Below are positions 1 through 64,000 of a DNA stretch of 64,000 bases, piece by piece. A model generated the notes under the pieces. That model saw nothing but the letters and a program-made list of their open reading frames with translations, was not told the DNA's origin and did no database searches. This DNA is from Arthrobacter sp. APC 3897. Lineage in GTDB: Bacteria; Actinomycetota; Actinomycetes; Actinomycetales; Micrococcaceae. Position numbers and translations under genes: made by a program. The stretch lies in contig NZ_JASDDG010000014.1 of NCBI RefSeq assembly GCF_030407495.1, forward strand, positions 1-64,000, in the 5' to 3' direction. Each line of letters starts with the position of its first letter. Within the stretch, counting starts at the first letter, position 1.

Positions 1-135
1 GGCATTCAGTGCGCGGAACTGGTGCGGCGTCAGATCGAACGGTGCGAGCTGCAGCATCCAGCGCTTCCGAAGCCCGCGGAACACCGCATGCATCAAATCT
101 CCCAGGGCCGCCGGGTCGGCGGAGGTGTTCATCAT
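1..135 (-). CDS. MarR-family transcriptional regulator (partial, N-terminus only)
   Basis: The first 45 residues of a protein running off the left edge of the window. They include the segment FDLTPHQFRALNA, typical of the first helices of MarR-family winged-helix repressors, where it precedes the DNA-recognition helix. Two in-frame ATG codons start the gene (135 and 132); I chose the first. It faces the ABC exporter at 228, and the gap holds repeated GGTAACC motifs, so local repression of the exporter is a reasonable inference. The wHTH domain itself lies outside the window, so the family call rests on the N-terminal helices and on the context. Confidence 0.7.
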   Translation of the reverse strand, partial: MMNTSADPAALGDLMHAVFRGLRKRWMLQLAPFDLTPHQFRALNA

Positions 136-145
136 GAATCCAGTC

Positions 146-180
146 TAACCATTTCGCGGTAACCACATAGTGAGGTAACC
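146..180. promoter_or_regulatory. Candidate MarR operator: repeated GGTAACC
   Basis: The gap between the partial MarR gene and the ABC exporter holds two copies of the self-complementary heptamer GGTAACC (158-164 and 174-180), 16 bp apart, plus a third TAACC at 146-150. A 16-bp period places the copies about 1.5 helical turns apart. Position and symmetry suggest a repressor site controlling both divergent genes. Inferred, not demonstrated. Confidence 0.45.
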
Positions 181-227
181 TCTGTATTGGCTGCCGCGTA
201 CATCACCGGGCAGCATCAGGAGGACCC

Positions 228-2102
228 TTGTCTATATCAGAAATCCCGACCCCCGGCATCGCGAGCGGCGGAGGGGGCGGCCGCGGAGGCCGCGGACCCG
301 CGAAGCTCAACCCGGCGGACAAAAAGCAGCTCAGGAAGCACCCCGTTTCCCTCACCCGCATCGCCGCGCTGTTCGCGCCGCACAAGGGAACCATCGCCGT
401 CGTCGTCCTGCTCATCACAGCGGCGTCGGTGGTGGGCCTGGCCCAGCCGTTCCTGGTGCGCGCCGTGATCGACGACGCGCTGCCCAACGGCAATCTCCGC
501 CTGCTGGCCTTCCTCACCGCTGCCATGGTGGGTGTTGCCGCCGTGACCTCCGCGATCGGCGTGGTGCAGACCTGGCTGGCCACGGCCATGGGGCAGCGCG
601 TCATGCACACCCTGCGCGTGAACCTTTTCAAGCACCTGCAGTCCCAGTCGCTGGGCTTCTTCACCCGGACACGGGGCGGCGAAGTCCAGTCCCGGCTCAC
701 CCACGACATTTCCGGCATGCAGTCAGTGGTCACCACCACCGCCACCGGAGTTGCCTCCAACCTCACGACGGCGGTAGCCACCGCGGTGGCGATGGCTGCC
801 CTCTCCCCCGGGCTGAGCCTGATCTCGCTGGTGGTGCTCCCGCCCGCCATCTGGCTGTCGCGCCGCGTCGCGAAAATCCGCCGTGAGGTCACTGACGAAC
901 GCCAGCGCGAACTCGCCGCCCTGCACACCCAGGTGGAGGAAGGCCTCTCCGTTTCCGGCGTGCGCCTGGCCAAGACGCTGGGCACCATTCCCCGCGACGC
1001 CGACCGGTTCACCGCCCGCTCGGAAAAGCTGGTGGGGCTGGAACTGCGCAGCCAGCTCGCCGGACGCTGGCGGATGGCCACCATGCAGATTGTCTTCGCA
1101 GCCATTCCGGCCGTGATCTATCTCGCCGCAGGTTTCCCCGCAACGGGCGGCGGCATGACCATCGGCACCCTGGTGGCCTTCACCGCCCTGCAGGGCACCA
1201 TCTTCAGGCCGGTAATGGGCCTGCTGAACATCGGCGTTCAGTGGGTAACCGCGCTGGCGTTCTTTTCCCGGATCTTCGAATATCTGGATCTGGTGCCGGC
1301 CATCAAGCCACCGGAGCATCCGGTCCGGCTGGACCCCGCCGCTGTGCGCGGCGAAGTCCGGTTTGAAGGTGTGCGGTTCGCCTACGACGGCGGCCCGGAC
1401 GTATTGCGCGGCATTGACCTGACGCTGCCCCCGGGCACCGCCACCGCCGTCGTCGGAGCCACCGGTTCGGGCAAGAGCACCCTGGCGTCGCTGCTGCCGC
1501 GGCTCAACGACGCCGGTGCCGGACGCGTCACGATCGACGGCGTGGACCTGCGGGAGATTGCGCCCGAGGATCTCGCCAGGATTGTCGGCGTGGTGTCACA
1601 GGAGACCTACCTGATTCACGCGTCCGTCCGCGAAAACCTGCTGTTGGCCGCTCCCGAAGCTTCGGATGAACAGCTCTGGCGGGCCCTGGCGTCGGCCCGG
1701 ATCGCAGACGCCATCGGCGCCCTGCCCGAGGGTCTGGACACGCTGGTAGGCGCACGAGGGCACCGTTTTTCAGGCGGCGAGCAGCAGCGCCTGGCAATAG
1801 CCCGCACCATCCTGCGCAATCCTCCGGTGCTGGTGCTGGACGAAGCCACCTCGGCCCTGGACAACACCACCGAGGCGCAGGTCCAGGCCGCCCTGGAGCA
1901 GCTGTCCGCCGGCCGGACCACGCTGACCATCGCACACCGGTTGTCTACGGTGGAAAACGCGGACCAGGTGGTGGTGCTCGACGCCGGCGGGATCGTCGAG
2001 CGGGGCACTCCCGCACACCTGCGGGAAGCGGGAGGCGCGTTTGCCCGGCTGGCTGCCCGGAGTGCCGCTACTCCTGCTGCAGGGACTGGAATCCTTCAAT
2101 GA
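228..2102 (+). CDS. ABC exporter, fused permease/ATPase (multidrug/lipid type)
   Basis: A 624-residue half-transporter of the MsbA/LmrA type. After a glycine-rich, basic N-terminal tail there is a six-helix transmembrane domain (about residues 45-325), then one nucleotide-binding domain with Walker A GATGSGKST (about 410), a Q-loop, the signature FSGGEQQR (about 514), Walker B LVLDEATSALD and the switch histidine in AHRLST. It should act as a homodimer, exporting a hydrophobic compound, drug or lipid. The start is TTG at 228, preceded by AGGAGG at 218-223; no ATG fits as well. The neighbouring MarR gene suggests induction by the exported compound. Its 3' end overlaps the convergent gene at 2068-2913 by 35 bp. 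Substrate unknown. Confidence 0.93.
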   Translation: MSISEIPTPGIASGGGGGRGGRGPAKLNPADKKQLRKHPVSLTRIAALFAPHKGTIAVVVLLITAASVVGLAQPFLVRAVIDDALPNGNLRLLAFLTAAMVGVAAVTSAIGVVQTWLATAMGQRVMHTLRVNLFKHLQSQSLGFFTRTRGGEVQSRLTHDISGMQSVVTTTATGVASNLTTAVATAVAMAALSPGLSLISLVVLPPAIWLSRRVAKIRREVTDERQRELAALHTQVEEGLSVSGVRLAKTLGTIPRDADRFTARSEKLVGLELRSQLAGRWRMATMQIVFAAIPAVIYLAAGFPATGGGMTIGTLVAFTALQGTIFRPVMGLLNIGVQWVTALAFFSRIFEYLDLVPAIKPPEHPVRLDPAAVRGEVRFEGVRFAYDGGPDVLRGIDLTLPPGTATAVVGATGSGKSTLASLLPRLNDAGAGRVTIDGVDLREIAPEDLARIVGVVSQETYLIHASVRENLLLAAPEASDEQLWRALASARIADAIGALPEGLDTLVGARGHRFSGGEQQRLAIARTILRNPPVLVLDEATSALDNTTEAQVQAALEQLSAGRTTLTIAHRLSTVENADQVVVLDAGGIVERGTPAHLREAGGAFARLAARSAATPAAGTGILQ

Positions 2103-2913
2103 GGGTCCAGGCTATGGAGGCATATTCACGGATATCCATTGATGGACTGATGAACTCGCCGTTATGGGCCAGGAAGTTCCTCAGTAACCGGAGCTGATCG
2201 ACGCTGTCAGCGATGTATCTGGGGGTGCCGGAATTCCTCAGGGCCCGAATAAGGTCATGCCCCTTTAGCGAAGCATTGGGCTCTTTCAGTTTCACCCATC
2301 CCTGGGCGGCATATTCCACCTCGGAATAGGCTTCTTTGACCGCAGCTGCCGGGGAGACCGCGTCTGCAATGTCCTGCAGTCTATTGACCCACGTTGCCCA
2401 CTTTGAGGTTCCAGCCTTCAAAGTGGCCTCGCTTGAGTCTGCCTGTTTCATTCTCTCGATGGCGTCAATCCAGTTTGCGGCCATCTCGGCGTAGGCCGCG
2501 TGCCGCGGGTCGGCCAATCCACCCGCTGCAGAATCTGCCGGGTGGGCGAATTCCCTTCGGATATCCGGACCGTGATTCTCCGGGGTGCCGTTGTCCCCCC
2601 TCACGAGTTTTGGCTTTTCCTCGCAGGAACTGCCGGCGGACGCAGAAGCTGATGCGCGGATATGCCGTTCGGCGGAAGAGGCTTCGGCTGCTCCTTCCGT
2701 CAGCGTCACGATGGTTTCTTCCACCTGGTCGCGGAAAAACTTGACCCCGCCCAGGGGAGAGGACACTTCTTTGAGTTCCGCTATCCGCTCCGACAGCGCC
2801 AGGACAAGGCTGATAACCGGCTTCTTATAGAGAAACAGAAGCACGACGACGGCTGCCGGCCATGCCAGCAAAGAGACCAGACTAGTGATGAAGACAAGCC
2901 ATTCAGCGGTCAT
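2068..2913 (-). CDS. Membrane-anchored protein with HEPN-like RNxxxH motif
   Basis: I do not recognise this 281-residue protein as a named family. Residues about 7-28 form one hydrophobic N-terminal anchor. A basic/charged stretch follows, then a helical cytoplasmic part. The C-terminus contains RNFLAH (R245, H250), matching the R-x4-6-H signature of HEPN domains (RNases of toxin-antitoxin and phage-defence systems, also DUF4145-like proteins). The surrounding residues (DQLRLLRNFLAHNGEF) look like the second long HEPN helix. The start ATG at 2913 has a GGGGGAAG ribosome site. It overlaps the convergent ABC exporter tail-to-tail by 35 bp and has no obvious partner gene. A membrane-tethered nucleotide-related effector is only a hypothesis. 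Confidence 0.7.
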   Translation of the reverse strand: MTAEWLVFITSLVSLLAWPAAVVVLLFLYKKPVISLVLALSERIAELKEVSSPLGGVKFFRDQVEETIVTLTEGAAEASSAERHIRASASASAGSSCEEKPKLVRGDNGTPENHGPDIRREFAHPADSAAGGLADPRHAAYAEMAANWIDAIERMKQADSSEATLKAGTSKWATWVNRLQDIADAVSPAAAVKEAYSEVEYAAQGWVKLKEPNASLKGHDLIRALRNSGTPRYIADSVDQLRLLRNFLAHNGEFISPSMDIREYASIAWTLIEGFQSLQQE

Positions 2914-3125
2914 AACTTCCCCCTGCCTCAGCTATCCGGCATTGCTGCACTATCTGTGCGCAACGCCGGTTATCTGCCGCCCGACCTGGCTCCTATTATC
3001 CTTTCCAGCGGATGAATAAACAGGGTCCATGGCCATATTCAAGGGTTTTTACTACATGTTTTGACTCTCCCTATTGGAGCAGCCAATCATTGAAGCCCCT
3101 AAACACAGCCCCGGAGGAATTACTG

Positions 3126-3497
3126 CTATGCCTGGCAGAGGCAAAACGGGTGCCCGGCCGGATCCAGGAAAACCCGGAAGCTTGTGCCCGGCTGGTACGA
3201 ATGCTTTGTGGCGCCGAGCTGCAGCACCGCGGTCTCAGCCTCGTCCAGGTCATCAACGTCCACGTCAATATGCGCCTGCTGGGGAATGTCCTGTTGCGGC
3301 CAGACGGGCGCAGTGTAATTCTCCACCTGCTGGAAGCAATAGCGCTGGCCGGTGACATCGGTAATATCGGTCCAGGGTCCGTCGGGTTCCTCCTCGTGCA
3401 GGTTCACCTGCCAGTCCAGCAGGGCGCCGTAGAAGGTGGCGAGTGCCGCGGGATCCGGGCAGTCAATGACAGTGGTGGGAGTGCGTGCGATGGCCAT
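3126..3497 (-). CDS. VOC (glyoxalase/bleomycin-resistance) family protein
   Basis: A 123-residue single-unit VOC protein. It has the typical opening TVIDCPDPAALATFYGALL and the closing VFLDPAGHPFCL, which form the two beta-alpha-beta-beta-beta modules of a metal-binding pocket. Metal ligands, substrate and reaction cannot be read from the sequence. Much longer reading upstream is possible, but similarity begins at MAIARTP (ATG at 3497). No ribosome site precedes it; instead TATCTT lies 7 nt upstream, so the mRNA is probably leaderless. It faces the small membrane gene at 3543, with only 45 bp between the start codons. Confidence 0.85.
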   Translation of the reverse strand: MAIARTPTTVIDCPDPAALATFYGALLDWQVNLHEEEPDGPWTDITDVTGQRYCFQQVENYTAPVWPQQDIPQQAHIDVDVDDLDEAETAVLQLGATKHSYQPGTSFRVFLDPAGHPFCLCQA

Positions 3498-3542
3498 GGA
3501 AGGAAAGATAGGCCTCCGGCCTGTTTCTGGCAAGATGGATTC
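3498..3542. promoter_or_regulatory. Back-to-back leaderless-type promoters
   Basis: Only 45 bp separate the start codons of the VOC gene (minus) and the small membrane gene (plus). Minus strand: TATCTT lies 7 nt before the ATG. Plus strand: CAAGAT lies 6 nt before the ATG. Neither start has a convincing Shine-Dalgarno sequence. Both fit actinobacterial -10 boxes giving leaderless transcripts. Confidence 0.4.
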
Positions 3543-3830
3543 ATGAAGACATCCCGCGCCGACACCGCTGCCGACGAAGGCTTCTTTCCCTGGCCGCGTG
3601 AGGTGCCCAGAGAATGGATCCTGCGGGCACATCCAATCATCCTTATGGTTTCGGCACTGGTGCTGTTCCATCAGTTTGCTCCGCTGCCCAGCAGCCCCAT
3701 GGGCCTGGTGAGTGAGTTCTTTGTCCTGAGCACCGCTTTCTCCCTGCTGTCCGCCCGGGGCCGCAAAAAAACCCAGAACGCCGGCGGTCCGGACGGGCCC
3801 CAAAGCGGTTCGGAGCGCCCGGCGGAATAG
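3543..3830 (+). CDS. Small two-helix membrane protein, unknown function
   Basis: A 95-residue protein with two predicted membrane helices (about residues 31-48 and 55-71), a charged N-terminus and a hydrophilic Gly/Pro-rich tail. I recognise no family. The start is the ATG at 3543, which has a -10-like CAAGAT just upstream and no ribosome site. The frame stays open far upstream, but that stretch is antisense to the VOC gene and lacks coding character. A strong bidirectional terminator follows at 3873-3906. Confidence 0.65.
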   Translation: MKTSRADTAADEGFFPWPREVPREWILRAHPIILMVSALVLFHQFAPLPSSPMGLVSEFFVLSTAFSLLSARGRKKTQNAGGPDGPQSGSERPAE

Positions 3831-3872
3831 GACCCGCCGCATCCGGCTGCGGAACTTCCGGACCACCAGACA

Positions 3873-3906
3873 GAACAAGCCGGACCCCGCAGGGTCCGGC
3901 TTGTTC
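3873..3906. terminator. Bidirectional Rho-independent terminator
   Basis: Perfect 15-bp inverted repeat GAACAAGCCGGACCC / GGGTCCGGCTTGTTC around a 4-nt loop. It lies between the convergent ends of the small membrane gene (plus) and the marR gene (minus) and can serve both. Confidence 0.85.
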
Positions 3907-3922
3907 TCTGTCCGGGGTGCCT

Positions 3923-4384
3923 TTAGGCGGCATCTCCCGGATCTTCGGAGCTGCGCAGCCGCGAAAGATACCCGGCAAACTGGTGCAGCTCGCCGGCAGA
4001 CCAGGAGTCCAGGACATGGTTGTCCAGCATGATGCCCGTCTGGACTGCGGCTACCCGCTCCTCAGCCGCCGGTGTCAGCACCAGCACACGGGCACGGCCG
4101 TCCCGGGGATCGGCCTGCACCTCAATCAGCCCAAGCTCTTCGAGCTGCCGTGACTGCCGGCTGATGATGCTTTTGTCCACCATCAGCAGGTCCGCCGCGG
4201 CCCCGGAATGGAGCGGACCCTCCCGCTTGAGCAGCTGGAGCATTTTCAGGCCGAACAGGGGCAGGGCCGGATTGATGCCTTTGGCGGCGTCCCGCATCCG
4301 GCTGCGGACGGTGTCTGCGAGCAGCCGCAGGTTTTCCTCCACCTCATGCAGCGCCTGGGACCGCGCCGGTTCCCGCTCAGTCAC
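3923..4384 (-). CDS. MarR-family regulator of the adjacent MFS pump
   Basis: A 153-residue MarR protein. The winged helix-turn-helix spans about residues 40-110, with recognition helix around MVDKSIISRQSRQLEELGLI and wing around DPRDGRARVLVLT, flanked by dimerisation helices. The start is GTG at 4384, overlapping the TGA of the upstream pump gene (GTGA), so the two are translationally coupled. In such pairs the MarR repressor usually controls its own operon and is released by a pump substrate. The 20-bp palindrome upstream of the pump gene is its likely operator. Confidence 0.9.
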   Translation of the reverse strand: MTEREPARSQALHEVEENLRLLADTVRSRMRDAAKGINPALPLFGLKMLQLLKREGPLHSGAAADLLMVDKSIISRQSRQLEELGLIEVQADPRDGRARVLVLTPAAEERVAAVQTGIMLDNHVLDSWSAGELHQFAGYLSRLRSSEDPGDAA

Positions 4385-6132
4385 CGGGACTGATGCTCCG
4401 GGTTGGCAGTCCTGACCGGAGAGACAGGATCCACCAGCGCTACGGAGCCGGTCGCCACATCCGCCAGAGCAAGTTCGGCCGCCGAGGGGGCAGGCGAAGT
4501 ATCCTGCCTGCCCGGAGCTGCAGAAGCTGCCGCCTTCTTCAGCTGGACGGCATTCTGGCGTCCCAGGCTGGCGTTGGGAATGAAGATGACCGCCAGCAGC
4601 GTGACAACGGCCAGCGGCACGCTGTACAGGAAGACCGATCCGACGCCGACGCCGTAAGCAGTCTCGACCAGCACGGCGATGGCATCAGGCAGTTCGGACA
4701 CCTTGGGGATGGATCCGCTGCCCAGGGCTGCGGCTGCCGCAGCCTGGTCAGCCGGCGCCAAGGCGCTAATGCCGTCCTTGATCTCGGAGGCAACAATGGT
4801 TCCCAGCACCGAACCCAGCACGGAAACACCCACGGTGCCGCCGAGGCTGCGGAAGAAGGTCACCGCGCTGGTAGCCACACCGAGGTTCTTCACCTCAATG
4901 GAGTTCTGCACCACGAGCACCAGGTTCTGCATGAGCATGCCCAGGCCTGCACCCAGAACAGCCATGTAGATGCCCACCAGCACCAGGTTGGTGTCATAGG
5001 CCAGGGTGCCCAGCAGGACGGAACCAAGGACGGTGAGCACAGCCCCGGAAATCATCACAGCCTTCCACTTGCCGGTGCGGCTGATGATCGTTCCGAACAG
5101 CGTGGAGGAGATCAGCAGGCCAGCCATCATGGGGATGGTCAGCAGGCCGGACTCGGTGGGCGTTGCCCCGCGGGCCAGCTGCATGTACTGGGCCAGGAAT
5201 ACGGAGGTGCCGAACATGGACACTCCCACGGAAATGCTGGCCACGACGGCAAGCGTGAAGGTGCGGTTCTTGAACATGGACAGCGGAATGATGGGTTCCG
5301 GGGACTTGAATTCCACCAGGACGGCAGCGATCAGCAGCACGGCGGATCCGGCGACCATCAGCCAGGAAGCCAGGGAGGCCCAGCCGAACTGGTTGCCCGC
5401 CAGCGTCACCCAGATCATCAGCAGCGAGACGCCGCCGGCAATCAGGACGGCACCCAAATAGTCAATGTGGACCTTGCGCTTGGCGTGCTTGGGCAGGTGC
5501 AGGGTCACCTGCAGCAGGATGATGGCAACCACCGCCACCGGCAGGGCAATGAAGAAGTTCCAGCGCCATCCGAAGGCATCCGTGACAACCCCGCCCAGCA
5601 GCGGTCCGCCCACTGTGCCCACCGCCATCACGGCGCCGAAGAGTCCGGCGTACTTTCCGCGGTCGCGCGGGCTGATGATGTCAGCCATGATGATCTGGCT
5701 CAGCGCGGCAAGACCACCGGCGCCCAGACCCTGCAGCACGCGGAAGACAATCAGCGTGTTGGTGTCCTGGGAGAAGCCGGCCAGAGCCGAGCCGAGCACA
5801 AAGATGCCCAGTGCGAGCTGGATCAGCAGCTTGCGGTTGAACAGGTCGGCAAACTTGCCCCACAACGGCGTGGACACCGTTGTGGCCAGCAGCGTACCGG
5901 TCACCACCCAGGTGTAGGCGGACTGGTTGCCGTCAAGGTCCGAGATGATCAGCGGCAGGGAGGTAGAGACCACCGTGCCCGCCAGAATGGAGACAAACAT
6001 GCCAAGGAGCAGGCCGGAAAGGGCTTCCAGCACCTGCTTATGAGTCATGGTCCCGTCCGGGGAGGCGGCCCGCTTGGGTGCCTTGGCCTGCTTCTCGGAC
6101 TTCTTTTTGGGTGGACGTGCTTCGGGGGACAT
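4381..6132 (-). CDS. MFS multidrug efflux transporter, DHA2 (14-helix, EmrB/QacA type)
   Basis: A 583-residue drug:proton antiporter of the DHA2 branch. It has a basic lysine-rich N-terminal tail, about fourteen transmembrane helices, a motif-A loop (GKFADLFNRK, about residue 105) and a motif-C-like antiporter helix (GAVMAVGTVGGPLLGG). The C-terminal tail is long and hydrophilic. The start ATG at 6132 has AGGAG 7 nt upstream. It is the first gene of a two-gene operon with the overlapping marR gene. The promoter region carries TAGTTGA-N6-TCAACTA overlapping a -10-like box, so MarR autorepression is expected. Substrate unknown. Confidence 0.95.
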   Translation of the reverse strand: MSPEARPPKKKSEKQAKAPKRAASPDGTMTHKQVLEALSGLLLGMFVSILAGTVVSTSLPLIISDLDGNQSAYTWVVTGTLLATTVSTPLWGKFADLFNRKLLIQLALGIFVLGSALAGFSQDTNTLIVFRVLQGLGAGGLAALSQIIMADIISPRDRGKYAGLFGAVMAVGTVGGPLLGGVVTDAFGWRWNFFIALPVAVVAIILLQVTLHLPKHAKRKVHIDYLGAVLIAGGVSLLMIWVTLAGNQFGWASLASWLMVAGSAVLLIAAVLVEFKSPEPIIPLSMFKNRTFTLAVVASISVGVSMFGTSVFLAQYMQLARGATPTESGLLTIPMMAGLLISSTLFGTIISRTGKWKAVMISGAVLTVLGSVLLGTLAYDTNLVLVGIYMAVLGAGLGMLMQNLVLVVQNSIEVKNLGVATSAVTFFRSLGGTVGVSVLGSVLGTIVASEIKDGISALAPADQAAAAAALGSGSIPKVSELPDAIAVLVETAYGVGVGSVFLYSVPLAVVTLLAVIFIPNASLGRQNAVQLKKAAASAAPGRQDTSPAPSAAELALADVATGSVALVDPVSPVRTANPEHQSR

Positions 6133-6146
6133 CAGGCTCCTGCTAA

Positions 6147-6192
6147 TAGTTGATTAGCGTCAACTATATAAGTAATTGCCCTTAGTCAACTA
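6147..6192 (-). promoter_or_regulatory. Promoter and MarR-type operator of the MFS-marR operon
   Basis: TAGTTGA (6147-6153) and TCAACTA (6160-6166) form a perfect inverted repeat with a 6-bp spacer. A third half-site TCAACTA sits at 6186-6192. On the minus strand TTGACT (in the third half-site) and TATAGT (overlapping the palindrome) resemble -35 and -10 boxes with a short 15-bp spacer. A repressor bound here would block the promoter. Confidence 0.6.
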
Positions 6193-6347
6193 GTTTCGTG
6201 GCGCATCACACACACTGACGGCTGCGCCGGGCTCAGGTGACGTCGCCGTGAAGGTGTATGACGACCCGTGACGCACGGAGACGCCCCTGCAGTTAGAAAC
6301 GGTCATCACCGGGCAGTACGCGGATCCATGGGCTAGCTTTTCCTTAA

Positions 6348-6440
6348 CCATCCCGAGCGGCCGAGAGACCTGGATCGACGACGCCGCAGCAACCCTCCCC
6401 GCCCAGCAGCGGGGAACGGTGCTACTGCCAGGACCGATGG
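6348..6440 (+). promoter_or_regulatory. SAM riboswitch aptamer (SAM-I / SAM-I-IV class)
   Basis: The stretch carries the conserved core of S-adenosylmethionine riboswitches in order: GAGCGGCCGAGAGACC, GACGCCGCAGCAACC, then GGTGCTACTGCCAGGACC and GATGGA. P1 can form between CCATC (6348-6352) and GATGG (6436-6440). A P3-type hairpin lies near CTGG..., and a CCCC/GGGG hairpin at 6397-6414 follows GCAGCAACC. It sits 108 nt upstream of the importer operon on the same strand. I cannot settle S-box SAM-I versus the actinobacterial SAM-I/IV variant by eye; a covariance model would. Expected role: with SAM bound, downstream expression falls. Confidence 0.88.
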
Positions 6441-6441
6441 A

Positions 6442-6526
6442 GAAGCTGCGCGCTTTCGTTGGTCAGCTTCGCCCTGCCCCGGCACGGCGAAGCTGCCTCC
6501 GGCGAACCTGCGCCGCCCTCCGCCGG
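6442..6526 (+). terminator. Riboswitch expression platform: competing hairpins
   Basis: CAGCTTC (6463-6469) can pair with the upstream GAAGCTG (6442-6448), next to aptamer P1, or with the downstream GAAGCTG in GGCGAAGCTG (6486-6495). The downstream pairing extends to a 10-bp stem CAGCTTCGCC/GGCGAAGCTG, a terminator-like hairpin without a U-run. A further GC hairpin CCGGCG/CGCCGG lies at 6499-6525. The arrangement fits an antiterminator/terminator switch, common without U-tracts in high-GC genomes. Confidence 0.55.
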
Positions 6527-6547
6527 GCGATGATTCAGGAGCCTGAC

Positions 6548-8203
6548 GTGAGCACAACAAGACCTTTGAGAGCATTTCCCCCTCTACCCCGTATCCTCGC
6601 CGGCCTCGCGGCAGGAGCCACCCTGGCCACTGCCCTTGCAGGCTGCGGCTGGCAGGCCGCAGCCGGCGGCAGCGACACCTTTGTTTTTGCCACCGGTAAG
6701 GACATCTCCTGCTTGGATCCCCATGTGAACGGCGACATGCCGCAGGCATCCATTGCCGCGAATTATCTGGATTCCCTCGTGTCGCAGGACAGCGGGGGCG
6801 CCATCCGTCCCTGGCTGGCCACCGCGTGGTCCGTGTCCGGTGACGGCCTCACTTACACCTTCACGGTGCGCGACGACGTCTGGTTCACTGACGGGACACA
6901 ACTCACCGCCGAAGCGGTTAAGGCAAACCTGGACCACATGGTTGATCCGGACACACAGTCCGGCACCGCCGGCGGGTACCTCAAACCCTACGAGTCCACG
7001 CACGTGGTGGATCCGACCACCGCCGTCGTGACCCTGAACCGCCCCTATGCCGCCTTCCTGGAAGTACTTGCACAGCCCTTCCTCGGCATCCAGTCCCCGG
7101 CGGCCCTGAAGCGGCCGCAGGTGGAAAACTGCCACTCGCCGGTGGGATCCGGCCCCTTTAAGATCCTTGACTACGTTCCGCAGTCCAAGGTCACCCTGGT
7201 CCGCAACGAAGACTACAACTCGGCCCCGCCCTACGCGCAGCATGACGGTCCGGCGCATATCGAGAAGGTCGAATGGCGCATTGTTCCCGAAGACTCCACC
7301 CGGTACGGCATGCTGCGGGCAGGCCAGGTGGATGCCCTGGACCTGATGCCGGCGGTCCATTTCGCCGAAGCGGAAGCAGACAGCAACGTGGAACTGACCC
7401 TGCGTGACCGGCCCGGAAACCCTACCAACCTCATCCTCAACACCACCCGCGCTCCCTTTGACGATCTCAGCGTCCGTAAGGCGTTCCTGCACAGTGCTTA
7501 TGTGGACGCAGGCATCAACAGCGTCTACTTCGGCACCGTGACCCGGGCCGGCGGGCCGCTCAGCTCCACCACCGGTTTCTACTCCCCCGATTTTGAGCAC
7601 GTGTATGATCCGGACCCCGCCGAAGCAGCACGCCTGCTGGACGATGCCGGCTGGACCGAGCATGACGCCGAAGGGTACCGGGTGAGAGACGGCGAGCGCC
7701 TGACCGTTCACTTCCCGTACACCCCCGGCGCCTGGCCCGCTGCGCACCAGGCACTGGTCACCCAAATCCAGGCGACCGCAAAACAGGCCGGCTTCGAGGT
7801 GCTGATCGAGAACGGCGATGCAGCAACCGTCAGCGGACTCGGCAACACCTTTGACTACGATCTCCGCGCAGATTACTGGAATACCAACACTGCCGATGTG
7901 CTGCGCATTGTCTTCTCCTCTGAATACACAAAGTCAGCCGGCTTTGTTGCCAACGGGTCGGGCTTTCAGAACCCCGGGCTGGACTCAATCCTGAACGCAG
8001 CGCTTGCCACTGACGATGCCGCCGTCCGGAAGGACCTTTACCACCGGGCCCAGCGGATCGTCAGCGACAACGCCCTCCAGCTGCCGCTCTATAACCAGGC
8101 CAGCCACGTGGCGCTGCGCAGTGACCGGTGGGCAAACCTCACCCTTGAACCGAGCCTTTCCCTCCCCTACCTCTACGACGTCACGGCGGTGGATCCCCAA
8201 TGA
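6548..8203 (+). CDS. ABC importer substrate-binding lipoprotein (SBP family 5, dipeptide/nickel type)
   Basis: A 551-residue extracellular binding protein. It begins with an arginine-bearing signal peptide and lipobox LAGC (Cys33), then the family-5 fold with typical stretches such as DDVWFTDGTQLTAEAVKANLDHM and the closing region before YDV. I place the start at GTG 6548 (AGGAG at 6537-6541) rather than at upstream codons, which lie within the riboswitch leader. It delivers ligand to the permeases encoded by the next two genes (its stop overlaps the next start by 4 bp). SAM-riboswitch control and a DszC-like enzyme in the operon suggest a sulfur-containing ligand. Family-5 proteins also bind peptides, opines and metals, so the ligand is inferred. 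Confidence 0.93.
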   Translation: MSTTRPLRAFPPLPRILAGLAAGATLATALAGCGWQAAAGGSDTFVFATGKDISCLDPHVNGDMPQASIAANYLDSLVSQDSGGAIRPWLATAWSVSGDGLTYTFTVRDDVWFTDGTQLTAEAVKANLDHMVDPDTQSGTAGGYLKPYESTHVVDPTTAVVTLNRPYAAFLEVLAQPFLGIQSPAALKRPQVENCHSPVGSGPFKILDYVPQSKVTLVRNEDYNSAPPYAQHDGPAHIEKVEWRIVPEDSTRYGMLRAGQVDALDLMPAVHFAEAEADSNVELTLRDRPGNPTNLILNTTRAPFDDLSVRKAFLHSAYVDAGINSVYFGTVTRAGGPLSSTTGFYSPDFEHVYDPDPAEAARLLDDAGWTEHDAEGYRVRDGERLTVHFPYTPGAWPAAHQALVTQIQATAKQAGFEVLIENGDAATVSGLGNTFDYDLRADYWNTNTADVLRIVFSSEYTKSAGFVANGSGFQNPGLDSILNAALATDDAAVRKDLYHRAQRIVSDNALQLPLYNQASHVALRSDRWANLTLEPSLSLPYLYDVTAVDPQ

Positions 8204-9201
8204 GCACCCAGTCCCTTGATTCCCTCAACACGGCACCGCGCACAACGGTATCCCCCGGCATGACCGGCCGACTGCTGGTCAGACGGGCCGCCGGCAGCAT
8301 CTTTGTCCTCTGGGCGGCCCTCACCCTTACGTTCTTTGTCCTGCACCTCACCCCCGGCGATCCGGTAACGGCGATCCTCGGGGGTGCCGGATCCTCCCCG
8401 TCCGCCGAGACGGTAGCAGCCGTTAAGGCCGAGTACGGCCTGGACCAACCCGTTGTCCTGCAGTACCTCACCTATCTGGGCAACCTGATCACCGGGGACT
8501 TTGGCGTGTCCTACATTTTCAAGGTTCCCGTCACCGAAGTCCTCGGCCCGCAGATCCTTCCCACCCTGCAGCTCTCCGGCCTTGCCCTGACCTTCGCCTG
8601 GACCATCGCGCTGGCCTTCACCCTCCTCACGGTGGGACGCGGCCGCCTGCTCGACGGCGCCGGCCGGGCCCTGGAAGTGTTCTTCGCTTCGCTTCCCCCG
8701 TTCTGGGTGGGCATCATGCTGGCGGTTGTCTTCGCCGTCATCCTGGGCTGGTTCCCGGTCGCCGGAGACGACGGCTTCGCGTCGCTGGTCCTGCCGGCGC
8801 TCTCACTGGCCCTCCCCCTGTCCGGGTTCATCGCCCAGGTCACCCGGTCCTCCTTTGAAGAGGCACTGGCCCAGCCGTTCATCCTCAGCGCCCGCGCCCG
8901 GGGACTGAGTGACTCCGCTGTGCGGCTAACACATGCCCTGCGGCACGCCATCCTGCCCGGACTCACGCTTTCCGCTTGGGCCGTGGGCTCACTGGTCAGT
9001 TCCGCCGTCGTTGCCGAGATCATTTTTGCCCGCGCCGGACTGGGGCGTTCGCTTGTGGACGCCATCATCAACCGCGACATGCCGGTAACCCTGGCCGTGG
9101 TCTTCATCATTGCCGCCGTCTACATCATCGTGAACCTCGCCGTGGATCTCCTTTACCGCGTGGTGGATCCCCGCACCAGCCCGACAGGAAGTGCAGCATG
9201 A
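8200..9201 (+). CDS. ABC importer permease, DppB-like
   Basis: A 333-residue inner-membrane permease of the dipeptide/nickel class with about six helices. The conserved LHLTPGDP motif follows the first helix (about residue 50). The EAA loop that contacts the ATPase is around EEALAQPFILSARARGL and HALRHAILP. Its ATG overlaps the stop of the binding-protein gene (ATGA), and its own stop overlaps the next permease start in the same way, so the operon is tightly coupled. The N-terminus is about 25 residues longer than in typical DppB. It should form the translocation channel with the next gene product. Confidence 0.94.
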   Translation: MSTQSLDSLNTAPRTTVSPGMTGRLLVRRAAGSIFVLWAALTLTFFVLHLTPGDPVTAILGGAGSSPSAETVAAVKAEYGLDQPVVLQYLTYLGNLITGDFGVSYIFKVPVTEVLGPQILPTLQLSGLALTFAWTIALAFTLLTVGRGRLLDGAGRALEVFFASLPPFWVGIMLAVVFAVILGWFPVAGDDGFASLVLPALSLALPLSGFIAQVTRSSFEEALAQPFILSARARGLSDSAVRLTHALRHAILPGLTLSAWAVGSLVSSAVVAEIIFARAGLGRSLVDAIINRDMPVTLAVVFIIAAVYIIVNLAVDLLYRVVDPRTSPTGSAA

Positions 9202-10091
9202 GCACCCTTGCCAGCCCCGCCCCGGCGGCACAGAAACCATCAAAAGCACTGCCCGCCGGGAGCGGTGCGCGCAGCATCCGGCTGGTCCGCAGCACCCCCG
9301 CCGGCGTGTGGGTGGCCGGCGCACTTTTGCTCTTCCTGGTGCTCGCCGCCGTCGCTCCATCCCTGTTCCTGCGGCAGGACCCCTACGAGATTGACCCGGC
9401 CAACGCCTTCCAGGCGCCGGGCGCCGCCCAACTGTTCGGCACCGACCAAAACGGCCGCGACATCTTTTCCCGGGTGATCGCCGGGACCGGACAGTCATTA
9501 CTTCTGGGGTTGGCTGCCACAGCCATCGGACTGCTCCTGGGCGGGGCACTGGGCATTACCGCCGGAGTGTCCGGCAAACGGGTCGACTCGGCAATCTGCC
9601 GCTTCGTGGAAATCCTCTTTGCTTTCCCAGGCCTGCTGCTGGCCCTGATCGTGATCGCAGTGTCCGGCACCGGCGTCGTCAGCGCCGCTGTTGCCGTGGG
9701 AATCGGATCCGCCCCCGGCTACGCGCGGATGCTCCGCACCCAAACGCTGCAGGTGGTGGCCGCTCCCTATGTGGAAACAGCCCTCGCCCTGGGCCGGCCA
9801 CGCTCCCACATCCTGCGGCACACCATCATCCCCAATGTGGCGCGCCCGCTGTTTGTCCTCGTCACGCTCGGAATCGGCCAGTCCATTGTCTGGGCGTCCT
9901 CCCTCAGTTTCCTCGGACTGGGGGCACAGCCGCCGGCAGCCGAATGGGGCGCAATGCTCGCCGACGGGCGCAACTACCTACAGATCGCCTGGTGGATTGC
10001 CGCGTTCCCCGGACTGTTCATCACTCTCGCAGCCCTGACCACCACGGTGGCGGGCCATCATCTCCAGCGCCGACTCGAAGCAGAGGTCTGA
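9198..10091 (+). CDS. ABC importer permease, DppC-like
   Basis: A 297-residue permease, partner of the DppB-like protein. It shows the DppC-type hallmark LFGTDQNGRDIFSRVI after the first helix, then five further helices and an EAA loop around YVETALALGRPRSHILRHTIIPN. The reading frame extends further upstream, but ATG 9198 overlaps the previous stop (ATGA), and similarity starts after it. A short 2-nt gap leads to the ATPase gene. Confidence 0.94.
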   Translation: MSTLASPAPAAQKPSKALPAGSGARSIRLVRSTPAGVWVAGALLLFLVLAAVAPSLFLRQDPYEIDPANAFQAPGAAQLFGTDQNGRDIFSRVIAGTGQSLLLGLAATAIGLLLGGALGITAGVSGKRVDSAICRFVEILFAFPGLLLALIVIAVSGTGVVSAAVAVGIGSAPGYARMLRTQTLQVVAAPYVETALALGRPRSHILRHTIIPNVARPLFVLVTLGIGQSIVWASSLSFLGLGAQPPAAEWGAMLADGRNYLQIAWWIAAFPGLFITLAALTTTVAGHHLQRRLEAEV

Positions 10092-10093
10092 CC

Positions 10094-11791
10094 ATGACAC
10101 CGAATACCCCGCAGCGGCCGCTGCTCGCGATGGACAACCTGACAGTCTCCTTTTCCACCCCGCGGGGAACCGTTGACGTTGTCCGCGGTGTTTCGCTGGC
10201 CCTCGCCCCCGGAAAGGCGCTGGCCCTGGTGGGTGAATCGGGTTCCGGCAAAACCGTCACGGCCCGCACGCTCGCGGGCCTCAACGCTCCCAACGCCCTG
10301 GTGTCAGCGGACCGCCTGGAAGTCCTGGGGCACAACGCAGCCCGGCTTTCCGAACGTCAATGGCGCAGGCTGCGGGGCCGGCAGATCGGCTACGTGCTCC
10401 AGGATGCCCTGGTGTCCCTTGACCCGCTCCGCACGGTGGGCCAGGAAGTTGATGAGGCACTGCGCGCCCACGGCGTGCACGGACGGGATGAACGCCGGAA
10501 GCGGGTCCTTGCCGCCCTGCGTGCCGCCGGCATCACCGATCCCGTGGTCCGGGCCGGGCAGCGCTCCGGCGAACTCTCCGGCGGGCTGCGGCAGCGCGCG
10601 CTGATTGCGCAGGCCACCGTCCTCAACCCGCAGCTGGTGATTGCCGATGAATCAACCACCGCACTGGATGCCACCGTGCAGGCCCAGATCCTTGATTTGC
10701 TGGAGGGGCTGAAGGAACAGGGGCGCGGGTTGATCTTCATCTCCCATGACCTCGCCGTTGTCAGCCGGCTGGCCGATGAAATTGCCGTCATGCAGCACGG
10801 ACGGATTGTCGAGTCAGGGCGGACGGCTGAAGTGCTGGGCAACCCGCGCCACGAGTACACCCAACAGCTGATCGATGCCGTCCCCTCCGGCCGCGGCAGG
10901 GGCACCCGGCTCTCCGCCCTTCCCCCGCTGGCTGCATCCGCACGCCCGGCACGGCCCTCGGAGTTTTCCCCGGATGCTCCGGCGCTCGAAGCCAGCCATC
11001 TCGTCAAGGCCTACACGGCTCCGGACGGCACCTCCCGCACAGTGGTCGATGATGTCTCCTTTACCCTGCCGGCCGGCAAAACCCTGGGCATTGTGGGCGA
11101 GTCCGGATCGGGGAAGTCCACGACGGCGCGCATCGTGCTGGGACTCACGGAACCGGATGCTGGGACGGTCCGGCTCGGCGGACTGCCGTGGGCGGGGAAC
11201 CTGCAGGGAGTGCCGGTGCCCGAAGAGATGCGGCGTCCGCACCGGCGGGACATCCAGTTGGTGAACCAGGACCCGCTGAGCTCCTTCGACCCGCGCTTCA
11301 GTGTGGAACGGGTCATTACCGATGCCTTGGCAGCCGGGGGCCCCGGTACGCCCGGTGAACGCCGGGACCGCTCTGCGGAACTCCTAGGGCAGGTGGGGCT
11401 GCCCCTGGACCTGATTCACCGGCAGCCGCTCACCCTTTCCGGCGGGCAGCGCCAGCGCGTGGCGATCGCCCGCGCCCTTGCGCTCGAGCCCCGTGTGCTG
11501 CTGCTCGATGAACCGGTGTCCGCGCTGGATGTGTCCATCCAGGCGCAGGTCCTGGATCTCCTCGCGGACCTGCAGGAACAGCTCGGGCTGAGCTACCTGT
11601 TCATCAGCCACGACCTCGGCGTGATCCACCATGTCAGCGACGACGTCCTGGTAATGAAGGACGGCCGCGTCATGGAATCCGGCAGCGCCGCTTCGCTTTT
11701 CGCCTTTCCGGCAACCAGTTACACCAGAGCCCTGCTCGCTGCCGTTCCCCGGATGCCTGCGCGCCGCCCCGCTACCGACCTGCACGCATGA
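10094..11791 (+). CDS. ABC importer ATPase, fused DppD-DppF type (two NBDs)
   Basis: A 565-residue cytoplasmic protein carrying both nucleotide-binding domains in one chain. NBD1 has Walker A GESGSGKT (about residue 48), signature LSGGLRQRALIAQ and Walker B VIADESTTALD. NBD2 has Walker A GESGSGKST (about 337), signature LSGGQRQRVAIAR and Walker B LLLDEPVSALD. Both belong to the oligopeptide/nickel subfamily, where the domains are often separate genes. The start ATG at 10094 is two bases after the permease stop. It powers import by the SBP-DppB-DppC complex of this operon. NBD1 has a slightly degenerate signature (GGLRQR), so the two sites may not be equivalent. Confidence 0.95.
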   Translation: MTPNTPQRPLLAMDNLTVSFSTPRGTVDVVRGVSLALAPGKALALVGESGSGKTVTARTLAGLNAPNALVSADRLEVLGHNAARLSERQWRRLRGRQIGYVLQDALVSLDPLRTVGQEVDEALRAHGVHGRDERRKRVLAALRAAGITDPVVRAGQRSGELSGGLRQRALIAQATVLNPQLVIADESTTALDATVQAQILDLLEGLKEQGRGLIFISHDLAVVSRLADEIAVMQHGRIVESGRTAEVLGNPRHEYTQQLIDAVPSGRGRGTRLSALPPLAASARPARPSEFSPDAPALEASHLVKAYTAPDGTSRTVVDDVSFTLPAGKTLGIVGESGSGKSTTARIVLGLTEPDAGTVRLGGLPWAGNLQGVPVPEEMRRPHRRDIQLVNQDPLSSFDPRFSVERVITDALAAGGPGTPGERRDRSAELLGQVGLPLDLIHRQPLTLSGGQRQRVAIARALALEPRVLLLDEPVSALDVSIQAQVLDLLADLQEQLGLSYLFISHDLGVIHHVSDDVLVMKDGRVMESGSAASLFAFPATSYTRALLAAVPRMPARRPATDLHA

Positions 11792-11825
11792 TTTCCGTTA
11801 GTACCCTCCCGAAAGGACCCCTGTC

Positions 11826-13043
11826 ATGACCATCGAGATTCCGGCTTCCGCCGCCCCCGGCTATGCCGATGTGGCGGCCCGGTTCCGTCCGCTGTTTGCC
11901 GACATCGCGCGGGGCGCAGCCAGGCGGGAAAGCGGACGCATCCTGCTGCACGAGGAAATCCGCCTGCTGGCTGAAGCCGGCTTCACGTCCCTGCGGGTTC
12001 CCGCTGGGCTTGGCGGCGGAGGGGTGTCCGCCCCGGACTTTTTCCGGCTGCTCATTGAACTGGCGGCGGCTGAATCAAACCTGGCCCAGGCCCTGCGCTG
12101 CCACATCGCCTTCGTGGAAGACCTGCTCTACTCCGGAAACATAACATGGCTTCGCCGGATCGCGGACGGCGCGGTGGTGGGCAATGCCTGGACCGAAAGC
12201 GGACCGGTCCCCGTAGGCGGGGTCAGCACCACTATCACGGCGGACGGTGCCGGGTACCGGGTTAACGGCACCAAGTACTACACGACGGGCAGCCTGTACG
12301 CGGACTGGATCCAGACGGGGGCCCGCACCGCCGAGGGCGTGGACGTCATCGCCCTGGTCCACCGCGATACTCCGGGCGTTGAGGTGGCCGATGACTGGGA
12401 CGGTTTTGGCCAGCGGCTGACCGCGAGCGGAACGTCGGTCTTCACCAATGTGTTCGTCCCTGCTGCGGATGTCATCACGGAGGCTGCTCATCCCCCGTAC
12501 AGCACCGGCGTGTACCAGCTCATCCATGTGGCAACCCTTGCCGGCATAGCCCGCGCGGCCCTCGCGGATGTGGTCTGCGAAGTGCGTCAACGGACCAGGA
12601 CCTTCAGCAACGGAAACGGCACCCGGCCCAGCGCGGACATCCAGGTGCAGCAGGTGGTGGGGGAAGTGTCGGCGCTGGCCTTCTCTGCCGAAGCTGCTTC
12701 CCTCCGGGTCGCTGATCTGGTTCAGGAAGCCTATGAGGCTCGGCACCAACCATCGAGCGAACGCGCAGAAGCCGCCGTCACGGCCGTGGAGTTCGCCTCG
12801 TCCCAGGCGCAGATTGTGGTGACCGAGCAGGTCCAGCGGGCTGCTTCCCTTCTGTTCAACGCCCTGGGCGCATCTTCCACCAGTCAGGAGCTGCAGCTGG
12901 ACCGGCATTGGCGCAATGCCCGGACCATTTCCTCGCACAACCCGGTCATCTACAAGTCACGGATCGTAGGCGACTGGGAAATCAACGGTGCGGTGCCGGA
13001 CTTCGTGTGGCGGGCAGGTGAGGCTCCTGCCGCTGTCCGGTGA
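11826..13043 (+). CDS. Acyl-CoA-dehydrogenase-fold flavoprotein, DszC/SfnB-like (sulfur acquisition)
   Basis: A 405-residue protein of the acyl-CoA dehydrogenase superfamily. The N-terminal helical domain contains LAEAGFTSLRVPAGLGG, a central beta domain contains YYTTGSLYADW, and the C-terminus contains LDRHWRNARTISSHNPVIYK (about residues 358-377). That last motif is characteristic of the DszC/SfnB branch, whose members are reduced-flavin-dependent monooxygenases of sulfones and thiophenes or related desulfurisation enzymes. The start ATG at 11826 has AAAGGA upstream. As last gene of the SAM-riboswitch operon it probably attacks the imported organosulfur compound. No flavin reductase is encoded nearby, so FMNH2 must come from elsewhere. 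Substrate unknown. Confidence 0.87.
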   Translation: MTIEIPASAAPGYADVAARFRPLFADIARGAARRESGRILLHEEIRLLAEAGFTSLRVPAGLGGGGVSAPDFFRLLIELAAAESNLAQALRCHIAFVEDLLYSGNITWLRRIADGAVVGNAWTESGPVPVGGVSTTITADGAGYRVNGTKYYTTGSLYADWIQTGARTAEGVDVIALVHRDTPGVEVADDWDGFGQRLTASGTSVFTNVFVPAADVITEAAHPPYSTGVYQLIHVATLAGIARAALADVVCEVRQRTRTFSNGNGTRPSADIQVQQVVGEVSALAFSAEAASLRVADLVQEAYEARHQPSSERAEAAVTAVEFASSQAQIVVTEQVQRAASLLFNALGASSTSQELQLDRHWRNARTISSHNPVIYKSRIVGDWEINGAVPDFVWRAGEAPAAVR

Positions 13044-13068
13044 CTGGGTGCCCCCGGGAACGCAGGTA

Positions 13069-13108
13069 CCAACGACGACGGCGGCAGCCCCGCCGCCGCC
13101 GTCGTTGG
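13069..13108. terminator. Bidirectional terminator hairpin
   Basis: CCAACGACGACGGCGGC (13069-13085) pairs with GCCGCCGCCGTCGTTGG (13092-13108) with one mismatch. It ends the sulfur operon (plus) and the convergent nitroreductase gene (minus). A third GCCGCCGTCGTT copy follows at 13114-13125. Confidence 0.75.
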
Positions 13109-13123
13109 TGAGCGCCGCCGTCG

Positions 13124-13750
13124 TTAGACCGTGGCCGTTACGAAGTCATAGTCCAGGCGCGGCAGGCGCGGGAACCAGGCGTTTTCCCCGGGCCCGCCGA
13201 TGTTGACCACCATGAATGTCCGCCGGTTCTGCCCGGCGTGGAACTCGGCGTCGATGCCGGCGGCGTCAAAGGCGCCCATAGGGCCGGCAGCCAGCCCGAC
13301 GGCGCGGACGGCCATGATGAAGTAGGCCGCCTGCATGTGGCCGTTGTTGTTGCCCATGGCGGTGCGGAGCTCGTCCCGGCCGTCAAACATTGCCTTCCGC
13401 TCGGCGGCATGCGGAAAGAACACCGGGAACTGCTCGTGCCACTCGGTATCGAAACTCAGCACAGCCACCATGGGCGCCGCAGCGGTTTTCGCCTGGTTTC
13501 CCTCAGCCATGTGGCGCACCAGCTTCTCGCGTGCTTCGGACGACTTCACCCAGGTGATGCGCATGGGCTGGATGTTCATTGAGGTGGGTCCGAATTTCGT
13601 CAGTTCATAGATGGCTCGGAGCTGCCCGTCCGTAACGGGCTCGTCGGTAAACGTATTTGCCGTCCGTGCTTCAGTGAAGAGCGTATCGAGACTGGTGCTG
13701 TCCAGCACGTAGTCGGAAACAGGGTTTTCGCTGCGGATGTCTGTACTCAT
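13124..13750 (-). CDS. Nitroreductase-family protein, RutE/HadB-like (malonic semialdehyde reductase type)
   Basis: A 208-residue flavoprotein whose sequence closely follows RutE-type proteins: LFTEARTANTFTDEPVTD, then LTKFGPTSMNIQPMRI (FMN-binding), GNQAKTAAAPMVAV, MQAAYFIMAVRAVGLAAGPM and the closing FPRLPRLDYD. The family reduces malonic semialdehyde to 3-hydroxypropionate or related substrates with NAD(P)H and FMN. No other rut (pyrimidine degradation) genes are present, so the physiological substrate is open. I start it at ATG 13750 (MSTDIRSENP); the frame is open for 14 more codons. A TGAACAGTTCA palindrome lies upstream at 13781-13791. It is convergent with the sulfur operon. Confidence 0.88.
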   Translation of the reverse strand: MSTDIRSENPVSDYVLDSTSLDTLFTEARTANTFTDEPVTDGQLRAIYELTKFGPTSMNIQPMRITWVKSSEAREKLVRHMAEGNQAKTAAAPMVAVLSFDTEWHEQFPVFFPHAAERKAMFDGRDELRTAMGNNNGHMQAAYFIMAVRAVGLAAGPMGAFDAAGIDAEFHAGQNRRTFMVVNIGGPGENAWFPRLPRLDYDFVTATV

Positions 13751-14120
13751 GGAGAAAGGAACCTTTGCGTCGGAACTATGTGAACAGTTCATACAAACGC
13801 ATGCGTACCGGTTCTATTCCGCCGGGGACGCGGGGGCTCGTCATGCTGCGTCATCCGGGGGCCGGGCACATGTATTTTGCCCCTCTCGGATCAGGTACCC
13901 CGCCCGAGGCTCGGCAGGAAGGGCACCCGCCGGAGTAAAATGGAGACAGTGCCAGGCTCGCGGCTGCGGCGTTCCGTCCGTACGGTTCAGCTGCATCCGT
14001 TTTTCGCAAACTGTTCTCCGCCACTCTCCCGGCGAACCGTTGAACCGAGTCTCCCGTTGGCGCACATTGGGTCTTCGGGAGCATTTGAGCCGGGCCTTCA
14101 GCTTCTGCCGGAGGTGTCAC
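13751..14120. other. Gap between nitroreductase and CarD paralogue; palindrome TGAACAGTTCA
   Basis: 370 bp without a convincing gene; the short frames here have no recognisable motifs. It holds an 11-bp palindrome TGAACAGTTCA at 13781-13791, a possible operator for the nitroreductase promoter, and a TAAAAT box at 13936-13941 that could be a plus-strand -10 element for the CarD-type gene, although its -35 is not obvious. Confidence 0.4.
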
Positions 14121-14618
14121 TTGCCGTTTTTCAAAGGTCAGGTCCTCGTCCATCCCCATCATGGCCCGGCCGTGGTGAGCGCTTTCGAAACCCATCCGCG
14201 TCTGCAAAGGGATTGCATGGTCCTTGAAGTGCAGTCCTCCCATCTCATGGTCTGGGTCCCGCTGGATCAGGTTGAGCACGTCGGGCTGCGGCCGGTGCTG
14301 GATCAATCCGGACTCGACAACCTGTTCTCCGTCCTCCGGGGAACAGCGGATGAAGAGGACCAGCAATGGTCCCGGCGGTATAAGGACAACACCGAAAAAC
14401 TGGCAACCGGCGATCCCATGGTGATTGCCGCCGTCGTGCGCAATTTGATGCTGCGCAGCAATTCCCAGGGCCTGTCCCAGGCCGAACGCGAGATGCTTCG
14501 CCATGCCCGCCAGCCGCTGTTGACCGAAGTGTCACTGGCTCTGGACATTTCGGAACAGGCCGCCTCGGACATGATCGACGCCGTCTGGTGCGTCGGCACC
14601 GAAACCGAGGTGTCCTAG
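14121..14618 (+). CDS. CarD-family RNA-polymerase-binding regulator (divergent paralogue)
   Basis: A 165-residue protein aligning over its length with mycobacterial CarD (162 aa). The N-terminal Tudor-like RNA-polymerase interaction domain has VHPHHGPAVV. The linker and C-terminal helical DNA-binding domain have QQWSRRYKDNTEKLATGD and GLSQAEREMLRHARQPLL. The DNA-wedging tryptophan (W85 of M. tuberculosis) is kept. The polymerase-beta contacts R25 and R47 correspond here to His and Trp (from memory of the mycobacterial sequence). The start is TTG 14121, with GGAGG six bases upstream. The housekeeping CarD is normally better conserved, so this is probably a second, specialised copy. Confidence 0.87.
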   Translation: MPFFKGQVLVHPHHGPAVVSAFETHPRLQRDCMVLEVQSSHLMVWVPLDQVEHVGLRPVLDQSGLDNLFSVLRGTADEEDQQWSRRYKDNTEKLATGDPMVIAAVVRNLMLRSNSQGLSQAEREMLRHARQPLLTEVSLALDISEQAASDMIDAVWCVGTETEVS

Positions 14619-14706
14619 TTTTTGGGCAGCCGCGGCCGGGTTGGCCAACGTCACAACATCCGGTCCCCGTAAAGCTGCTCTCCTGCGGGTAGAAGCTCCT
14701 AGACTT

Positions 14707-14776
14707 AAAAAACTGATTGTTTTTTGCCTGACCTCCGGTTCCATATTGAGCCCGTCTAAGTTCCATCACGGTGATG
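14707..14776. promoter_or_regulatory. AT-rich inverted repeat and CATCAC-G-GTGATG palindrome upstream of the ManA-like gene
   Basis: In the 161-bp gap after the CarD-type gene, AAAAAAC (14707-14713) and GTTTTTT (14719-14725) flank TGATT. This forms an AT hairpin unusual for this GC-rich DNA; it may be a terminator or promoter element. CATCAC-G-GTGATG (14764-14776) is a perfect 13-bp palindrome ending 3 bp before the GTG start of the ManA-like gene, where a protein or hairpin would occlude the ribosome site. Confidence 0.4.
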
Positions 14777-14779
14777 TAA

Positions 14780-15895
14780 GTGACAAACGTGCGTGCCGAA
14801 TCCGCTCTCTCAAGGTCCGCAGCCTCCGTTCGACGCGATGCGCCGACGCCTCCCCGCGGACTGCTCATCGAGTGGGATCCGGCGACCTACAGGAGAACAC
14901 TCGACCGGTTTGCCAAAGACCAGCAGATCGCTGTCCCCTCCCGGGAAAAGGAGGCAGGCTCTCCCTTTGGCTTCCGCCTCCGGGTCCTGGATGCGGATGT
15001 TCCCACGCCCGTTATGATGCACCCGCGATGGGATCAGGCGCTGACAGGTTTTGTCAGGGAACAGGCCAGGGGCCTGCCGCTGAACGCCGGAAATCGAAAC
15101 TACAAGGACCGCAATCCGAAGTGTGAGGTGGCCATAGCCCTTACACCCCTGCGCGTGCTGGCCGGGGAACGGTCCATCGACGATCTTCAGGCCATCGCTG
15201 ACGGGCTGGAGCTGCCCTGGCTGCGCTCCTATCTTTCCTTCCGGCATGAGACGGTCATCCATTCCGTACTGCGCATGTCGCCGCAGGAAACCACAGCTGC
15301 CCTTCGGGAAACAGCCGAAGCCGCCGGCCGGATCCGGCACCTTGACGGACCGGCCGGCGAGGCGGTCATCGCAGTGCGGCGGCTGCAGCAGCAATTCCCC
15401 CACGACAGGGGGATCCTGCTGGCCGTCTGCATGCAGCTGATGCAGCTGGATCCGGGGCAGGCAGCGGTAATTCCTCCCGGTTGCCTGCATGCCTATCTGT
15501 CCGGCCAGGCGGTGCTCGTCATGGGCACCTCGGACAACGCGCTGCACGCCGGATTGACCACCGAGCACGTGGACCTCTGCGAACTGCAGCAGCTGACCGG
15601 CGCCGGGCAGCCGCAGCCTGCCGTCCTGCCCGTACTTGACGTCGGTGACGGCGAGCAGCGGATTCCGCTCTGGAGCGACGATCTGGACCTGCGGCGGGTG
15701 GTCGTGGGTGAGGATCCAAAGTCCGTCCGTGTGGGCCCCTTCAGCGTAGTGCTGGCCGCGATGGATACTGCGTCCGTCACGGTGGAAGGGGCCACGGCGG
15801 AGATGTTGCCCGAATCCAAGATCCTGTACGCCGGGGATCCGGTGACGGCCACCCTTACCGGCCCGGCCCAGATGTTCGTGGCATCGATGCTCTAG
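14780..15895 (+). CDS. ManA-like (type I mannose-6-phosphate isomerase) degenerate paralogue
   Basis: A 371-residue protein related to type I phosphomannose isomerase, a zinc cupin enzyme. Shared parts are VMMHPRWDQALTGF, NYKDRNPKCEVAIALTPLRVL and IPPGCLHAYLSGQAVLVMGTSDNALHAGLT (split here by family knowledge into the metal-binding blocks). The usual N-terminal block (YAWGS and the ELWMGAHP region) is missing or replaced, and the Gln zinc ligand of Q-V-H-P reads Met (VMMHP). The glutamate and the LHAYL histidine remain. Activity is therefore doubtful; it could be a binding protein or an altered isomerase. The start GTG 14780 follows an in-frame stop immediately, so it cannot begin further upstream. 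Confidence 0.8.
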   Translation: MTNVRAESALSRSAASVRRDAPTPPRGLLIEWDPATYRRTLDRFAKDQQIAVPSREKEAGSPFGFRLRVLDADVPTPVMMHPRWDQALTGFVREQARGLPLNAGNRNYKDRNPKCEVAIALTPLRVLAGERSIDDLQAIADGLELPWLRSYLSFRHETVIHSVLRMSPQETTAALRETAEAAGRIRHLDGPAGEAVIAVRRLQQQFPHDRGILLAVCMQLMQLDPGQAAVIPPGCLHAYLSGQAVLVMGTSDNALHAGLTTEHVDLCELQQLTGAGQPQPAVLPVLDVGDGEQRIPLWSDDLDLRRVVVGEDPKSVRVGPFSVVLAAMDTASVTVEGATAEMLPESKILYAGDPVTATLTGPAQMFVASML

Positions 15896-15930
15896 CCGGA
15901 CCGGCCGGCAGACAACCGGCTGCAGACAGA

Positions 15931-15969
15931 CAGCGGAGGGAGGACACCATTGGTGCCCTCCCTCCGCTG
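15931..15969. terminator. Bidirectional terminator
   Basis: CAGCGGAGGGAGG...CACC / GGTG...CCTCCCTCCGCTG forms a long, nearly perfect stem around ATT. It separates the convergent ManA-like gene (plus) and glpD (minus). Confidence 0.85.
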
Positions 15970-15987
15970 TTGAGATTTCCGCCGCTG

Positions 15988-17724
15988 CTAGACGGCTGCC
16001 GGAATCTTCATGCCGTGCATGTTCACCAGCAGTTCGCGGGCGGCCTTCACCTGGGTGCGGGCTTCTTCGTCATCCCAGCCCAGCTGAGGGGCGAGGAGGC
16101 CGGCGAGCTCGTTCAGCATTTCCTCGGTCACGAGGCCGCGGAAGGCCAGTGACGTGCGCCGGATGAGGATGTCGGACAGGCGGGTAACCTGCTCGTTTTC
16201 CACCATGTAGGTCAGTTCGCGCGTGCTGAGCTCGGGGGTGGACGCCAGCAGCTGGTCTCCGCCCTGGGCCAGGAAGGCCAGCACATCGGTGGCGCGGGTG
16301 CCGTAGCGGGTCAGCAGTACGCGGACGCGGTCACGGTCGGCAACTTCGCTGGCGGTGCGGTTGACCCACAGGCGCTCCTCGGCCTCGGTGCGCGGGAAGT
16401 CCCTGCCGCCGCCGATCGCCAGTTCCGACGTCGCCGTCTTGCGCGGCATGCCCAGAGCGGTCATGGCCTCGGAAGCGAGGTTTTCGGACAGCGCGCGGAA
16501 CGTCGTCCACTTTCCGCCGACGAGGGACAGCGTGGTGACGTTCTTGCTGCCGCGCTTGTCACTGCGCTTTTCGATGCGGTAGTCGCGGGACCCAAAACCC
16601 GGCTGCGTGTCGTCGTGCCTGGGCAGCGGCCGGACACCGGAGAAGGTGTAGACGATGTGGTCGCGGCGCACGTCGATGGTCGGGAACACGTGGGCGACGA
16701 GCTCGAAGAAGTACTCGATTTCCTCGTCCGTGCAGATCGAGTCCTCGGTGATGTCGGCGTCGATATCCGTGGTGCCTACGAGCACACGGTCACCCATCGG
16801 GTAGATCAGGACAATGCGGCCGTCGGTGTGTTCGAAGAACAGCTCGCGCCCGTTGCAGGCTTCGAGCAGCTCCGGGTGGTCCAGGACAATGTGTGAGCCC
16901 TTGGTGCCGCCCATGAAGGAGGTGCGCTTGCCGAAGGAATCGTTGGTTTCGTCCACCCAGGCGCCGGTGGCGTTGATGACGACGTCGGCCTCGAACAGGA
17001 ATTCTTCACCGGTCAGTTCGTCGCGCAGCAGGGTGCCGGCGTCGGTGGTGCCCACGGCGGAAACATAGTTGCTGGCGCGGGACTCTTTGTTGGCCTCGAG
17101 GCCGTCGCGCAGCACATCCAGGGTCAGGCGCTCGGGGTTGTGCACCGAGGCATCGAAGTACGTGGCGGTGTACTTAACATCGGAACGCAGCTTGGGCAGT
17201 TCCTGCAGGGACTTCTTCTTGCCGACAAAGTTGTGGCGCGGAGCAACACGGCCGCCGCGGGAGAAGAAGTCGTACATCAGCAGGCCGGCCTTGATGAGCA
17301 CTGCACCGCGTTCGGTGTGCTTACCCTGCTTGTGCGTCAGGAAGCGCATCGGAGCTGCGGTGATGCCCGAGAAGGTGCTGGTGATCGGGATGGTGGTCTG
17401 CAGCGGCTTCACGTAGTGCGGTGCCAGGCGGAGCAGCGCATTGCGCTCGACGACGGACTCGTGAACGAGGCGGAACTCGCCGTTTTCCAGGTAGCGGATG
17501 CCGCCGTGGATCATGTGGGAGGAAGCGCCTGAAGCGCCCTGGCAGTAGTCCCCGCGTTCAACGAGTGCTACGTCCACGCCCTGCAGCGACAGGTCACGGA
17601 AGGTGCCTACGCCATTAATGCCGCCGCCCACGATCAGCACTGAGGCCCGGGGCCGGTCCTTCAACTGCTGCACCACCGGACGGACGGCGGTTTTTCCCTT
17701 GCTGGGGTTCACGGAATTGTCCAC
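15988..17724 (-). CDS. glpD: Aerobic glycerol-3-phosphate dehydrogenase
   Basis: A 578-residue FAD enzyme oxidising glycerol-3-phosphate to dihydroxyacetone phosphate and passing electrons to the quinone pool at the membrane. It has the Rossmann motif VLIVGGGINGVG, the GlpD signatures CQGASGASSHMIHGGIRYL and GGKWTTFR, and a C-terminal helical domain. The reading frame continues to ATG 17826, but GTG 17724 has a clear ribosome site (TTTGGAG, 8 nt) and yields the usual N-terminus before the Rossmann fold, so I prefer it. It is divergent from a SorC-type regulator gene at 17868, a plausible controller. No glpK or glpF is adjacent. Confidence 0.95.
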   Translation of the reverse strand: MDNSVNPSKGKTAVRPVVQQLKDRPRASVLIVGGGINGVGTFRDLSLQGVDVALVERGDYCQGASGASSHMIHGGIRYLENGEFRLVHESVVERNALLRLAPHYVKPLQTTIPITSTFSGITAAPMRFLTHKQGKHTERGAVLIKAGLLMYDFFSRGGRVAPRHNFVGKKKSLQELPKLRSDVKYTATYFDASVHNPERLTLDVLRDGLEANKESRASNYVSAVGTTDAGTLLRDELTGEEFLFEADVVINATGAWVDETNDSFGKRTSFMGGTKGSHIVLDHPELLEACNGRELFFEHTDGRIVLIYPMGDRVLVGTTDIDADITEDSICTDEEIEYFFELVAHVFPTIDVRRDHIVYTFSGVRPLPRHDDTQPGFGSRDYRIEKRSDKRGSKNVTTLSLVGGKWTTFRALSENLASEAMTALGMPRKTATSELAIGGGRDFPRTEAEERLWVNRTASEVADRDRVRVLLTRYGTRATDVLAFLAQGGDQLLASTPELSTRELTYMVENEQVTRLSDILIRRTSLAFRGLVTEEMLNELAGLLAPQLGWDDEEARTQVKAARELLVNMHGMKIPAAV

Positions 17725-17803
17725 GACTATCTCCAAACGCTTCTGTGGCGGCTTTGCCATATCCATCCATGCTCGAAGCCCGGAGGCCGCAGCATCGAGC
17801 CGA

Positions 17804-17817
17804 TGCACAAACGTGCA
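17804..17817. promoter_or_regulatory. Candidate operator TGCAC-N4-GTGCA between glpD and the SorC regulator gene
   Basis: A perfect inverted repeat TGCAC (17804-17808) and GTGCA (17813-17817) lies midway in the 143-bp divergent gap. Its position fits a site for the adjacent SorC/DeoR-like regulator. It falls inside the extended reading frame of glpD, which supports the shorter GTG start chosen for that gene. Confidence 0.45.
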
Positions 17818-17867
17818 CCCTGACATAATGGATACATGACGATCTCTGCGGTTTTGATGGACTACAA

Positions 17868-18875
17868 GTGAACATTGGTGTCACTTCCCGCTCGGCGGCA
17901 CGTGCCGGGGAGCCCTCGGCCCTTCAGGCGGAGGGACGCGACCGGGACGCATTGCGCGCGGCACAGATGTATTACCTGCAGAACCTCACCATGGAGGCCA
18001 TTGCCCGCGAACTGCGGATCTCCCGTTCAACGGTTTCCCGCCTGCTCTCGCATGCCCGCAGCACCGGGCTGGTGGAAATCAGGATCAAGAGCGCAGCCGA
18101 CCGGGCGCCGGCACTGGAGCGGGAGATCAGTTCCCGCTTCGGGGTCCACGCCAAGGTGGTTCCGGTGGCGGAAGGTGTCTCTCCCGCCCAGATCCTGCAG
18201 CGCGTTGCCGTCCAGGCCGCGCACCACATCAATCCCCTGATCGATTCCGACGCAATTGTCGGCGTCGCCTGGGGCTCCACGCTGACCGCCGTCAGCCAGC
18301 ATCTGGGAGTGAAGGACACCCACGACAGCACAGTGGTGCAGATGAACGGTGCCGGCAACTTCCGCACCTCGGGCATCACGTATGCCAGTGAAATCCTGCA
18401 GCGCTTCGGCCATGCCTACGGCGCACGCGTGGTGCAGTTCCCGGTCCCGGCGTTTTTCGACCACACGGAGACCAAGGAAGCCATGTGGCGGGAACGTCCG
18501 GTGAAGCGGGTGCTGGACCTGCAGGCCCGGATGAACACCGCCATTTTTGGAGTCGGCTCCATGGAGGCCGGCGTTCCGAGCCACGTCTACAACGGTGCGT
18601 ACCTTGATGAAGAAGACCTGGATGACCTGATGGCGGAGGGAGTGGTGGGTGATGTGGCCACCATGTTCTACCGCGAAGACGGCACCTGGGACGGCATCAG
18701 CCTCAATGCCCGCAGCACCGGACCGGAGCTGGGCCAGCTGCGCCAGGTGCCGCGCCGCATCTGCGTCGTAGCGGGGGAAGCAAAAACCGCCAGCCTCCTC
18801 GGTGCCCTGCGGGCTGGCCTGGTGACGGACCTGATCCTGGATGAGAATTCCGCCCGCCGGCTGGCTTCCTGCTGA
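17868..18875 (+). CDS. SorC/DeoR-type sugar-binding transcriptional regulator
   Basis: A 335-residue regulator. The helix-turn-helix near the N-terminus (LTMEAIARELRISRSTVSRLLSHARSTGLVEI, split by helix at about residues 40-71) is followed by a large sugar-phosphate-binding domain with VGVAWGSTL, NGAGNF and GSMEAG, as in SorC, LsrR and CggR proteins. Effectors are usually phosphorylated sugars or polyols. Its divergent position suggests control of glpD, with glycerol-3-phosphate or a related triose phosphate as a possible effector, though this is inference. The start GTG 17868 has no strong ribosome site; GTG 17878 is out of frame with it. Confidence 0.88.
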   Translation: MNIGVTSRSAARAGEPSALQAEGRDRDALRAAQMYYLQNLTMEAIARELRISRSTVSRLLSHARSTGLVEIRIKSAADRAPALEREISSRFGVHAKVVPVAEGVSPAQILQRVAVQAAHHINPLIDSDAIVGVAWGSTLTAVSQHLGVKDTHDSTVVQMNGAGNFRTSGITYASEILQRFGHAYGARVVQFPVPAFFDHTETKEAMWRERPVKRVLDLQARMNTAIFGVGSMEAGVPSHVYNGAYLDEEDLDDLMAEGVVGDVATMFYREDGTWDGISLNARSTGPELGQLRQVPRRICVVAGEAKTASLLGALRAGLVTDLILDENSARRLASC

Positions 18876-18887
18876 TGCGGCGTACTT

Positions 18888-19598
18888 CTAGCGCACTGTG
18901 GCCGGCCGCAGCAGCAACCAGGTCCCGGTGGCGGAAAGTACCACCGCACCGACGGCCGCGGCCCCGAGCCACCATAGCCGGAAAGCCGCAGTGATCGCTG
19001 CCGCTTGGGGAACGAGGATGATGACCGCCAGCAAAAGAGCGAGGACAAGGACGCCGGCGATCAGTTGAGGACCAATCGCACCGAAGCGCACCCATGCGGC
19101 GGCAAAGACTCCCCCGACGGTGAGCGTGGTCAGCACTCCGAAGAAGACGATCGGCAGCAGACGCAGCGGGTCGCCGCCGCCGAGGACGTAGATGTCGAAG
19201 ATATAGAAGCCGGCGAACCAATGATTCGTGGCAATTTCAATGGCGTTCAACACAGCCAGGAGCAGGGCGACGTAAGAGGCTGCGATTGCGTTCCAGATCA
19301 GGGTGCCGGCGACGAAATCGCGTCGCGTAGCTCCGAGAGCCAGCGCGAAGGGAAATGTAGTTGCCACCCTGGCAACGCCGAGATAACCAAAGAAACCCGC
19401 CAGGGCATAGACGATTCCGGGGTTGCTTTGGGAGCCCTGGATCCAGGCTTCACTACCCGGTTGACTTCCGGAGCGCCAGAAGACCAGTGCGATAAGCACG
19501 GAAATGACGGCAACGGATCCAGCGATGGACAGCGGCACGACAAACGTTTCTGTCCGCCGGTTGAGGTGGAATTTTACGGTCGAGACGACGGCGTTCAT
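18888..19598 (-). CDS. ABC-2-type permease subunit of a YtrA-controlled exporter
   Basis: A 236-residue integral membrane protein with about six helices and no soluble domain, typical of small ABC-2 permeases. Its ATG (19598) overlaps the stop of the ATPase gene (ATGA), so the two proteins form one transporter. With the upstream GntR gene this makes the common actinobacterial and firmicute YtrA-ABC module, often induced by cell-envelope antibiotics. Substrate unknown. Confidence 0.85.
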   Translation of the reverse strand: MNAVVSTVKFHLNRRTETFVVPLSIAGSVAVISVLIALVFWRSGSQPGSEAWIQGSQSNPGIVYALAGFFGYLGVARVATTFPFALALGATRRDFVAGTLIWNAIAASYVALLLAVLNAIEIATNHWFAGFYIFDIYVLGGGDPLRLLPIVFFGVLTTLTVGGVFAAAWVRFGAIGPQLIAGVLVLALLLAVIILVPQAAAITAAFRLWWLGAAAVGAVVLSATGTWLLLRPATVR

Positions 19599-20506
19599 GC
19601 GTGTGCCCCTTTGTTGGTGCGGACGGGCTCCGGTGCTGTTGCAGCGGAGCCGTAACCGGCGACGAGTTGTTGGAGCGTTGCCGGCGAGACGGCGGCCCCG
19701 AGGGTGTGCGCCCGGAACCCGAGGCCGGCGTCGGCTGTTCCGCCGACGGTGACTGACCTGAGGCCGCCCACCGTGTGTGAGGCAAGCAGGGTCCGTCCGC
19801 CCACGAGCTCCTCGACAACCTGCGCCGGGCCGCTGACGGTAAACGCCAGGGTGGAGGTTTCTTCGCTGGCGCAGTCGACATACACCCGGCCCCGGTCAAC
19901 AATCAGGACCCGGTCAAAGAGGGCCTCGGATTCCTCAATGAGGTGGGTGGAGAGCATGACGGTACGGGGGTGTTCCGCAAAGTCACGAAGAAGCATGTTG
20001 TGAAAAAACGCCCGCGCCGTGGCATCAAGGCCGAGGTATGGCTCGTCGAGCAGCGTGAGGGGCGCCCGGGATGCGAGGGCCAAAACGACGGCGACGGAAG
20101 AAAGCTGTCCCCGGGAGAATTTCTTGATCGGGGTCCTGTCCGGGATACGGAACCCTTCCACGAGTTCGGCGGCGACATCGGAGCTCCAATTCGGCGCGAA
20201 ATCCGGAGCGATCCGCAGCACATGATGCAGTCGATAACCGTCTGGGTACCGCTGGTTGTCACGGATGAAACTGATCTGCGACAGGAGCGCCTTATTCTCA
20301 AAGGGATCCTGCCCGAAGACCTCAACCGTGCCTGAGCTGGGACGGTCCTGGCCGGCGAGGATCGACATAATCGTTGTCTTGCCGGCACCGTTCCGGCCGA
20401 GCAGCCCGCAAATGGAGCCTTCCGGCGCGGAGAGCGTAATGTCTTCCAAGGCCTTCACCTGCCCGAAGACACGGCTCAGGGAGCGGATGTCGATTGCGTT
20501 AGTCAT
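19595..20506 (-). CDS. ABC transporter ATPase (YtrB-like)
   Basis: A 303-residue ATPase with Walker A GRNGAGKTT (about residues 37-45), Walker B LTLLDEPYLGLD and switch His in STHLIEE. The signature is unusual: FSRGQLSS replaces LSGGQ, as in many YtrB-type proteins. The C-terminal hundred residues form an accessory domain. The start ATG overlaps the stop of the GntR gene and the gene's own stop overlaps the permease start, giving a strictly coupled three-gene unit. Confidence 0.92.
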   Translation of the reverse strand: MTNAIDIRSLSRVFGQVKALEDITLSAPEGSICGLLGRNGAGKTTIMSILAGQDRPSSGTVEVFGQDPFENKALLSQISFIRDNQRYPDGYRLHHVLRIAPDFAPNWSSDVAAELVEGFRIPDRTPIKKFSRGQLSSVAVVLALASRAPLTLLDEPYLGLDATARAFFHNMLLRDFAEHPRTVMLSTHLIEESEALFDRVLIVDRGRVYVDCASEETSTLAFTVSGPAQVVEELVGGRTLLASHTVGGLRSVTVGGTADAGLGFRAHTLGAAVSPATLQQLVAGYGSAATAPEPVRTNKGAHA

Positions 20507-20898
20507 GCCGGATCCTGTTCGTCGATCATCGAATGCAGCTCAGCGGCTGTGAATTCCAGGACCGCGGCTTCTCGAAGAAGCGGCTGCACGTATTGTGTGC
20601 GGAACTCGTCGCGCCGCCGGGTGAGGAGTATTTTCCGCGCCCCGGTCGCGACGAACATGCCAATGCCCCGTTTTTTGTAAAGCACGCCCAGACTCACGAG
20701 CATGTTCACGCCTTTACTGGCGGTGGCAGGGTTCATCTGGTGAAACACGGCGAAGTCGGTGGCGGAGGGCACTGCTGTTTCCTCCGGATAGGCCCCGGAC
20801 ACAATATCGTCGGCAATCCTGGCAGCGAGCTGCTGGAAGATTGGACCCTCGCCTGTGAACATGATCACACGGTAGTCCATTAGTGGACTAATGGACAT
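20503..20898 (-). CDS. GntR-family regulator, YtrA subfamily
   Basis: A 131-residue regulator: N-terminal winged helix (GPIFQQLAARIADDIVSGAY, then ATDFAVFHQMNPATASKGVNMLVSLGVLYKK, listed here as separate helices) and a short C-terminal helical tail, the layout of YtrA repressors. The longest frame starts at ATG 20898. ATG 20880 and ATG 20862 are alternatives, and an 18-bp operator-like palindrome (20877-20894) lies across the first two. If that palindrome is the autoregulatory site, the true start may be ATG 20862 (MFTGEGPIFQQ). Translation is coupled to the ABC genes downstream. The upstream SDR gene ends only 13 bp away. Confidence 0.87.
   Translation of the reverse strand: MSISPLMDYRVIMFTGEGPIFQQLAARIADDIVSGAYPEETAVPSATDFAVFHQMNPATASKGVNMLVSLGVLYKKRGIGMFVATGARKILLTRRRDEFRTQYVQPLLREAAVLEFTAAELHSMIDEQDPA
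20877..20894. promoter_or_regulatory. Operator-like palindrome CCATTAGT-GG-ACTAATGG
   Basis: Perfect 8-bp arms around two bases, covering the putative first codons of the ytrA-type gene. YtrA-type repressors bind such palindromes near their own start. The site argues for a promoter at the end of the SDR gene and for a later translation start. Confidence 0.6.
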
Positions 20899-20911
20899 GG
20901 GTACCGGATAG

Positions 20912-21733
20912 TCAGGACTCCAGCGTTGCTATGGACCTGGACCACAAAGCCTCTGCCAGGTCAGGGTCCCGGGCATGCCTGTTGGTGCCGGCCACCTTCC
21001 CCCGCCGGTAATACTCGCCCGTCGCGTAGTCCTGCCCGGGAACAGCACCGGCAAGATAGACCAGTGTTCGGGCGGCGCCTTTCTCCGGAGTCAGCACCAG
21101 ATGCCGCAGGGGTGAATAGCCTGCACGGGTCGCCATGCCGTGCTCACCCAGGAAATTGGTGGCAACGAGGCCGGGGTGGAAGGTTGTGGAAGTTGCTCCC
21201 CTGAGCCGGTAGCGGCGGTCAAACTCGCGCGTAAACAGGATCAGCCCGAGTTTGGCTGCCGCATAGGCCCGGAAGGGCCGGTACCGCCTTTCCAGCTCCA
21301 GATCATCCGGATCCACGCGCCCCAAGAGGTTTGCCGCACTGGAGGTGTTGATCACGGTTCCGCCGGACTCCAGCAACCGGGACGTCAGCATCTGCGTGAG
21401 CAGGAAGGGAGCCAGATAGTTCACCTGGAAGGTCATCTCATGTCCGTCTCCGGTGATGCGCCGCTCCCGGCCGAACATTGCCCCGGCGTTGTTGGCCAGG
21501 ACATCGATGACGCCGCAGTGTGCCAGCAACTGGAGGGCCAGGTTCCGCACAGTGTCCAGCACAGCGAAATCAGCCACGAAGTACTCGCCGCCGGTGTGTG
21601 TCGCCACTGCGGCTGTCTTCGACGGCGACCGTCCCACCACCACCACGCGATGCCCCTCCTGGGCCAGCTGCCCTGCAGCGGCAGCGCCGATGCCGTCGCT
21701 GGCACCGGTGATCACGATGGTTTTGGGTATCAT
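20912..21733 (-). CDS. Short-chain dehydrogenase/reductase (tandem copy 2)
   Basis: A 273-residue SDR with NAD(P) motif TGASDGIG, NNAG, the catalytic NTSS and YAAAK (Ser, Tyr, Lys) and the HPGLV turn. It is strongly similar to the SDR encoded directly upstream (2 bp gap) and clearly arose with it by duplication. The shared blocks are GDGHEMTFQVNYLAPFLLT and LLES-GTVINTSS. The start is ATG 21733 (MIPKTIVITG); a longer frame overlaps the neighbour. The sequence is of the retinol-dehydrogenase/WW-oxidoreductase-like group. Substrate unknown. It ends 13 bp before the ytrA-type gene, so read-through is likely. Confidence 0.9.
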   Translation of the reverse strand: MIPKTIVITGASDGIGAAAAGQLAQEGHRVVVVGRSPSKTAAVATHTGGEYFVADFAVLDTVRNLALQLLAHCGVIDVLANNAGAMFGRERRITGDGHEMTFQVNYLAPFLLTQMLTSRLLESGGTVINTSSAANLLGRVDPDDLELERRYRPFRAYAAAKLGLILFTREFDRRYRLRGATSTTFHPGLVATNFLGEHGMATRAGYSPLRHLVLTPEKGAARTLVYLAGAVPGQDYATGEYYRRGKVAGTNRHARDPDLAEALWSRSIATLES

Positions 21734-21735
21734 GC

Positions 21736-22563
21736 TCAGGATTCCAGCATCGCCACCGACCGGTTCCACAACCCCAGGGCAAGGACCGCGTCCCGGGCCT
21801 GGCGATTCGGACGGGCAACCTTGCACCGCTCGAAGTACTCGCCCGTGGGATAGTCCTCCCCCGGTGTTCTCCCAGCCAGGAACAACAGCGTCCTGGCACC
21901 CTTTTCCGGGCTGCTCAGGAATAGGTGCTTCAGCGGGGTGTGATAGAGCGCGTGCATGGCCGAACCTTGGACGCCGGAGAAGCTGGACGCAATATTGCCC
22001 GGATGGAACGCCGTCGAGGTGGCACCGTGGGAGCGGTATCTGCGGTCGAATTCCTGGGTGAACAGGATCTGCTCCAGCTTGCTGTTTCCGTAGGCTTTAC
22101 GGGGGTTGTAGGACTTCTCCGATTCGAGGTCCTCCAGGTCCAGCCGGGCGAAGAGCCGGTTGGCGATGCTGGAGGTGTTGATGACGGTCCCCTGTGATTC
22201 CAGCAGCCGGTCGGTCAGCAGCCGGGTGAGAAGGAACGGCGCCAGATAATTCACCTGGAACGTCATCTCATGTCCGTCTCCGGTAACCTCGCGTTCCTTC
22301 CCGAAGATGGCGCCGGCATTGTTGGCCAGGACATCGATGCGGGGGTACCGCTGCAGCAGCTCCGAAGCCAGGTTCCGCACCTGGTTGAGGTCAGCGAAAT
22401 CGGCCAGCAGGAATTCGCCGCCGGTGTCTTCCGCGACGGCCGCTGTCTTCTCCGGGGAACGTCCCACCACCACTACTTGGTGGCCTTCCCGGCTGAGCCG
22501 GCGGGCGGCAGCCGCACCCACGCCGTCGGACCCGCCGGTGATCACGATGGTCTTGGAAACCAT
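21736..22563 (-). CDS. Short-chain dehydrogenase/reductase (tandem copy 1)
   Basis: A 275-residue SDR: cofactor motif TGGSDGVG, NNAG, catalytic NTSS and YGNSK, HPGNI. The arginine-rich stretch VVVVGRSPEKT after beta-2 suggests NADP preference. It shares long identical stretches with the following gene. This copy keeps FDRRYRSHGATSTAFHPG, paralleling FDRRYRLRGATSTTFHPG in its twin. It is probably the first gene of the transcript leading into the second SDR and perhaps the YtrA-ABC module. Confidence 0.9.
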   Translation of the reverse strand: MVSKTIVITGGSDGVGAAAARRLSREGHQVVVVGRSPEKTAAVAEDTGGEFLLADFADLNQVRNLASELLQRYPRIDVLANNAGAIFGKEREVTGDGHEMTFQVNYLAPFLLTRLLTDRLLESQGTVINTSSIANRLFARLDLEDLESEKSYNPRKAYGNSKLEQILFTQEFDRRYRSHGATSTAFHPGNIASSFSGVQGSAMHALYHTPLKHLFLSSPEKGARTLLFLAGRTPGEDYPTGEYFERCKVARPNRQARDAVLALGLWNRSVAMLES

Positions 22564-22694
22564 GGGCGTCTGCTTTCCTTGAAGTGCCGGGACGGCATCA
22601 CCCTAACGGCTGGGGCACCGGGAACGGTACCCCAGCCGCAGGACGCATCCATGGGTTTCGCCGGATGGGCCAGTATCCGGCAGCGTTGCGAAAA

Positions 22695-23663
22695 TCAGCC
22701 GGAATGCCTGCTTCGCCAGAAGGCCGCCATCAGCGCGCCGGAAACGTTATGCCATACCGAGAAGACTGCAGCCGGCAGCGCCGCCTCCGGGGTGAAGTAC
22801 TGTTTGGCCAAACCGGCGGCCAGACCCGAGTTCTGCATGCCCACTTCTACAGCCATGGTCCGCCGGGAAGCGACCGGCTGGCGGAACAGTTTCGCGGTGC
22901 CGTAGCCCAGCCCCAGGCCCAACCCGTTGTGAATGATAACCGCGAGGAGGATCAGCCAGCCGGCCGTCACGATGGCAGCGGCGCTTCCCGCCACCACGGC
23001 GAGGACCACAAAAGTAATAGCCAGTACGGAAATCCACGGCAGGACCGGCAGGACGCGGTCAACCAGGCGTGGCACCGCGTAGCGGAGGACCAGCCCCAGC
23101 ACCACGGGGATGAGGACAATCTGGACAATGGATAACGCCATGGATCCGGCATCCACGGCCATGTACCGGCCAGCCAGCCACAGCGCCAGCAGCGGGGTGA
23201 AGAGAGGTGCCAGCAGGGTCGACACCGAGGTCATCGCCACCGACAGGGCAACGTTGCCCTTCGCGAGGTACGTGACCACATTGGAGGCGGTGCCTCCCGG
23301 AGCGCAGCCAACAAGGATGACGCCGGCGGCCAGTTCCGGACTCAACTGCAGCGCCCAGGCAATCCCGGCACCCAGCAGCGGCATGATGACAAACTGCGCA
23401 ACCACGCCAAGGAACACGGGCAGCGGCTGCCGGACCACCAGGGCAAAGTCCGGCAGGGTTAGCGTCAGACCCATGCCGAACATGATCAGCATCAGCGCCG
23501 GGTTGATGAACGGCGAAAGCCCGGTGAACGGCGAGGGAAAGAACAGGGCCACCGCTCCCCCGGCGAGGATGAGCAGCGGGAAGACCGTGACCGCCACGCG
23601 GGCGCTGCGTTCTTCACCGGTGCGGGTTGGTTGGGGGGTTGTGGTTTCGGGGTTCGCAGACAT
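22695..23663 (-). CDS. Bile acid:sodium symporter family (BASS) transporter
   Basis: A 322-residue membrane protein with about ten helices. BASS hallmarks are FGMGLTL after helix 2, LVGCAPGGTASNVVTYLAKG (the unwound sodium-site helix) and EVGMQNSGLAAGLA (second crossover). Prokaryotic members carry organic acids such as pantothenate/ketopantoate or 2-oxoacids by sodium symport; bile acids are unlikely in this organism. The start is ATG 23663 (MSANPETT); the longer frame runs into the terminator of the upstream gene. It appears to be a single-gene unit. Confidence 0.9.
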   Translation of the reverse strand: MSANPETTTPQPTRTGEERSARVAVTVFPLLILAGGAVALFFPSPFTGLSPFINPALMLIMFGMGLTLTLPDFALVVRQPLPVFLGVVAQFVIMPLLGAGIAWALQLSPELAAGVILVGCAPGGTASNVVTYLAKGNVALSVAMTSVSTLLAPLFTPLLALWLAGRYMAVDAGSMALSIVQIVLIPVVLGLVLRYAVPRLVDRVLPVLPWISVLAITFVVLAVVAGSAAAIVTAGWLILLAVIIHNGLGLGLGYGTAKLFRQPVASRRTMAVEVGMQNSGLAAGLAKQYFTPEAALPAAVFSVWHNVSGALMAAFWRSRHSG

Positions 23664-23732
23664 TCCCACATGGTGGCACTGCACGCGCCGGTCCGCTATT
23701 TGTGACACGCAGGACGACGCCGGCGGCAGAGG

Positions 23733-23764
23733 ACAGGGGCCGCTGCACCTGCAGCGGCCCCTGT
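23733..23764 (-). terminator. Strong terminator after the duplicated YhgE/Pip-like gene
   Basis: Perfect 15-bp arms ACAGGGGCCGCTGCA / TGCAGCGGCCCCTGT around two bases, 40 bp past the stop at 23805. It separates that gene from the BASS gene. Confidence 0.8.
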
Positions 23765-23804
23765 TTGCCGGCACCCCGGGGCCGGGCATCGGAACTCCAA
23801 CGGA

Positions 23805-25991
23805 TTACACCGCGGCGAGCTCCCTCTGGGCAGGCATTTCCCCGGCCGGAGCAGCGGGAGCAGGAGCTGTATCCACGGGCCAGGCTTCAGTCCGCGGCGG
23901 CTTGAGCCGGTCAATGACCATCACAGCCGCCAGGGAGACCGCTCCCCAAATAATCAGTGTCAGCACATGGGTCCCGACCGTGTCCCCGCCGAAGTAGAGG
24001 ATGGAACGGATGGACTCCACCGCGGCGGGCATCGGCAGCACCTCGTGCAGGTAGCGGAAGATCTCCGGCTCCATGTAGATGGACATCGCCGCACCGGAAG
24101 CCGGGACACCCAGGAACATGAGGATGCCGATCACAGGAAGGATGGCAAGCATGCCGATCAGGCGCTCAAACACCGCCGTGAACATAGCCATGCAGAAGAT
24201 AGCAACTGCACCAACTGCCCACAGTTGCAGAAAGTGGCCGTCAATCGCGCCGACAAAGACATCGGCAATCACCCACAGCAGAGCTGAGTACCCTACGGCC
24301 CAGGCGGCGACGACGGGCAGCAGCCTGCGCAGCGGACGGCTGGCGGGCTGGGCGGTTGCGCCCACCACAATGATCATGAAGCCGGCCATGATCCAGCCCA
24401 TGGCCAGGTACATGGTGGCCATGCCCATGGAATCCTGCTCCGGCATCGGGGCAACGTCTTCAGTCGTCAGTTCCATTTGCTGGCCTGCAGCAACCTGGGC
24501 GAATACCTGATTGACCACCTGTTGAGCGCTCATGCCTGCAGCCTGGTTGGTCAAGAGCGTTGCGCCTGGATTCTCTGCCGACGGCAGCACATACGCCGCA
24601 GTGACTTCCCGGTCCCGAACCAGTTCCCGTGCCTCATCCGCCGAATCCACGGCACGGAGGTCAAAGAGGCCGGACATGTTTGCCTCCAGCCCGGCAACAG
24701 CCTGGTCTGCCTGCTGCACAGTGGCACCGGCGACGGCAACGGGCATATCCCGCGGTGCCGGCTGATACATGGCGCCGAGCATCATGGTCAGCATCATGGA
24801 CACCATAACCAGCGGGAAGAAGGCCAGAGTGACATAGCGCCAGGTGCGGCTCTTTGGCCGCGGGCCGCCGTGCAGGGAGGCAACGTTGACGGGCAGCGGC
24901 CCGGCATCCGGCTTCCGGCGGCGTTTCAGTGCATCCAGCGCCAGGGTCAGCGCCAGGGATGCAGCGGCGCCGATGACCAGTACCAGCAGGCGCGCTCCCG
25001 CACCGTCCCCGTCAAAGTAGAGCACCGAGCGCAGCGACTCACCTGTGGCCGCGGCCGGCAGGAAGCTGTGCAGGAAGGGATAAAGGGCAGGCATGGTGTG
25101 CACGGACATGCTCATGTTGGAAGCGGGGACACCCAGAACCATGAGGAGGAGCATGCCGGCAAGAACCGCCATCGGACCCAGGATGCGGGTCAGGAACAAC
25201 TGAACGCTGCCCACCGCAAAGACCGACAGCCAGCAGATGCCCAGCACTGCTGCAGTGTGGCCCTGGACCACCCCCATGACGGGGCCGACTACCGTCCAGA
25301 CCAGTGCCGCGATCAGTGCGGACCAGCCGGCAAGCAGGGGTACGAACCGCCGGAAGCGCAGCAGTTCCGGTGAATTGGACAGCACCAGGCTCAGCGGCAT
25401 GTAGCCGGCCAGCATCAGGGCGGTGGTCATGAACATAGCACCCAGTCCCGCCATGTCATTCTCCGGCAGGGGCTGAAGGTCCTCGGTCTCCAGGGACAGC
25501 CCCTGTCCGAGCACCTGCGGGGCCAGCAGCGCCGTGACCGCACTTGACTGGGAGGCTCCGGCGGCGCCTGCCGTATACACCGTGGCGGATCCTCCGTTCA
25601 GGACCACGGCACCGGAAACCTCACGCTCCAGCACCAGCCGGCGAGCCTCGTCCGCAGAGTCCACCTCCCGGACATTCACTGCATCGGGATTGGCGTCCCG
25701 CAGTGCCCCGGCGAAGGAATCAGCCTGCTGCGCTGAACCGCTGAGGGCAATGGGCATATTGTTCGGCTCGGGCGAGTGCATGGCCGCCAGATAGCCGCCC
25801 ACCAGCATGGACACCATCAGCAGCGGCATCAGGAACATGGCGACATAGCGTCCGATTTTTTCGGCCCTGGCACGCTTGAGGGCGGCGGCATCGGGGTCCG
25901 CGGCTGCCGTTACCGGCACTCCGCTCGGCGCCGGGGACACCGCGTCCGGCGGATTACCGCTGGACGCGGGGGAATTGTGACTCAAGGACAT
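23805..25991 (-). CDS. YhgE/Pip-like (ABC-2 superfamily) membrane protein, internally duplicated
   Basis: A 728-residue protein made of two tandem copies of the same unit (about residues 45-370 and 385-700). Each copy has an N-terminal helix, an extracytoplasmic domain containing VDSADEAR and V/L-x-REV, five further helices, and a closing MS-(V/I)-x8-11-(F/Y)LH-x-(F/V)LP...ES-(L/I)RS-(V/I)LYF block. Single-unit proteins of this class (YhgE/Pip, DUF3533) are ABC-2-related membrane proteins linked to phage infection, drug or secretion phenotypes. A fused pair looks like a built-in dimer. The start is ATG 25991. It is divergent from a tetR gene with a perfect palindrome between them, so induction by a TetR ligand is expected. 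It carries no ATPase. Confidence 0.85.
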   Translation of the reverse strand: MSLSHNSPASSGNPPDAVSPAPSGVPVTAAADPDAAALKRARAEKIGRYVAMFLMPLLMVSMLVGGYLAAMHSPEPNNMPIALSGSAQQADSFAGALRDANPDAVNVREVDSADEARRLVLEREVSGAVVLNGGSATVYTAGAAGASQSSAVTALLAPQVLGQGLSLETEDLQPLPENDMAGLGAMFMTTALMLAGYMPLSLVLSNSPELLRFRRFVPLLAGWSALIAALVWTVVGPVMGVVQGHTAAVLGICWLSVFAVGSVQLFLTRILGPMAVLAGMLLLMVLGVPASNMSMSVHTMPALYPFLHSFLPAAATGESLRSVLYFDGDGAGARLLVLVIGAAASLALTLALDALKRRRKPDAGPLPVNVASLHGGPRPKSRTWRYVTLAFFPLVMVSMMLTMMLGAMYQPAPRDMPVAVAGATVQQADQAVAGLEANMSGLFDLRAVDSADEARELVRDREVTAAYVLPSAENPGATLLTNQAAGMSAQQVVNQVFAQVAAGQQMELTTEDVAPMPEQDSMGMATMYLAMGWIMAGFMIIVVGATAQPASRPLRRLLPVVAAWAVGYSALLWVIADVFVGAIDGHFLQLWAVGAVAIFCMAMFTAVFERLIGMLAILPVIGILMFLGVPASGAAMSIYMEPEIFRYLHEVLPMPAAVESIRSILYFGGDTVGTHVLTLIIWGAVSLAAVMVIDRLKPPRTEAWPVDTAPAPAAPAGEMPAQRELAAV

Positions 25992-26077
25992 GCTCCTGTG
26001 CTGTGGTTCGATGGAAGGTGCGGGAGGCGTGCGGACCGGATGGTGCGTACGCGGTCAGTGGGACCAACCCGTCAAAA

Positions 26078-26095
26078 TTACGCCATGTGGCGTAA
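26078..26095. promoter_or_regulatory. TetR operator TTACGCCA-TG-TGGCGTAA
   Basis: A perfect 18-bp palindrome lies in the divergent gap between the duplicated YhgE/Pip-like gene (minus) and tetR (plus), in a local AT-rich stretch. Length, symmetry and position are typical of TetR binding sites. Confidence 0.75.
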
Positions 26096-26141
26096 ATTGG
26101 GTAATTGAACCGGATTTGACGCCGAAAGAGGGGCAACCTGC

Positions 26142-26804
26142 ATGGGACAGCACGGCGACAAGGCACGCGGCCATCTGCTCGACTCCGCCGAGGAGCTCTT
26201 TGCCCGCTTCGGCATAGACGCCGTCTCCAACCGGCGGATCGCCGAGCATGCCGGCACTGCCAACCATTCCGCCGTCGCGTATCATTTTGGCGGCCGCGAC
26301 GAACTGCTGCGGGCACTCGTCACCCGCCATCTGGAGGACACCGACCGTCGGCGCCAGGAACTCCTGGCCGGCCTGCCGGCCGGAGCTCCGCTGCCTGACC
26401 TGCTCACCGCCATGATCCTGCCCTGGGTGGACCATCTGGCGTCATTGCCCGCCCCCAGCTGGCGGGCGCGCTTTGTGCATCAGATCCGCTCGGTCCCCTC
26501 GGTGCATCAGGTCCTCACCGAGGCCGCAGTGGCCAGGCCCGCCATGGAGGAGCTGGTTGCCCGCACCCATGATGCCGCCGGCCATGTGCCTCCCGCCGTC
26601 CTGTACGGACGCTCCTCGATCCTGGGCAGCATGGTCCTGGGCGTCTGCGCAGAATACGAGGCCCGCCTTCAGGACGGGGTGGAGGAACCCAACTGGACCG
26701 GCGTCGGCTATTTTCTTATCGACTCCTGCGCGGGCATGCTGGCCGCGTCCGTCACCCACCCCGGTGACTTTCTGGCTCGGCCGTCCTCGGTCTATCTGCT
26801 CTAA
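26142..26804 (+). CDS. TetR-family transcriptional regulator
   Basis: A 220-residue TetR protein. The N-terminal helix-turn-helix (LLDSAEELFARFGIDAVSNRRIAEHAG, helices at about residues 8-45, then YHFGGRDELLRAL) is followed by an all-helical ligand domain. The arginine pair EDTDRRRQELL and the layout resemble TetR proteins controlling exporters. The start is ATG 26142, with GAGGGG upstream. The stop overlaps the convergent flavoprotein gene end by 4 bp. The palindrome 47 bp upstream is the likely operator for both this gene and the divergent membrane protein. Confidence 0.92.
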   Translation: MGQHGDKARGHLLDSAEELFARFGIDAVSNRRIAEHAGTANHSAVAYHFGGRDELLRALVTRHLEDTDRRRQELLAGLPAGAPLPDLLTAMILPWVDHLASLPAPSWRARFVHQIRSVPSVHQVLTEAAVARPAMEELVARTHDAAGHVPPAVLYGRSSILGSMVLGVCAEYEARLQDGVEEPNWTGVGYFLIDSCAGMLAASVTHPGDFLARPSSVYLL

Positions 26805-27796
26805 CGCCCGCGCCCGGCAGCTGCGAGCGCCTCGACACTGCGCGCCGTATCCTCGGCCACCAGATCACCGTTGATGGCGGCGCCGGCCATCAGGCCCGCA
26901 GCTGCCGCGGCCATTACCTGCGCTGACGGCGCCGTCAGGTTGCCCGCTGCATAGACGCCCGGCACGGAGGTGGTGCCTGCGGGGTCCGCTGAAACTGCCG
27001 TCCCATAGACCACGTCACCCATGTACTGATCAGCCGGGACGATCCCCAGCCCGGCGAGGTAGCCTGCCCTGGCTTCGAGACGGCTGAACACCACCAGCAC
27101 GTCCCGGTCCTGAAGATCGCCGTTGGCCAAACGAACCGCGGCGCGCTCTCCCTCCACACCGGCAACCTCACCGGCAACGGTGCGGATTCCCCTCGCTGCC
27201 AGCTGCTCAGCCTGAGTGTCGTCCGGCGTTCCTGCAGTGTGCAGGAACAGGGTGACGTCCGTGCTCCATTGCCGCCACAGCAGCGCCTGGTGCATCGCGA
27301 TCCCCATATCCGTCGCCAGGATGCCGATGGCCTGGTCACGGACTTCCCAGCCGTGGCAGTACGGGCAGTGCAGGACACTGCGTCCCCAGCGTTCCGGGAT
27401 GCCGGGTACAGCCGGCAGCATGTCCCGGACCCCCGAAGCGGCCAGCACCCTGCGGGCATACACCTGCTCTCCGCCCTCCAGCTGCACCATGAATCCGCCG
27501 CCGCCGTCCCGGGCCACCGTTTGTACCCGCCCCGTTCTCACAGTGCCGCCGTAGCTCTGCACCTCATCCCGGCCAACCCCGTACAGCTCCCCCGGTGTTG
27601 CTCCTTCCCGGCCCAGGTAATTGTGCACGTGGGCCGCCGGAGCGTTCCGCGGATCCCCGGCGTCCACCACCAGCACAGTCCGACGCGCGCGGACAAGCGA
27701 CAGGGCACCGCTCAGCCCTGCTGCTGCACCGCCAATGACAACGACGTCGAACTTGCCGCCGCGAGTGCTGAGCCTGTCTGCTGCTGTATCCGTCAC
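26801..27796 (-). CDS. Thioredoxin-reductase-like FAD/NAD(P) oxidoreductase with CPYC
   Basis: A 331-residue two-domain flavoprotein. The FAD motif VVVIGGAAAGLSGA is at about residues 18-31, the second nucleotide-binding domain holds the redox-type motif HCPYCHGWEVRDQ, and the C-terminal FAD motif is GVYAAGNL. The CxxC placement matches low-molecular-weight thioredoxin reductases and relatives such as GliT/HlmI disulfide oxidases. Its NADPH site GxGxxA is poorly conserved (GILATDMG), so it may use oxygen or another partner. The start is GTG 27796 (GAAGGGCGG upstream). It is divergent from an XRE-cupin regulator gene, which probably controls it. Confidence 0.87.
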   Translation of the reverse strand: MTDTAADRLSTRGGKFDVVVIGGAAAGLSGALSLVRARRTVLVVDAGDPRNAPAAHVHNYLGREGATPGELYGVGRDEVQSYGGTVRTGRVQTVARDGGGGFMVQLEGGEQVYARRVLAASGVRDMLPAVPGIPERWGRSVLHCPYCHGWEVRDQAIGILATDMGIAMHQALLWRQWSTDVTLFLHTAGTPDDTQAEQLAARGIRTVAGEVAGVEGERAAVRLANGDLQDRDVLVVFSRLEARAGYLAGLGIVPADQYMGDVVYGTAVSADPAGTTSVPGVYAAGNLTAPSAQVMAAAAAGLMAGAAINGDLVAEDTARSVEALAAAGRGR

Positions 27797-27873
27797 CGAA
27801 TTCCGCCCTTCATTCCTGCACCGGCGGTGCCGGCGCCTTTGTTCTTCCAGTGTCCGGCGGGCAGCTCGGATGC

Positions 27874-27889
27874 GGCAAAGAATATTGCC
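27874..27889. promoter_or_regulatory. Candidate operator GGCAA-N6-TTGCC in a divergent promoter
   Basis: The inverted repeat GGCAA (27874-27878) / TTGCC (27885-27889) encloses AT-rich AATATT and sits 12 bp upstream of the XRE-cupin ATG; a further GGCAA half-site follows at 27895-27899. It lies in the 104-bp gap shared with the flavoprotein gene. Confidence 0.45.
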
Positions 27890-27900
27890 GCCATGGCAAA

Positions 27901-28509
27901 ATGAAACAGATGGATGACTCTTTGGAAAACGCTCTGGGCGGCGTCGGCGCCAGGCTCCGTTCGCTGCGGACCGAAAGACGGCTGACACTTGCCGGTGTTT
28001 CAGCGAGCACAGGGATTTCGGTCAGCACGCTCTCCCGGCTGGAATCCGGCCGGCGGCGGGCCACGCTTGAGCTGCTGATGCCCCTGGCCCGGATCTACGC
28101 GGTCACCATTGACGAACTTGTGGATGCTCCGGCCACCGGGGATCCCCGCGTGCATATGCGCCCTCTGCGCCGACACGGCGCCACCATTATTCCGCTGACG
28201 CAGCAGGCCGGCGGGATTGGGGCCTACAAATACATCCTGCCGGGCAAATCCGTTCCCTCTCAGCCGCAGCTGAAAACGCATGAGGGCTACGAGTGGCTGT
28301 ACGTACTCAGCGGCAGGCTCAGGCTGGTGCTGGGTGAGCAGGATCTGGTCCTGAGCTCAGGGGAAGCTGCCGAATTCAACACCCGTGTCCCGCACTGGAT
28401 GGATAACGCCGCCGCTGAGAGCGTGGAATTCCTGGCCCTGTTTGGCCCGCAGGGCGAGCGCGCACATCTGCGCGCCCGCCCTGCCCGGGAAACCGGGGAC
28501 CGGAGCTGA
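27901..28509 (+). CDS. XRE-family regulator with C-terminal cupin domain
   Basis: A 202-residue protein. The helix-turn-helix (LRSLRTERRLTLAGVSASTG, then STLSRLESGRRRATLELL) covers about residues 15-65. The rest is a cupin small-molecule sensor with THEGYEWLYVLSGRLRLVLGE and FNTRVPHWMDN. Such PuuR/SutR-like regulators sense metabolites. ATG 27901 gives a protein beginning just before the HTH; earlier in-frame ATGs fall in the promoter. It is divergent from the CPYC flavoprotein gene, a frequent pairing in actinobacteria, so that gene is the probable target. Confidence 0.9.
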   Translation: MKQMDDSLENALGGVGARLRSLRTERRLTLAGVSASTGISVSTLSRLESGRRRATLELLMPLARIYAVTIDELVDAPATGDPRVHMRPLRRHGATIIPLTQQAGGIGAYKYILPGKSVPSQPQLKTHEGYEWLYVLSGRLRLVLGEQDLVLSSGEAAEFNTRVPHWMDNAAAESVEFLALFGPQGERAHLRARPARETGDRS

Positions 28510-28529
28510 GCCCCGGCCCCCGACCTCGG

Positions 28530-29480
28530 TTAGTACATCGCGATGAAGCGTCCGACGACGCCGCCGGCACGCAGCTTGTCAATCGCCTCGGGGATGTCCT
28601 CCTGGGAGATGAGATTCATGGGCGGCTTGAGCTGCCCGGATTTCATCAGGCCGTAAAGGGCCTCGAGGTCCTCCTTGGTACCGGACTTGGAACCCTTGAT
28701 GGACAGCTGGTTGATGATGATGGGGTAGGTGTTGATTGTTGCTTCCAGCTTGCCCATCCCCACCTGTACCAGGGTGCCGAACTCGGCCAGGGTCTCGATC
28801 GCCGCAGCTGTGGTGGTGCCGAAACCGGCGTAGTCAACGATCAGATCCAGCTTCTTGTCCTTGAAGGCTTCGATGCTGTCCGCAACTCCTGCGAGCCCGA
28901 TCTCGTCTGCGAGGTCCCTCGTCGCGGGATTGATTTCAGCACCGTAGACTTCTGCTCCGGACAGCACGGCCACCCGCGCGCCGATGTAGCCCAGGCCGCC
29001 CAGGCCTATGACGCCAACCTTCATGCCTTTCCTGGCTCCGCCCACCGTCATGATCGCGTGGTAGGCGGTGAGGCCGGCGTCGGTGGCCATTGCAGCCAGA
29101 TCAAAGGGGACCTCGTCCGGGAGTTTGACCAGGTTGTCGTCGGTGGCGAGAAGCTTGGGACCAAACCCTCCGTCCCATTTGCCGTAGCCCAGGGCGTCGC
29201 CGTCGCTCATGACCGGGGCCAGGCCCACACGGTCGCCAACCTTCCAATGGTCCATGCCTTCGCCGACTTCGGTAATAACACCGGCGTTCTCGTGCCCCAT
29301 GGTCCGCGGAAGCTGGAAGAACAGCGGCATCCAGCCGGGGTCATCGAGGGCTGTAACGTCGGAGTGGCAGACACCTGCGGCCTTGACCTCCACGACCACT
29401 TGTCCGGGTCCGGCGTGGGGTTCGGGGACGTCGTTGAATTCCAGCGGTTTGTTGGTTCCGGTGAACTGCCATGCCTTCAT
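28530..29480 (-). CDS. Zinc-type alcohol dehydrogenase lacking the structural-zinc loop
   Basis: A 316-residue medium-chain dehydrogenase. It has the catalytic zinc residues in AGVCHSDV and MGHENAGV, and the Rossmann motif GLGGLGYIGARVAVLSGAEVYG (about residues 165-186). Where four-cysteine members have the structural zinc lobe it reads GLAPVMSDGDALGYGKWDGGF, with no cysteines, which explains the short length. The start is ATG 29480 with AAAGGAG upstream. Substrate class: primary or aromatic alcohols/aldehydes by family; not specified here. It stands alone, 20 bp from the convergent XRE-cupin gene. Confidence 0.9.
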   Translation of the reverse strand: MKAWQFTGTNKPLEFNDVPEPHAGPGQVVVEVKAAGVCHSDVTALDDPGWMPLFFQLPRTMGHENAGVITEVGEGMDHWKVGDRVGLAPVMSDGDALGYGKWDGGFGPKLLATDDNLVKLPDEVPFDLAAMATDAGLTAYHAIMTVGGARKGMKVGVIGLGGLGYIGARVAVLSGAEVYGAEINPATRDLADEIGLAGVADSIEAFKDKKLDLIVDYAGFGTTTAAAIETLAEFGTLVQVGMGKLEATINTYPIIINQLSIKGSKSGTKEDLEALYGLMKSGQLKPPMNLISQEDIPEAIDKLRAGGVVGRFIAMY

Positions 29481-29544
29481 GGGCCGCTCCTTCCTTTGTT
29501 GCACCGTTGCAGGACCATTTTATCGCCGTCCCGCAGAGGTCAGC

Positions 29545-30960
29545 TCAGGAGCGTGCCGCTGCCCCCGGTGTTAGCGCACCCCGCCGGCCCAGCAGCCTGT
29601 CGTAGATCACCGAAAACACCAGTGCCACCGCCACGGCGATGACGATGATGATGAGCATGCCGATGATTCCGCTCTGCACCCCGGCGCTGGACTGGGCATC
29701 GAAGTAGAGGACGGCACGGTTGGCCATGGTCATCTGGTAAAGCGGTTCCCCGCGCGCTATGAACCGGAAGAACCCCGGCAGGGCTTCCAGCGGCACCACG
29801 CCGCTCGCCGACGGCAGGCCCATGAATACCACATAGATGAGGGACAGAATCATGCCTGCACTGCCGAACACCCCGATGAGCGCGAAGGTCACCGCGGACA
29901 CGGTCACGATCGACAGCCAGGTGGTGAGGAAGAACAGACCGCCGTGCGGTATCGGCATTCCGACGGCGGATGCCACCCACATCATCAGACCCGCGGTGGG
30001 GAGCGCCCCGAGGACCACGATGCCCCATTTGATGAGGTACGTTGCCCAGCGTGCCGGGCGCCGCGGGGGTCCCAGGGTGAAACGGGGACCCAGCTCGATC
30101 GGCGCCACTCCCAGACGGGCGTCAAGAAGAAAATGCAGGGCCACGGAACCGCTGACGCCCACCACCATCAGCAGGACGGAGTAGAAAAATGCTCCCATTC
30201 CCAGGGCAGCACCTTCCGGCGGCGGGGAGTAGACGCTGGTCTTCACAGAAATTGGGTCCGCCAGCAGGTCAGCTGAGGTTCCAGCGACCTTCGGAGACAC
30301 CTGGGCCTCCAACTCGGCCGGCAGCGCAGTGCCCAGCTGCCCCAGCTCGCCTTCCAGTTCGGCCTGCGCCTGCGCCCGGGCTTCCTCCGCGGATTTAGTG
30401 AGCTGCTCCCCCAGTCCGCGGTTGGCCTGTTCCAGCGCAGGATCTATGGCCTCAGTGGCCAGGCTGCTGGCCAGCGGGCCGGCCTGGGGATTGGTGTAGA
30501 CCGTAATCGAGGGCCGGGTTACCTCATCGGCGCTGAGCGAACCTGCAACCAGCGCAGTGGCATCCGCCGAGAATGACTCCGGAATCATCACCGTCCCGTG
30601 GATTATCCCCTGGCGCATCTGGCTTTGCGCCTCGTCCCAGGACAAGACCCGCAGCTCAATCTGGTCCGAGCTGCCGAATCCCTGCTTCATCTGGTCCGTG
30701 ATGTTCTGTCCCAGGTCCTCGCGGCCGCCGCCCGGCGTTGCAGTTCCCTGGTCCTCATTCACCACAGCAATGGGAAAGTGCTTCAGATGATCCCCCGGAC
30801 TGCCGAGTCCGCCAATGTAGAGAGCCGTGCCTGCTCCGCCCAAAAGCAGGAGCACCAGCAGCGGCAGCAGCCAGGTGCGGGGGGAAGCATAGAACCCCGT
30901 CCCGCGGGGAGGGGACACAGGGGAAGTTCGCGGCTGGTCGGTGGCTGGATGAGCTGGCAT
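29545..30960 (-). CDS. YhgE/Pip-like (DUF3533/ABC-2) membrane protein, single unit
   Basis: A 471-residue protein. After one N-terminal helix (about 30-52) comes a long extracytoplasmic region beginning FPIAVVNEDQGT, hallmark of YhgE/Pip proteins, with Ala/Glu-rich coiled-coil segments. Five C-terminal helices follow, with the closing FRFIARGEPLYQMTMANRAVLYF (listed in two parts by the helix break). It is a single-copy relative of the duplicated protein at 23805. I start it at ATG 30960 because GGAGG lies 8 nt upstream; GTG 30969 would overlap that site. Function in this class is poorly defined (phage receptor, secretion, resistance). Confidence 0.85.
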   Translation of the reverse strand: MPAHPATDQPRTSPVSPPRGTGFYASPRTWLLPLLVLLLLGGAGTALYIGGLGSPGDHLKHFPIAVVNEDQGTATPGGGREDLGQNITDQMKQGFGSSDQIELRVLSWDEAQSQMRQGIIHGTVMIPESFSADATALVAGSLSADEVTRPSITVYTNPQAGPLASSLATEAIDPALEQANRGLGEQLTKSAEEARAQAQAELEGELGQLGTALPAELEAQVSPKVAGTSADLLADPISVKTSVYSPPPEGAALGMGAFFYSVLLMVVGVSGSVALHFLLDARLGVAPIELGPRFTLGPPRRPARWATYLIKWGIVVLGALPTAGLMMWVASAVGMPIPHGGLFFLTTWLSIVTVSAVTFALIGVFGSAGMILSLIYVVFMGLPSASGVVPLEALPGFFRFIARGEPLYQMTMANRAVLYFDAQSSAGVQSGIIGMLIIIVIAVAVALVFSVIYDRLLGRRGALTPGAAARS

Positions 30961-31118
30961 GGAACGCACCTCCGGAAGAGCAGACTGATGCTGGGGCTGA
31001 AGTGGTGGTTGAGTCTCAGCTTTCTTCGAGCGTATCCGCGCAGTATCCGCGCCGGAACGGTCAACAGCCGCAGTCGGCGTCAGCCCGCCAAATCAAACGC
31101 GATCCGTGTGAAGGATGA

Positions 31119-31604
31119 TCAGCCGAACCCGTCGAGGTGCGCTTTCAGTGCGTCCAGGAGCTGCACCTGCCCTTTGACCATTTTGGTGCGGGCCTCAGCC
31201 TCACTGAACCAGCCGGCGTCGTCGATCTCCGCATAGTCCCGGACAATGCCGGACCCCGGCGGCCACTCCAGCGCAAACGTGTTGCCGGCGATGCGTTCCG
31301 GCGCGAAGTCCGCCTCGGCCGCATACACCGTGACGGTCTTCTTGGCGGACTGCCGGAAACTGCCGAGGAGGACGTAGTCCGCCGCCGGAGCCGGCGTTCC
31401 TATCTCCTCGTTGAATTCGCGCAGTGCGGCGGCGAGCGGATCCTCTGCGGGGAGAATCCCGCCTTTCGGTATGGACCAGGCATGTTCATCCCTGCGGGCC
31501 CAGAACGGTCCGCCCATGTGGCCCAGCCACACTTCCAGCGGCCCGGGTCCGTCCCTGGCCCCCGGGCAACGGCGGTACAGCAGAATGCCTGCGCTGTGGA
31601 TCAT
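31119..31604 (-). CDS. NUDIX hydrolase
   Basis: A 161-residue hydrolase with a perfect Nudix box (G-x5-E-x7-REFNEEIG, about residues 48-69) that binds Mg2+ and cleaves nucleoside diphosphates linked to another group. Members with the opening SAGILLYRR...LEVWLGHMGGPFW often act as ADP-ribose, diadenosine or dNTP hydrolases. The start ATG 31604 lacks a ribosome site, but TAGGAT stands 6 nt upstream, so translation is probably leaderless. It is divergent from the exonuclease gene. Confidence 0.92.
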   Translation of the reverse strand: MIHSAGILLYRRCPGARDGPGPLEVWLGHMGGPFWARRDEHAWSIPKGGILPAEDPLAAALREFNEEIGTPAPAADYVLLGSFRQSAKKTVTVYAAEADFAPERIAGNTFALEWPPGSGIVRDYAEIDDAGWFSEAEARTKMVKGQVQLLDALKAHLDGFG

Positions 31605-31661
31605 GGGCTCATCCTAGGCGGTCCTACCTTCCCGGGGATGAACCGTGCAAGGATCGGGGCT
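31605..31661. promoter_or_regulatory. Overlapping divergent leaderless-type promoters (nudix / exonuclease)
   Basis: Minus strand: TAGGAT, 6 nt, ATG (31604). Plus strand: TACCTT, 7 nt, ATG (31638), followed 24 nt later by a second in-frame ATG (31662) with AAGGA. Two genes thus share a promoter region of about 35-55 bp. Confidence 0.4.
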
Positions 31662-32600
31662 ATGAACCAGCGTCTGATGCTGCTTGACACCGCTTCCTTA
31701 TATTTCCGCGCCTTCTACGGCGTGCCGGACTCGATCCGGCGCAGTGACGGAACTCCGGTCAACGCGGTCCGGGGCCTGCTGGATATGATCGCGCGGCTCA
31801 CAGCCGACTACGGTGCGACCCATCTGATTGCGTGCTGGGATGATGACTGGCGTCCGCAGTGGCGCGTGGACCTGCTGCCCACCTATAAGGCGCACCGGGT
31901 TGCCGAGACCGTTGAGGATGCCCCCGACGTCGAAACGGTTCCGGATCCGCTTGAGGCTCAGATTCCGATGATCCGCCGCACGCTGGAACTCGCCGGCGTC
32001 GCCGTCGTCGGTGCTCCCGGATATGAGGCCGACGACGTGATCGGCACCTACGCGGGCGGCGCCGATCTGCCCGTGGACGCGGTCACCGGGGACCGGGACC
32101 TTTTTCAGGTGATCGATGACGGGCGGGACGTGCGTGTCATCTACACGGCGCGGGGTATGAAGAACCTCGAGGTACTCACCGAAGCGTCAATCGTGGCCAG
32201 GTACCGGGTGCTCCCGCAGCAGTACGCGGACTACGCCACCCTGCGCGGAGATTCCTCCGACGGTTTGCCGGGCGTTGCGGGGATCGGCGAGAAGACCGCG
32301 GCGTCGCTGCTGGGAGAATACGGGACCCTAGACGCTTTGCTGGCTGCCGCCAAGGACCGGAGCAGTTCCCTTTCCTCGCCGATGCGGTCCAAACTGGCTG
32401 CAGCGGCGGACTACCTGGAGGTTGCCCCCGACGTCGTCCGGGTGGCCCGTGACCTGCAGCTGCCCGGCGTGGAGGAGGCCGGGGCGCAGCTGCAGCCCAT
32501 CACCGGTGATGAGCGGGCAGAGCTGGAACAGCTGTCCACCCGGTGGAACCTTGGAGGATCCGTACAGCGGCTGCTGGCCTCCTTTGACCGGTATGCGTAA
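31662..32600 (+). CDS. 5'-3' exonuclease (PolA N-terminal domain family)
   Basis: A 312-residue FEN-type nuclease equivalent to the N-terminal domain of DNA polymerase I. It has LLDTASLYFRAF near the start, ACWDDDWRPQWR, the acidic metal-binding residues in GYEADDVIGTYA and TGDRDLFQVID, and the helix-hairpin-helix GLPGVAGIGEKTAASLL that contacts DNA. It would remove 5' flaps or RNA primers in repair and replication. Start choice: ATG 31662 with AAGGA; ATG 31638 behind a TACCTT box is a possible leaderless start adding eight residues. Confidence 0.93.
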   Translation: MNQRLMLLDTASLYFRAFYGVPDSIRRSDGTPVNAVRGLLDMIARLTADYGATHLIACWDDDWRPQWRVDLLPTYKAHRVAETVEDAPDVETVPDPLEAQIPMIRRTLELAGVAVVGAPGYEADDVIGTYAGGADLPVDAVTGDRDLFQVIDDGRDVRVIYTARGMKNLEVLTEASIVARYRVLPQQYADYATLRGDSSDGLPGVAGIGEKTAASLLGEYGTLDALLAAAKDRSSSLSSPMRSKLAAAADYLEVAPDVVRVARDLQLPGVEEAGAQLQPITGDERAELEQLSTRWNLGGSVQRLLASFDRYA

Positions 32601-32627
32601 GGCCCCTCCCATGGCACCGGATCAGGT

Positions 32628-33509
32628 TCAGTCGCGCAGCGTTGCGCCTACTTCGGCTTCAACCTCGGCCACCACCTCGCTGTGGCTGCCCATCGCCTCC
32701 AGCTCCTGGGCCAGCTCTTCAAGCTCGGCACCACCGGCCATCTGTGCGGTCAGCTGGTCCAGGGTGACGTCCGACTTCTTGTAGTAGCCGATCGACCGGC
32801 CGCGCTTGAGCAGCAGGAAGCGGTCTCCCACCGGATAGGCGTGGTGCGGGTTGTGGGTAATGAAGACAACGCCCAGTCCGCGGTCCCGGGCCTGCAGGAT
32901 GTAGCGCAGGACCACGCCCGACTGCTTGACGCCCAGGGCTGCCGTCGGCTCGTCCAGGATGAGCACCTTCGCCCCGAAATACACGGCCCGGGCGATGGCA
33001 ACGCACTGGCGCTCGCCGCCGGAGAGCTGGCCCACGGGCTGCTCCACATCGCGCAGGTCGATGCCCATCTCCTGCAGTTCCCTTTTGGTGATCTCCTTCA
33101 TCCGGGCAACGTCAAGCCGCCTGAACGGTCCGGAGCCCGTGGTCAGCTCCGATCCCAGGAAGAAATTGCGCCAGACCGGCATCAGGGATACCACGGCCAG
33201 GTCCTGGTAGACGGCGGCAATACCCAAATCCAGTGCGGAGCGGGGAGACGTGAAACGGCGTTCCTCCCCCAGCGCGGTGAAGGTTCCCTCATCATGCGGA
33301 TGCAGCCCGGCGATGATCTTAATCAGGGTGGATTTGCCCGCCCCGTTGTCGCCCAGCACGCAGGTGACCCTGCCGGCCTCCACGTCCATGGTGACATCGT
33401 GCAGTGCGATCACGTTGCCGTAATGCTTGCCCACTTTGTCGAGCCGCAGCAGGTGCGGCGGCGGGGCTGTGTCCGCACCGCCGCCGGCCTGGCTTTTCGT
33501 GCTGTCCAT
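32628..33509 (-). CDS. Sugar ABC importer ATPase (single-NBD, ribose/inositol class)
   Basis: A 293-residue ATPase with Walker [10 protein letters not shown] (about residues 54-62), Q-loop AAVYQDLAV, signature [15 protein letters not shown] and Walker [12 protein letters not shown]. Sugar importers of this CUT2 class often have a double NBD; this one has a single NBD, as in the inositol/fructose-type subgroup with FRRLDVARM. Third gene of an SBP-permease-ATPase operon (15-bp gap after the permease). It energises uptake of a monosaccharide or polyol. Confidence 0.93.
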
Positions 33510-33524
33510 GCGTTCTCTCCGTTC

Positions 33525-34571
33525 CTAGCTTTGTTCGGCCCGGCGTTTGACCACCATGTTCACCATGGTCGCCAGCAGCAGCATGAGGCCCAGGAAGAAC
33601 TTGAACCAGTCCGGATTCCATTCCGCGTACACGATGCCCTTGTTGGCCATGCCGAAGATGAAGGCCCCGATGGCACCGCCAATGGCAGAGCCGTATCCGC
33701 CCGTCAGCAGGCATCCGCCAATCACGGCCGCAATGATGTAGAGGAACTCGTTGCCGATGCCTTCACCGGACTGCACGGTCGAGAAGGCGAACAGGTTGTG
33801 CATGCCAAGGATCCAGGCGCAGAAACCCACGCCCATAAAGAGGCCAATCTTGGTTTTCACCACGGGAACGCCGACGGCGCGGGCAGCGTAGGCGTCACCG
33901 CCGGACGCGAAAATCCAGTTTCCCACGCGTGTGCGCAGCAGGATCCAGGAAGCCACGGCAACCAGGGCAATCCAGATGAAGACGGTGATCCGGACCTCCA
34001 CACCGCCCAGGGTGAGGGAGGAAGCGAACACTGCCTTGGCTGAATCGAAGCCGTCCATGTCCGAGATGGACGGGGAGGATACGCTTCCGCCGATCGCCCG
34101 GGTCAGGCCAAGATTCAGGCCGGTCAGCATGAGGAACGTGGCGAGGGTGACGATGAAGGACGGCAGTTTGGTTTTGACCAGGATCCATCCGTTGATGAAC
34201 CCGACGGTGAGCGACAAGACCAGCGCCAGCGCCACGCCCACCCACACGTTCATCGAGAAGTACCAGCTGAAGAGCGAGGCCATGAGGGCCGAGCTGATGA
34301 CGGCAACACCGGTGGACAGATCGAACTCACCACCGATCATCAGCAGTGACACCCCCACCGCCATGATGCCGATGGTGGAGGCGCCGTACAGGACGGTGGC
34401 GATGGATCCGGGCTGCAGGAATACCGGCGCAACCACTGAGAAGAAGGCGAACAGGGCAACGGCGCCCACCAGTGCGCCGATTTCGGGCCGGCCCAGCAGT
34501 TTGGCCATTCTGCTTTTGGCTGCAACTCTTTCGTCTGCCGGTGCGGTGGGGGTGACTGTCTCAGCCGTCAT
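33525..34571 (-). CDS. Sugar ABC importer permease (CUT2, RbsC-like)
   Basis: A 348-residue membrane protein with about eight to ten helices. It has the CUT2 permease signature GGEFDLSTGVAVISSALMA, and the conserved RVGNWIFASGGDAYAARAVGV contacts the ATPase. It starts at ATG 34571, 58 bp after the binding-protein stop, and is followed closely by the ATPase gene. Partner of both. Confidence 0.94.
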   Translation of the reverse strand: MTAETVTPTAPADERVAAKSRMAKLLGRPEIGALVGAVALFAFFSVVAPVFLQPGSIATVLYGASTIGIMAVGVSLLMIGGEFDLSTGVAVISSALMASLFSWYFSMNVWVGVALALVLSLTVGFINGWILVKTKLPSFIVTLATFLMLTGLNLGLTRAIGGSVSSPSISDMDGFDSAKAVFASSLTLGGVEVRITVFIWIALVAVASWILLRTRVGNWIFASGGDAYAARAVGVPVVKTKIGLFMGVGFCAWILGMHNLFAFSTVQSGEGIGNEFLYIIAAVIGGCLLTGGYGSAIGGAIGAFIFGMANKGIVYAEWNPDWFKFFLGLMLLLATMVNMVVKRRAEQS

Positions 34572-34629
34572 TCGAATTCACTTTCATCATCAGCGCGGGA
34601 CGCAGCCGGTGCGGGACCGGACCGGCGCA

Positions 34630-35628
34630 TCAGCGGATGCCGTCGGCGGCGAAGGCTGCAACCGATTCGGCGTTCGAGGAGTCGATGATGGTGGGTCCGG
34701 TGAGCACCGGCTGGCCGCCGCCGAGCTCGAATCCTCCGCGGCTGTTCTGCCAGAGAGCGTCAACCGCCCCGTAGCCCTGCAGCCAGGGCTGCTGGTCAAC
34801 GGTGAAGATGATTTCCCCGTCAGCAATGCGCTTGGCAAGGTCGGGGTTGAGGTCGAAGGAGGCCACCTTGGCGTCGCTGCCGGATGACTCCACGGACTTG
34901 AGAATGGTCAGTGTGTACGGCGCGCCGAGGCCGACGACGACGTCGGCATCCGCTGTTGCCTGCAGTTTGGCTGTCACGGTGGATTCGACCTGGGTCATGT
35001 CCGTCCCCTGGACGTACAGGATTTCGGTGCCGGGGACCTTGGACTTGACGCCGGCACAGCGGCTTTCATGTCCAACGTTGCCCTGCTCGTGAATGACGCA
35101 GATCGGATGCGTGTAACCGTCCGCCGCCAGCTGCTGCCCCACTGCTTCTCCGGCAAGCTGCTCGTTGGAACCGAAGTGGGTGAACGCGCCGAGCTCGACG
35201 GAGCGGTCCTCTCCCGAGTTCAGGCTTACCACCGGAATGCCGGCGTCTTCCGCCTTCCGGAGCGCCGAGGCAACGGCGTCCGGCTTTGCGAGGGTGACGG
35301 CAATGCCGTCCACGCCCTGCTCCACTGCCTGCTCAATCAGCTGGGCCTGCCGCCCGCCTTCAGGATCCGCGCTGTACAACAGTTCAACGTTGTCCTTTTG
35401 CGACGCTTCCTCAGCGCCCTTTCGCACGATGTCCCAGAAGGTATCTCCCGGGCCGCCATGGGTAATCAAAGCGATTTTGATGCGGTCAGTGCCGGCAACG
35501 GCACCTCCGCCGTCGCCGCTGTCCGCTTCGGGGGTACGTCCGCCGGAACTGGAACATCCCGCCAGGGCCAGCGCAGGAACCAGCAGCACCGATGCTGCCA
35601 GTTTGCGCAGGGAAAAATTGAGTGACAC
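34630..35628 (-). CDS. Sugar ABC importer binding lipoprotein (periplasmic-binding family 4; ribose/myo-inositol-like)
   Basis: A 332-residue lipoprotein with signal peptide and lipobox LAGC (Cys25), a Ser/Gly linker, then the ribose-binding fold: ALITHGGPGDTFWDIVRKGAE, DGIAVTLAKPDA, NSGEDRS and FDLNPDLAKRI. The THGGPGDTFW motif is typical of inositol/sugar SBPs of actinobacteria, so myo-inositol or a pentose is a guess. The start is GTG 35628 with AAAGGAG; the longer frame covers the promoter. First gene of the operon, behind a near-consensus promoter and beside a (broken) GntR regulator gene. Confidence 0.92.
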   Translation of the reverse strand: MSLNFSLRKLAASVLLVPALALAGCSSSGGRTPEADSGDGGGAVAGTDRIKIALITHGGPGDTFWDIVRKGAEEASQKDNVELLYSADPEGGRQAQLIEQAVEQGVDGIAVTLAKPDAVASALRKAEDAGIPVVSLNSGEDRSVELGAFTHFGSNEQLAGEAVGQQLAADGYTHPICVIHEQGNVGHESRCAGVKSKVPGTEILYVQGTDMTQVESTVTAKLQATADADVVVGLGAPYTLTILKSVESSGSDAKVASFDLNPDLAKRIADGEIIFTVDQQPWLQGYGAVDALWQNSRGGFELGGGQPVLTGPTIIDSSNAESVAAFAADGIR

Positions 35629-35716
35629 TAAAGTCTCCTTTGTCTTCACGGCCCGGCACAATAGCCGGCAGCCGGCAGCCGGAGGGGCCCCGCCCCGCTT
35701 CGGCACTTGGAAGTCC

Positions 35717-35759
35717 AATATATCGACAAGCATGACCATGTCAATCATTTGTCAGGACA
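35717..35759 (-). promoter_or_regulatory. Promoter of the sugar ABC operon with GntR-type operators
   Basis: On the minus strand TTGACA (35744-35739) and TATATT (35722-35717) stand 16 bp apart: a near-consensus promoter, 89 bp before the SBP start. TGAC-CAT-GTCA (35733-35743) overlaps the -35 box. TGTC-AG-GACA (35750-35759) lies just upstream and resembles HutC-type GntR sites. Together they suggest repression by the divergent GntR protein. Confidence 0.6.
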
Positions 35760-35932
35760 TAGCCGCGTTTTCCGGCTGCTGATTGTGAGTGACATTGGCC
35801 GTAAATCGAAGCCGCTCCTACGGAAGGAGTGACCACTGTTACACTCAACAGCAAATGTTTTTGTCCTTACATGATGCGGTGAAGACCGAAGACCGGCGGA
35901 GGTGCAGCAATGAGTCCGGAGCTCAGTATTCC

Positions 35933-35946
35933 GATCGACGATCGAC
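35933..35946. repeat. 7-bp tandem duplication GATCGAC x2 within the gntR 5' coding region
   Basis: GATCGAC occurs twice head-to-tail. Reading from ATG 35910 (GGAGGTG ribosome site) gives MSPELSIPID, then runs out of frame. Removing one copy joins this to RSSPVPLYHQVVQGIEAA, the classical start of a HutC/GntR domain. The duplication therefore breaks the gene. Confidence 0.85.
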
Positions 35947-35976
35947 AGGTCCTCCCCCGTACCCCTGTACCACCAG

Positions 35977-36657
35977 GTGGTCCAGGGAATTGAAGCAGCC
36001 ATCCACAGCGGCGTCCTTGAATTCGGTTCCCGGCTGGACAACGAGATTGAGCTTGCCGGCAAGCTGAACCTGTCCCGGCCCACCATGCGCAAGGCAATGG
36101 ATGAATTGGTCCGTGCAGGGCTGCTTGTCCGCAAGCGCGGTGTCGGCACCCAGGTGGTATCAAACCGCGTCCGCCGCCACCTGGAACTGACGAGCCTGTT
36201 CGATGATCTGCAGCAATCCGGACAAAATCCCGCCACTGAGGTGCTCGATTTCCGGCACAGCCAGACCGCGACGGGCGTCGCCGAAACGCTGGAGCTGCCT
36301 GCGGGGACGCGCATCTACCATTTCATCCGGCTGCGCACCGTTGGCGGCAAGCCGCTGGCACTCATGGAGAACTGGGTGCGCGATGACATCACGGAAATCA
36401 CCGAGGGAGCCCTCCGGGGGCAGGGGCTCTACCAGCTGCTGCGGGATGCCGGAGTGAACTTCCGGCTGGCCACCCAGCGCATCGGGGCCGCTGTGGCCGA
36501 CCAACGGCAGGCGGAACTGCTGGAGGTGGCGGCCGGTGACGCCCTGGTGACCATGGAACGCACCGCCGTGGACGATGCCGGACGCACCGTGGAAACCGGA
36601 CGCCACGTGTATCGTGCCGATTCCTACAGCTTCGAGATGACGCTGGTTCAACGCTAG
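35977..36657 (+). CDS. GntR/HutC-family regulator, 5' end frameshifted
   Basis: From GTG 35977 the frame gives 226 residues: most of a GntR winged helix (IEAAIHSGVLEFGSRLDNE, LSRPTMRKAMDELVRAGLLVRKRGVGT) and a complete UTRA effector domain ending FEMTLVQR. The natural start is very likely ATG 35910, which has an excellent ribosome site. That frame is broken by the GATCGAC duplication at 35933-35946 and stops after 27 codons. The product from GTG 35977 would lack about 20 N-terminal residues, including the first part of helix 1 (PLYHQ), so DNA binding may be impaired. If repaired the protein is 246 residues. It is divergent from the sugar ABC operon, which it should regulate. A pseudogene, a phase-variable gene or an assembly error are all possible. 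Confidence 0.8.
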   Translation: MVQGIEAAIHSGVLEFGSRLDNEIELAGKLNLSRPTMRKAMDELVRAGLLVRKRGVGTQVVSNRVRRHLELTSLFDDLQQSGQNPATEVLDFRHSQTATGVAETLELPAGTRIYHFIRLRTVGGKPLALMENWVRDDITEITEGALRGQGLYQLLRDAGVNFRLATQRIGAAVADQRQAELLEVAAGDALVTMERTAVDDAGRTVETGRHVYRADSYSFEMTLVQR

Positions 36658-36761
36658 GGGTGCGCGCCCCGGGACAGAGATGCGGATGCCGGAAAAATCG
36701 TGGGTCTATCCGCCGGGTTCGGCGCATCGAAGTTATCCGGTGCGGTCCGGCAACGAAAAAA

Positions 36762-36781
36762 CCCCGGTCCGAAGACCGGGG
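36762..36781 (-). terminator. Rho-independent terminator of tRNA-Leu
   Basis: Read on the minus strand: CCCCGGTC, loop TTCG, GACCGGGG, followed by TTTTTT. This is a textbook terminator with a UUCG tetraloop, 50 bp beyond the tRNA 3' end. It may also end the plus-strand gntR gene. Confidence 0.9.
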
Positions 36782-36831
36782 TGTTACTTATGCTGCGACT
36801 CATCCGTGAACGATGTCCCGGCGATTCCCTT

Positions 36832-36916
36832 TGGTGCCCGAAGTGGGACTCGAACCCACACACCTCTCGATACTGCATTTTGAGTGCAGCGCGTCTGCCA
36901 ATTCCGCCATTCGGGC
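36832..36916 (-). tRNA. tRNA-Leu (anticodon CAA)
   Basis: An 85-nt class II tRNA with encoded CCA. The acceptor stem pairs GCCCGAA (36916-36910) with TTCGGGC, followed by A and CCA. The anticodon stem CTGCA/TGCAG encloses CTCAAAA, giving anticodon CAA, which reads UUG. The long variable arm (TATCGAGAGGTGT region) is typical of leucine tRNAs, and the T-loop GTTCGAGTC is intact. The gene has its own terminator. I see no integrase or duplicated 3' end that would mark it as an attachment site. Confidence 0.96.
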
Positions 36917-36991
36917 CTGCCCTGCGGTATGAATCACAAAGTTCACATTCCGTGTTGGGCGCGAATCTACTCTACATGCGGATAGGCTATT

Positions 36992-37014
36992 TGTGTGAAC
37001 TGTCAGTTCGCACA
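36992..37014. promoter_or_regulatory. 23-bp inverted repeat just upstream of pdtaR
   Basis: TGTG-T-GAACTG (36992-37002), T, then CAGTTC-G-CACA (37004-37014): a near-perfect palindrome with one mismatched pair and a perfect GAACTG-T-CAGTTC core. It ends 30 nt before the GTG start of the ANTAR regulator. It could be a protein-binding site or an mRNA hairpin. Confidence 0.5.
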
Positions 37015-37044
37015 CGGCAGTCAACTGCATTCTGAGGAGCACCT

Positions 37045-37650
37045 GTGTCTGAGTCCACCGAGCCCGCCCCGTCCAACACGCCGGCGCGGCGCGTCATTGT
37101 CGCCGAAGATGAGACGCTGATCCGCCTCGACATCGTGGAGATCCTTACCGGTGAGGGATACGACGTCGTTGGGGAAGCCGACAACGGCGAAAAGGCAGTT
37201 GCCCTCGCCACTGAGCTGAAGCCCGACCTGGTCCTGATGGACGTCAAAATGCCCGTCATGGACGGCATCACGGCCGCTGAGCAGATCGTCAAAGCCCGCA
37301 TCGCCCCGGTGGTCCTGCTGACAGCCTTCAGCCAGAAGGAGCTGGTGGAGCGTGCCCGCGAGGCAGGCGCCATGGCCTACGTGGTCAAGCCCTTTACCCC
37401 GGCCGACCTCATTCCGGCGATCGAGATTGCGCTGTCCCGCCACGAAGAGATCAAGGCCCTTGAAGAAGAGGTCAGCGACCTCAAGGAGCAGTTTGCCACC
37501 CGCAAGCTGGTGGAACGCGCCAAGTCGCTGCTGACCACCAAGATGGGCCTCACCGAGCCCGAGGCCTTCCGCTGGATCCAGAAGACCTCGATGGACCGCC
37601 GGCTGAGCATGCGTGAAGTCGCCGAGACCATTATCAACCAGGTCAACTAA
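37045..37650 (+). CDS. pdtaR: ANTAR-domain response regulator
   Basis: A 201-residue regulator. The receiver domain has acidic pocket AEDE (residues 20-23), phosphorylation site Asp66 in VLMDVKMP and conserved Lys near AYVVKPF. A coiled linker follows, then an ANTAR RNA-binding domain (about 140-200; KLVERAKSLLTTKMGLTEPEA). It matches mycobacterial PdtaR (Rv1626), which with histidine kinase PdtaS controls translation or termination of target mRNAs. The start is GTG 37045 with GAGGAG. PdtaS is not in this window. A near-perfect 23-bp inverted repeat lies just upstream. Confidence 0.93.
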   Translation: MSESTEPAPSNTPARRVIVAEDETLIRLDIVEILTGEGYDVVGEADNGEKAVALATELKPDLVLMDVKMPVMDGITAAEQIVKARIAPVVLLTAFSQKELVERAREAGAMAYVVKPFTPADLIPAIEIALSRHEEIKALEEEVSDLKEQFATRKLVERAKSLLTTKMGLTEPEAFRWIQKTSMDRRLSMREVAETIINQVN

Positions 37651-37681
37651 GGCTTTACCGGCAGGCCCGCCGAAAAAGAAT

Positions 37682-37708
37682 GCCCCGCCCGACGACGTCG
37701 GGCGGGGC
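37682..37708. terminator. Bidirectional terminator after pdtaR
   Basis: GCCCCGCCCGAC-GAC-GTCGGGCGGGGC followed by TTTCTT on the plus strand and by a T-rich run on the minus strand. It serves pdtaR and the convergent SHOCT gene. Confidence 0.9.
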
Positions 37709-37723
37709 TTTCTTGTCATCGGC

Positions 37724-38113
37724 TCAGACCGCGGAAAGTGCCCTGCCCTTGATCGCTTCGAATTCCTGCGGGGTGATGGCACCGGAATCCAGCAGGTCCT
37801 TTGCCTTGGAGATTTCATCGGTGGGGCTGGAGGCGACCCGGCGGATGTATTCCTCCGTGGAGTTCTGCAGTTCCTGTGACTCCCGCCTGGCCCGTTCATT
37901 CATTCCCCTCCCCCGGACGATGAGATAAACGAGAACCGTAAGGAACGGAAAGAAGACCAGAAAGATGACCCACGCAGCTTTAGCCCAGCCGCTTAGTCCC
38001 CGGTCACGGAACAAGTCGCTGATCACCGCAAACAGGGTGAACAGATATGCGAAGAGGACCGTCACGGTGAAAACCCACCAAATGATGTCCCAAAAATTAT
38101 CCCAGTAGCTCAA
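37724..38113 (-). CDS. SHOCT-domain membrane protein with PLDc_N-like helices
   Basis: A 129-residue protein with two membrane helices (about residues 9-31 and 45-68) resembling the N-terminal membrane unit of cardiolipin-synthase-like proteins (VIFLVFFPFLTVLVYLIVRGRGM in two blocks). It ends in a short SHOCT domain (ISKAKDLLDSGAITPQEF), an oligomerisation motif. The start is TTG 38113 with GAGAGGAG six bases upstream. ATG 38173 would add 20 polar residues without a ribosome site. Function unknown; such proteins are abundant in actinobacteria. Confidence 0.85.
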   Translation of the reverse strand: MSYWDNFWDIIWWVFTVTVLFAYLFTLFAVISDLFRDRGLSGWAKAAWVIFLVFFPFLTVLVYLIVRGRGMNERARRESQELQNSTEEYIRRVASSPTDEISKAKDLLDSGAITPQEFEAIKGRALSAV

Positions 38114-38366
38114 GGGCTGCTCCTCTCTCTGGCCGTACTTATGATCATCACCCCCTCCCTCCGGCAGTGCCATGGGCAGAAGGAGATACCGGGCCCCGGC
38201 TGCCGAAATACCTGCGGTTCACCCCGCCCCCGGCCGTCGGGGCTTTTTCCTTAGCCGGCGGGCGGTGGGCGGTAAAACGGCCGGGGCGTGGGCTTTGTTC
38301 GAGGGGCATGATATTTGGAAAACTGGATATGGAAGGATGGAGATGGATATAGAAGCGAAAAAAGAC
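38114..38366. other. Gap with an orphan plus-strand terminator-like hairpin
   Basis: About 250 bp with no convincing gene. GCCCC-N8-GGGGC at 38226-38243 is followed by TTTTT, a plausible plus-strand terminator. No plus-strand gene ends nearby, so a short untranslated RNA from about 38115-38250 is conceivable. A 61-codon frame (38167-38352) lacks coding character. Confidence 0.35.
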
Positions 38367-38393
38367 TGCCCGGCCGGATGATCCGGCCGGGCA
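38367..38393 (-). terminator. Rho-independent terminator of pyk
   Basis: TGCCCGGCCGGAT / ATCCGGCCGGGCA around a single base, followed on the minus strand by TCTTTTTTC. It starts 28 bp past the pyk stop codon. Confidence 0.9.
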
Positions 38394-38421
38394 GCCCTGG
38401 CAGAAGGAGGCGGTGTCCGAA

Positions 38422-39933
38422 CTAGATGGACTTGGCCTTGCCCTTGTTGGAGTTCTTGATCGGCCAGGGACCAACCTTCTCCTTGACCCTCATCTGGCCT
38501 TCAAGGCGCTGACCTGCATCAGCAATGTCCCCTGCCTTGTGGACCTTGATGGAGTTGGTGGAACCTGCCTGTCCGGGAGGCGAGCCGGCAGCGATAACAA
38601 CGAGGTCATCGATATCCACCAGATCATTTTCGAACAGCGTGCGGTCCACCTGGGCGGTCATCTGGTCGGTGTTCTCGGCGAACTCCACCAGCATGGGCTG
38701 GATGCCCCAGAAGAGGCTCATATAGCGGTAGGTCTCTTCCACGGGGGTGAAGGCCAGCACCGGCTTCTTCGGGCGCAGACGGGAAAGCCGGCGGGCCGAA
38801 TCGCCCGACTGCGTGAAGGTGCAGACAAACTTCGCGTCGAGCTGGTCGGCAATTTCCACCGCAGCACGGGTAATGGCGCCGCCGCGGGTACGCGGCTTGG
38901 AGCCCAGGGCGGGAACACGGTTGAGGCCGTGCTCTTCGGTGGACTCGATGATGCGTGCCATGGTGGTCACGGTCTCGATCGGGTACTTGCCCACGGAGGT
39001 TTCACCGGAGAGCATCACTGCGTCGGCACCGTCAAGAACGGCGTTGGCGCAGTCCGAAGCCTCGGCGCGGGTGGGGCGCGGGCTGTCGATCATGGATTCC
39101 AGGACCTGGGTGGCCACGATAACCGGCTTCGCCCAGCGGCGGGCCAGCTCGATGGCGTTCTTCTGCACCAGGGGCACGTCTTCAAGCGGCAGTTCCACAC
39201 CGAGATCGCCGCGGGCAACCATAATCGCGTCGAAGGCGTCAATGATTTCCTCGATGGCAGCCACAGCCTGCGGCTTCTCGATCTTGGCAATGACCGGAAC
39301 CCGGCGGCCTTCCTCGTCCATGATTTCGTGGACGCGGCGCACATCAACGGCATTCCGGACGAAGGACAGGGCAACCATGTCCACGCCGCGGCGGATGGCC
39401 CAGCGCAGGTCTGCCTCATCCTTGTCACTCATGGCGGGCACACTCACTGCCACGCCCGGCAGGTTCAGGCCCTTGTTGTTGGACACGGGGCCGGGAACGG
39501 TCACCTCGGTGACCACCTTGACGTCATCCACGGCAGTGGCACGCACTGAAACCTTGCCGTCGTCGATCAGCAGGGTATCCCCCACGCTGACGTCATTCGG
39601 CAGTCCCTTGTGCGTGGTGGAGACAATCTCCTTGGTGCCGGGAACGTCTTCGATGGTGATCGTGAAGACGTCGCCCTTGTTCAGGTAGTGCGGGCCGTCA
39701 ACGAAGCGGCCAAGGCGGATCTTGGGGCCCTGCAGGTCAGCGAAGATGCCTACCGGCTTGCCCAGTTCCTCGGATGCCCTGCGCACATTTTCGTACACAG
39801 AATTGTGTACCTCGTGATCTCCATGGCTCATGTTCATGCGGGCCACGTCTACACCGGCGCTCAGAACCGCGAGGGTGTTTTCGTAGCTGGCGATTGCTGG
39901 GCCAAAGGTGGCCACAATTTTTGCACGTCTCAT
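38422..39933 (-). CDS. pyk: Pyruvate kinase
   Basis: A 503-residue glycolytic enzyme making ATP and pyruvate from phosphoenolpyruvate. Motifs: ARMNMSHGDHEVH near the N-terminus, DLQGPKIRLG, the signature IAKIEKPQAV with the catalytic Lys, ARGDLGVELP (metal-binding) and DAVMLSGETSVGKYP. A C-terminal effector domain follows, with a lysine-rich tail (NSNKGKAKS). The start is ATG 39933 (MRRAKIVATFGPA). It has no ribosome site, but TAGGCT lies 7 nt upstream, so a leaderless mRNA is likely. Single-gene unit with its own terminator. Confidence 0.97.
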   Translation of the reverse strand: MRRAKIVATFGPAIASYENTLAVLSAGVDVARMNMSHGDHEVHNSVYENVRRASEELGKPVGIFADLQGPKIRLGRFVDGPHYLNKGDVFTITIEDVPGTKEIVSTTHKGLPNDVSVGDTLLIDDGKVSVRATAVDDVKVVTEVTVPGPVSNNKGLNLPGVAVSVPAMSDKDEADLRWAIRRGVDMVALSFVRNAVDVRRVHEIMDEEGRRVPVIAKIEKPQAVAAIEEIIDAFDAIMVARGDLGVELPLEDVPLVQKNAIELARRWAKPVIVATQVLESMIDSPRPTRAEASDCANAVLDGADAVMLSGETSVGKYPIETVTTMARIIESTEEHGLNRVPALGSKPRTRGGAITRAAVEIADQLDAKFVCTFTQSGDSARRLSRLRPKKPVLAFTPVEETYRYMSLFWGIQPMLVEFAENTDQMTAQVDRTLFENDLVDIDDLVVIAAGSPPGQAGSTNSIKVHKAGDIADAGQRLEGQMRVKEKVGPWPIKNSNKGKAKSI

Positions 39934-40242
39934 AAGTTCAAGCCTAGTCGCCCGGCGCCGATTACGCATTGAGACGGGCGGCAGTCCTCATATCCTTCGA
40001 ACACTGCGGCCCGTGTTCTTTGTCTCAACCGGCGTCGGTCAAACTCGGTATCTATTGCCCCTGACCGTAAAAACGCACTAATTTCAGAAAATTCAGGACG
40101 CCTGGCCCGGGGAAAGATTTACGCCCGGGCAGGAAGCTCCTTGTACGCTGGAAGGCCGGGCTGCAGGCGGCCTTGCCGCTTCTGCACCGAGGATGTGAAA
40201 CCCGGTTTCAAAGATCAGTCATGAGAATCGTCAGGAGCAACG
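39934..40242. promoter_or_regulatory. pyk/tetR divergent gap with palindrome TGAAACC-C-GGTTTCA
   Basis: This 309-bp stretch contains no gene. A perfect 15-bp palindrome TGAAACC-C-GGTTTCA spans 40196-40210, 32 bp before the tetR start: a probable TetR autoregulatory site. The pyk -10-like TAGGCT is next to its start at the other end. Confidence 0.55.
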
Positions 40243-40851
40243 GTGGCCAACACCGCGTCAGACAGTCAGCCCAACCCGCCTGCCGGCCTGAGGGAACGAA
40301 AGAAGGCCCGGGTCCAGGCCCAACTCGTGGCAACGGCCTGGGAGCTGTTCGCAGAGCATGGTTTCGCGGCTGTCACGGTGGACCAGATTGTGGAGGCGGC
40401 CGGAGTCTCCCGCAGTTCCTTTTTCAGGTACTTCGACACCAAAGATGCCGCACTTTTTCACAACACCAGGCTCGCCCTGGACAACATGGAAGCCGATTTT
40501 GAGTTCCGCAGCCGCAGCGTCCCGCCCCGGCAGGCGCTTCATGAGTCCCTGCTGCAGGCCGCGACGGACTACGAGCCAAGGCGGAGCGAATACCGGACGC
40601 TGCGCCGGCTGATGCGGGAGGACCGTGTCCTGCGAGCCAGCGCCGCGGCGTACAACCAGTCGCTCCTGGCCGAGATGACCTCGACGTATCTGCGGCAGCT
40701 GGGCCAGGGCGACGAGCTCGCAGCGCGCGTGGAGGTGGCCGTCGTGTGGGCGGCTGCAACGGTCGCCCTGGAGTCGTGGGTGCGGCTCGATGACGAGGAT
40801 CTGCTGCCCCTGACCGTCCGTGCCCTGGCCGTCCTCCCCCAGGCCGGCTGA
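40243..40851 (+). CDS. TetR-family transcriptional regulator
   Basis: A 202-residue TetR protein. Its HTH (VTVDQIVEAAGVSRSSFFRY, about residues 42-61, followed by FDTKDAALF) is clear. The C-terminal domain (YRTLRRLMREDRVLRASAAAYNQ) resembles the TetR_C of mycobacterial-type regulators. The start GTG 40243 has AGGAG five bases upstream. Neither neighbour (pyk, gltD) is an obvious target; the palindrome upstream suggests at least autoregulation. Confidence 0.92.
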   Translation: MANTASDSQPNPPAGLRERKKARVQAQLVATAWELFAEHGFAAVTVDQIVEAAGVSRSSFFRYFDTKDAALFHNTRLALDNMEADFEFRSRSVPPRQALHESLLQAATDYEPRRSEYRTLRRLMREDRVLRASAAAYNQSLLAEMTSTYLRQLGQGDELAARVEVAVVWAAATVALESWVRLDDEDLLPLTVRALAVLPQAG

Positions 40852-40868
40852 ACCCGCACAATGGACAG

Positions 40869-40901
40869 CAGGCTGCCCGGCCGCAGGGACCGGACAGCCT
40901 G
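40869..40901. terminator. Bidirectional terminator between tetR and gltD
   Basis: CAGGCTG-C-CCGG (40869-40880) pairs with CCGG-A-CAGCCTG (40890-40901), one internal mismatch. It lies between convergent gene ends. Confidence 0.65.
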
Positions 40902-40930
40902 ATGTTCACCAAGAAGCCGAGGGCCGGCGT

Positions 40931-42388
40931 CTAGAGCGGAGAAATGGCCCGGTCGCTTGGCGCCACCGGAGCCGGCAGCCGGGTGGAACCGGTCAGCCAC
41001 TGGTCCACCGCCGCTGCGCAGGCCCGGCCTTCGGCAATCGCCCAGACAATCAGCGACTGGCCCCGCCCGGCGTCACCGGCGGCAAAGACGCCGGGCGTCT
41101 TCGTCATGTAGTAGCCGTCGCGCACCACGTTGGAGCGCTCGTCGAACTCGGCGTTCACCTGCTCGGCCAGTCCGGCCGGCTCCGGGCCGGTGAAGCCCAG
41201 CGAGAGGAACACGAGGTCAGCGGGAATAACCCGCTCGGTGCCGGCCTTGGGGACGCGCCGTCCGTCAACGAATTCCGTTTCGGCAATCCGCACACCGGTG
41301 AGCCGCCCGTCCTCGCCCACGAACTCCACGGTGGAAGCCAGGTAAGTGCGCTCCCCGCCCTCTTCGTGGGCGCTGGCTGTTTCAAACAGCGTGGGATACA
41401 TCGGCCACGGCTGATGCGCGGCGCGCTCGGTCGGCGGCTGCTTGCCGATCGCCAGCGTGGTGACGGACGCCGCCTGCTGGCGGTGCGCTGTGCCCAGGCA
41501 GTCCGCGCCGGTGTCGCCGCCGCCCAGGATCACCACATGCTTTCCCTCGGCGGAAATCTGGTTCTTCACGTGTTCCCCGGCTACGGCGCGGTTGGCCTGC
41601 ACCAGGTACTCCATGGCGAAGTGCACGCCGTTCAGTTCACGCCCGGGGATGGGCAGGTCGCGCGGCACGGTGGCTCCGGTAGCCACCACCACGGCGTCAT
41701 ACCGCCGGCGCAGCTGTTCCCAGCTGATGTCGCGGCCCACTTCAACGCCGGTGCGGAACCGCGTGCCCTCGGCCCGCATCTGGTCCAGACGGCGGTCGAT
41801 CTGCAGTTTTTCCATCTTGAAGTCGGGAATCCCGTAGCGCAGCAGGCCGCCAATCTTGTCATCACGCTCGTACACGGCAACGGTGTGCCCGGCACGGGTA
41901 AGCTGCTGGGCGGCCGCCAGTCCCGCGGGCCCCGAGCCAACGACGGCGATGGTCTTGTCCGTGAGACGTTCGGGTGCGTGCGGGGTCACCCAGTTCTCAT
42001 CGAAGGCCTGGTCAATGATCGAGACCTCAACCTGCTTGATCGTCACCGCCGGCTGGTTGATGCCCAGCACGCAGGAGGATTCGCACGGTGCCGGGCACAG
42101 CCGGCCGGTGAACTCAGGGAAGTTGTTGGTGGCGTGCAGCCGTTCAATGGCTTCCCGGCCCTTGTCCCGCCACATCAGGTCATTCCACTCCGGAATGAGG
42201 TTCCCCAACGGGCAGCCCTGATGGCAGAACGGAATGCCGCAGTCCATGCAGCGTCCGGCCTGAGCCTTCAGAACGCCCTTCTCCTGGGCTTCGTACACCT
42301 CTTTCCAGTCCATGATGCGAACGGGAACAGGCCGTCGCGGCTGCGTTTCGCGGTCGCGTACTTTCAAGAATCCGCGTGGGTCAGCCAC
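40931..42388 (-). CDS. gltD: Glutamate synthase (NADPH) small subunit
   Basis: A 485-residue iron-sulfur flavoprotein that passes electrons from NADPH to the large subunit. The N-terminal cysteine clusters [17 protein letters not shown] and [10 protein letters not shown] bind two [4Fe-4S] centres. FAD motif [15 protein letters not shown] and NADPH motif [11 protein letters not shown] follow. The start GTG 42388 overlaps the end of gltB by 8 bp, so the subunits are co-translated. The C-terminus carries [17 protein letters not shown] typical of the family. Confidence 0.97.
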
Positions 42389-45300
42389 CGGTTACCTCCA
42401 AGATTTTGGTCCAGGCTTCGGCGCCGTCGGGATCAAGTCCCGCTTCGGCGGCGGAAGCGCGGGCGTCGAGCACGGCAGCGAAGTCACGCGGCAGCACCTT
42501 GGTCATTCGGGCCGCCGTGCCGGTGAAGTCCTCCAGCAGGGCCGCTGCCAGTGCCGATTCGGTTTCTTCCACATGCCGGACCAGCAGACCGCGGACAATG
42601 TCAGCGTCCTCGGCGTCCAGCGGCTCCAGGCGCAGTTCGCCCTTTTCCAGCGAATCCTTGTTGATCCGCTCCGGCCGGATGTCCAGCAGGTAGGCGGTGC
42701 CGCCGGACATGCCGGCACCGAAGTTCCGTCCCGTGGGTCCCAGGATCAGCGCCTGTCCCCCCGTCATGTATTCGCAGCCGTGGTCGCCAATGCCTTCCAC
42801 GACGGCCGTGGCGCCTGAGTTGCGCACCAGGAAGCGTTCTCCCACCTGCCCGCGCAGGAACATTTCGCCGCTGGTGGCACCGTAGCCGATGACGTTGCCG
42901 GCAATGACGTTGACGGCCGCGTCAAAAACGTTGACGCGGTCCGGCCGGACGATAATCCGTCCGCCGGACAGCCCCTTGCCGACGTAGTCGTTCGAGTCGC
43001 CGAGCAGGCGCAGCGTGATGCCGGCCGGCAGGAAGGCACCGAGCGACTGCCCTGCCTGGCCGGTGAGGGTCACGTCGATGGTGTCGGTGGCCAGCGTATC
43101 GGTGCCAAAGGTCTTGGTGACGGTGTGCCCCAGCATGGTGCCCACAGACCGGTCGGTGTTGACCACGTCCAGCGTGATACGCACCGGATTACGGTTGGTC
43201 AGGGCATCGGCACTCATTTCGATCAGCTTGTTGTCGAAATGCGCGTCCAGGTCATGGTTCTGCTTGACCATGTTGCGCATCGGTGCTCCCGGCTCGACGA
43301 CGTCGGCGCCGCGCAGGACCGGCTCCAGGTCCAGTCCGTCGGCCTTCCAGTGGTCCACCGCGGCCTTGGTGTCCAGCAGCTCGGTGTGCCCAATCGCTTC
43401 CTCAAGGGAACGGAAGCCCAGTTCGGCCAGGATTTCACGCACTTCCTCAGCCAGGAACTCGAAGAAGTTGACCACAAATTCGGGCTTGCCGGAGAACCGT
43501 GCCCGCAGTTCGGGGTTTTGGGTGGCCACACCCACCGGACAGGTGTCCAGGTGGCAGACCCGCATCATGATGCAGCCGGAGACCACCAGCGGTGCGGTTG
43601 CGAAACCGAACTCCTCACCGCCGAGCAGCGCGGCAATCACTACGTCGCGCCCGGTCTTGAGCTGGCCGTCCACCTGCACCACCACGCGGTCGCGCAGGCC
43701 GTTGAGCATCAGGGTCTGCTGTGTTTCGGCAAGGCCCAGTTCCCAGGGCGCACCGGCGTGCTTGAGCGAGTTCAGCGGCGAGGCTCCGGTTCCGCCGTCG
43801 TGCCCGGAAACGAGAACGACGTCGGCCTTGGCCTTGGTCACACCCGCCGCCACCGTGCCAATGCCGGCTTCGGAGACAAGCTTGACGTGGACCCGTGCGC
43901 TCGGGTTGGAACGCTTGAGGTCATAAATCAGCTGAGCGAGGTCTTCGATGGAGTAGATGTCGTGGTGCGGGGGCGGCGAAATCAGGCCGACACCGGGTGT
44001 GGAGTGCCGGGTGCGGGCCACCCACGGGTACACCTTCTGGGCCATCAGCTGGCCGCCTTCACCGGGTTTGGCGCCCTGGGCCATCTTGATCTGGATGTCC
44101 TCGGCGTTGGTGAGGTACAGGCTGGTGACGCCGAAACGGCCGGAGGCCACCTGCTTGATGGCGGAGCGCCGCTCCGGATCGAGCAGCCGCTCCGGATCCT
44201 CGCCGCCCTCGCCGGTGTTCGACTTGCCGCCCAGACGGTTCATGGCAATCGCCAGGGTCTCATGGGCTTCCTGTGAGATGGAGCCGTAGCTCATGGCGCC
44301 GGTGGAAAAGCGCTTGACGATGCTGGCGACGGACTCAACTTCCTCCAGCGGAACGGCAGGCCGCTCCCCCGTGCGGAATTCCAGCAGGCCGCGCAGCGTC
44401 ATCAGGTTCTTCGACTGGTCATCCACGCCCTGGGTGTACGCCTTGAAGATGTCATAACGGCGTTCCCGGGTGGCGTGCTGGAGCCGGAAGACGGTTTCCG
44501 GATTGAACAGGTGCGGCGGACCCTCGCGGCGCCACTGGTATTCGCCGCCGTTCTCCAGCGGACGGTGCGGATCCTCGATTTCGTCGTCGGGGTAGGCGCT
44601 GGCGTGCCGGGCGGCTGCCTCGGCGGCAATGACGTCCAGGCCGACGCCGCCGAGCTGGGTCTGCGTGCCGTGGAAGAACTCGTCCACCATTTCCTGTCCC
44701 AGACCCAGGGCTTCGAAGGTCTGGGCGCCGCAGTAGGAAGCAACGGTGGAGATGCCCATTTTGGACATGATCTTCAGGACGCCCTTGCCCAGGCCCTTGA
44801 TCAGGTTGGCCACGGCTTCTTCCCGGGTGACCCCCGTGATGTCGCCGTTGCGGACCAGTTCCTCGCAGCTCTCCATGGCCAGGTACGGGTTGACCGCGGA
44901 GGCGCCGTAGCCCATGAGCACTGCCACATGGTGGACTTCGCGGACATCGCCCGCTTCGACCAGCAGCGAGATCTTGGTGCGGTTGGCGCTCTTGAGCAGA
45001 TGGTTGTGCACGGCGGAGAGCAGCAGCAGGGACGGGATGGGAGCCCACTGGGCACTGGAGTCCCGGTCCGACAGCACGATGTACTCGACGCCGCGGTTCA
45101 CGGCGCCGGAGACTTTTTCGCAGATTTCCAGGATCCGGGCGCGCAGTTCGGACTCGCCGCCCTGCGGCCGGTACAGTCCGCGGACCTTGAGCGCGATCTT
45201 TTCGCCGTCGGCGTTGGTCAGCTTGGCGATCTTCGCCAACTGGTCATTGTTAATGACGGGGAAGTTCAGGGCCACCTGGTGGGTGCGGACCTGGCCGGGG

Positions 45301-46976
45301 GCCAGCAGGTTCCCCACCGGTCCGATGGAGGCGCGCATGGAGGTGACCAGTTCCTCGCGGATGGAGTCCAGCGGCGGGTTGGTGACCTGCGCGAAGGACT
45401 GCACAAAGTAGTCAAAGAGCAGCCGCGGGCGCTGGGAAAGCACGGCAATGGGCGTGTCCGAACCCATGGCGCCCAGGGGCTCGGCGCCGGTGCGGGCCAT
45501 CGGACCGAGCAGGATGCGCAGTTCCTCCTGCGTGTAGCCGAAGGTGCGCTGGCGCCGGTTGATGGACGCCTTCGTGTGCAGCACGTGTTCACGTTCGGGA
45601 AGCTCTTCCAGGGAAACCTGGTTTTCCCTGACCCATTCCGCCCACGGATTGGCCGCTGCCATTTCCGCCTTGATTTCGGCGTCCTCGATCAGGCGGCCTG
45701 CGCCGGTATCCACCAGGAACATCTTGCCCGGGGAGACGCGGCCCTTGCGGACCACCTTGGCCGGATCGATGTCCACGACGCCCACCTCGGAGGCGAGCAC
45801 CACCAGTCCGTCCTCGGTCACCCAGTAGCGTGCCGGGCGCAGGCCGTTGCGGTCCAGGACCGCCCCCACCTGGTTGCCGTCCGTGAAGGACACCGCTGCC
45901 GGGCCGTCCCACGGTTCCATGAGCATTGAGTGGTACTGGTAAAAGGCACGGCGGGCCGGATCCATGGTGGCATGGTTTTCCCAGGCCTCGGGGATCATCA
46001 TCATGATGGCGTGCGTGATGGGCCGGCCGGACAGCATCAGCAGCTCGGCAACCTCGTCAAAAGACGCCGAATCCGATGCACCGGGAGTGCAGATGGGGAA
46101 CAGCTCTTCCGGGGTCTCCCCCAGCAGCGGGCTCTTCAGCTGGGACTGGCGGGCGCGCATCCAGTTGCGGTTGCCCTTGACCGTGTTGATCTCGCCGTTG
46201 TGCGCGATGGTGCGGAACGGCTGGGCCAGCGGCCAGGACGGGAAGGTGTTGGTGGAGAACCTGGAGTGGACAATACCCAGTTTGGTCTTGAAGCGCGGAT
46301 CCGACAGATCGGGATAGAACGGTTCAAGCTGTGCGGTGGTCAGCATGCCCTTGTAGACCATGGTCTTGGAGGACAGCGAGGGGAAGTAAACGCCGAACTT
46401 GTTCTGCGAACGTTTGCGGACGCGGAAGGCGCGGGCGTCCAGGTCGGAGGCGTCGCCGTCGGCCGGTGCCAGGAACACCTGTTCGAAGTGCGGCATGCAG
46501 GCGCGGGACATGGCGCCCACGAGGTCAGCCACCACGGGCACCTCGCGCCAGCCGAGGACCGTCAGGCCCTCGGACTCGGCCATGGCCTCGACGCCGGCGC
46601 GGGCGGTCTCCTGTTCCCTGGCTTCGGAGGGAAGGAAGGCGGTGCCGGCAGCGTAGGTTCCGGGCGCCGGAAGCGTGAAACCGGCCACGGCGCGGAAGAA
46701 CTCATCGGGGACCTGGGTCAGCAGGCCGGCACCGTCGCCGGTGCCTTCATCAGCCCCTACGGCACCGCGGTGTTCCAGGTTGCGCAGGGCAGTCAGGGCC
46801 GCATCGACGATGTCGTGCCCGGGCTCGCCGCGCAGGGTGGCTATTACGGCCAGGCCGCAGGCGTCCTTTTCATTCTCGGCGCGGTAGAGACCGGAGTCAG
46901 CCGGAAAGTTCGCGAAGCGGGTGAACGGCGAGACTACAGGTGTGCCTGTGCCGCCGGGCGGAAACGGTTCAGTCAT
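42381..46976 (-). CDS. gltB: Glutamate synthase large subunit
   Basis: A 1531-residue enzyme converting glutamine plus 2-oxoglutarate to two glutamates in ammonia assimilation. The class II glutaminase begins after a propeptide of about 39 residues at Cys40 (EKDACGLAV). The central domain, the FMN/synthase barrel ([18 protein letters not shown]), the [3Fe-4S] cysteines in [15 protein letters not shown] and the C-terminal GXGXG beta-helix are all present. The start is ATG 46976 with GGAAGGA upstream; the longer frame has no similarity. First gene of the gltBD operon. Confidence 0.97.
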
Positions 46977-47163
46977 GAGAGGTAAGTCCTTCCCCCTGAT
47001 TGAGCGGTGGGAGGGGACGACGCTGGCCCCACGGCGGACGGTGAGACGTTCCGCGGTGTCTTGATGTTCACGGACAGACCTGCGGTGTGGTTCCCGCGGC
47101 CCTGTCCGGGCGGCCACGGCGATGTGGCAGGAGCACCCGCCGCGAGGGTGGCCCGGGCCGGTG

Positions 47164-48204
47164 CTAGTTGGCAGTACCCGGTGTCCCGGGCTTGCGAGAA
47201 TCTGTGTCCTCGTTTTTTGTCTCTGCGAGATTAGCACGCGTCTGTTGCGCTGATGCTCGGGATCCGGAATTTGAAGATTCTGTTTCCGTCTTGTTACCGG
47301 CCTCACTTTCCGCGACAGCGGGTTCCGGTTCCCGGCCGGAAAGGTACAGGGAGCCTTCCTGCCCTTTTTTGGCGCGGATTGTCAGGAAAACAAACATCGC
47401 CACGGAGAAGATCAGCAGCGCGATGCTGGTCCATACGTTCAGGCGTTGTGTGACGCCGAAGACCGTAATCATTTCAGCGTCGTCGATCCGCAGGATCTCG
47501 ATCCACAGCCGGCCCAGGGTGTAGTACGCAGCGTAGATCCAGAACAGGCGGCCGCCGCGCAGCCGGAACTTCTTGTCCAGGGCAAGCAGCAGCACCACGC
47601 CGGCGAGGCACCAGAGCGACTCATAGAGGAAGGTGGGATGGAACAGGGTTCCCGGCGCTGTCCCGTCCGGGAAGTTTGGATTGTTAGCGTCGATTTCCAG
47701 GCCCCACGGCACGTCAGTGGGACTGCCGAAGAGCTCCTGGTTGAACCAGTTGCCCCAGCGGCCTACGGCCTGGGCCAGCAGCAGGCCGGGGACGCCGACG
47801 TCGGCAAAGGTGGACAGTTTAATGCCGGCGCGGCGGCAGCCGATCCAGGCACCCACGGCACCAAGGGCCACCGCACCCCAGATGCCCAGCCCGCCGCGCC
47901 AGATCTGCGGAATCAGGGAGAGGTCGCCGTTCGCGCCAAAATAGGCGGCCGGCGAGGAGACGACGTGGTACAGGCGCCCGCCGATGATGCCGAAGGGGAT
48001 TGCCCAGATGGCAATGTCCCACACGGCTTCTTCGGGGAGCCCGCGGCGCTTCCAGCGCACCGATGTCATCCACAGGGCCAGGATGATGCCGGCCAGGATA
48101 CAGAGGGCATAGGTGTGGATGGTCAGCGGCCCCAGCGAGAAGCTGCTGAAGTCCGCGGGCGGGCTGGGAATGCTGGCCGGGGCGACCACGGACGTCAGGT
48201 GCAT
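47164..48204 (-). CDS. lgt: Prolipoprotein diacylglyceryl transferase
   Basis: A 346-residue membrane enzyme that attaches diacylglycerol to the lipobox cysteine of prelipoproteins, the first step in lipoprotein maturation. It has about seven helices, the signature [13 protein letters not shown], and essential residues in HVVSSP and GGRLYH. A hydrophilic Glu/Ser/Thr-rich C-terminal tail of about 65 residues is typical for actinobacteria. The ATG overlaps the trpA stop (TAATG), so it is translated with the trp genes. It would process the lipoproteins at 6548 and 34630. Confidence 0.96.
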
Positions 48205-49037
48205 TAGCTGTTCTTTCGGGTTCCGGTGCTGAGTTCACGGGCCAGGTCCGCCACGGCGGGGACACCGCCGTCGCGCAGTGCGGCAACCAGTGCGGTGCCC
48301 ACGATCACGCCGTCCGCGTACGCGCCGATTTCACGGACATGACCGGAGTTGGAGACGCCAAGGCCCACACAAACACGCTCTGCGCCGGCGGCGCGGGCTG
48401 CGGAGACAACGTCCCTGGCGGCCGTGCTCACTGAGGTGCGCGCACCGGTCACGCCCATGATGGACACCGCGTAAACGAAGCCGCGGCTCGCAGCGACGGT
48501 GCTCTTCATACGCTCGGGGGTGGACGAGGGCGCCACCAGGAACACCCGGTCCAGTCCGTACTTATCCGATGCAGCCATCCATTCCGACGCTTCATCCGGG
48601 ATGAGGTCCGGGGTGATCAGCCCGGCTCCCCCGGCTTCGGCCAGCCGGCGGGAAAACTCCTCCACGCCCAAACGGACCACGGGGTTCCAGTACGTCATGA
48701 CCAGCACGGCGGCGTCGGTGGCAGCGGTGATGCCGGCAACGACGTCGAACACCTGGCTGACGCGGAAACCGGAGGCCAGCGCTTCTGTGGTGGCGGCCTG
48801 AATGACGTGGCCGTCCATGACCGGATCGGAGTACGGAATACCGATTTCAATCAGGTCCGCGCCGTTGCGCGCCAGGGCAATGCCGGCGTCGATGGTTTCC
48901 TGCACGCCGGGGTAGCCTGCGGGCAGGTAACCAATCAGCGCTGAGCGGCCGTCAGCGGCGGCCCGGTCAATCGCAGCGGCGGACTTGCTGAGGGCAGCCG
49001 TTCCCGCGCCGGAGGTGTTGTCGACTGCGGTGCTCAC
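48204..49037 (-). CDS. trpA: Tryptophan synthase alpha subunit
   Basis: A 277-residue TIM-barrel that cleaves indole-3-glycerol phosphate. Motifs: [10 protein letters not shown], the catalytic Glu in [16 protein letters not shown], and [11 protein letters not shown] with the phosphate-binding [13 protein letters not shown]. The start GTG 49037 overlaps the trpB stop (GTGA), so alpha and beta subunits are made together. The N-terminal extension of about 18 residues is common in this group. Confidence 0.97.
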
Positions 49038-50440
49038 AGCTGTTCCCCTTCTTTGCCGATTTCTGCTTCGGCTGATGTGTCATCCAGCAGGTTGAACCAT
49101 TCAGCGGCGGTGGCCACGTCCTTGTCTCCGCGGCCGGAGAGGTTCACGAGCACGATCTTTTCGGACACGTCGCCGCCGCCGGCCGCCAGGCGCTGACCCA
49201 CCTTGATGGCTCCGGCCAGTGCGTGAGCGGATTCGATCGCGGGGATGATGCCTTCGGTGCGGCAGAGCAGCTGGAAAGCGTCCATCGCTTCGCTGTCGGT
49301 GATGGGCTCATAGGAGACCCGGCCGATGTCGGAGAGGTAGGAGTGTTCCGGGCCTACACCGGGGTAGTCCAGGCCGGCGGAGATGGAGTGGGATTCCACA
49401 GTCTGGCCGTCTTCATCCTGCATCAGGTAGGACCGGGCACCGTGCAGCACTCCGGGGCGGCCCAGGGTGATGGTGGCGGCGTGGCGGCCGGTTTCGACGC
49501 CGTCGCCGCCGGCTTCAAACCCGTAAATCTTCACTTCCGGGTCATCCAGGAAACCGTGGAAAATGCCGATGGCGTTGGAGCCGCCGCCGATGCAGGCGCA
49601 GACGGCGTCAGGCAGCCGGCCGGTCTGTTCCAGGATCTGGGCGCGGGCTTCTTCGCCAATAACTTCGTGGAAGAACCGCACCATGGCAGGGAACGGATGG
49701 GCTCCGGCAGCAGTGCCGAGCAGGTAGTGGGTGTTGTCCACGTTGGCAACCCAGTCGCGCAGCGCCTCGTTGATGGCGTCCTTGAGCGTAGCCGAGCCGT
49801 GGCTGACCGGGATGACGGTGGCGCCAAGCAGCTCCATCCGCGCCACGTTCAGGGCCTGCCTGCGGCAGTCCTCGGCGCCCATGTACACCACGCACTCCAG
49901 GCCGAGCAGGGCCGCGGCGGTGGCGCTGGCCACGCCGTGCTGGCCGGCGCCGGTCTCAGCGATGATGCGGGTCTTGCCCATTCGCTTGGCCAGCAGTGCC
50001 TGGCCCAGGACGTTGTTGATCTTGTGCGAGCCGGTATGGTTCAGGTCTTCGCGCTTCAGGAACAACCGGACGCCGCCGGCGTGCTCGGCGAAACGCTTTG
50101 CTTCAGTGAGCAGTGACGGCCGGCCGGAGTAGTTCTTGTTCAGTTCAGCAATCTGGGCGCGGAACTCCGGGTCAGCCTTGGCCTTCTCGAAGGTGTCTTC
50201 CAGCTCGTCCAGCGCGGCAATCAGGGATTCCGGCATCCAGCGGCCGCCGTACTCTCCGAAGTACGGGCCGGAGGCGTGGCGCAGCGAACCATGAACGTTC
50301 AGGAACGCTTCAGCCACCTCTTCCGTGACGGATCCGGCCGCGGCGCGCTGCGCCTCGTCCGCAGGTGCGGTGTCAGTGGAAGTGACTGGTGACGCGGCGT
50401 CAGCGTGTGCTGAGCCGGTCTGGTCCGGATTCCCGGTCAT
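49034..50440 (-). CDS. trpB: Tryptophan synthase beta subunit
   Basis: A 468-residue PLP enzyme joining indole and serine. It has PLP lysine in HTGSHKINN, phosphate-binding GGGSNAIG and [10 protein letters not shown]. Roughly the first 55 residues form a low-complexity Ala/Thr/Asp extension before [11 protein letters not shown], where the usual protein starts. The chosen ATG 50440 may be too early, but no internal ATG or GTG has a better ribosome site. It follows trpC by 77 bp and overlaps trpA. Confidence 0.96.
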
Positions 50441-50517
50441 GGGGCTGGTTCCTGTCCTGCTTTGGTCCGGACGGCGGACCGCCCGGACAGGGATTATGTT
50501 GCGCCGTCGGCCTGCCG

Positions 50518-51351
50518 TCAGTCCTTGCCGTGCAGCTGCCGGGCGGCGATGGCCTTGCGGCCGGTCTGGGTGAAGTGGGCGATGGTGGCCGCCGGATCGT
50601 TGTGCCGCACCAGGGCCTCGCCCACCAGGACGGCGTTGGCGCCGTCCGCAGCGTACTGCTCCACGTCGGCGGCGTCCCGGACTCCGGATTCGGCGATCAC
50701 GAGCGCTCCGGCGGGGATGCTGCCGGCCAGCGGCGCGAAGACAGAACGGTCAACGTCCAGGGTTTTCAGATTGCGTACGTTAACACCAATGATCCTGGCC
50801 CCAACGGCAACGGCGCGTTCAACTTCCTGCCGGGTATGCGTCTCCACCAGGGCGTTCATGCCCAGCTCGTGGGTGAGAGCCAGGAAATCCTTCAGCTGTG
50901 CATCGTCCAGGGCGGCCACGATGAGCAGCACCAGATCGGCGCCGTGTGCCCGGGCTTCCCAGATTTGGTACTCGTCAACGGTGAAGTCCTTGCGCAGCAG
51001 CGGAATCCGCACCGCCGCACGGACGGCATCGAAATCGGCCAGGGACCCGCCGAAACGGCGCTGTTCAGTGAGCACACTGATGACTGCGGCGCCGCCGCGT
51101 TCATAGTGTGCTGCCAGCGAGGCGGGGTCGGCGATGTCAGCGAGGGCACCCTTGGAGGGGCTGCTCCTTTTAACCTCGGCGATGACCCGGAGATCATCCC
51201 GGGTGTCCGAGTCGCCGCCCAGCGCCGCAAAGGCGTCCAGTGCGGGAGCCGCCGCACGGGCGCGCTCCCGCATCTGTTCCAGCGGAACAGCTTGCCGGCG
51301 GGCGTCAAGGTCCTCGGCGACGCCGGCAATGATGTCGTCCAGGACGCTCAT
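50518..51351 (-). CDS. trpC: Indole-3-glycerol-phosphate synthase
   Basis: A 277-residue barrel enzyme closing the indole ring from carboxyphenylaminodeoxyribulose phosphate. Motifs: [11 protein letters not shown] (catalytic Lys), [21 protein letters not shown] split around the second catalytic Lys, [11 protein letters not shown] and [11 protein letters not shown]. It starts at ATG 51351, 3 bp after the HGxxPAAW gene. Stand-alone TrpC (no TrpF fusion), as usual in actinobacteria. Confidence 0.97.
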
Positions 51352-51354
51352 TAT

Positions 51355-51648
51355 TTAGTGGCCGCTGTTGGAGAGCTTCGAGCCGCCTACACCGTAGCCG
51401 GCCTTCTTCATGATGAAGCCGACCACCAGGCCCAGGGCCATGACGCCCAGGCCGATGCAGAACCACAGCACGCTGGCGATGATGAAGCCCACGCTGGAGA
51501 TGCCGGCGCCGACGATCATGATCAGGACACAGGTCCAGGCCGCGGGGGTGTTGCCGTGGCCAATGGTTTCATCATGGATGCTGGCGTGGCGCTGGGCTTC
51601 ATTCTCGGGCTTGGTGTCAACGTTGCTGCGGGTGGCGTTTGAGCTCAT
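51355..51648 (-). CDS. HGxxPAAW-family small membrane protein
   Basis: A 97-residue protein with the diagnostic HGNTPAAW just before the first of two membrane helices, and a short glycine-rich tail. The family is conserved in the trp cluster of Micrococcales and relatives, with no known function. It lies 3 bp ahead of trpC in the operon. Confidence 0.92.
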   Translation of the reverse strand: MSSNATRSNVDTKPENEAQRHASIHDETIGHGNTPAAWTCVLIMIVGAGISSVGFIIASVLWFCIGLGVMALGLVVGFIMKKAGYGVGGSKLSNSGH

Positions 51649-51763
51649 GGTAAATCTCCTCTGTACGAATCAGTTTCCATTCTGCCATTGACTGGCGGAA
51701 ACTCGTTCACGTGTTGCGGTGCTTTGCCGGATCCGGCCGGTGCCGGTCCGTCGGGGTTTTGGT

Positions 51764-52426
51764 TCAGCGGTAATTCGTGGGGTCATCCCCGCGGGAGAGC
51801 CGGTCCCAGCTGTCGATGTCATCAACCGGTTCCGGCCCCCCGCCGTTGGTGTCTGCGGCGGGCGAACCGGTTCCCGGCGTCGTGCTTTCGGATCCGGAAG
51901 CGGCGGTTGCCGTACCGGCGGCCGCTACCGGTGCGTACCGGCGTGACGACGTCCAGCTGCGGCTGGCTGCGGCCAGCCAGGCGCCGGTAAGGGCAATGAG
52001 GACTCCTGACACGAGCGCCGCCCACGGCATGACCGTCAGGGTGACCTCGGTGCCGGCGGCCCCGCTGACACCGATGGCCTGGCCGATGGCTCCGGCAGCT
52101 CCCTGCGCGGGGTCGCTGATCACGGTCCAGCTGGCGGCGGCCACACCGACACCGGCGACCATCAGGATCACGCTGACGATCCAGCGGGCCACCGGACCGG
52201 CGATGGAGGCCGCCAGCCCTGCGGTAATGGCCACGACGGCGAAGGCGGTCACCGCCGTGGCGGCGTCGGATCCGGAAACGGCCAGGTCAGGGGTCTGGAC
52301 GGCCGTTGCGGGCAGTTGGACGTTCAGCCAGGTGCGCGTGGTGGTGGCAAAGGCTGCGATGCCGAAGAGCACCGCCGCCATGATGACGGTTCCCTTGCGC
52401 TGCCACCGTTTGGTGGGTGTGCTCAC
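51764..52426 (-). CDS. Tryptophan-biosynthesis-associated membrane protein (Trp_oprn_chp family)
   Basis: A 220-residue protein with four predicted helices: one near the N-terminus followed by the exported TRTWL segment, and three in the middle. A disordered Gly/Ser/Pro tail follows. The pattern and the position directly after trpE match the conserved hypothetical protein of actinobacterial trp operons (TIGR02234). Its GTG start overlaps the trpE stop (GTGA). Biochemical role unknown. Confidence 0.88.
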   Translation of the reverse strand: MSTPTKRWQRKGTVIMAAVLFGIAAFATTTRTWLNVQLPATAVQTPDLAVSGSDAATAVTAFAVVAITAGLAASIAGPVARWIVSVILMVAGVGVAAASWTVISDPAQGAAGAIGQAIGVSGAAGTEVTLTVMPWAALVSGVLIALTGAWLAAASRSWTSSRRYAPVAAAGTATAASGSESTTPGTGSPAADTNGGGPEPVDDIDSWDRLSRGDDPTNYR

Positions 52427-54015
52427 TGCGGTACTTCCTGCTCTGCGGATTGGGGGGTGGAGAAAACGGGTGATGCGGCAACGGTTTCCAGGCTCCGGGC
52501 GATCAGGGCCGCGCGCAGAGGTGCGGCTGCCTTGTTCACGGTTTCCTGGGCTTCGGCTTCCAAATCGGAGTCCGCAACGATGCCGCCGCCGGCCTGGACA
52601 TAGGCCTTGCCGCCGCGCAGCAGCGCGGAGCGGATGGCAATGGCCATGTCCATGTCACCGGCGAAGTCAAGGTAGCCCACCACGCCGCCGTAGATGCCGC
52701 GGCGGTGTGGTTCCAGCTCATCCAGCAGGCGCAGTGCGCGGGGCTTGGGCGCTCCGGAGAGGGTTCCGGCCGGGAATGTCGCGGCCAGGACGTCATAGGC
52801 GCTGCGCTGCGGTGAGAGTTCGCCGACGACGGTGGAGACCAGGTGCATGATGTGGCTGAACCGTTCCACCTCCATGAACTGGGTGACGTCCACGGAGCCG
52901 GGGACGCATACCTTGGAGAGGTCGTTGCGGGCCAGATCCACCAGCATGAGGTGTTCGGCGCGTTCCTTTTCGTCCGCCAGCAGTTCATCGGCCAGGGCAC
53001 GGTCCGCGTCGGTTCCTTTGCCGCGTGGGCGGGATCCGGCGATGGGATGCGTGATGACTTCGCTGCCGGTAACGGTCACCAGTGCCTCGGGCGAGGAACC
53101 GACGACGGCAAACGGGTTGCCGCGGGAGTCCTCGAAGTTAAACAGGTACATGTAGGGGCTGGGGTTGGTGTTGCGCAGCACCCGGTAGACGTCCAGCGGG
53201 TCCGCGGTGCAGTCCAGCTCGAAGCGGCGGGAAATGACCACCTGGAACACTTCACCGTCCACAATGGCTTCCTTGCCCCGCTGCACCGCCTTGGTGTAAT
53301 CGGGTTTGGGCCAGGATTCCTTGACGCCGTCGGTGAGCGTGGAGGTGTCCACGGTGCCGCCGTGCAGCACGGAGACCGGCTGCGGGGTGGGTTCAGCCAG
53401 CCGCTGCAGCATGGAGTTCACGCGGGCCACGGCGTCATGCCAGGCTTCGTCCACCCGCTCGTCGGAGCCGTCCATGTTGATGGCGTTGGCCACCAGCATC
53501 ACGGTGCCGTTGGAGTTGTCATGGATGGCCATGTCCGAGACCAGGTTCATGGCCAGTTCCGGCAGGTCCAGGTCATCAGCGGGAGGGTTCGGCAGTTTCT
53601 CCCAGTGCCTTACGGTTTCCCAGCCCACAAAACCCACCAGGCCTGAGGTGAACGGCGGCACGCCGTCCAGCCGCTCGGTCTGCAGCAGCTCGATGGTGCG
53701 GGCCACGGCTTCCACCGGGTTCCCGTCCAGCGGCACGCCGGCCGGCGGCTCGCCCAGCCAGTGGGTCCCGCCGTCGTGCGTGGTCAGCGTGGCGCGGGAG
53801 GCGGCACCGATAAACGAGTAACGGGACCAGACGCCGCCCGCGGCGGCGGATTCCATCAGGAAGGTTCCCGGGGCGCCGGCGGTGAGCTTGCGGTAGATGC
53901 CGATGGGCGTGTGGGCATCGGCCAGCACGCTTAGGTGCACCGGAACCACGCGGTGCTCAGCGGCAAGGGCCCGGAATTCCTCGAGGCCGGGACGGATAAC
54001 TCCTAGATCCTGCAT
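52423..54015 (-). CDS. trpE: Anthranilate synthase component I
   Basis: A 530-residue enzyme converting chorismate to anthranilate with a TrpG amidotransferase not encoded here. The C-terminal chorismate domain has the signatures HPIAGSRPRGKGTDADRA (listed in part), DLARNDLSKVC, TFPAGTLSGAPKPRA and IYGGVVGYLDF. The N-terminal LLES-type feedback site reads FLMESA. It starts at ATG 54015, 20 bp after hisI. No attenuator or leader peptide is visible in that short gap. Confidence 0.97.
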   Translation of the reverse strand: MQDLGVIRPGLEEFRALAAEHRVVPVHLSVLADAHTPIGIYRKLTAGAPGTFLMESAAAGGVWSRYSFIGAASRATLTTHDGGTHWLGEPPAGVPLDGNPVEAVARTIELLQTERLDGVPPFTSGLVGFVGWETVRHWEKLPNPPADDLDLPELAMNLVSDMAIHDNSNGTVMLVANAINMDGSDERVDEAWHDAVARVNSMLQRLAEPTPQPVSVLHGGTVDTSTLTDGVKESWPKPDYTKAVQRGKEAIVDGEVFQVVISRRFELDCTADPLDVYRVLRNTNPSPYMYLFNFEDSRGNPFAVVGSSPEALVTVTGSEVITHPIAGSRPRGKGTDADRALADELLADEKERAEHLMLVDLARNDLSKVCVPGSVDVTQFMEVERFSHIMHLVSTVVGELSPQRSAYDVLAATFPAGTLSGAPKPRALRLLDELEPHRRGIYGGVVGYLDFAGDMDMAIAIRSALLRGGKAYVQAGGGIVADSDLEAEAQETVNKAAAPLRAALIARSLETVAASPVFSTPQSAEQEVPQ

Positions 54016-54035
54016 GTGTCTGGTTTCTTTCCGGG

Positions 54036-54440
54036 TCAGCTGGCGGCGTCGGTTGCGGCCAGAACGGGAAGCTCCCGGCCGTCAAAGCAGGTGTGCGTTC
54101 CGGTGTGGCACGCGGCCCCCACCTGGTCCACCCGGACCAGAAGGGCATCGCCGTCGCAGTCCAGGGCCACTGATTTGACCCACTGGACGTGCCCGGAGGT
54201 ATCGCCCTTGCGCCAGTATTCCTGCCGTGAGCGGGACCAGAAGGTCACCCGGCCCGTGGTCAGGGTGCGGTGCAGCGCTTCGTCATCCATCCAGCCGAGC
54301 ATCAGGACCTCGCCGGTGTCATGCTGCTGAACGACGGCGGCCACCAGACCCGCGTCATCGCGCTTCAGGGCGGCGCTGATTGCAGGGTCCAGACCGGGTG
54401 CCGGCGGGAATTCGGAGGAAGAGTTTTGAGGAGACATCAC
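54036..54440 (-). CDS. hisI: Phosphoribosyl-AMP cyclohydrolase
   Basis: A 134-residue zinc enzyme opening the purine ring of PR-AMP in histidine synthesis. It has [31 protein letters not shown], and the metal-binding [15 protein letters not shown] and [10 protein letters not shown]. It starts at GTG 54440 or ATG 54437; neither has a ribosome site, but TAGAAT is 4-7 nt upstream, so it is probably leaderless. It heads the hisI-trpE-trpC-trpB-trpA-lgt transcript, a typical actinobacterial arrangement. Confidence 0.96.
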
Positions 54441-54526
54441 ATCGATTCTAGTGTGTTTGGCCGCAGCCCACTCTCCGGGCCCGTCGCCCGCGCCAAAAAG
54501 CGCTTAACGTGCTAGTTTCAGCAGTG
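54441..54526. promoter_or_regulatory. Divergent leaderless-type promoters (hisI / TIGR03085 gene)
   Basis: An 86-bp gap. Minus strand: TAGAAT lies 4 nt before GTG 54440. Plus strand: TAGTTT (54513-54518) lies 5-8 nt before GTG 54524 / ATG 54527. Neither start has a Shine-Dalgarno sequence. Confidence 0.4.
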
Positions 54527-55171
54527 ATGCGATACGTACAACCTTCCCGTGAAGTCCTGGCCGAAACGTTGCTTGCGGCCGGTCCTCAAGCGCCCACTTT
54601 GTGCGAAGGCTGGCAGACCAAGGACCTGGCCGCCCATCTGTATTTAAGGGAGCACAAGCCTGCCGCAGCCCTGGGGTTCTTTCTGAAGCCCTTCGCCGCC
54701 AAGACGGACAGGGCCATGGAGGAAACGGCGGCCAAGTCCTCCACCACGGAGGGGTACGCGAAACTGGTCCGTGCTTTCCGCGCCGGCCCCCCGCGCCTGT
54801 CCCCCATGCATCTGAAGGCCGTGGACAACAGCGCCAACCTCGTGGAGTACTTCATCCATACCGAAGACGTGCGCCGCGCCGGAGACCGCTGGGCTCCGCG
54901 TGCCCTGGATGAAGGCTATTCGGATGCGCTGTGGGCGGAACTGATCAAGCGTGCAGCCCTGCTGTACCGCGGCGTGGACCTCGGCATTGTGCTGGTCCGC
55001 CCGGACGGGCCCCGTCACGTCGCCAAGCGCGCTCCCGTCTCGGTGGCCATCATCGGTGAACCGAGTGAACTGCTGATGCACGCCCATGGCCGCACCAAGC
55101 AGGCCCTGGTGATGTTCGAGGGCCAGCCGGACGCCGTCGCACTGCTGGAAAGCGCCGACATCGGGATCTAG
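54527..55171 (+). CDS. TIGR03085-type (maleylpyruvate isomerase N-terminal/DinB-like) protein
   Basis: A 214-residue protein with the DinB-type four-helix metal-binding domain: APTLCEGWQTKDLAAHLYLRE and, later, NLVEYFIHTEDVRRA (His ligands). A C-terminal SCP-like beta domain ends HAHGRTKQALVMFEG. The family is TIGR03085, common in actinobacteria, with probable mycothiol-related or unknown function. I use ATG 54527 (MRYVQPSREVL), matching family starts. GTG 54509 would overlap the -10-like box. Confidence 0.87.
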   Translation: MRYVQPSREVLAETLLAAGPQAPTLCEGWQTKDLAAHLYLREHKPAAALGFFLKPFAAKTDRAMEETAAKSSTTEGYAKLVRAFRAGPPRLSPMHLKAVDNSANLVEYFIHTEDVRRAGDRWAPRALDEGYSDALWAELIKRAALLYRGVDLGIVLVRPDGPRHVAKRAPVSVAIIGEPSELLMHAHGRTKQALVMFEGQPDAVALLESADIGI

Positions 55172-55243
55172 CTGGCAGTGCTGATGCCACCCTCGGGGGT
55201 GGGTGATCGGATCGGGTGCCTCCATGCGGGTTTGCTTCGCGCG

Positions 55244-55295
55244 CCGCCAAACGGCGGGCACGCAAAAGGGCGCCCCGCCAAACGGCGGAGCGCCC
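55244..55295. terminator. Twin hairpins with the same CCGCC-AAAC-GGCGG core
   Basis: Two adjacent hairpins share the core CCGCC-AAAC-GGCGG: GCCGCC-AAAC-GGCGGGC (55243-55259) and the longer GGGCGC-C-CCGCC / GGCGG-A-GCGCCC (55268-55295). They lie between the convergent TIGR03085 and ADH genes and probably act as terminators for both directions. Confidence 0.6.
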
Positions 55296-55316
55296 TGAGG
55301 ATACTCGGGCTGAACC

Positions 55317-56357
55317 TTAGATGGTTGCCGCATCGATAACGAAGCGGTAACGCACGTCAGACTTCAGCACGCGCTCGTAAGCCGTGTTGATCTCTGCGGC
55401 GTCGATCAGTTCAATCTCCGGAGCAATGTTGTGCTCGGCGCAGAAGTCGAGCATCTCCTGGGTTTCAGCGATGCTGCCGATGCCCGAGGAAGCAAAGGAG
55501 CGGCGGTTTCCCATGAGGGCAAACACGGAGATCGGCAGCGGTTCGGGCGGGGCACCTACGTTCACGATGGTGCCGTCCAGACGGAGCAGCGACAGGTACT
55601 GCTGCATGTCCACCGGTGCGCTGACCGTGTTGATGATCAGGTCGAACGTGTTGGCCAGCTTTTCGAAGGTGCCGGCGTCGCTTGTGGCGTAGTAGTGCTC
55701 GGCGCCGAACCGCAGGCCGTCATCCTGCTTGTTCAGCGACTGCGACAGCACAGTCACCTCGGCACCCATGGCCGCGGCAATCTTCACGGCCATGTGGCCG
55801 AGTCCGCCCATGCCAACCACAGCAACCTTCTTACCCGGGCCGGCGTTCCAGTGTGCCAGGGGTGAGTAGGTGGTGATGCCGGCGCACAGCAGCGGGGCGG
55901 CAGCCTCGTAGGGGATGCTCTCCGGCACGCTCAGGACAAAGTCCTCAACGACGACGATGGACGTGGAGTACCCGCCCTGGGTGATGGTCCCGTCGCGGTC
56001 CACCGCGGTGTAGGTTCCGGTGTTGCCCTTGAGGCAGTAATTCTCCATTCCGGCCTTGCAGTTCTCGCACTCGCGGCAGGAGTTGACCATGCAGCCAACA
56101 CCAACGCGGTCGCCTACCTTGTGGCGGGTTACCTCGGAGCCAATTTCGGCGACGGTGCCCACAATCTCGTGGCCCACCACCTGCGGGTACTTGATCTGGC
56201 CCCATTCTCCGCGGACAGTGTGGATGTCCGAGTGGCAGACACCGGCGTAAGCGATATCAATGCGGACATCATGGGAGCCGACATCGCGCCGTTCAATGGT
56301 TGTGGGAACCAGATCATCGGTGGGCGAGGTGGCAGCGTAAGCACGTGCGGTAGTCAT
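55317..56357 (-). CDS. Zinc-dependent NAD(P) alcohol dehydrogenase (cinnamyl-ADH/YahK-like)
   Basis: A 346-residue medium-chain dehydrogenase. Catalytic zinc: Cys in AGVCHSDIH, His in VGHEIVG, Cys in LLCAGITTY. Structural zinc: [15 protein letters not shown]. Cofactor motif [20 protein letters not shown]. The set matches broad-range aldehyde reductases of the YahK/CAD group, which usually use NADPH. The start ATG 56357 has TTTTGGAG upstream. Two inverted repeats (56380-56397, 56412-56453) lie in its upstream region. Confidence 0.94.
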
Positions 56358-56379
56358 ACTTCTCCAAAACTCTGGGGGA

Positions 56380-56453
56380 AAGTGCCGTAGGGCACTTAGG
56401 GCACAAGTCCGCTGCGCCGTCTTTTATTTCCGGATCAGCCATAGACGGCGCAG
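56380..56453. promoter_or_regulatory. Two inverted repeats upstream of the zinc ADH
   Basis: AAGTGCC-GTAG-GGCACTT (56380-56397) has perfect 7-bp arms, 23 bp before the ATG. CTGCGCCGTCT / AGACGGCGCAG (56412-56422 and 56443-56453) has perfect 11-bp arms around a 20-nt AT-rich loop. They may be operators or 5'-leader hairpins. Confidence 0.45.
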
Positions 56454-56488
56454 AAGATTTCCGAACAAGGCTTGGCAGCCTCCCGAAG

Positions 56489-56508
56489 GCCGCCGCCCAG
56501 TTGGCGGC
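56489..56508 (-). terminator. Probable terminator after hisF
   Basis: GCCGCC (56489-56494) pairs with GGCGGC (56503-56508) across an 8-nt loop, 19 bp past the hisF stop on the minus strand. There is no T-run, so the call is tentative. Confidence 0.4.
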
Positions 56509-56526
56509 AGCCCCGGGAAGTCTGGG

Positions 56527-57297
56527 TTAGCGGACCGGATACCCGGCGTCGCGGATGGCCTGCTTGACCTGCTGGATGGCGTCATCCGGGCCGAAGTGGA
56601 ACACCGAAGCGGCCAGGACGGCGTCAGCGCCGGCAATCACGGCGGCCGGGAAGTGCTCCGGCTTGCCGGCTCCGCCGGAGGCGATCAGCGGAACCTTCAC
56701 GGCAGCCCGGACGGCCTGGATCATCTCGATGTCAAAACCCTCGCGGGTGCCGTCTGCGTCGATGGAGTTCAGCAGGATCTCCCCCACGCCGCGGTCCGCT
56801 GCTTCGCGGGCCCAGGCGACGGCGTCGATCCCGGTTCCCCGGCGCCCGCCGTGGGTGGTGATTTCAAAGCCCGACGGCGTGGCGCCGTCGTGCGTCCGCC
56901 TCGCGTCCACGGAGAGCACCAGCACCTGGGAGCCGAAGTGGCGGGTGATTTCGTCGATGACGTCCGGGCGGGCCACGGCGGCGGAGTTGATGGACGCCTT
57001 GTCCGCGCCGGAGCGCAGCAGCTTGTCCACGTCCGCGATGCCGCGCACTCCCCCGCCGACGGTCAGCGGGATGAACACTTCCTCGGCGGTGCGGGAGACG
57101 ACGTCGAACACGTTGTCCCGGTTGCCCGAGGATGCCGTGACATCCAGGAAGGTCAGTTCGTCGGCGCCGGCCTTGTCATACCGGTGGGCAAGCTCCACCG
57201 GGTCCCCGGCGTCGCGCAGTCCCTCGAAGTTGATGCCTTTGACCACGCGGCCTGCATCAACATCCAGGCACGGGATGACGCGGATGGCAACACTCAT
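56527..57297 (-). CDS. hisF: Imidazole glycerol phosphate synthase, cyclase subunit
   Basis: A 256-residue TIM barrel that, with the HisH glutaminase, makes IGP and AICAR. It has [17 protein letters not shown] (catalytic Asp), the second catalytic Asp in NSIDADGT, phosphate loops VGGGVRGI and IASGGAG, and [13 protein letters not shown]-like central loop (read as [13 protein letters not shown]). The start is ATG 57297. It follows hisG by 11 bp. hisH is not in the window. Confidence 0.97.
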
Positions 57298-57308
57298 GGC
57301 GGGCTCCC

Positions 57309-58154
57309 CTAGATCCGGCAGGCGTGGATGGTGCTGACGAGGATGGCGCGGGCGCCGATGTCGTACAGCTCGTCCATGATCCGGTTGGTGTCGGTGCGCT
57401 TGACCATGGAGCGCACGGCCACCCAGTCGGAGTCCCGCAGCGGCGAGACGGTGGGCGATTCCAGGCCGGGGGTGCGGGCGGCGGCTTCTTCGAGCAGGTC
57501 GCGGCGCACGTCGTAGTCCATCATCACGTACTGGCGTGCCACCAGGACGCCGCGCAGGCGGCGGATCAGCACATCCAGGCCGGCGGGGTGCTCGGCGTTT
57601 TTGCGGCCGATCAGGACGGCCTCGGACTTCAGGATCGGCTCTCCGAAAATCTCCATCCCCGCGGCGCGGAGGGTGGTGCCGGTTTCGACGACGTCGGCAA
57701 TCGCGTCCGCGACGCCGAGGCGCACGGAGGATTCCACGGCGCCGTCGAGGCGGACCACGGAGGCGGTGATGCCGCGTTCGGCCAGGTAGGCGCGCAGCAG
57801 GCCGTCGTAGCTGGTGGCCACGCGCTTGCCTTCGAGCTGCTCAATGGAGGTGAAGTCCCCCACCGGGCCGGCGAAGCGGAAGGTGGAGGCGCCGAAGCCG
57901 AGGCTCATCAGTTCCTCGGCGTCCACCTGGGCGTCCAGGAACAGGTCGCGGCCGGTGAGGCCGACGTCGAGCGTTCCGGCGCCGACGTACACGGCGATGT
58001 CGCGGGGGCGGAGGAAGAAGAACTCAACCTCGTTATCGGGGTCCACCATGACCAGTTCGCGGGAATCGCGGCGCTGGCGGTAGCCCGCCTCGTTGAGCAT
58101 GGCGGAGGCGGATTCGGACAGGGCACCCTTGTTGGGTACGGCTACGCGGAGCAT
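57309..58154 (-). CDS. hisG: ATP phosphoribosyltransferase (long form)
   Basis: A 281-residue enzyme catalysing the first step of histidine synthesis. It has [14 protein letters not shown] at the start, [17 protein letters not shown], the PRPP-binding region [18 protein letters not shown] and a C-terminal ACT-like domain that binds histidine for feedback inhibition. That domain makes it the long form, independent of HisZ. ATG 58154 matches the family start; the frame is open further, but upstream residues are unrelated. Confidence 0.97.
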
Positions 58155-58253
58155 GGTTGCATCTTTCGCTGGAAGTTTTGTCGCTGCAATGTGGTGCTGC
58201 AAAGGGAGTTGTTCGACCGGCGGGCCACACACTGACGCTTGGTCAGCGCGCGG

Positions 58254-58517
58254 CTAGAGATGCTTGTAGACGTCCTGCAGGGTCAGGCCTTTGGCGAGCA
58301 TCAGGACCTGGAGATGGTAGAGCAGCTGAGAGATTTCTTCGGCGCATTCGGCATCAGATTCGTATTCGGCGGCCATCCATACTTCGGCGGCCTCCTCAAC
58401 AACCTTCTTACCGATGCCATGCACGCCCGACTCGAATTCGGCCACGGTGCGTGACCCGGCGGGGCGCTCCTGAACTTTCTGACTCAGCTCGGCAAAGAGG
58501 TCTTCGAAGGTTTTCAC
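58254..58517 (-). CDS. hisE: Phosphoribosyl-ATP pyrophosphohydrolase
   Basis: An 87-residue MazG-like all-helical enzyme hydrolysing PR-ATP to PR-AMP. Metal-binding helices: [20 protein letters not shown] and [19 protein letters not shown] (given by block). The start GTG 58517 ([11 protein letters not shown]) has no ribosome site, with TACCCT 7 nt upstream, so it is probably leaderless. First gene of the hisE-hisG-hisF unit. hisI is separate, ahead of trpE. Confidence 0.96.
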
Positions 58518-58637
58518 AGTGATAAGGGTACGCTGTGCCGCCGCTTGTGACGGAATCGCAGGGCGGGGTGTGACGGGCTGAAGTTGACCCGCGCCGAGAC
58601 CCGCAGCGAATGCACAGCCAACAGCTAGGAGCTGAAC

Positions 58638-59594
58638 TCACATTCGCCTCAAGATCTCCCACCTGCCGAACTTGTAGGATTTGGAATACCCACTGTCCAC
58701 TGACGGACTCTCCAAGTCAGCAACCAGGAGATCACATGCCTCAATTTGGGCACGTAGTAGAACCTGACTTTTGGCGATTTGCAACAGTGCGTTTTTCGAA
58801 TCAATTAGATAGGTTAACGCAACCAGAAAAGCCAATATGAAAAAAATAAATGTTGTCAGCGATCCCTCTAGGCACAGGCTCAGAATTATTGCAATTATTA
58901 GAAATGCCACGAGGCTAATACTGATCACGACACGGAAGCGTCCAAGCATCAACCCATGCCAAAATAATATGTACTTGAACCATGAACCAAGACTAAGCCT
59001 GTTCGTCCGTTTTACGACGATCAATTCGTCTCGAAGGCCCAAGTCATTGTGATCATATAATTCCTCGTAACGCTCCTTGAAACGATCATTCAATCTCCTT
59101 GTGCTGCGAAGCGCTAGGTTTTCCGCCTTTATCCGATCAAGTTGACCCTTCAAATCACTCAATCTTGCGCTATCCCGACGCACCCCTTCCTGACTAAGTT
59201 GGCTCAGTTCGAACCGTACATCGGCCGGGCCGAGCAGGACCTCACGGTCGTGACTTCTGGCAACTAATATCACCAGAATCTCGAACACTATGATGACTCC
59301 GCCGGCCGCCAATATGCCAGGATTCAGATCACTCTTGGACCCAACATCCGCGAACTCCAATGCCCAACTCGCAGCTAAGCTCATAGCGTATCCTGCGGTG
59401 ATACTTATGATGCCGATAAGGACCACGCTGTAGTAGAAAGAGGCGCTTCTCTCCCGTGTCGACCGTGACCGCCCCCGCACGTCCTTTATCGCTTGAGTAT
59501 CCAATTTCCGGCCGGCGACACTGGCTAAAAGCAGGACTTGCACAAGCACAATCAGCATCAACATGAACCCGATGGCCGGAAAATTGCCTATCAT
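58638..59594 (-). CDS. Unrecognised membrane protein with central coiled coil; AT-rich gene
   Basis: A 318-residue protein I cannot assign. About three hydrophobic helices lie in the first third (residues 6-26, 54-76, 93-112). A charged coiled coil follows (about 128-170: LSDLKGQLDRIKAENLALR), then two closely spaced helices (about 222-262) and a cytoplasmic tail rich in Leu and Ala. Base composition is clearly lower in GC than the his genes next to it, with ATA and TTA codons otherwise scarce here, suggesting acquisition by transfer. The start is ATG 59594 with GGAGAG upstream. It has no partner gene; the flanks are a 120-bp gap to hisE and an open 0.6-kb stretch. Confidence 0.72.
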   Translation of the reverse strand: MIGNFPAIGFMLMLIVLVQVLLLASVAGRKLDTQAIKDVRGRSRSTRERSASFYYSVVLIGIISITAGYAMSLAASWALEFADVGSKSDLNPGILAAGGVIIVFEILVILVARSHDREVLLGPADVRFELSQLSQEGVRRDSARLSDLKGQLDRIKAENLALRSTRRLNDRFKERYEELYDHNDLGLRDELIVVKRTNRLSLGSWFKYILFWHGLMLGRFRVVISISLVAFLIIAIILSLCLEGSLTTFIFFILAFLVALTYLIDSKNALLQIAKSQVLLRAQIEACDLLVADLESPSVDSGYSKSYKFGRWEILRRM

Positions 59595-60209
59595 CTATCT
59601 CTCCTTACTCAAACGGACCATCAGGCGGGCGATCAAGGTTTTACAAGATAAACCTTCCGCGAAACGGTAACTAAGGGTACCTCGCGACATCCAGTCAAGA
59701 ACTCGACGTTTGCCGGGGTCATGCTTCAACAGAAGCGGACACGAAGGTTCGCTCCTTCATGGATTGGAACGAATAGAGACTTATCCAGGGGTTAGGACAG
59801 TGACTTTCCTGAAATCCTGCACCTGCAACGGACGGGACGCGTATTCCTCCAAAGACGGACTTAGACACGAATTCACCCCCTGGCTGTGTGGTCCCCTCAC
59901 GTTGATCCTCCCTGGCACAGGGTCCGGCCGATTGCATGGCCCCAATCTGGGCCAACCAAACAAGGGCCAAACTAGCTCGCGGCGGGCACGAAGCCGTGCC
60001 AGGCGCCTCAGGCACGGGGGCACCCAACCGCTCCAGGACGGCTCCAGTCATCGCACATGAAGACTGCCGGCTGCAACCACACAACTGTGCGCGGAACTGC
60101 AATCAACCGAGCTTGTGGAAATCCGCATCCTTGCTTCGTCTCCCTAGTGAATGCGGCCACAATGGCAGCATTTCTGGCGAAAACGTCGAAGGAGAGCAGG
60201 GGGACCGTT
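59595..60209. other. 615-bp stretch without a recognisable gene
   Basis: AT-richer near the 59.6-kb end and returning to normal GC by about 59.9 kb. Frames of 80-130 codons exist on both strands, but none has a ribosome site together with coding character or a recognisable motif. It may be the degraded remainder of the transferred segment that carries the AT-rich membrane-protein gene. Confidence 0.5.
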
Positions 60210-60590
60210 ATGGTCAAGTCTCTGTTTCTCAGGCATTACCGCAGCGCACCGGAAGCACTCAACAATGTGCCGACGGGCCAATGGACGCCGGAAGAAGTCA
60301 ATGCGCACATGCAATTAATGCAGGACTCCGCCGACCGACTGCAGGCCAGCGGGCATACATCGACAGGCAGGCGGTTTCAGCTGACGGCACCTTCATACGG
60401 TCCGAGGCGAGGGCTGGCCGCCCGTAATCGACAGACCGTTCGCGGGAGCCAAGAACCTCATCGCCGGCTGGATGGTGATCGATATGGACGACTACGATCG
60501 CGCCGTCGAACTCGCCCGGGAATTGTCCGCAGTCCCGGCCGCCGGACGGAATCGGCTGCAGGAATGGATTTGGGATTCCATAAGCCTGGC
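60210..60590 (+). pseudogene. YCII-family (DGPF-type) protein gene, two frameshifts
   Basis: Three consecutive frames give adjacent parts of one YCII-domain protein: VKSLFLRHYRSAPEALNNVP with WTPEEVNAHMQLMQDSADRL (frame of ATG 60210), then YIDRQAVSADGTFIRS, then PVIDRPFAGAKNLIAGWMVI with DYDRAVELARELSAVP. Each step is a one-base loss: after GCGGG near 60350 (GGGG expected) and at CCC near 60421 (CCCC expected). ATG 60210 has a good ribosome site (AGGGGG). Intact family members have about 115-125 residues. The last part continues into unrelated sequence. It is broken as written; homopolymer sequencing error is possible at both sites. Confidence 0.75.
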
Positions 60591-60783
60591 TGGTTGCCGT
60601 GGCGTAGCGGAAGGTCCTGAACATGCCACGCGCCGGGCTGGCCGCCCTGGCGGGCGTGGATCCTGCGCTCTCCCGCACACCCCTGCACTGGCCCACCTGC
60701 ACGAGCCCGAGCACCTGCCCTTACAGGCGGCACGGCTCCATGCTGTGCTCCGAAAGTGGTCCGACTGATCATATGCAGGTTCC

Positions 60784-60803
60784 CGACACCATGTCGGTAT
60801 AAT
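60784..60803 (+). promoter_or_regulatory. Promoter with palindrome CGACA-CCA-TGTCG and TATAAT box
   Basis: A consensus TATAAT (60798-60803) is immediately preceded by the perfect inverted repeat CGACA-CCA-TGTCG (60784-60796), in the spacer position. A bound protein would cover the promoter. It drives the leader ORF and the IsdG-like gene. Confidence 0.6.
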
Positions 60804-60828
60804 ATTCCTGCAGCGGACAGGAGATTCC

Positions 60829-60855
60829 GTGCCCGCAGAGCCGTTGGAAGGATGA
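60829..60855 (+). CDS. Eight-codon leader peptide upstream of the IsdG-like gene
   Basis: GTG 60829, preceded by AGGAG with 5-nt spacing, opens an 8-codon frame (VPAEPLEG) that stops at TGA 60853-60855. The gene's ATG follows after two bases. The leader's last codons contain the ribosome site (GGAAGG) of the main gene, so translating the leader could mask or expose it. The stop-start spacing favours translational coupling. No regulatory codon run is apparent. Confidence 0.4.
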   Translation: MPAEPLEG

Positions 60856-60857
60856 AC

Positions 60858-61160
60858 ATGTACGTAGTCGTCAACACCCTGGAAGCGGGCCCGGAAACCG
60901 CTCAAGCCTTTGAGAAGGCCTTCATCGACAGCATGGTCCATCTTGAAGGCGTCCCCGGCCTGGGCCGCAGCACGCTGATGCGTCCTGAGGGTGAAAGCAA
61001 CACTTACCTGTCGACGATGGAATTCGATTCCAGGGAAGACTTCTTTGCGTGGCTGAAGTCCGATTCCTTTAAGGCGTCGCACTCCGATAAGCAGGCCCCG
61101 GGCATGCAGGCACCCAACGCCGTCGCTTCCTACACCGTTATCAAGGACACCGCAGCCTAG
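60858..61160 (+). CDS. IsdG/HmoB-like antibiotic-biosynthesis-monooxygenase-family protein
   Basis: A 100-residue ferredoxin-like fold protein. The three residues used by IsdG-type haem-degrading enzymes appear at the right spacing: Asn6 (VVVNTLE), Trp65 (DFFAWLKSD) and His75 (FKASHSDKQ). The match includes the W-x9-H helix with FKASH, resembling IsdG FKAAH. It may release iron from haem; ABM-family members without that function also exist. Start: ATG 60858, with GGAAGG 6 nt upstream; ATG 60852 would overlap that site. Expression from a TATAAT promoter with a palindrome in its spacer suggests tight control, for instance by iron. Confidence 0.85.
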   Translation: MYVVVNTLEAGPETAQAFEKAFIDSMVHLEGVPGLGRSTLMRPEGESNTYLSTMEFDSREDFFAWLKSDSFKASHSDKQAPGMQAPNAVASYTVIKDTAA

Positions 61161-61256
61161 ACAGTTGCAGTTTCAACGCCGTCATCCGTCACTGCTGACT
61201 CGATAGAATTGATGGCGCCCAACAGTCCCGCCCATTATTGAAAACGAGACGGCAGA

Positions 61257-61823
61257 ATGGCCCACCACCAAGCACCCGAACGCCCCGACCCGACGCCGAT
61301 CCCGAATCCCGCCCGCACCCTCACGGTATGGGAGGACGGGGTGCAGCTGGATTTCACCTTCGAGGACTGTATGAAGTACCACGGTCCGGGTTTTCCCGGC
61401 GGTGTGGCACATGCGTTCGCGGCGCTGGGCCGGGCGTTGCCGGAGCTCGCGGCCCGCAGCAGGAACGGCCGGGTTGAGCGCCGCGATATCCGCGTGCGCA
61501 CCCCGTTCGCCGGGCCCGGTGCCCGGGATGTTTTCGAACTCGTCACCCGGGCGGTCACCGGAGAACGTTACGCAGTGCTTCCTGAACTGGCGCGGCCTGA
61601 GCGGGGCAACACCCTGGCCCGCTACGTCTTCGAGCTGAGCATCCCGGAAGCCGCCGTGACCTGCGTTCTCCGGGATGACGGCATCGTGGCGGATGAGTTC
61701 ATTGAACTCACCGCCAAGCCCGACAAGACTGCCGCCGAGCTGGCTCACCTGGAGGGTCTTAAACTCCAGATGCGCGACCGCATCCTCAAGCGTGAGCCTG
61801 CCCGGGTTTACGACCTGGAGTAA
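61257..61823 (+). CDS. Conserved-looking protein of unknown function
   Basis: A 188-residue cytoplasmic protein without membrane segments. The stretch FTFEDCMKYHGPGFPGGVAHAF resembles in outline the FHGHxCPG loop of FmdE-type proteins, but the cysteine is replaced by Phe and the rest is not convincing. The C-terminal part has DDGIVADEFIELT and ends in a charged helix. The start is ATG 61257; the ribosome site is weak. It is a single gene between the IsdG-like gene and the convergent acylase gene. I do not assign a function. Confidence 0.7.
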   Translation: MAHHQAPERPDPTPIPNPARTLTVWEDGVQLDFTFEDCMKYHGPGFPGGVAHAFAALGRALPELAARSRNGRVERRDIRVRTPFAGPGARDVFELVTRAVTGERYAVLPELARPERGNTLARYVFELSIPEAAVTCVLRDDGIVADEFIELTAKPDKTAAELAHLEGLKLQMRDRILKREPARVYDLE

Positions 61824-61846
61824 CCAAACAAGGAACAGCGCCGACG

Positions 61847-62794
61847 CTAGACCACCACGAGCTCGGTTCCGTCAGTCTTGTGGCTGGACATTGCAGCGCT
61901 CTGAAGCGCCGGATCCTCGTAAGTGTTCCAGTAATACGTCATGGTGCGGGCCGAAAACAGGCCGGTGTAAGTGGTCTTTTCGAAGTCCCCGTCCCCCATC
62001 GCGGCGCTTCCTTCCACCATTGCAACCTGCTGGAGGGTATGGAACGCCCGGCTGACGTTCTCCTCCTCAGTAGTCTTCTGCGGATAGTGCGCGTTGACGT
62101 AGGCCGCCCGCACAAAGCGCGACGGCGAATAATAGTCACCGGGAATCCCCCGCATCAGCGAACCGGATCCGAACGGAACCAGGTGCGCCTGGTTGAGCAC
62201 CACCTCCTGCGGAAAGTCCGGTGATGCGTTGAGGTAGTTGCGGAGATTCTCGTGGTGCCAGCCGAAACCGGGCTGGTTTGCCAGGACATCTACGTCGTCA
62301 TGGAACACCTGCATGCCGTCGCTCGTGTATTCCACCACAATGGCGCGCCTGGCATCGCCAATAATCCAGTGCAGCAGCGAGCTCGGGTACTTGTCATTAA
62401 TCGGCCTGTCCACGATGGCAACGTTGGCGAGCGCCGCTTCGACTTCATCAACCGTGGTGAACTGGGAGGCCACCCAGAGCGGGAATTCAAACGCGGCAAC
62501 ATTCGTCTTACCCTCCACTGCTTCCGGCGCATACTGCGCATAGCCCGGGAAATTGAGTCCGCCAATGGCCAGGCCGGCATCATTGCCGCAGTCAAAATAG
62601 AGCGGAGTGTCCTCCTCCACGATTCCCATGCCGATCACGGCGTGCTGAATGTTCGGCACGGCACCAAACGGTGACTTGGTGGCGTACCCGGTGGGGGTCA
62701 CCACCACGCGCTCCCCGAAGTCGGTCGTCCAGTCGAGGTTCCGTGCGAAATAAAGGTTGCCGCCGCCGTCCGTGAACCTGATTCCTGTGCACAT
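61847..62794 (-). CDS. Choloylglycine-hydrolase/penicillin-V-acylase-like Ntn hydrolase
   Basis: A 315-residue linear-amide C-N hydrolase. Start ATG 62794 (GGGAG upstream) gives MCTG, so removal of Met exposes nucleophile Cys2. The remaining catalytic set of bile-salt hydrolases is in place: Arg18 and Asp21 (ARNLDW), Asn in GLNFPGY, Asn in LANQPGF and Arg in SPSRFVRAAY. The family hydrolyses conjugated bile salts, penicillin V or N-acyl-homoserine lactones. In a soil actinobacterium the last two are more likely than bile salts. It has no signal peptide, so it should be cytoplasmic. It shares strand with the MFS gene 153 bp upstream. Confidence 0.92.
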   Translation of the reverse strand: MCTGIRFTDGGGNLYFARNLDWTTDFGERVVVTPTGYATKSPFGAVPNIQHAVIGMGIVEEDTPLYFDCGNDAGLAIGGLNFPGYAQYAPEAVEGKTNVAAFEFPLWVASQFTTVDEVEAALANVAIVDRPINDKYPSSLLHWIIGDARRAIVVEYTSDGMQVFHDDVDVLANQPGFGWHHENLRNYLNASPDFPQEVVLNQAHLVPFGSGSLMRGIPGDYYSPSRFVRAAYVNAHYPQKTTEEENVSRAFHTLQQVAMVEGSAAMGDGDFEKTTYTGLFSARTMTYYWNTYEDPALQSAAMSSHKTDGTELVVV

Positions 62795-62947
62795 GTTGAT
62801 GCTCCCTGTCATGGCAAAACTCAAACGAAGCTCCGCCTGCTCGGTGGTCCTGCTGCAGTTCAGCCTAGGTCCCGCCCCTCCGCCTGCGGCAGGCTTCCCC
62901 GCCGAATTCGACGCCGCCCTGCCCATTTATGGACTCAACCCCCGGTT

Positions 62948-64000
62948 CTACCGCCCGTCGTCAGCCGCCGCCACGGGGATACGCCGCGCCCAGACCAGCA
63001 CGGGAATGAGCAGCAGAGCCAGGATTCCGCCGGACAGGGCCAGCGCGGCGTAGCTGGTTCCGGCCATGACAACGCCGGACATCATGCCGCCGCCGGCTCC
63101 GGCCAGGGCCACCAGCACATCGGTTCTGCCCTGCACCCGGGGACGGATTTTCGGTGCAGTGTGGTCAACCACCAGGGCCGTGCCCGCAATGAGGCCGAAG
63201 TTCCAGCCCAGGCCCAGCAGTGCCAGGGCAAGGATCAGCAGTCCCAGCGATTCTCCCGGAGCCAGGGCCGCCGTGACGCCGGCGAGCAGCAGCGTTACGC
63301 CCGCGGCGGCAGCCACGGGAAGCCGGCCCACCCGGTCCACCAGCACGCCGGTCACCAGGGACGGCAGATACATCGCCCCGATATGAATGCCGATCACGAG
63401 GCCCACGTCCGCCAGCCCGTGATGGTGGAGCCGCATATGAACCGGTGTCATGGTCATGATCGCCACCATGGCAATCTGGGTCAGCACCATCACGGCCGCG
63501 CCGGCATAAGCACCCTTCCCGGGCCGCGCCGGAACCGGACCCGCCCCACCTGCGGCGGCAGCGCCGCCGTCGGCCGCTCCCGCGTTCAGCCTGCGGGCGA
63601 GCAGGAACGGATCGGGGCGCAGCAGCGCCAGCAGGACGACGCCGGCTGCCAGGTATGCCGCACCGGCCAGCAGGAAAGGACCGGCCAGGGCAGGGATCCC
63701 CAGGCCGGCGGCCAGATGTCCCATGGGCGTGACCAGGTTGGGACCGGCCACCGCGCCGAGCGTCGTGGAGACCATGGCAATGCTGATGGCCTGGCCCCGG
63801 CGCGCCGGCGGTGCCAGATCGGTGCCCGCATAGCGTGCCTGCAGGTTGGCGGCGGTGCCCGCCCCGTAAACGAAAAGGGAGGCAAACAGCAGCGCAGGGC
63901 TGTCTACGACCGCGGCCAGGACCACTCCCAGGGCACCCGCCCCGCCGGCGGCGAACCCGGCCCCAAGGCCCACCCGGCGGCCTGAGCGCTGGGTCACCCG
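62948..64000 (-). CDS. MFS transporter (partial, N-terminus beyond window)
   Basis: The last 349 or so residues of a major-facilitator protein. The visible part begins near the motif-A loop (RSGRRVGLGAGF) after helix 2 and contains about ten further helices, including MTPVHMRLHHHGLADVGLVIG and a second A-like loop LVDRVGRLPV. Many MFS proteins of this size with the MxPVHMxxHGxxxxxxGLVI pattern are drug/solute exporters. The start is outside the window. Read-through into the acylase gene downstream is possible. Confidence 0.88.
   Translation of the reverse strand, partial: RVTQRSGRRVGLGAGFAAGGAGALGVVLAAVVDSPALLFASLFVYGAGTAANLQARYAGTDLAPPARRGQAISIAMVSTTLGAVAGPNLVTPMGHLAAGLGIPALAGPFLLAGAAYLAAGVVLLALLRPDPFLLARRLNAGAADGGAAAAGGAGPVPARPGKGAYAGAAVMVLTQIAMVAIMTMTPVHMRLHHHGLADVGLVIGIHIGAMYLPSLVTGVLVDRVGRLPVAAAAGVTLLLAGVTAALAPGESLGLLILALALLGLGWNFGLIAGTALVVDHTAPKIRPRVQGRTDVLVALAGAGGGMMSGVVMAGTSYAALALSGGILALLLIPVLVWARRIPVAAADDGR

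Follow-up and report, generated by a model that had tools for sequence, protein, structure and literature searches.

A probably inactivated and orphaned IolR-type regulator in an apparently decaying inositol module of Arthrobacter sp. APC 3897

Introduction

Gene clusters for inositol catabolism have been surveyed across bacteria (PMC9430895), and in Corynebacterium glutamicum the myo-inositol genes are repressed by IolR, a regulator of the GntR type. In that organism the inositol transporter IolT1 is derepressed when IolR is lost (PMC12298647), and IolR is probably subject to negative autoregulation (PMC8634428). Myo-inositol importers of the CUT2 class of ABC systems are known as well, namely ACEI_1806 (PDB 4ru1), a verified myo-inositol transporter according to PMC10747050, and the mycobacterial MSMEI_4538-4540.

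Here we describe a locus of Arthrobacter sp. APC 3897 that resembles these systems in part. The DNA analysed, hereafter the window, is a stretch of 64,000 nucleotides (contig NZ_JASDDG010000014.1, positions 1 to 64,000 of the forward strand; assembly GCF_030407495.1). Its regulator gene can be likened to C. glutamicum iolR by gene neighbourhood; however, the gene is broken and the catabolic operon has gone. Like the clusters of the survey (PMC9430895), that of the close relative G024 contains iolB, iolC, iolD, an iolE-like gene and a dehydrogenase-like gene, whereas the window has two scraps of iolB, an importer and a frameshifted regulator. Moreover, the importer differs from ACEI_1806 and MSMEI_4538-4540 in that inositol is assigned to it from sequence and in that it stands without a catabolic operon. 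The locus is not described in the available excerpts of the literature on 7-bp phase variation, IolR, inositol in Arthrobacter, regulator decay or 4RU1.

Results and discussion

Genomes and loci compared

The window, which is the start of contig 6, belongs to a 3.79-Mb draft genome in 60 contigs, the one genome of its species in the comparison. It was compared with genomes at two levels: 29 genomes of the genus, among them that of the window, ten of which carry the regulator at E<=1e-40, and 395 genomes of the family, sampled from a larger group and searched at E<=1e-80 for the regulator and at E<=1e-40 for iolB. Alignments of the gene itself cover 89 orthologous loci, which amount to 86 distinct iolR sequences with three genomes counted twice. 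The 80 named loci among them are the best-ranking ones out of 183 that are related. In a tree of the regulator the window pairs with G024 at a support of 94/92, just under the mark set by the program, and the deeper forks remain open. The nearest relatives are G024 and G007. Features of the window are collected in Table 1.

Table 1. Positions of the regulator, importer, predicted control sites and iol remnants in the window.
Feature	Coordinates	Strand	Remarks
ABC ATP-binding protein gene	32628..33509	-	Open frame
ABC permease gene	33525..34571	-	Open frame
Substrate-binding lipoprotein gene	34630..35628	-	CUT2-type importer, probably for myo-inositol; open frame
Importer promoter	35717..35744	-	Sigma-70-like, TTGACA-16-TATATT; operator immediately 5' of the -35 box
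Predicted conserved operator, importer	35749..35760	-	ATGTCCTGACAA; adjoins the importer promoter
Predicted conserved operator, regulator	35861..35872	+	TTGTCCTTACAT; just 3' of the TACACT box, ahead of the regulator
Short ORF	35910..35993	+	27 codons, from the normal start of the regulator
7-bp tandem duplication	35932..35946	+	None at the same site in 89 orthologous loci
Body of the IolR-type GntR regulator	35941..36657	+	Out of frame; HTH and UTRA; first usable start GTG 35977
iolB scrap 1	36686..36723	+	First 38 nt of iolB; 33/38 identical to G024 iolB
iolB scrap 2	36724..36745	+	Interior of iolB, about codons 118-125; 18/22 identical to G024, the last 15 exactly
Deletion junction	36745..36746		About 9.3 kb of G024 absent (rest of iolB to iolC, with two operators)
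tRNA-Leu (CAA)	36832..36916	-	Its flank is the right boundary of the deleted block

The regulator, the importer and their predicted operators

The regulator frame that still stands in the window carries the Pfam domains GntR (8.7e-15) and UTRA (4.2e-32), that is, a GntR winged helix-turn-helix (HTH) followed by a C-terminal UTRA domain as in regulators of the HutC type. NCBIfam models for HutC and PhnF match under their cut-offs, and an assignment to either protein proper was rejected. In four relatives the next gene starts 17-20 bases past the regulator, and in the two that were scanned it is iolB, with TIGR04378 over its cut-off; moreover, an iolB match was found in 80/80 named loci. Because iolB and myo-inositol catabolic genes adjoin it in relatives, the window gene is, by its gene neighbourhood, an IolR-type regulator. 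There is no second copy in the genome, where a search at E<=1e-8 returned a single paralogue of 27% identity.

The importer genes run divergently from the regulator. We took the start of the binding protein at GTG 35628, the longest ORF beginning at 35748. All three genes match their G024 counterparts in one frame, in the case of the ATPase over residues 1-282 of 300. With PDB 4ru1 the binding protein has a match of 1.4e-79 that spans residues 42-332, and the NCBIfam model of rhizopine-binding proteins matches it at 1.1e-53, which is under the cut-off of that model. A homologue of an inositol-binding protein thus stands here with a cognate permease and ATPase, as in CUT2 importers of myo-inositol, and the substrate is probably myo-inositol. 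This gives a probable substrate to a regulator and an importer that had been labelled only 'sugar' from sequence alone.

The strict operator pattern WTGTCCTDWCAW occurs twice in the window's genome, both times between regulator and importer, and its reversed control pattern was found nowhere in that genome. The shorter core TGTCCTGACA is present in 7 places; the published motif of C. glutamicum IolR, KGWCHTRACA, would fit it. Among the orthologous loci, 85/89 have WTGTCCTNNCA 86-148 bases before the PLYHQ segment of the regulator, and it is missing from that range in L013, L027, L035 and L082. A second site, further upstream and beside the importer, is shared by the window, G024 and G007. If either orientation is counted, a site 160-330 bases upstream is present in 38 of the 89 loci, many of which do not have the importer adjacent to the regulator. 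The iol region adds two more strict sites in G024 and one more in G007. The predicted operator is therefore placed at the regulator's own promoter, at that of the importer and at those of the iol genes, a distribution that would be in keeping with a regulator of the IolR type.

The two sites of the window differ in position. The one before the regulator follows a -10-like TACACT box (35840-35845), which would be the usual position for autorepression and can be set beside the probable negative autoregulation of C. glutamicum IolR (PMC8634428). The one at the importer promoter lies directly upstream of the -35 box, and repression of the importer is for this reason not certain. The first-pass annotation had described the gene as a GntR regulator tied to the sugar importer; both parts of that description hold, the first through the GntR and UTRA domains and the second through the shared predicted operator pattern.

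Deletion of the iol catabolic operon beside the regulator

Alignment of the window to G024 breaks off at 36723 and resumes at 36742, with approximately 9.6 kb lying between these points in G024. From the regulator to the tRNA-Leu gene, G024 encodes iolB, an MFS sugar porter, a TIM-barrel protein, an inositol-dehydrogenase-like protein, an iolE-like gene, iolD, a Cgl0159-like gene and iolC. The matches of iolB, iolD and iolC are over the cut-offs of their models, those of iolE and the dehydrogenase are under, and the latter names are approximate. Around the scraps that remain, the window lacks about 315 bases within iolB and about 9.3 kb after scrap 2. Compared without gaps, the right flank gives 25/59 identities owing to a small offset, and a gapped alignment shows the homology.

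Elsewhere in the genome the search covered iolB, iolD, iolE and iolG. No match to iolB was found at E<=0.001 in the window's genome, which is rated 100% complete. The best iolD match in that genome scores 197 bits, where the gene of G024 reaches 809, and the corresponding figures are 36.6 against 128.5 for iolE and 102 against 195 bits for the iolG model. Even the genes of G024 fall short of the curated cut-offs for iolE and iolG, and both models separate poorly; dehydrogenase-like genes do persist in the genome of the window. Deletion has removed the iol catabolic operon beside the regulator in the window's lineage, where remnants of pathway genes adjoin the regulator and intact copies are found in relatives.

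Two further differences were seen. In L099, the locus of G007, the interval from the regulator to the flank of the tRNA-Leu gene is about 4 kb longer than in G024, with the extra sequence lying among the iol genes. A second difference in gene content lies near the locus: positions 6211-13071 of the window (about 6.9 kb) align to G024 and have no match of more than 150 bases in the G007 stretch compared.

The loss is rare among genomes that carry the regulator. Within the genus, iolB is over its cut-off in 9/29 genomes, with weaker matches under the cut-off in five more, and these nine are exactly the other nine genomes with the regulator at E<=1e-40. In the family sample the regulator was detected in 170 of the 395 genomes and iolB in 185 (184 over the cut-off): both in 169, the regulator only in 1, iolB only in 16 and neither in 209. 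The sole genome with a regulator and no iolB is that of the window. Open-frame lengths in this sample were taken from stop to stop (247 for the window), a measure that is blind to the start, and statements about intact starts rest on the 89 loci.

A tandem duplication breaks the frame of the regulator

ATG 35910 is preceded by GGAGG at a distance of 7 nt, and its frame comprises 27 codons before a frameshift brings it to TGA at 35991-35993. Within it GATCGAC occurs twice in tandem (35933-35946), and the run with a 7-bp period extends over 35932-35946. The regulator frame proper is open from 35914 to TAG at 36655-36657 and reads ..IDRSSPVPLYHQVVQGIE..; no in-frame ATG, GTG or TTG precedes GTG 35977, which is itself inside the HTH, and the window therefore has no complete regulator ORF with a start before this domain. 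The ribosome site at ATG 35910 and the breaking of its frame by the GATCGAC duplication, both put forward in the first-pass annotation, are confirmed.

Taken by itself, a 7-bp tandem pair is unremarkable. The 92.7-kb contig contains 7 exact pairs against 8.7 expected (the mean of ten first-order Markov sequences). It is the comparison with relatives that marks the duplication as a real event, because it is absent from all 89 orthologous loci (0/89; 86 distinct sequences). G024 and G007 align to the window with a gap of exactly 7 bases. Moreover, 88 of the 89 loci have an in-frame start no more than 30 codons upstream. The sole exception is L027, where iolR runs at its 5' end into unrelated DNA around 5990-6010; this locus, from Sinomonas, lacks a start within 30 codons upstream and yet is followed by iolB, as a rearrangement or a misassembly might leave it. 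L028 and L039 have 7-bp pairs elsewhere near the start of the gene and keep the start. Relatives that share the two copies and a conserved start at GTG 35977 would have spoken against a break, as the first-pass annotation had noted, and none were found among the 89 loci. A conserved start at this GTG was likewise rejected: the orthologues begin upstream, and IDRSSPVPLYHQ, or a sequence close to it, is preserved in them.

Translation in the window might still begin at GTG 35977 and yield a shortened working regulator, perhaps through re-initiation behind the short ORF, whose stop lies 14 nt beyond this codon. The frame from there retains UTRA in full and the greater part of the HTH, and no amino-acid change is assigned to the window branch in the first 64 residues (HTH). 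However, no ribosome-binding sequence is apparent by eye before GTG 35977, and the product would be without the IDRSSPVPLYHQ segment that orthologues keep with small variations. We consider such a protein very unlikely.

The first-pass annotation had further suggested an ON/OFF switch, in which slippage of the 7-bp unit would toggle the regulator and thereby the importer. In common with phase-variable genes that contain tandem repeats (e.g. the promoter repeats of PMC12817950), the window has a repeat, here in coding sequence and with a unit length not divisible by three. The exact pair stands close to the 5' end of the gene, a usual position for a frame switch, the remainder of the gene is largely intact, and three of the seven 7-bp pairs of the contig cluster at this place. 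Unlike the copy-number-switched genes of that source (PMC12817950), the window has two units only, and its relatives show no variation, not one of the 89 loci having a second copy. The tract is not beyond chance, such pairs being no commoner in the contig than expected, and with the neighbouring iol operon gone there is little left to switch. Because the operon beside the regulator has been lost, simple inactivation is the simpler reading and explains more, and a switch appears highly improbable.

The three clustered pairs begin at 35663, 35881 and 35932, within 269 bases of one another. Calculated post hoc, seven random positions cluster in this way in about 0.0009 of trials. G024 shares most of the pair at 35663.

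Assembly quality and age of the break

A draft assembly in 60 contigs could contain an error of 7 bp, in which case there would be one true unit and an intact regulator next to an iol operon that is still deleted. Frame breaks that resemble sequencing errors do occur in the same module of another genome, G023. A total of 53 ORFs of G024 have a match in the window's contig and five of these are covered over less than 85%. Two of the five have one match in one frame with window stops inside, one of 497 codons with stops at 86 and 104 and one of 184 codons with a stop at 41 (numbering from 0), seemingly before the true starts; we take them, unproved, to be mis-called starts in G024. Of the other three, one lies by the tRNA gene, one opposite a TetR-like-looking gene and one shows 58% identity. 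Within the compared part of the contig we found no further clear frame break in the middle of a gene, and the idea of a genome with many broken genes was rejected, although the screen is weak for N-terminal shifts, the regulator itself having passed it at 0.92. Against an error, moreover, the break sits in the sole iolB-less genome among 170 with the regulator, a comparison in which this genome was chosen for its break and only some of the others were screened for one. An assembly or sequencing error is in our view quite unlikely.

In G023 (L131, 120-13783) the genes for the binding protein, the ATPase, iolE and iolD are each in two pieces and iolR reads through. These breaks are probably indel errors in a single-contig assembly that is rated 94% complete.

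For the regulator, dN/dS is 0.161 between the window and G024, 0.142 between the window and G007 and 0.097 between G024 and G007. Because the rest of the gene is so little decayed (0.16 to G024), its inactivation looks recent on the time scale of the divergence from G024. Nonsynonymous and synonymous changes on the branches number 14:14 for the window and 8:19 for G024, with 15 unassigned sites dropped; over a slightly longer stretch they are 14:14 and 8:20, again without unassigned sites, a difference that is not significant (p = 0.17). The direction is that expected of relaxed selection, which at this p value we do not accept for the regulator. The importer genes show no difference between branches (p 0.34 to 0.80).

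Probable decay of the module

Taken together, these data indicate that the gene is very probably a recently inactivated and orphaned iolR in a decaying inositol module, and that the locus represents the decay of a pathway and not a switch. Deletion of the iol operon in this Arthrobacter lineage would have removed the need for the regulator, and then, or about then, the orphaned gene would have been frame-broken by the 7-bp duplication. The regulator is most likely null. The inositol-type importer may have been freed from its control, with uptake rising or falling both possible; constitutive uptake is plausible. Recent knockout was among the alternatives of the first-pass annotation and is the nearest to this reading, which would have inactivation follow a loss of need; the assembly error offered with it keeps the small probability given above. 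Among the points that weigh against this reading are that the GTG 35977 start could yield a shortened protein and that the iolR of L027 looks broken at its 5' end while iolB is still present.

The event is real but ordinary, the decay of an orphaned regulator along with the loss of its pathway, and it is instructive as an intermediate. A regulated catabolic module is seen midway through loss, with enzymes deleted, a regulator that is broken yet hardly decayed, and the importer and both operators retained. It illustrates with a concrete case in what order such modules may come apart. It also advises caution, in that a frameshift at a tandem repeat should be checked against the loss of neighbouring genes before it is called a switch.

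Bacteria of this kind use inositol for mycothiol and phosphatidylinositol. With catabolism deleted and inositol-responsive control lost, the importer could have been re-purposed to supply inositol for biosynthesis and not as food, the frameshift having been selected for freeing it, a possibility that we regard as unlikely. Bearing on it is G014, which also retains the importer without the regulator and iolB.

The G014 locus (L130, 5273-8128) encodes the same importer, with 72% identity in the binding protein, 85% in the permease and 79% in the ATPase. Neither iolR, iolB nor the operator pattern is present in the 16 kb around it, and a gene for a BCCT transporter adjoins it. This genome, which is of the same genus, thus joins that of the window in having the importer and no iol module.
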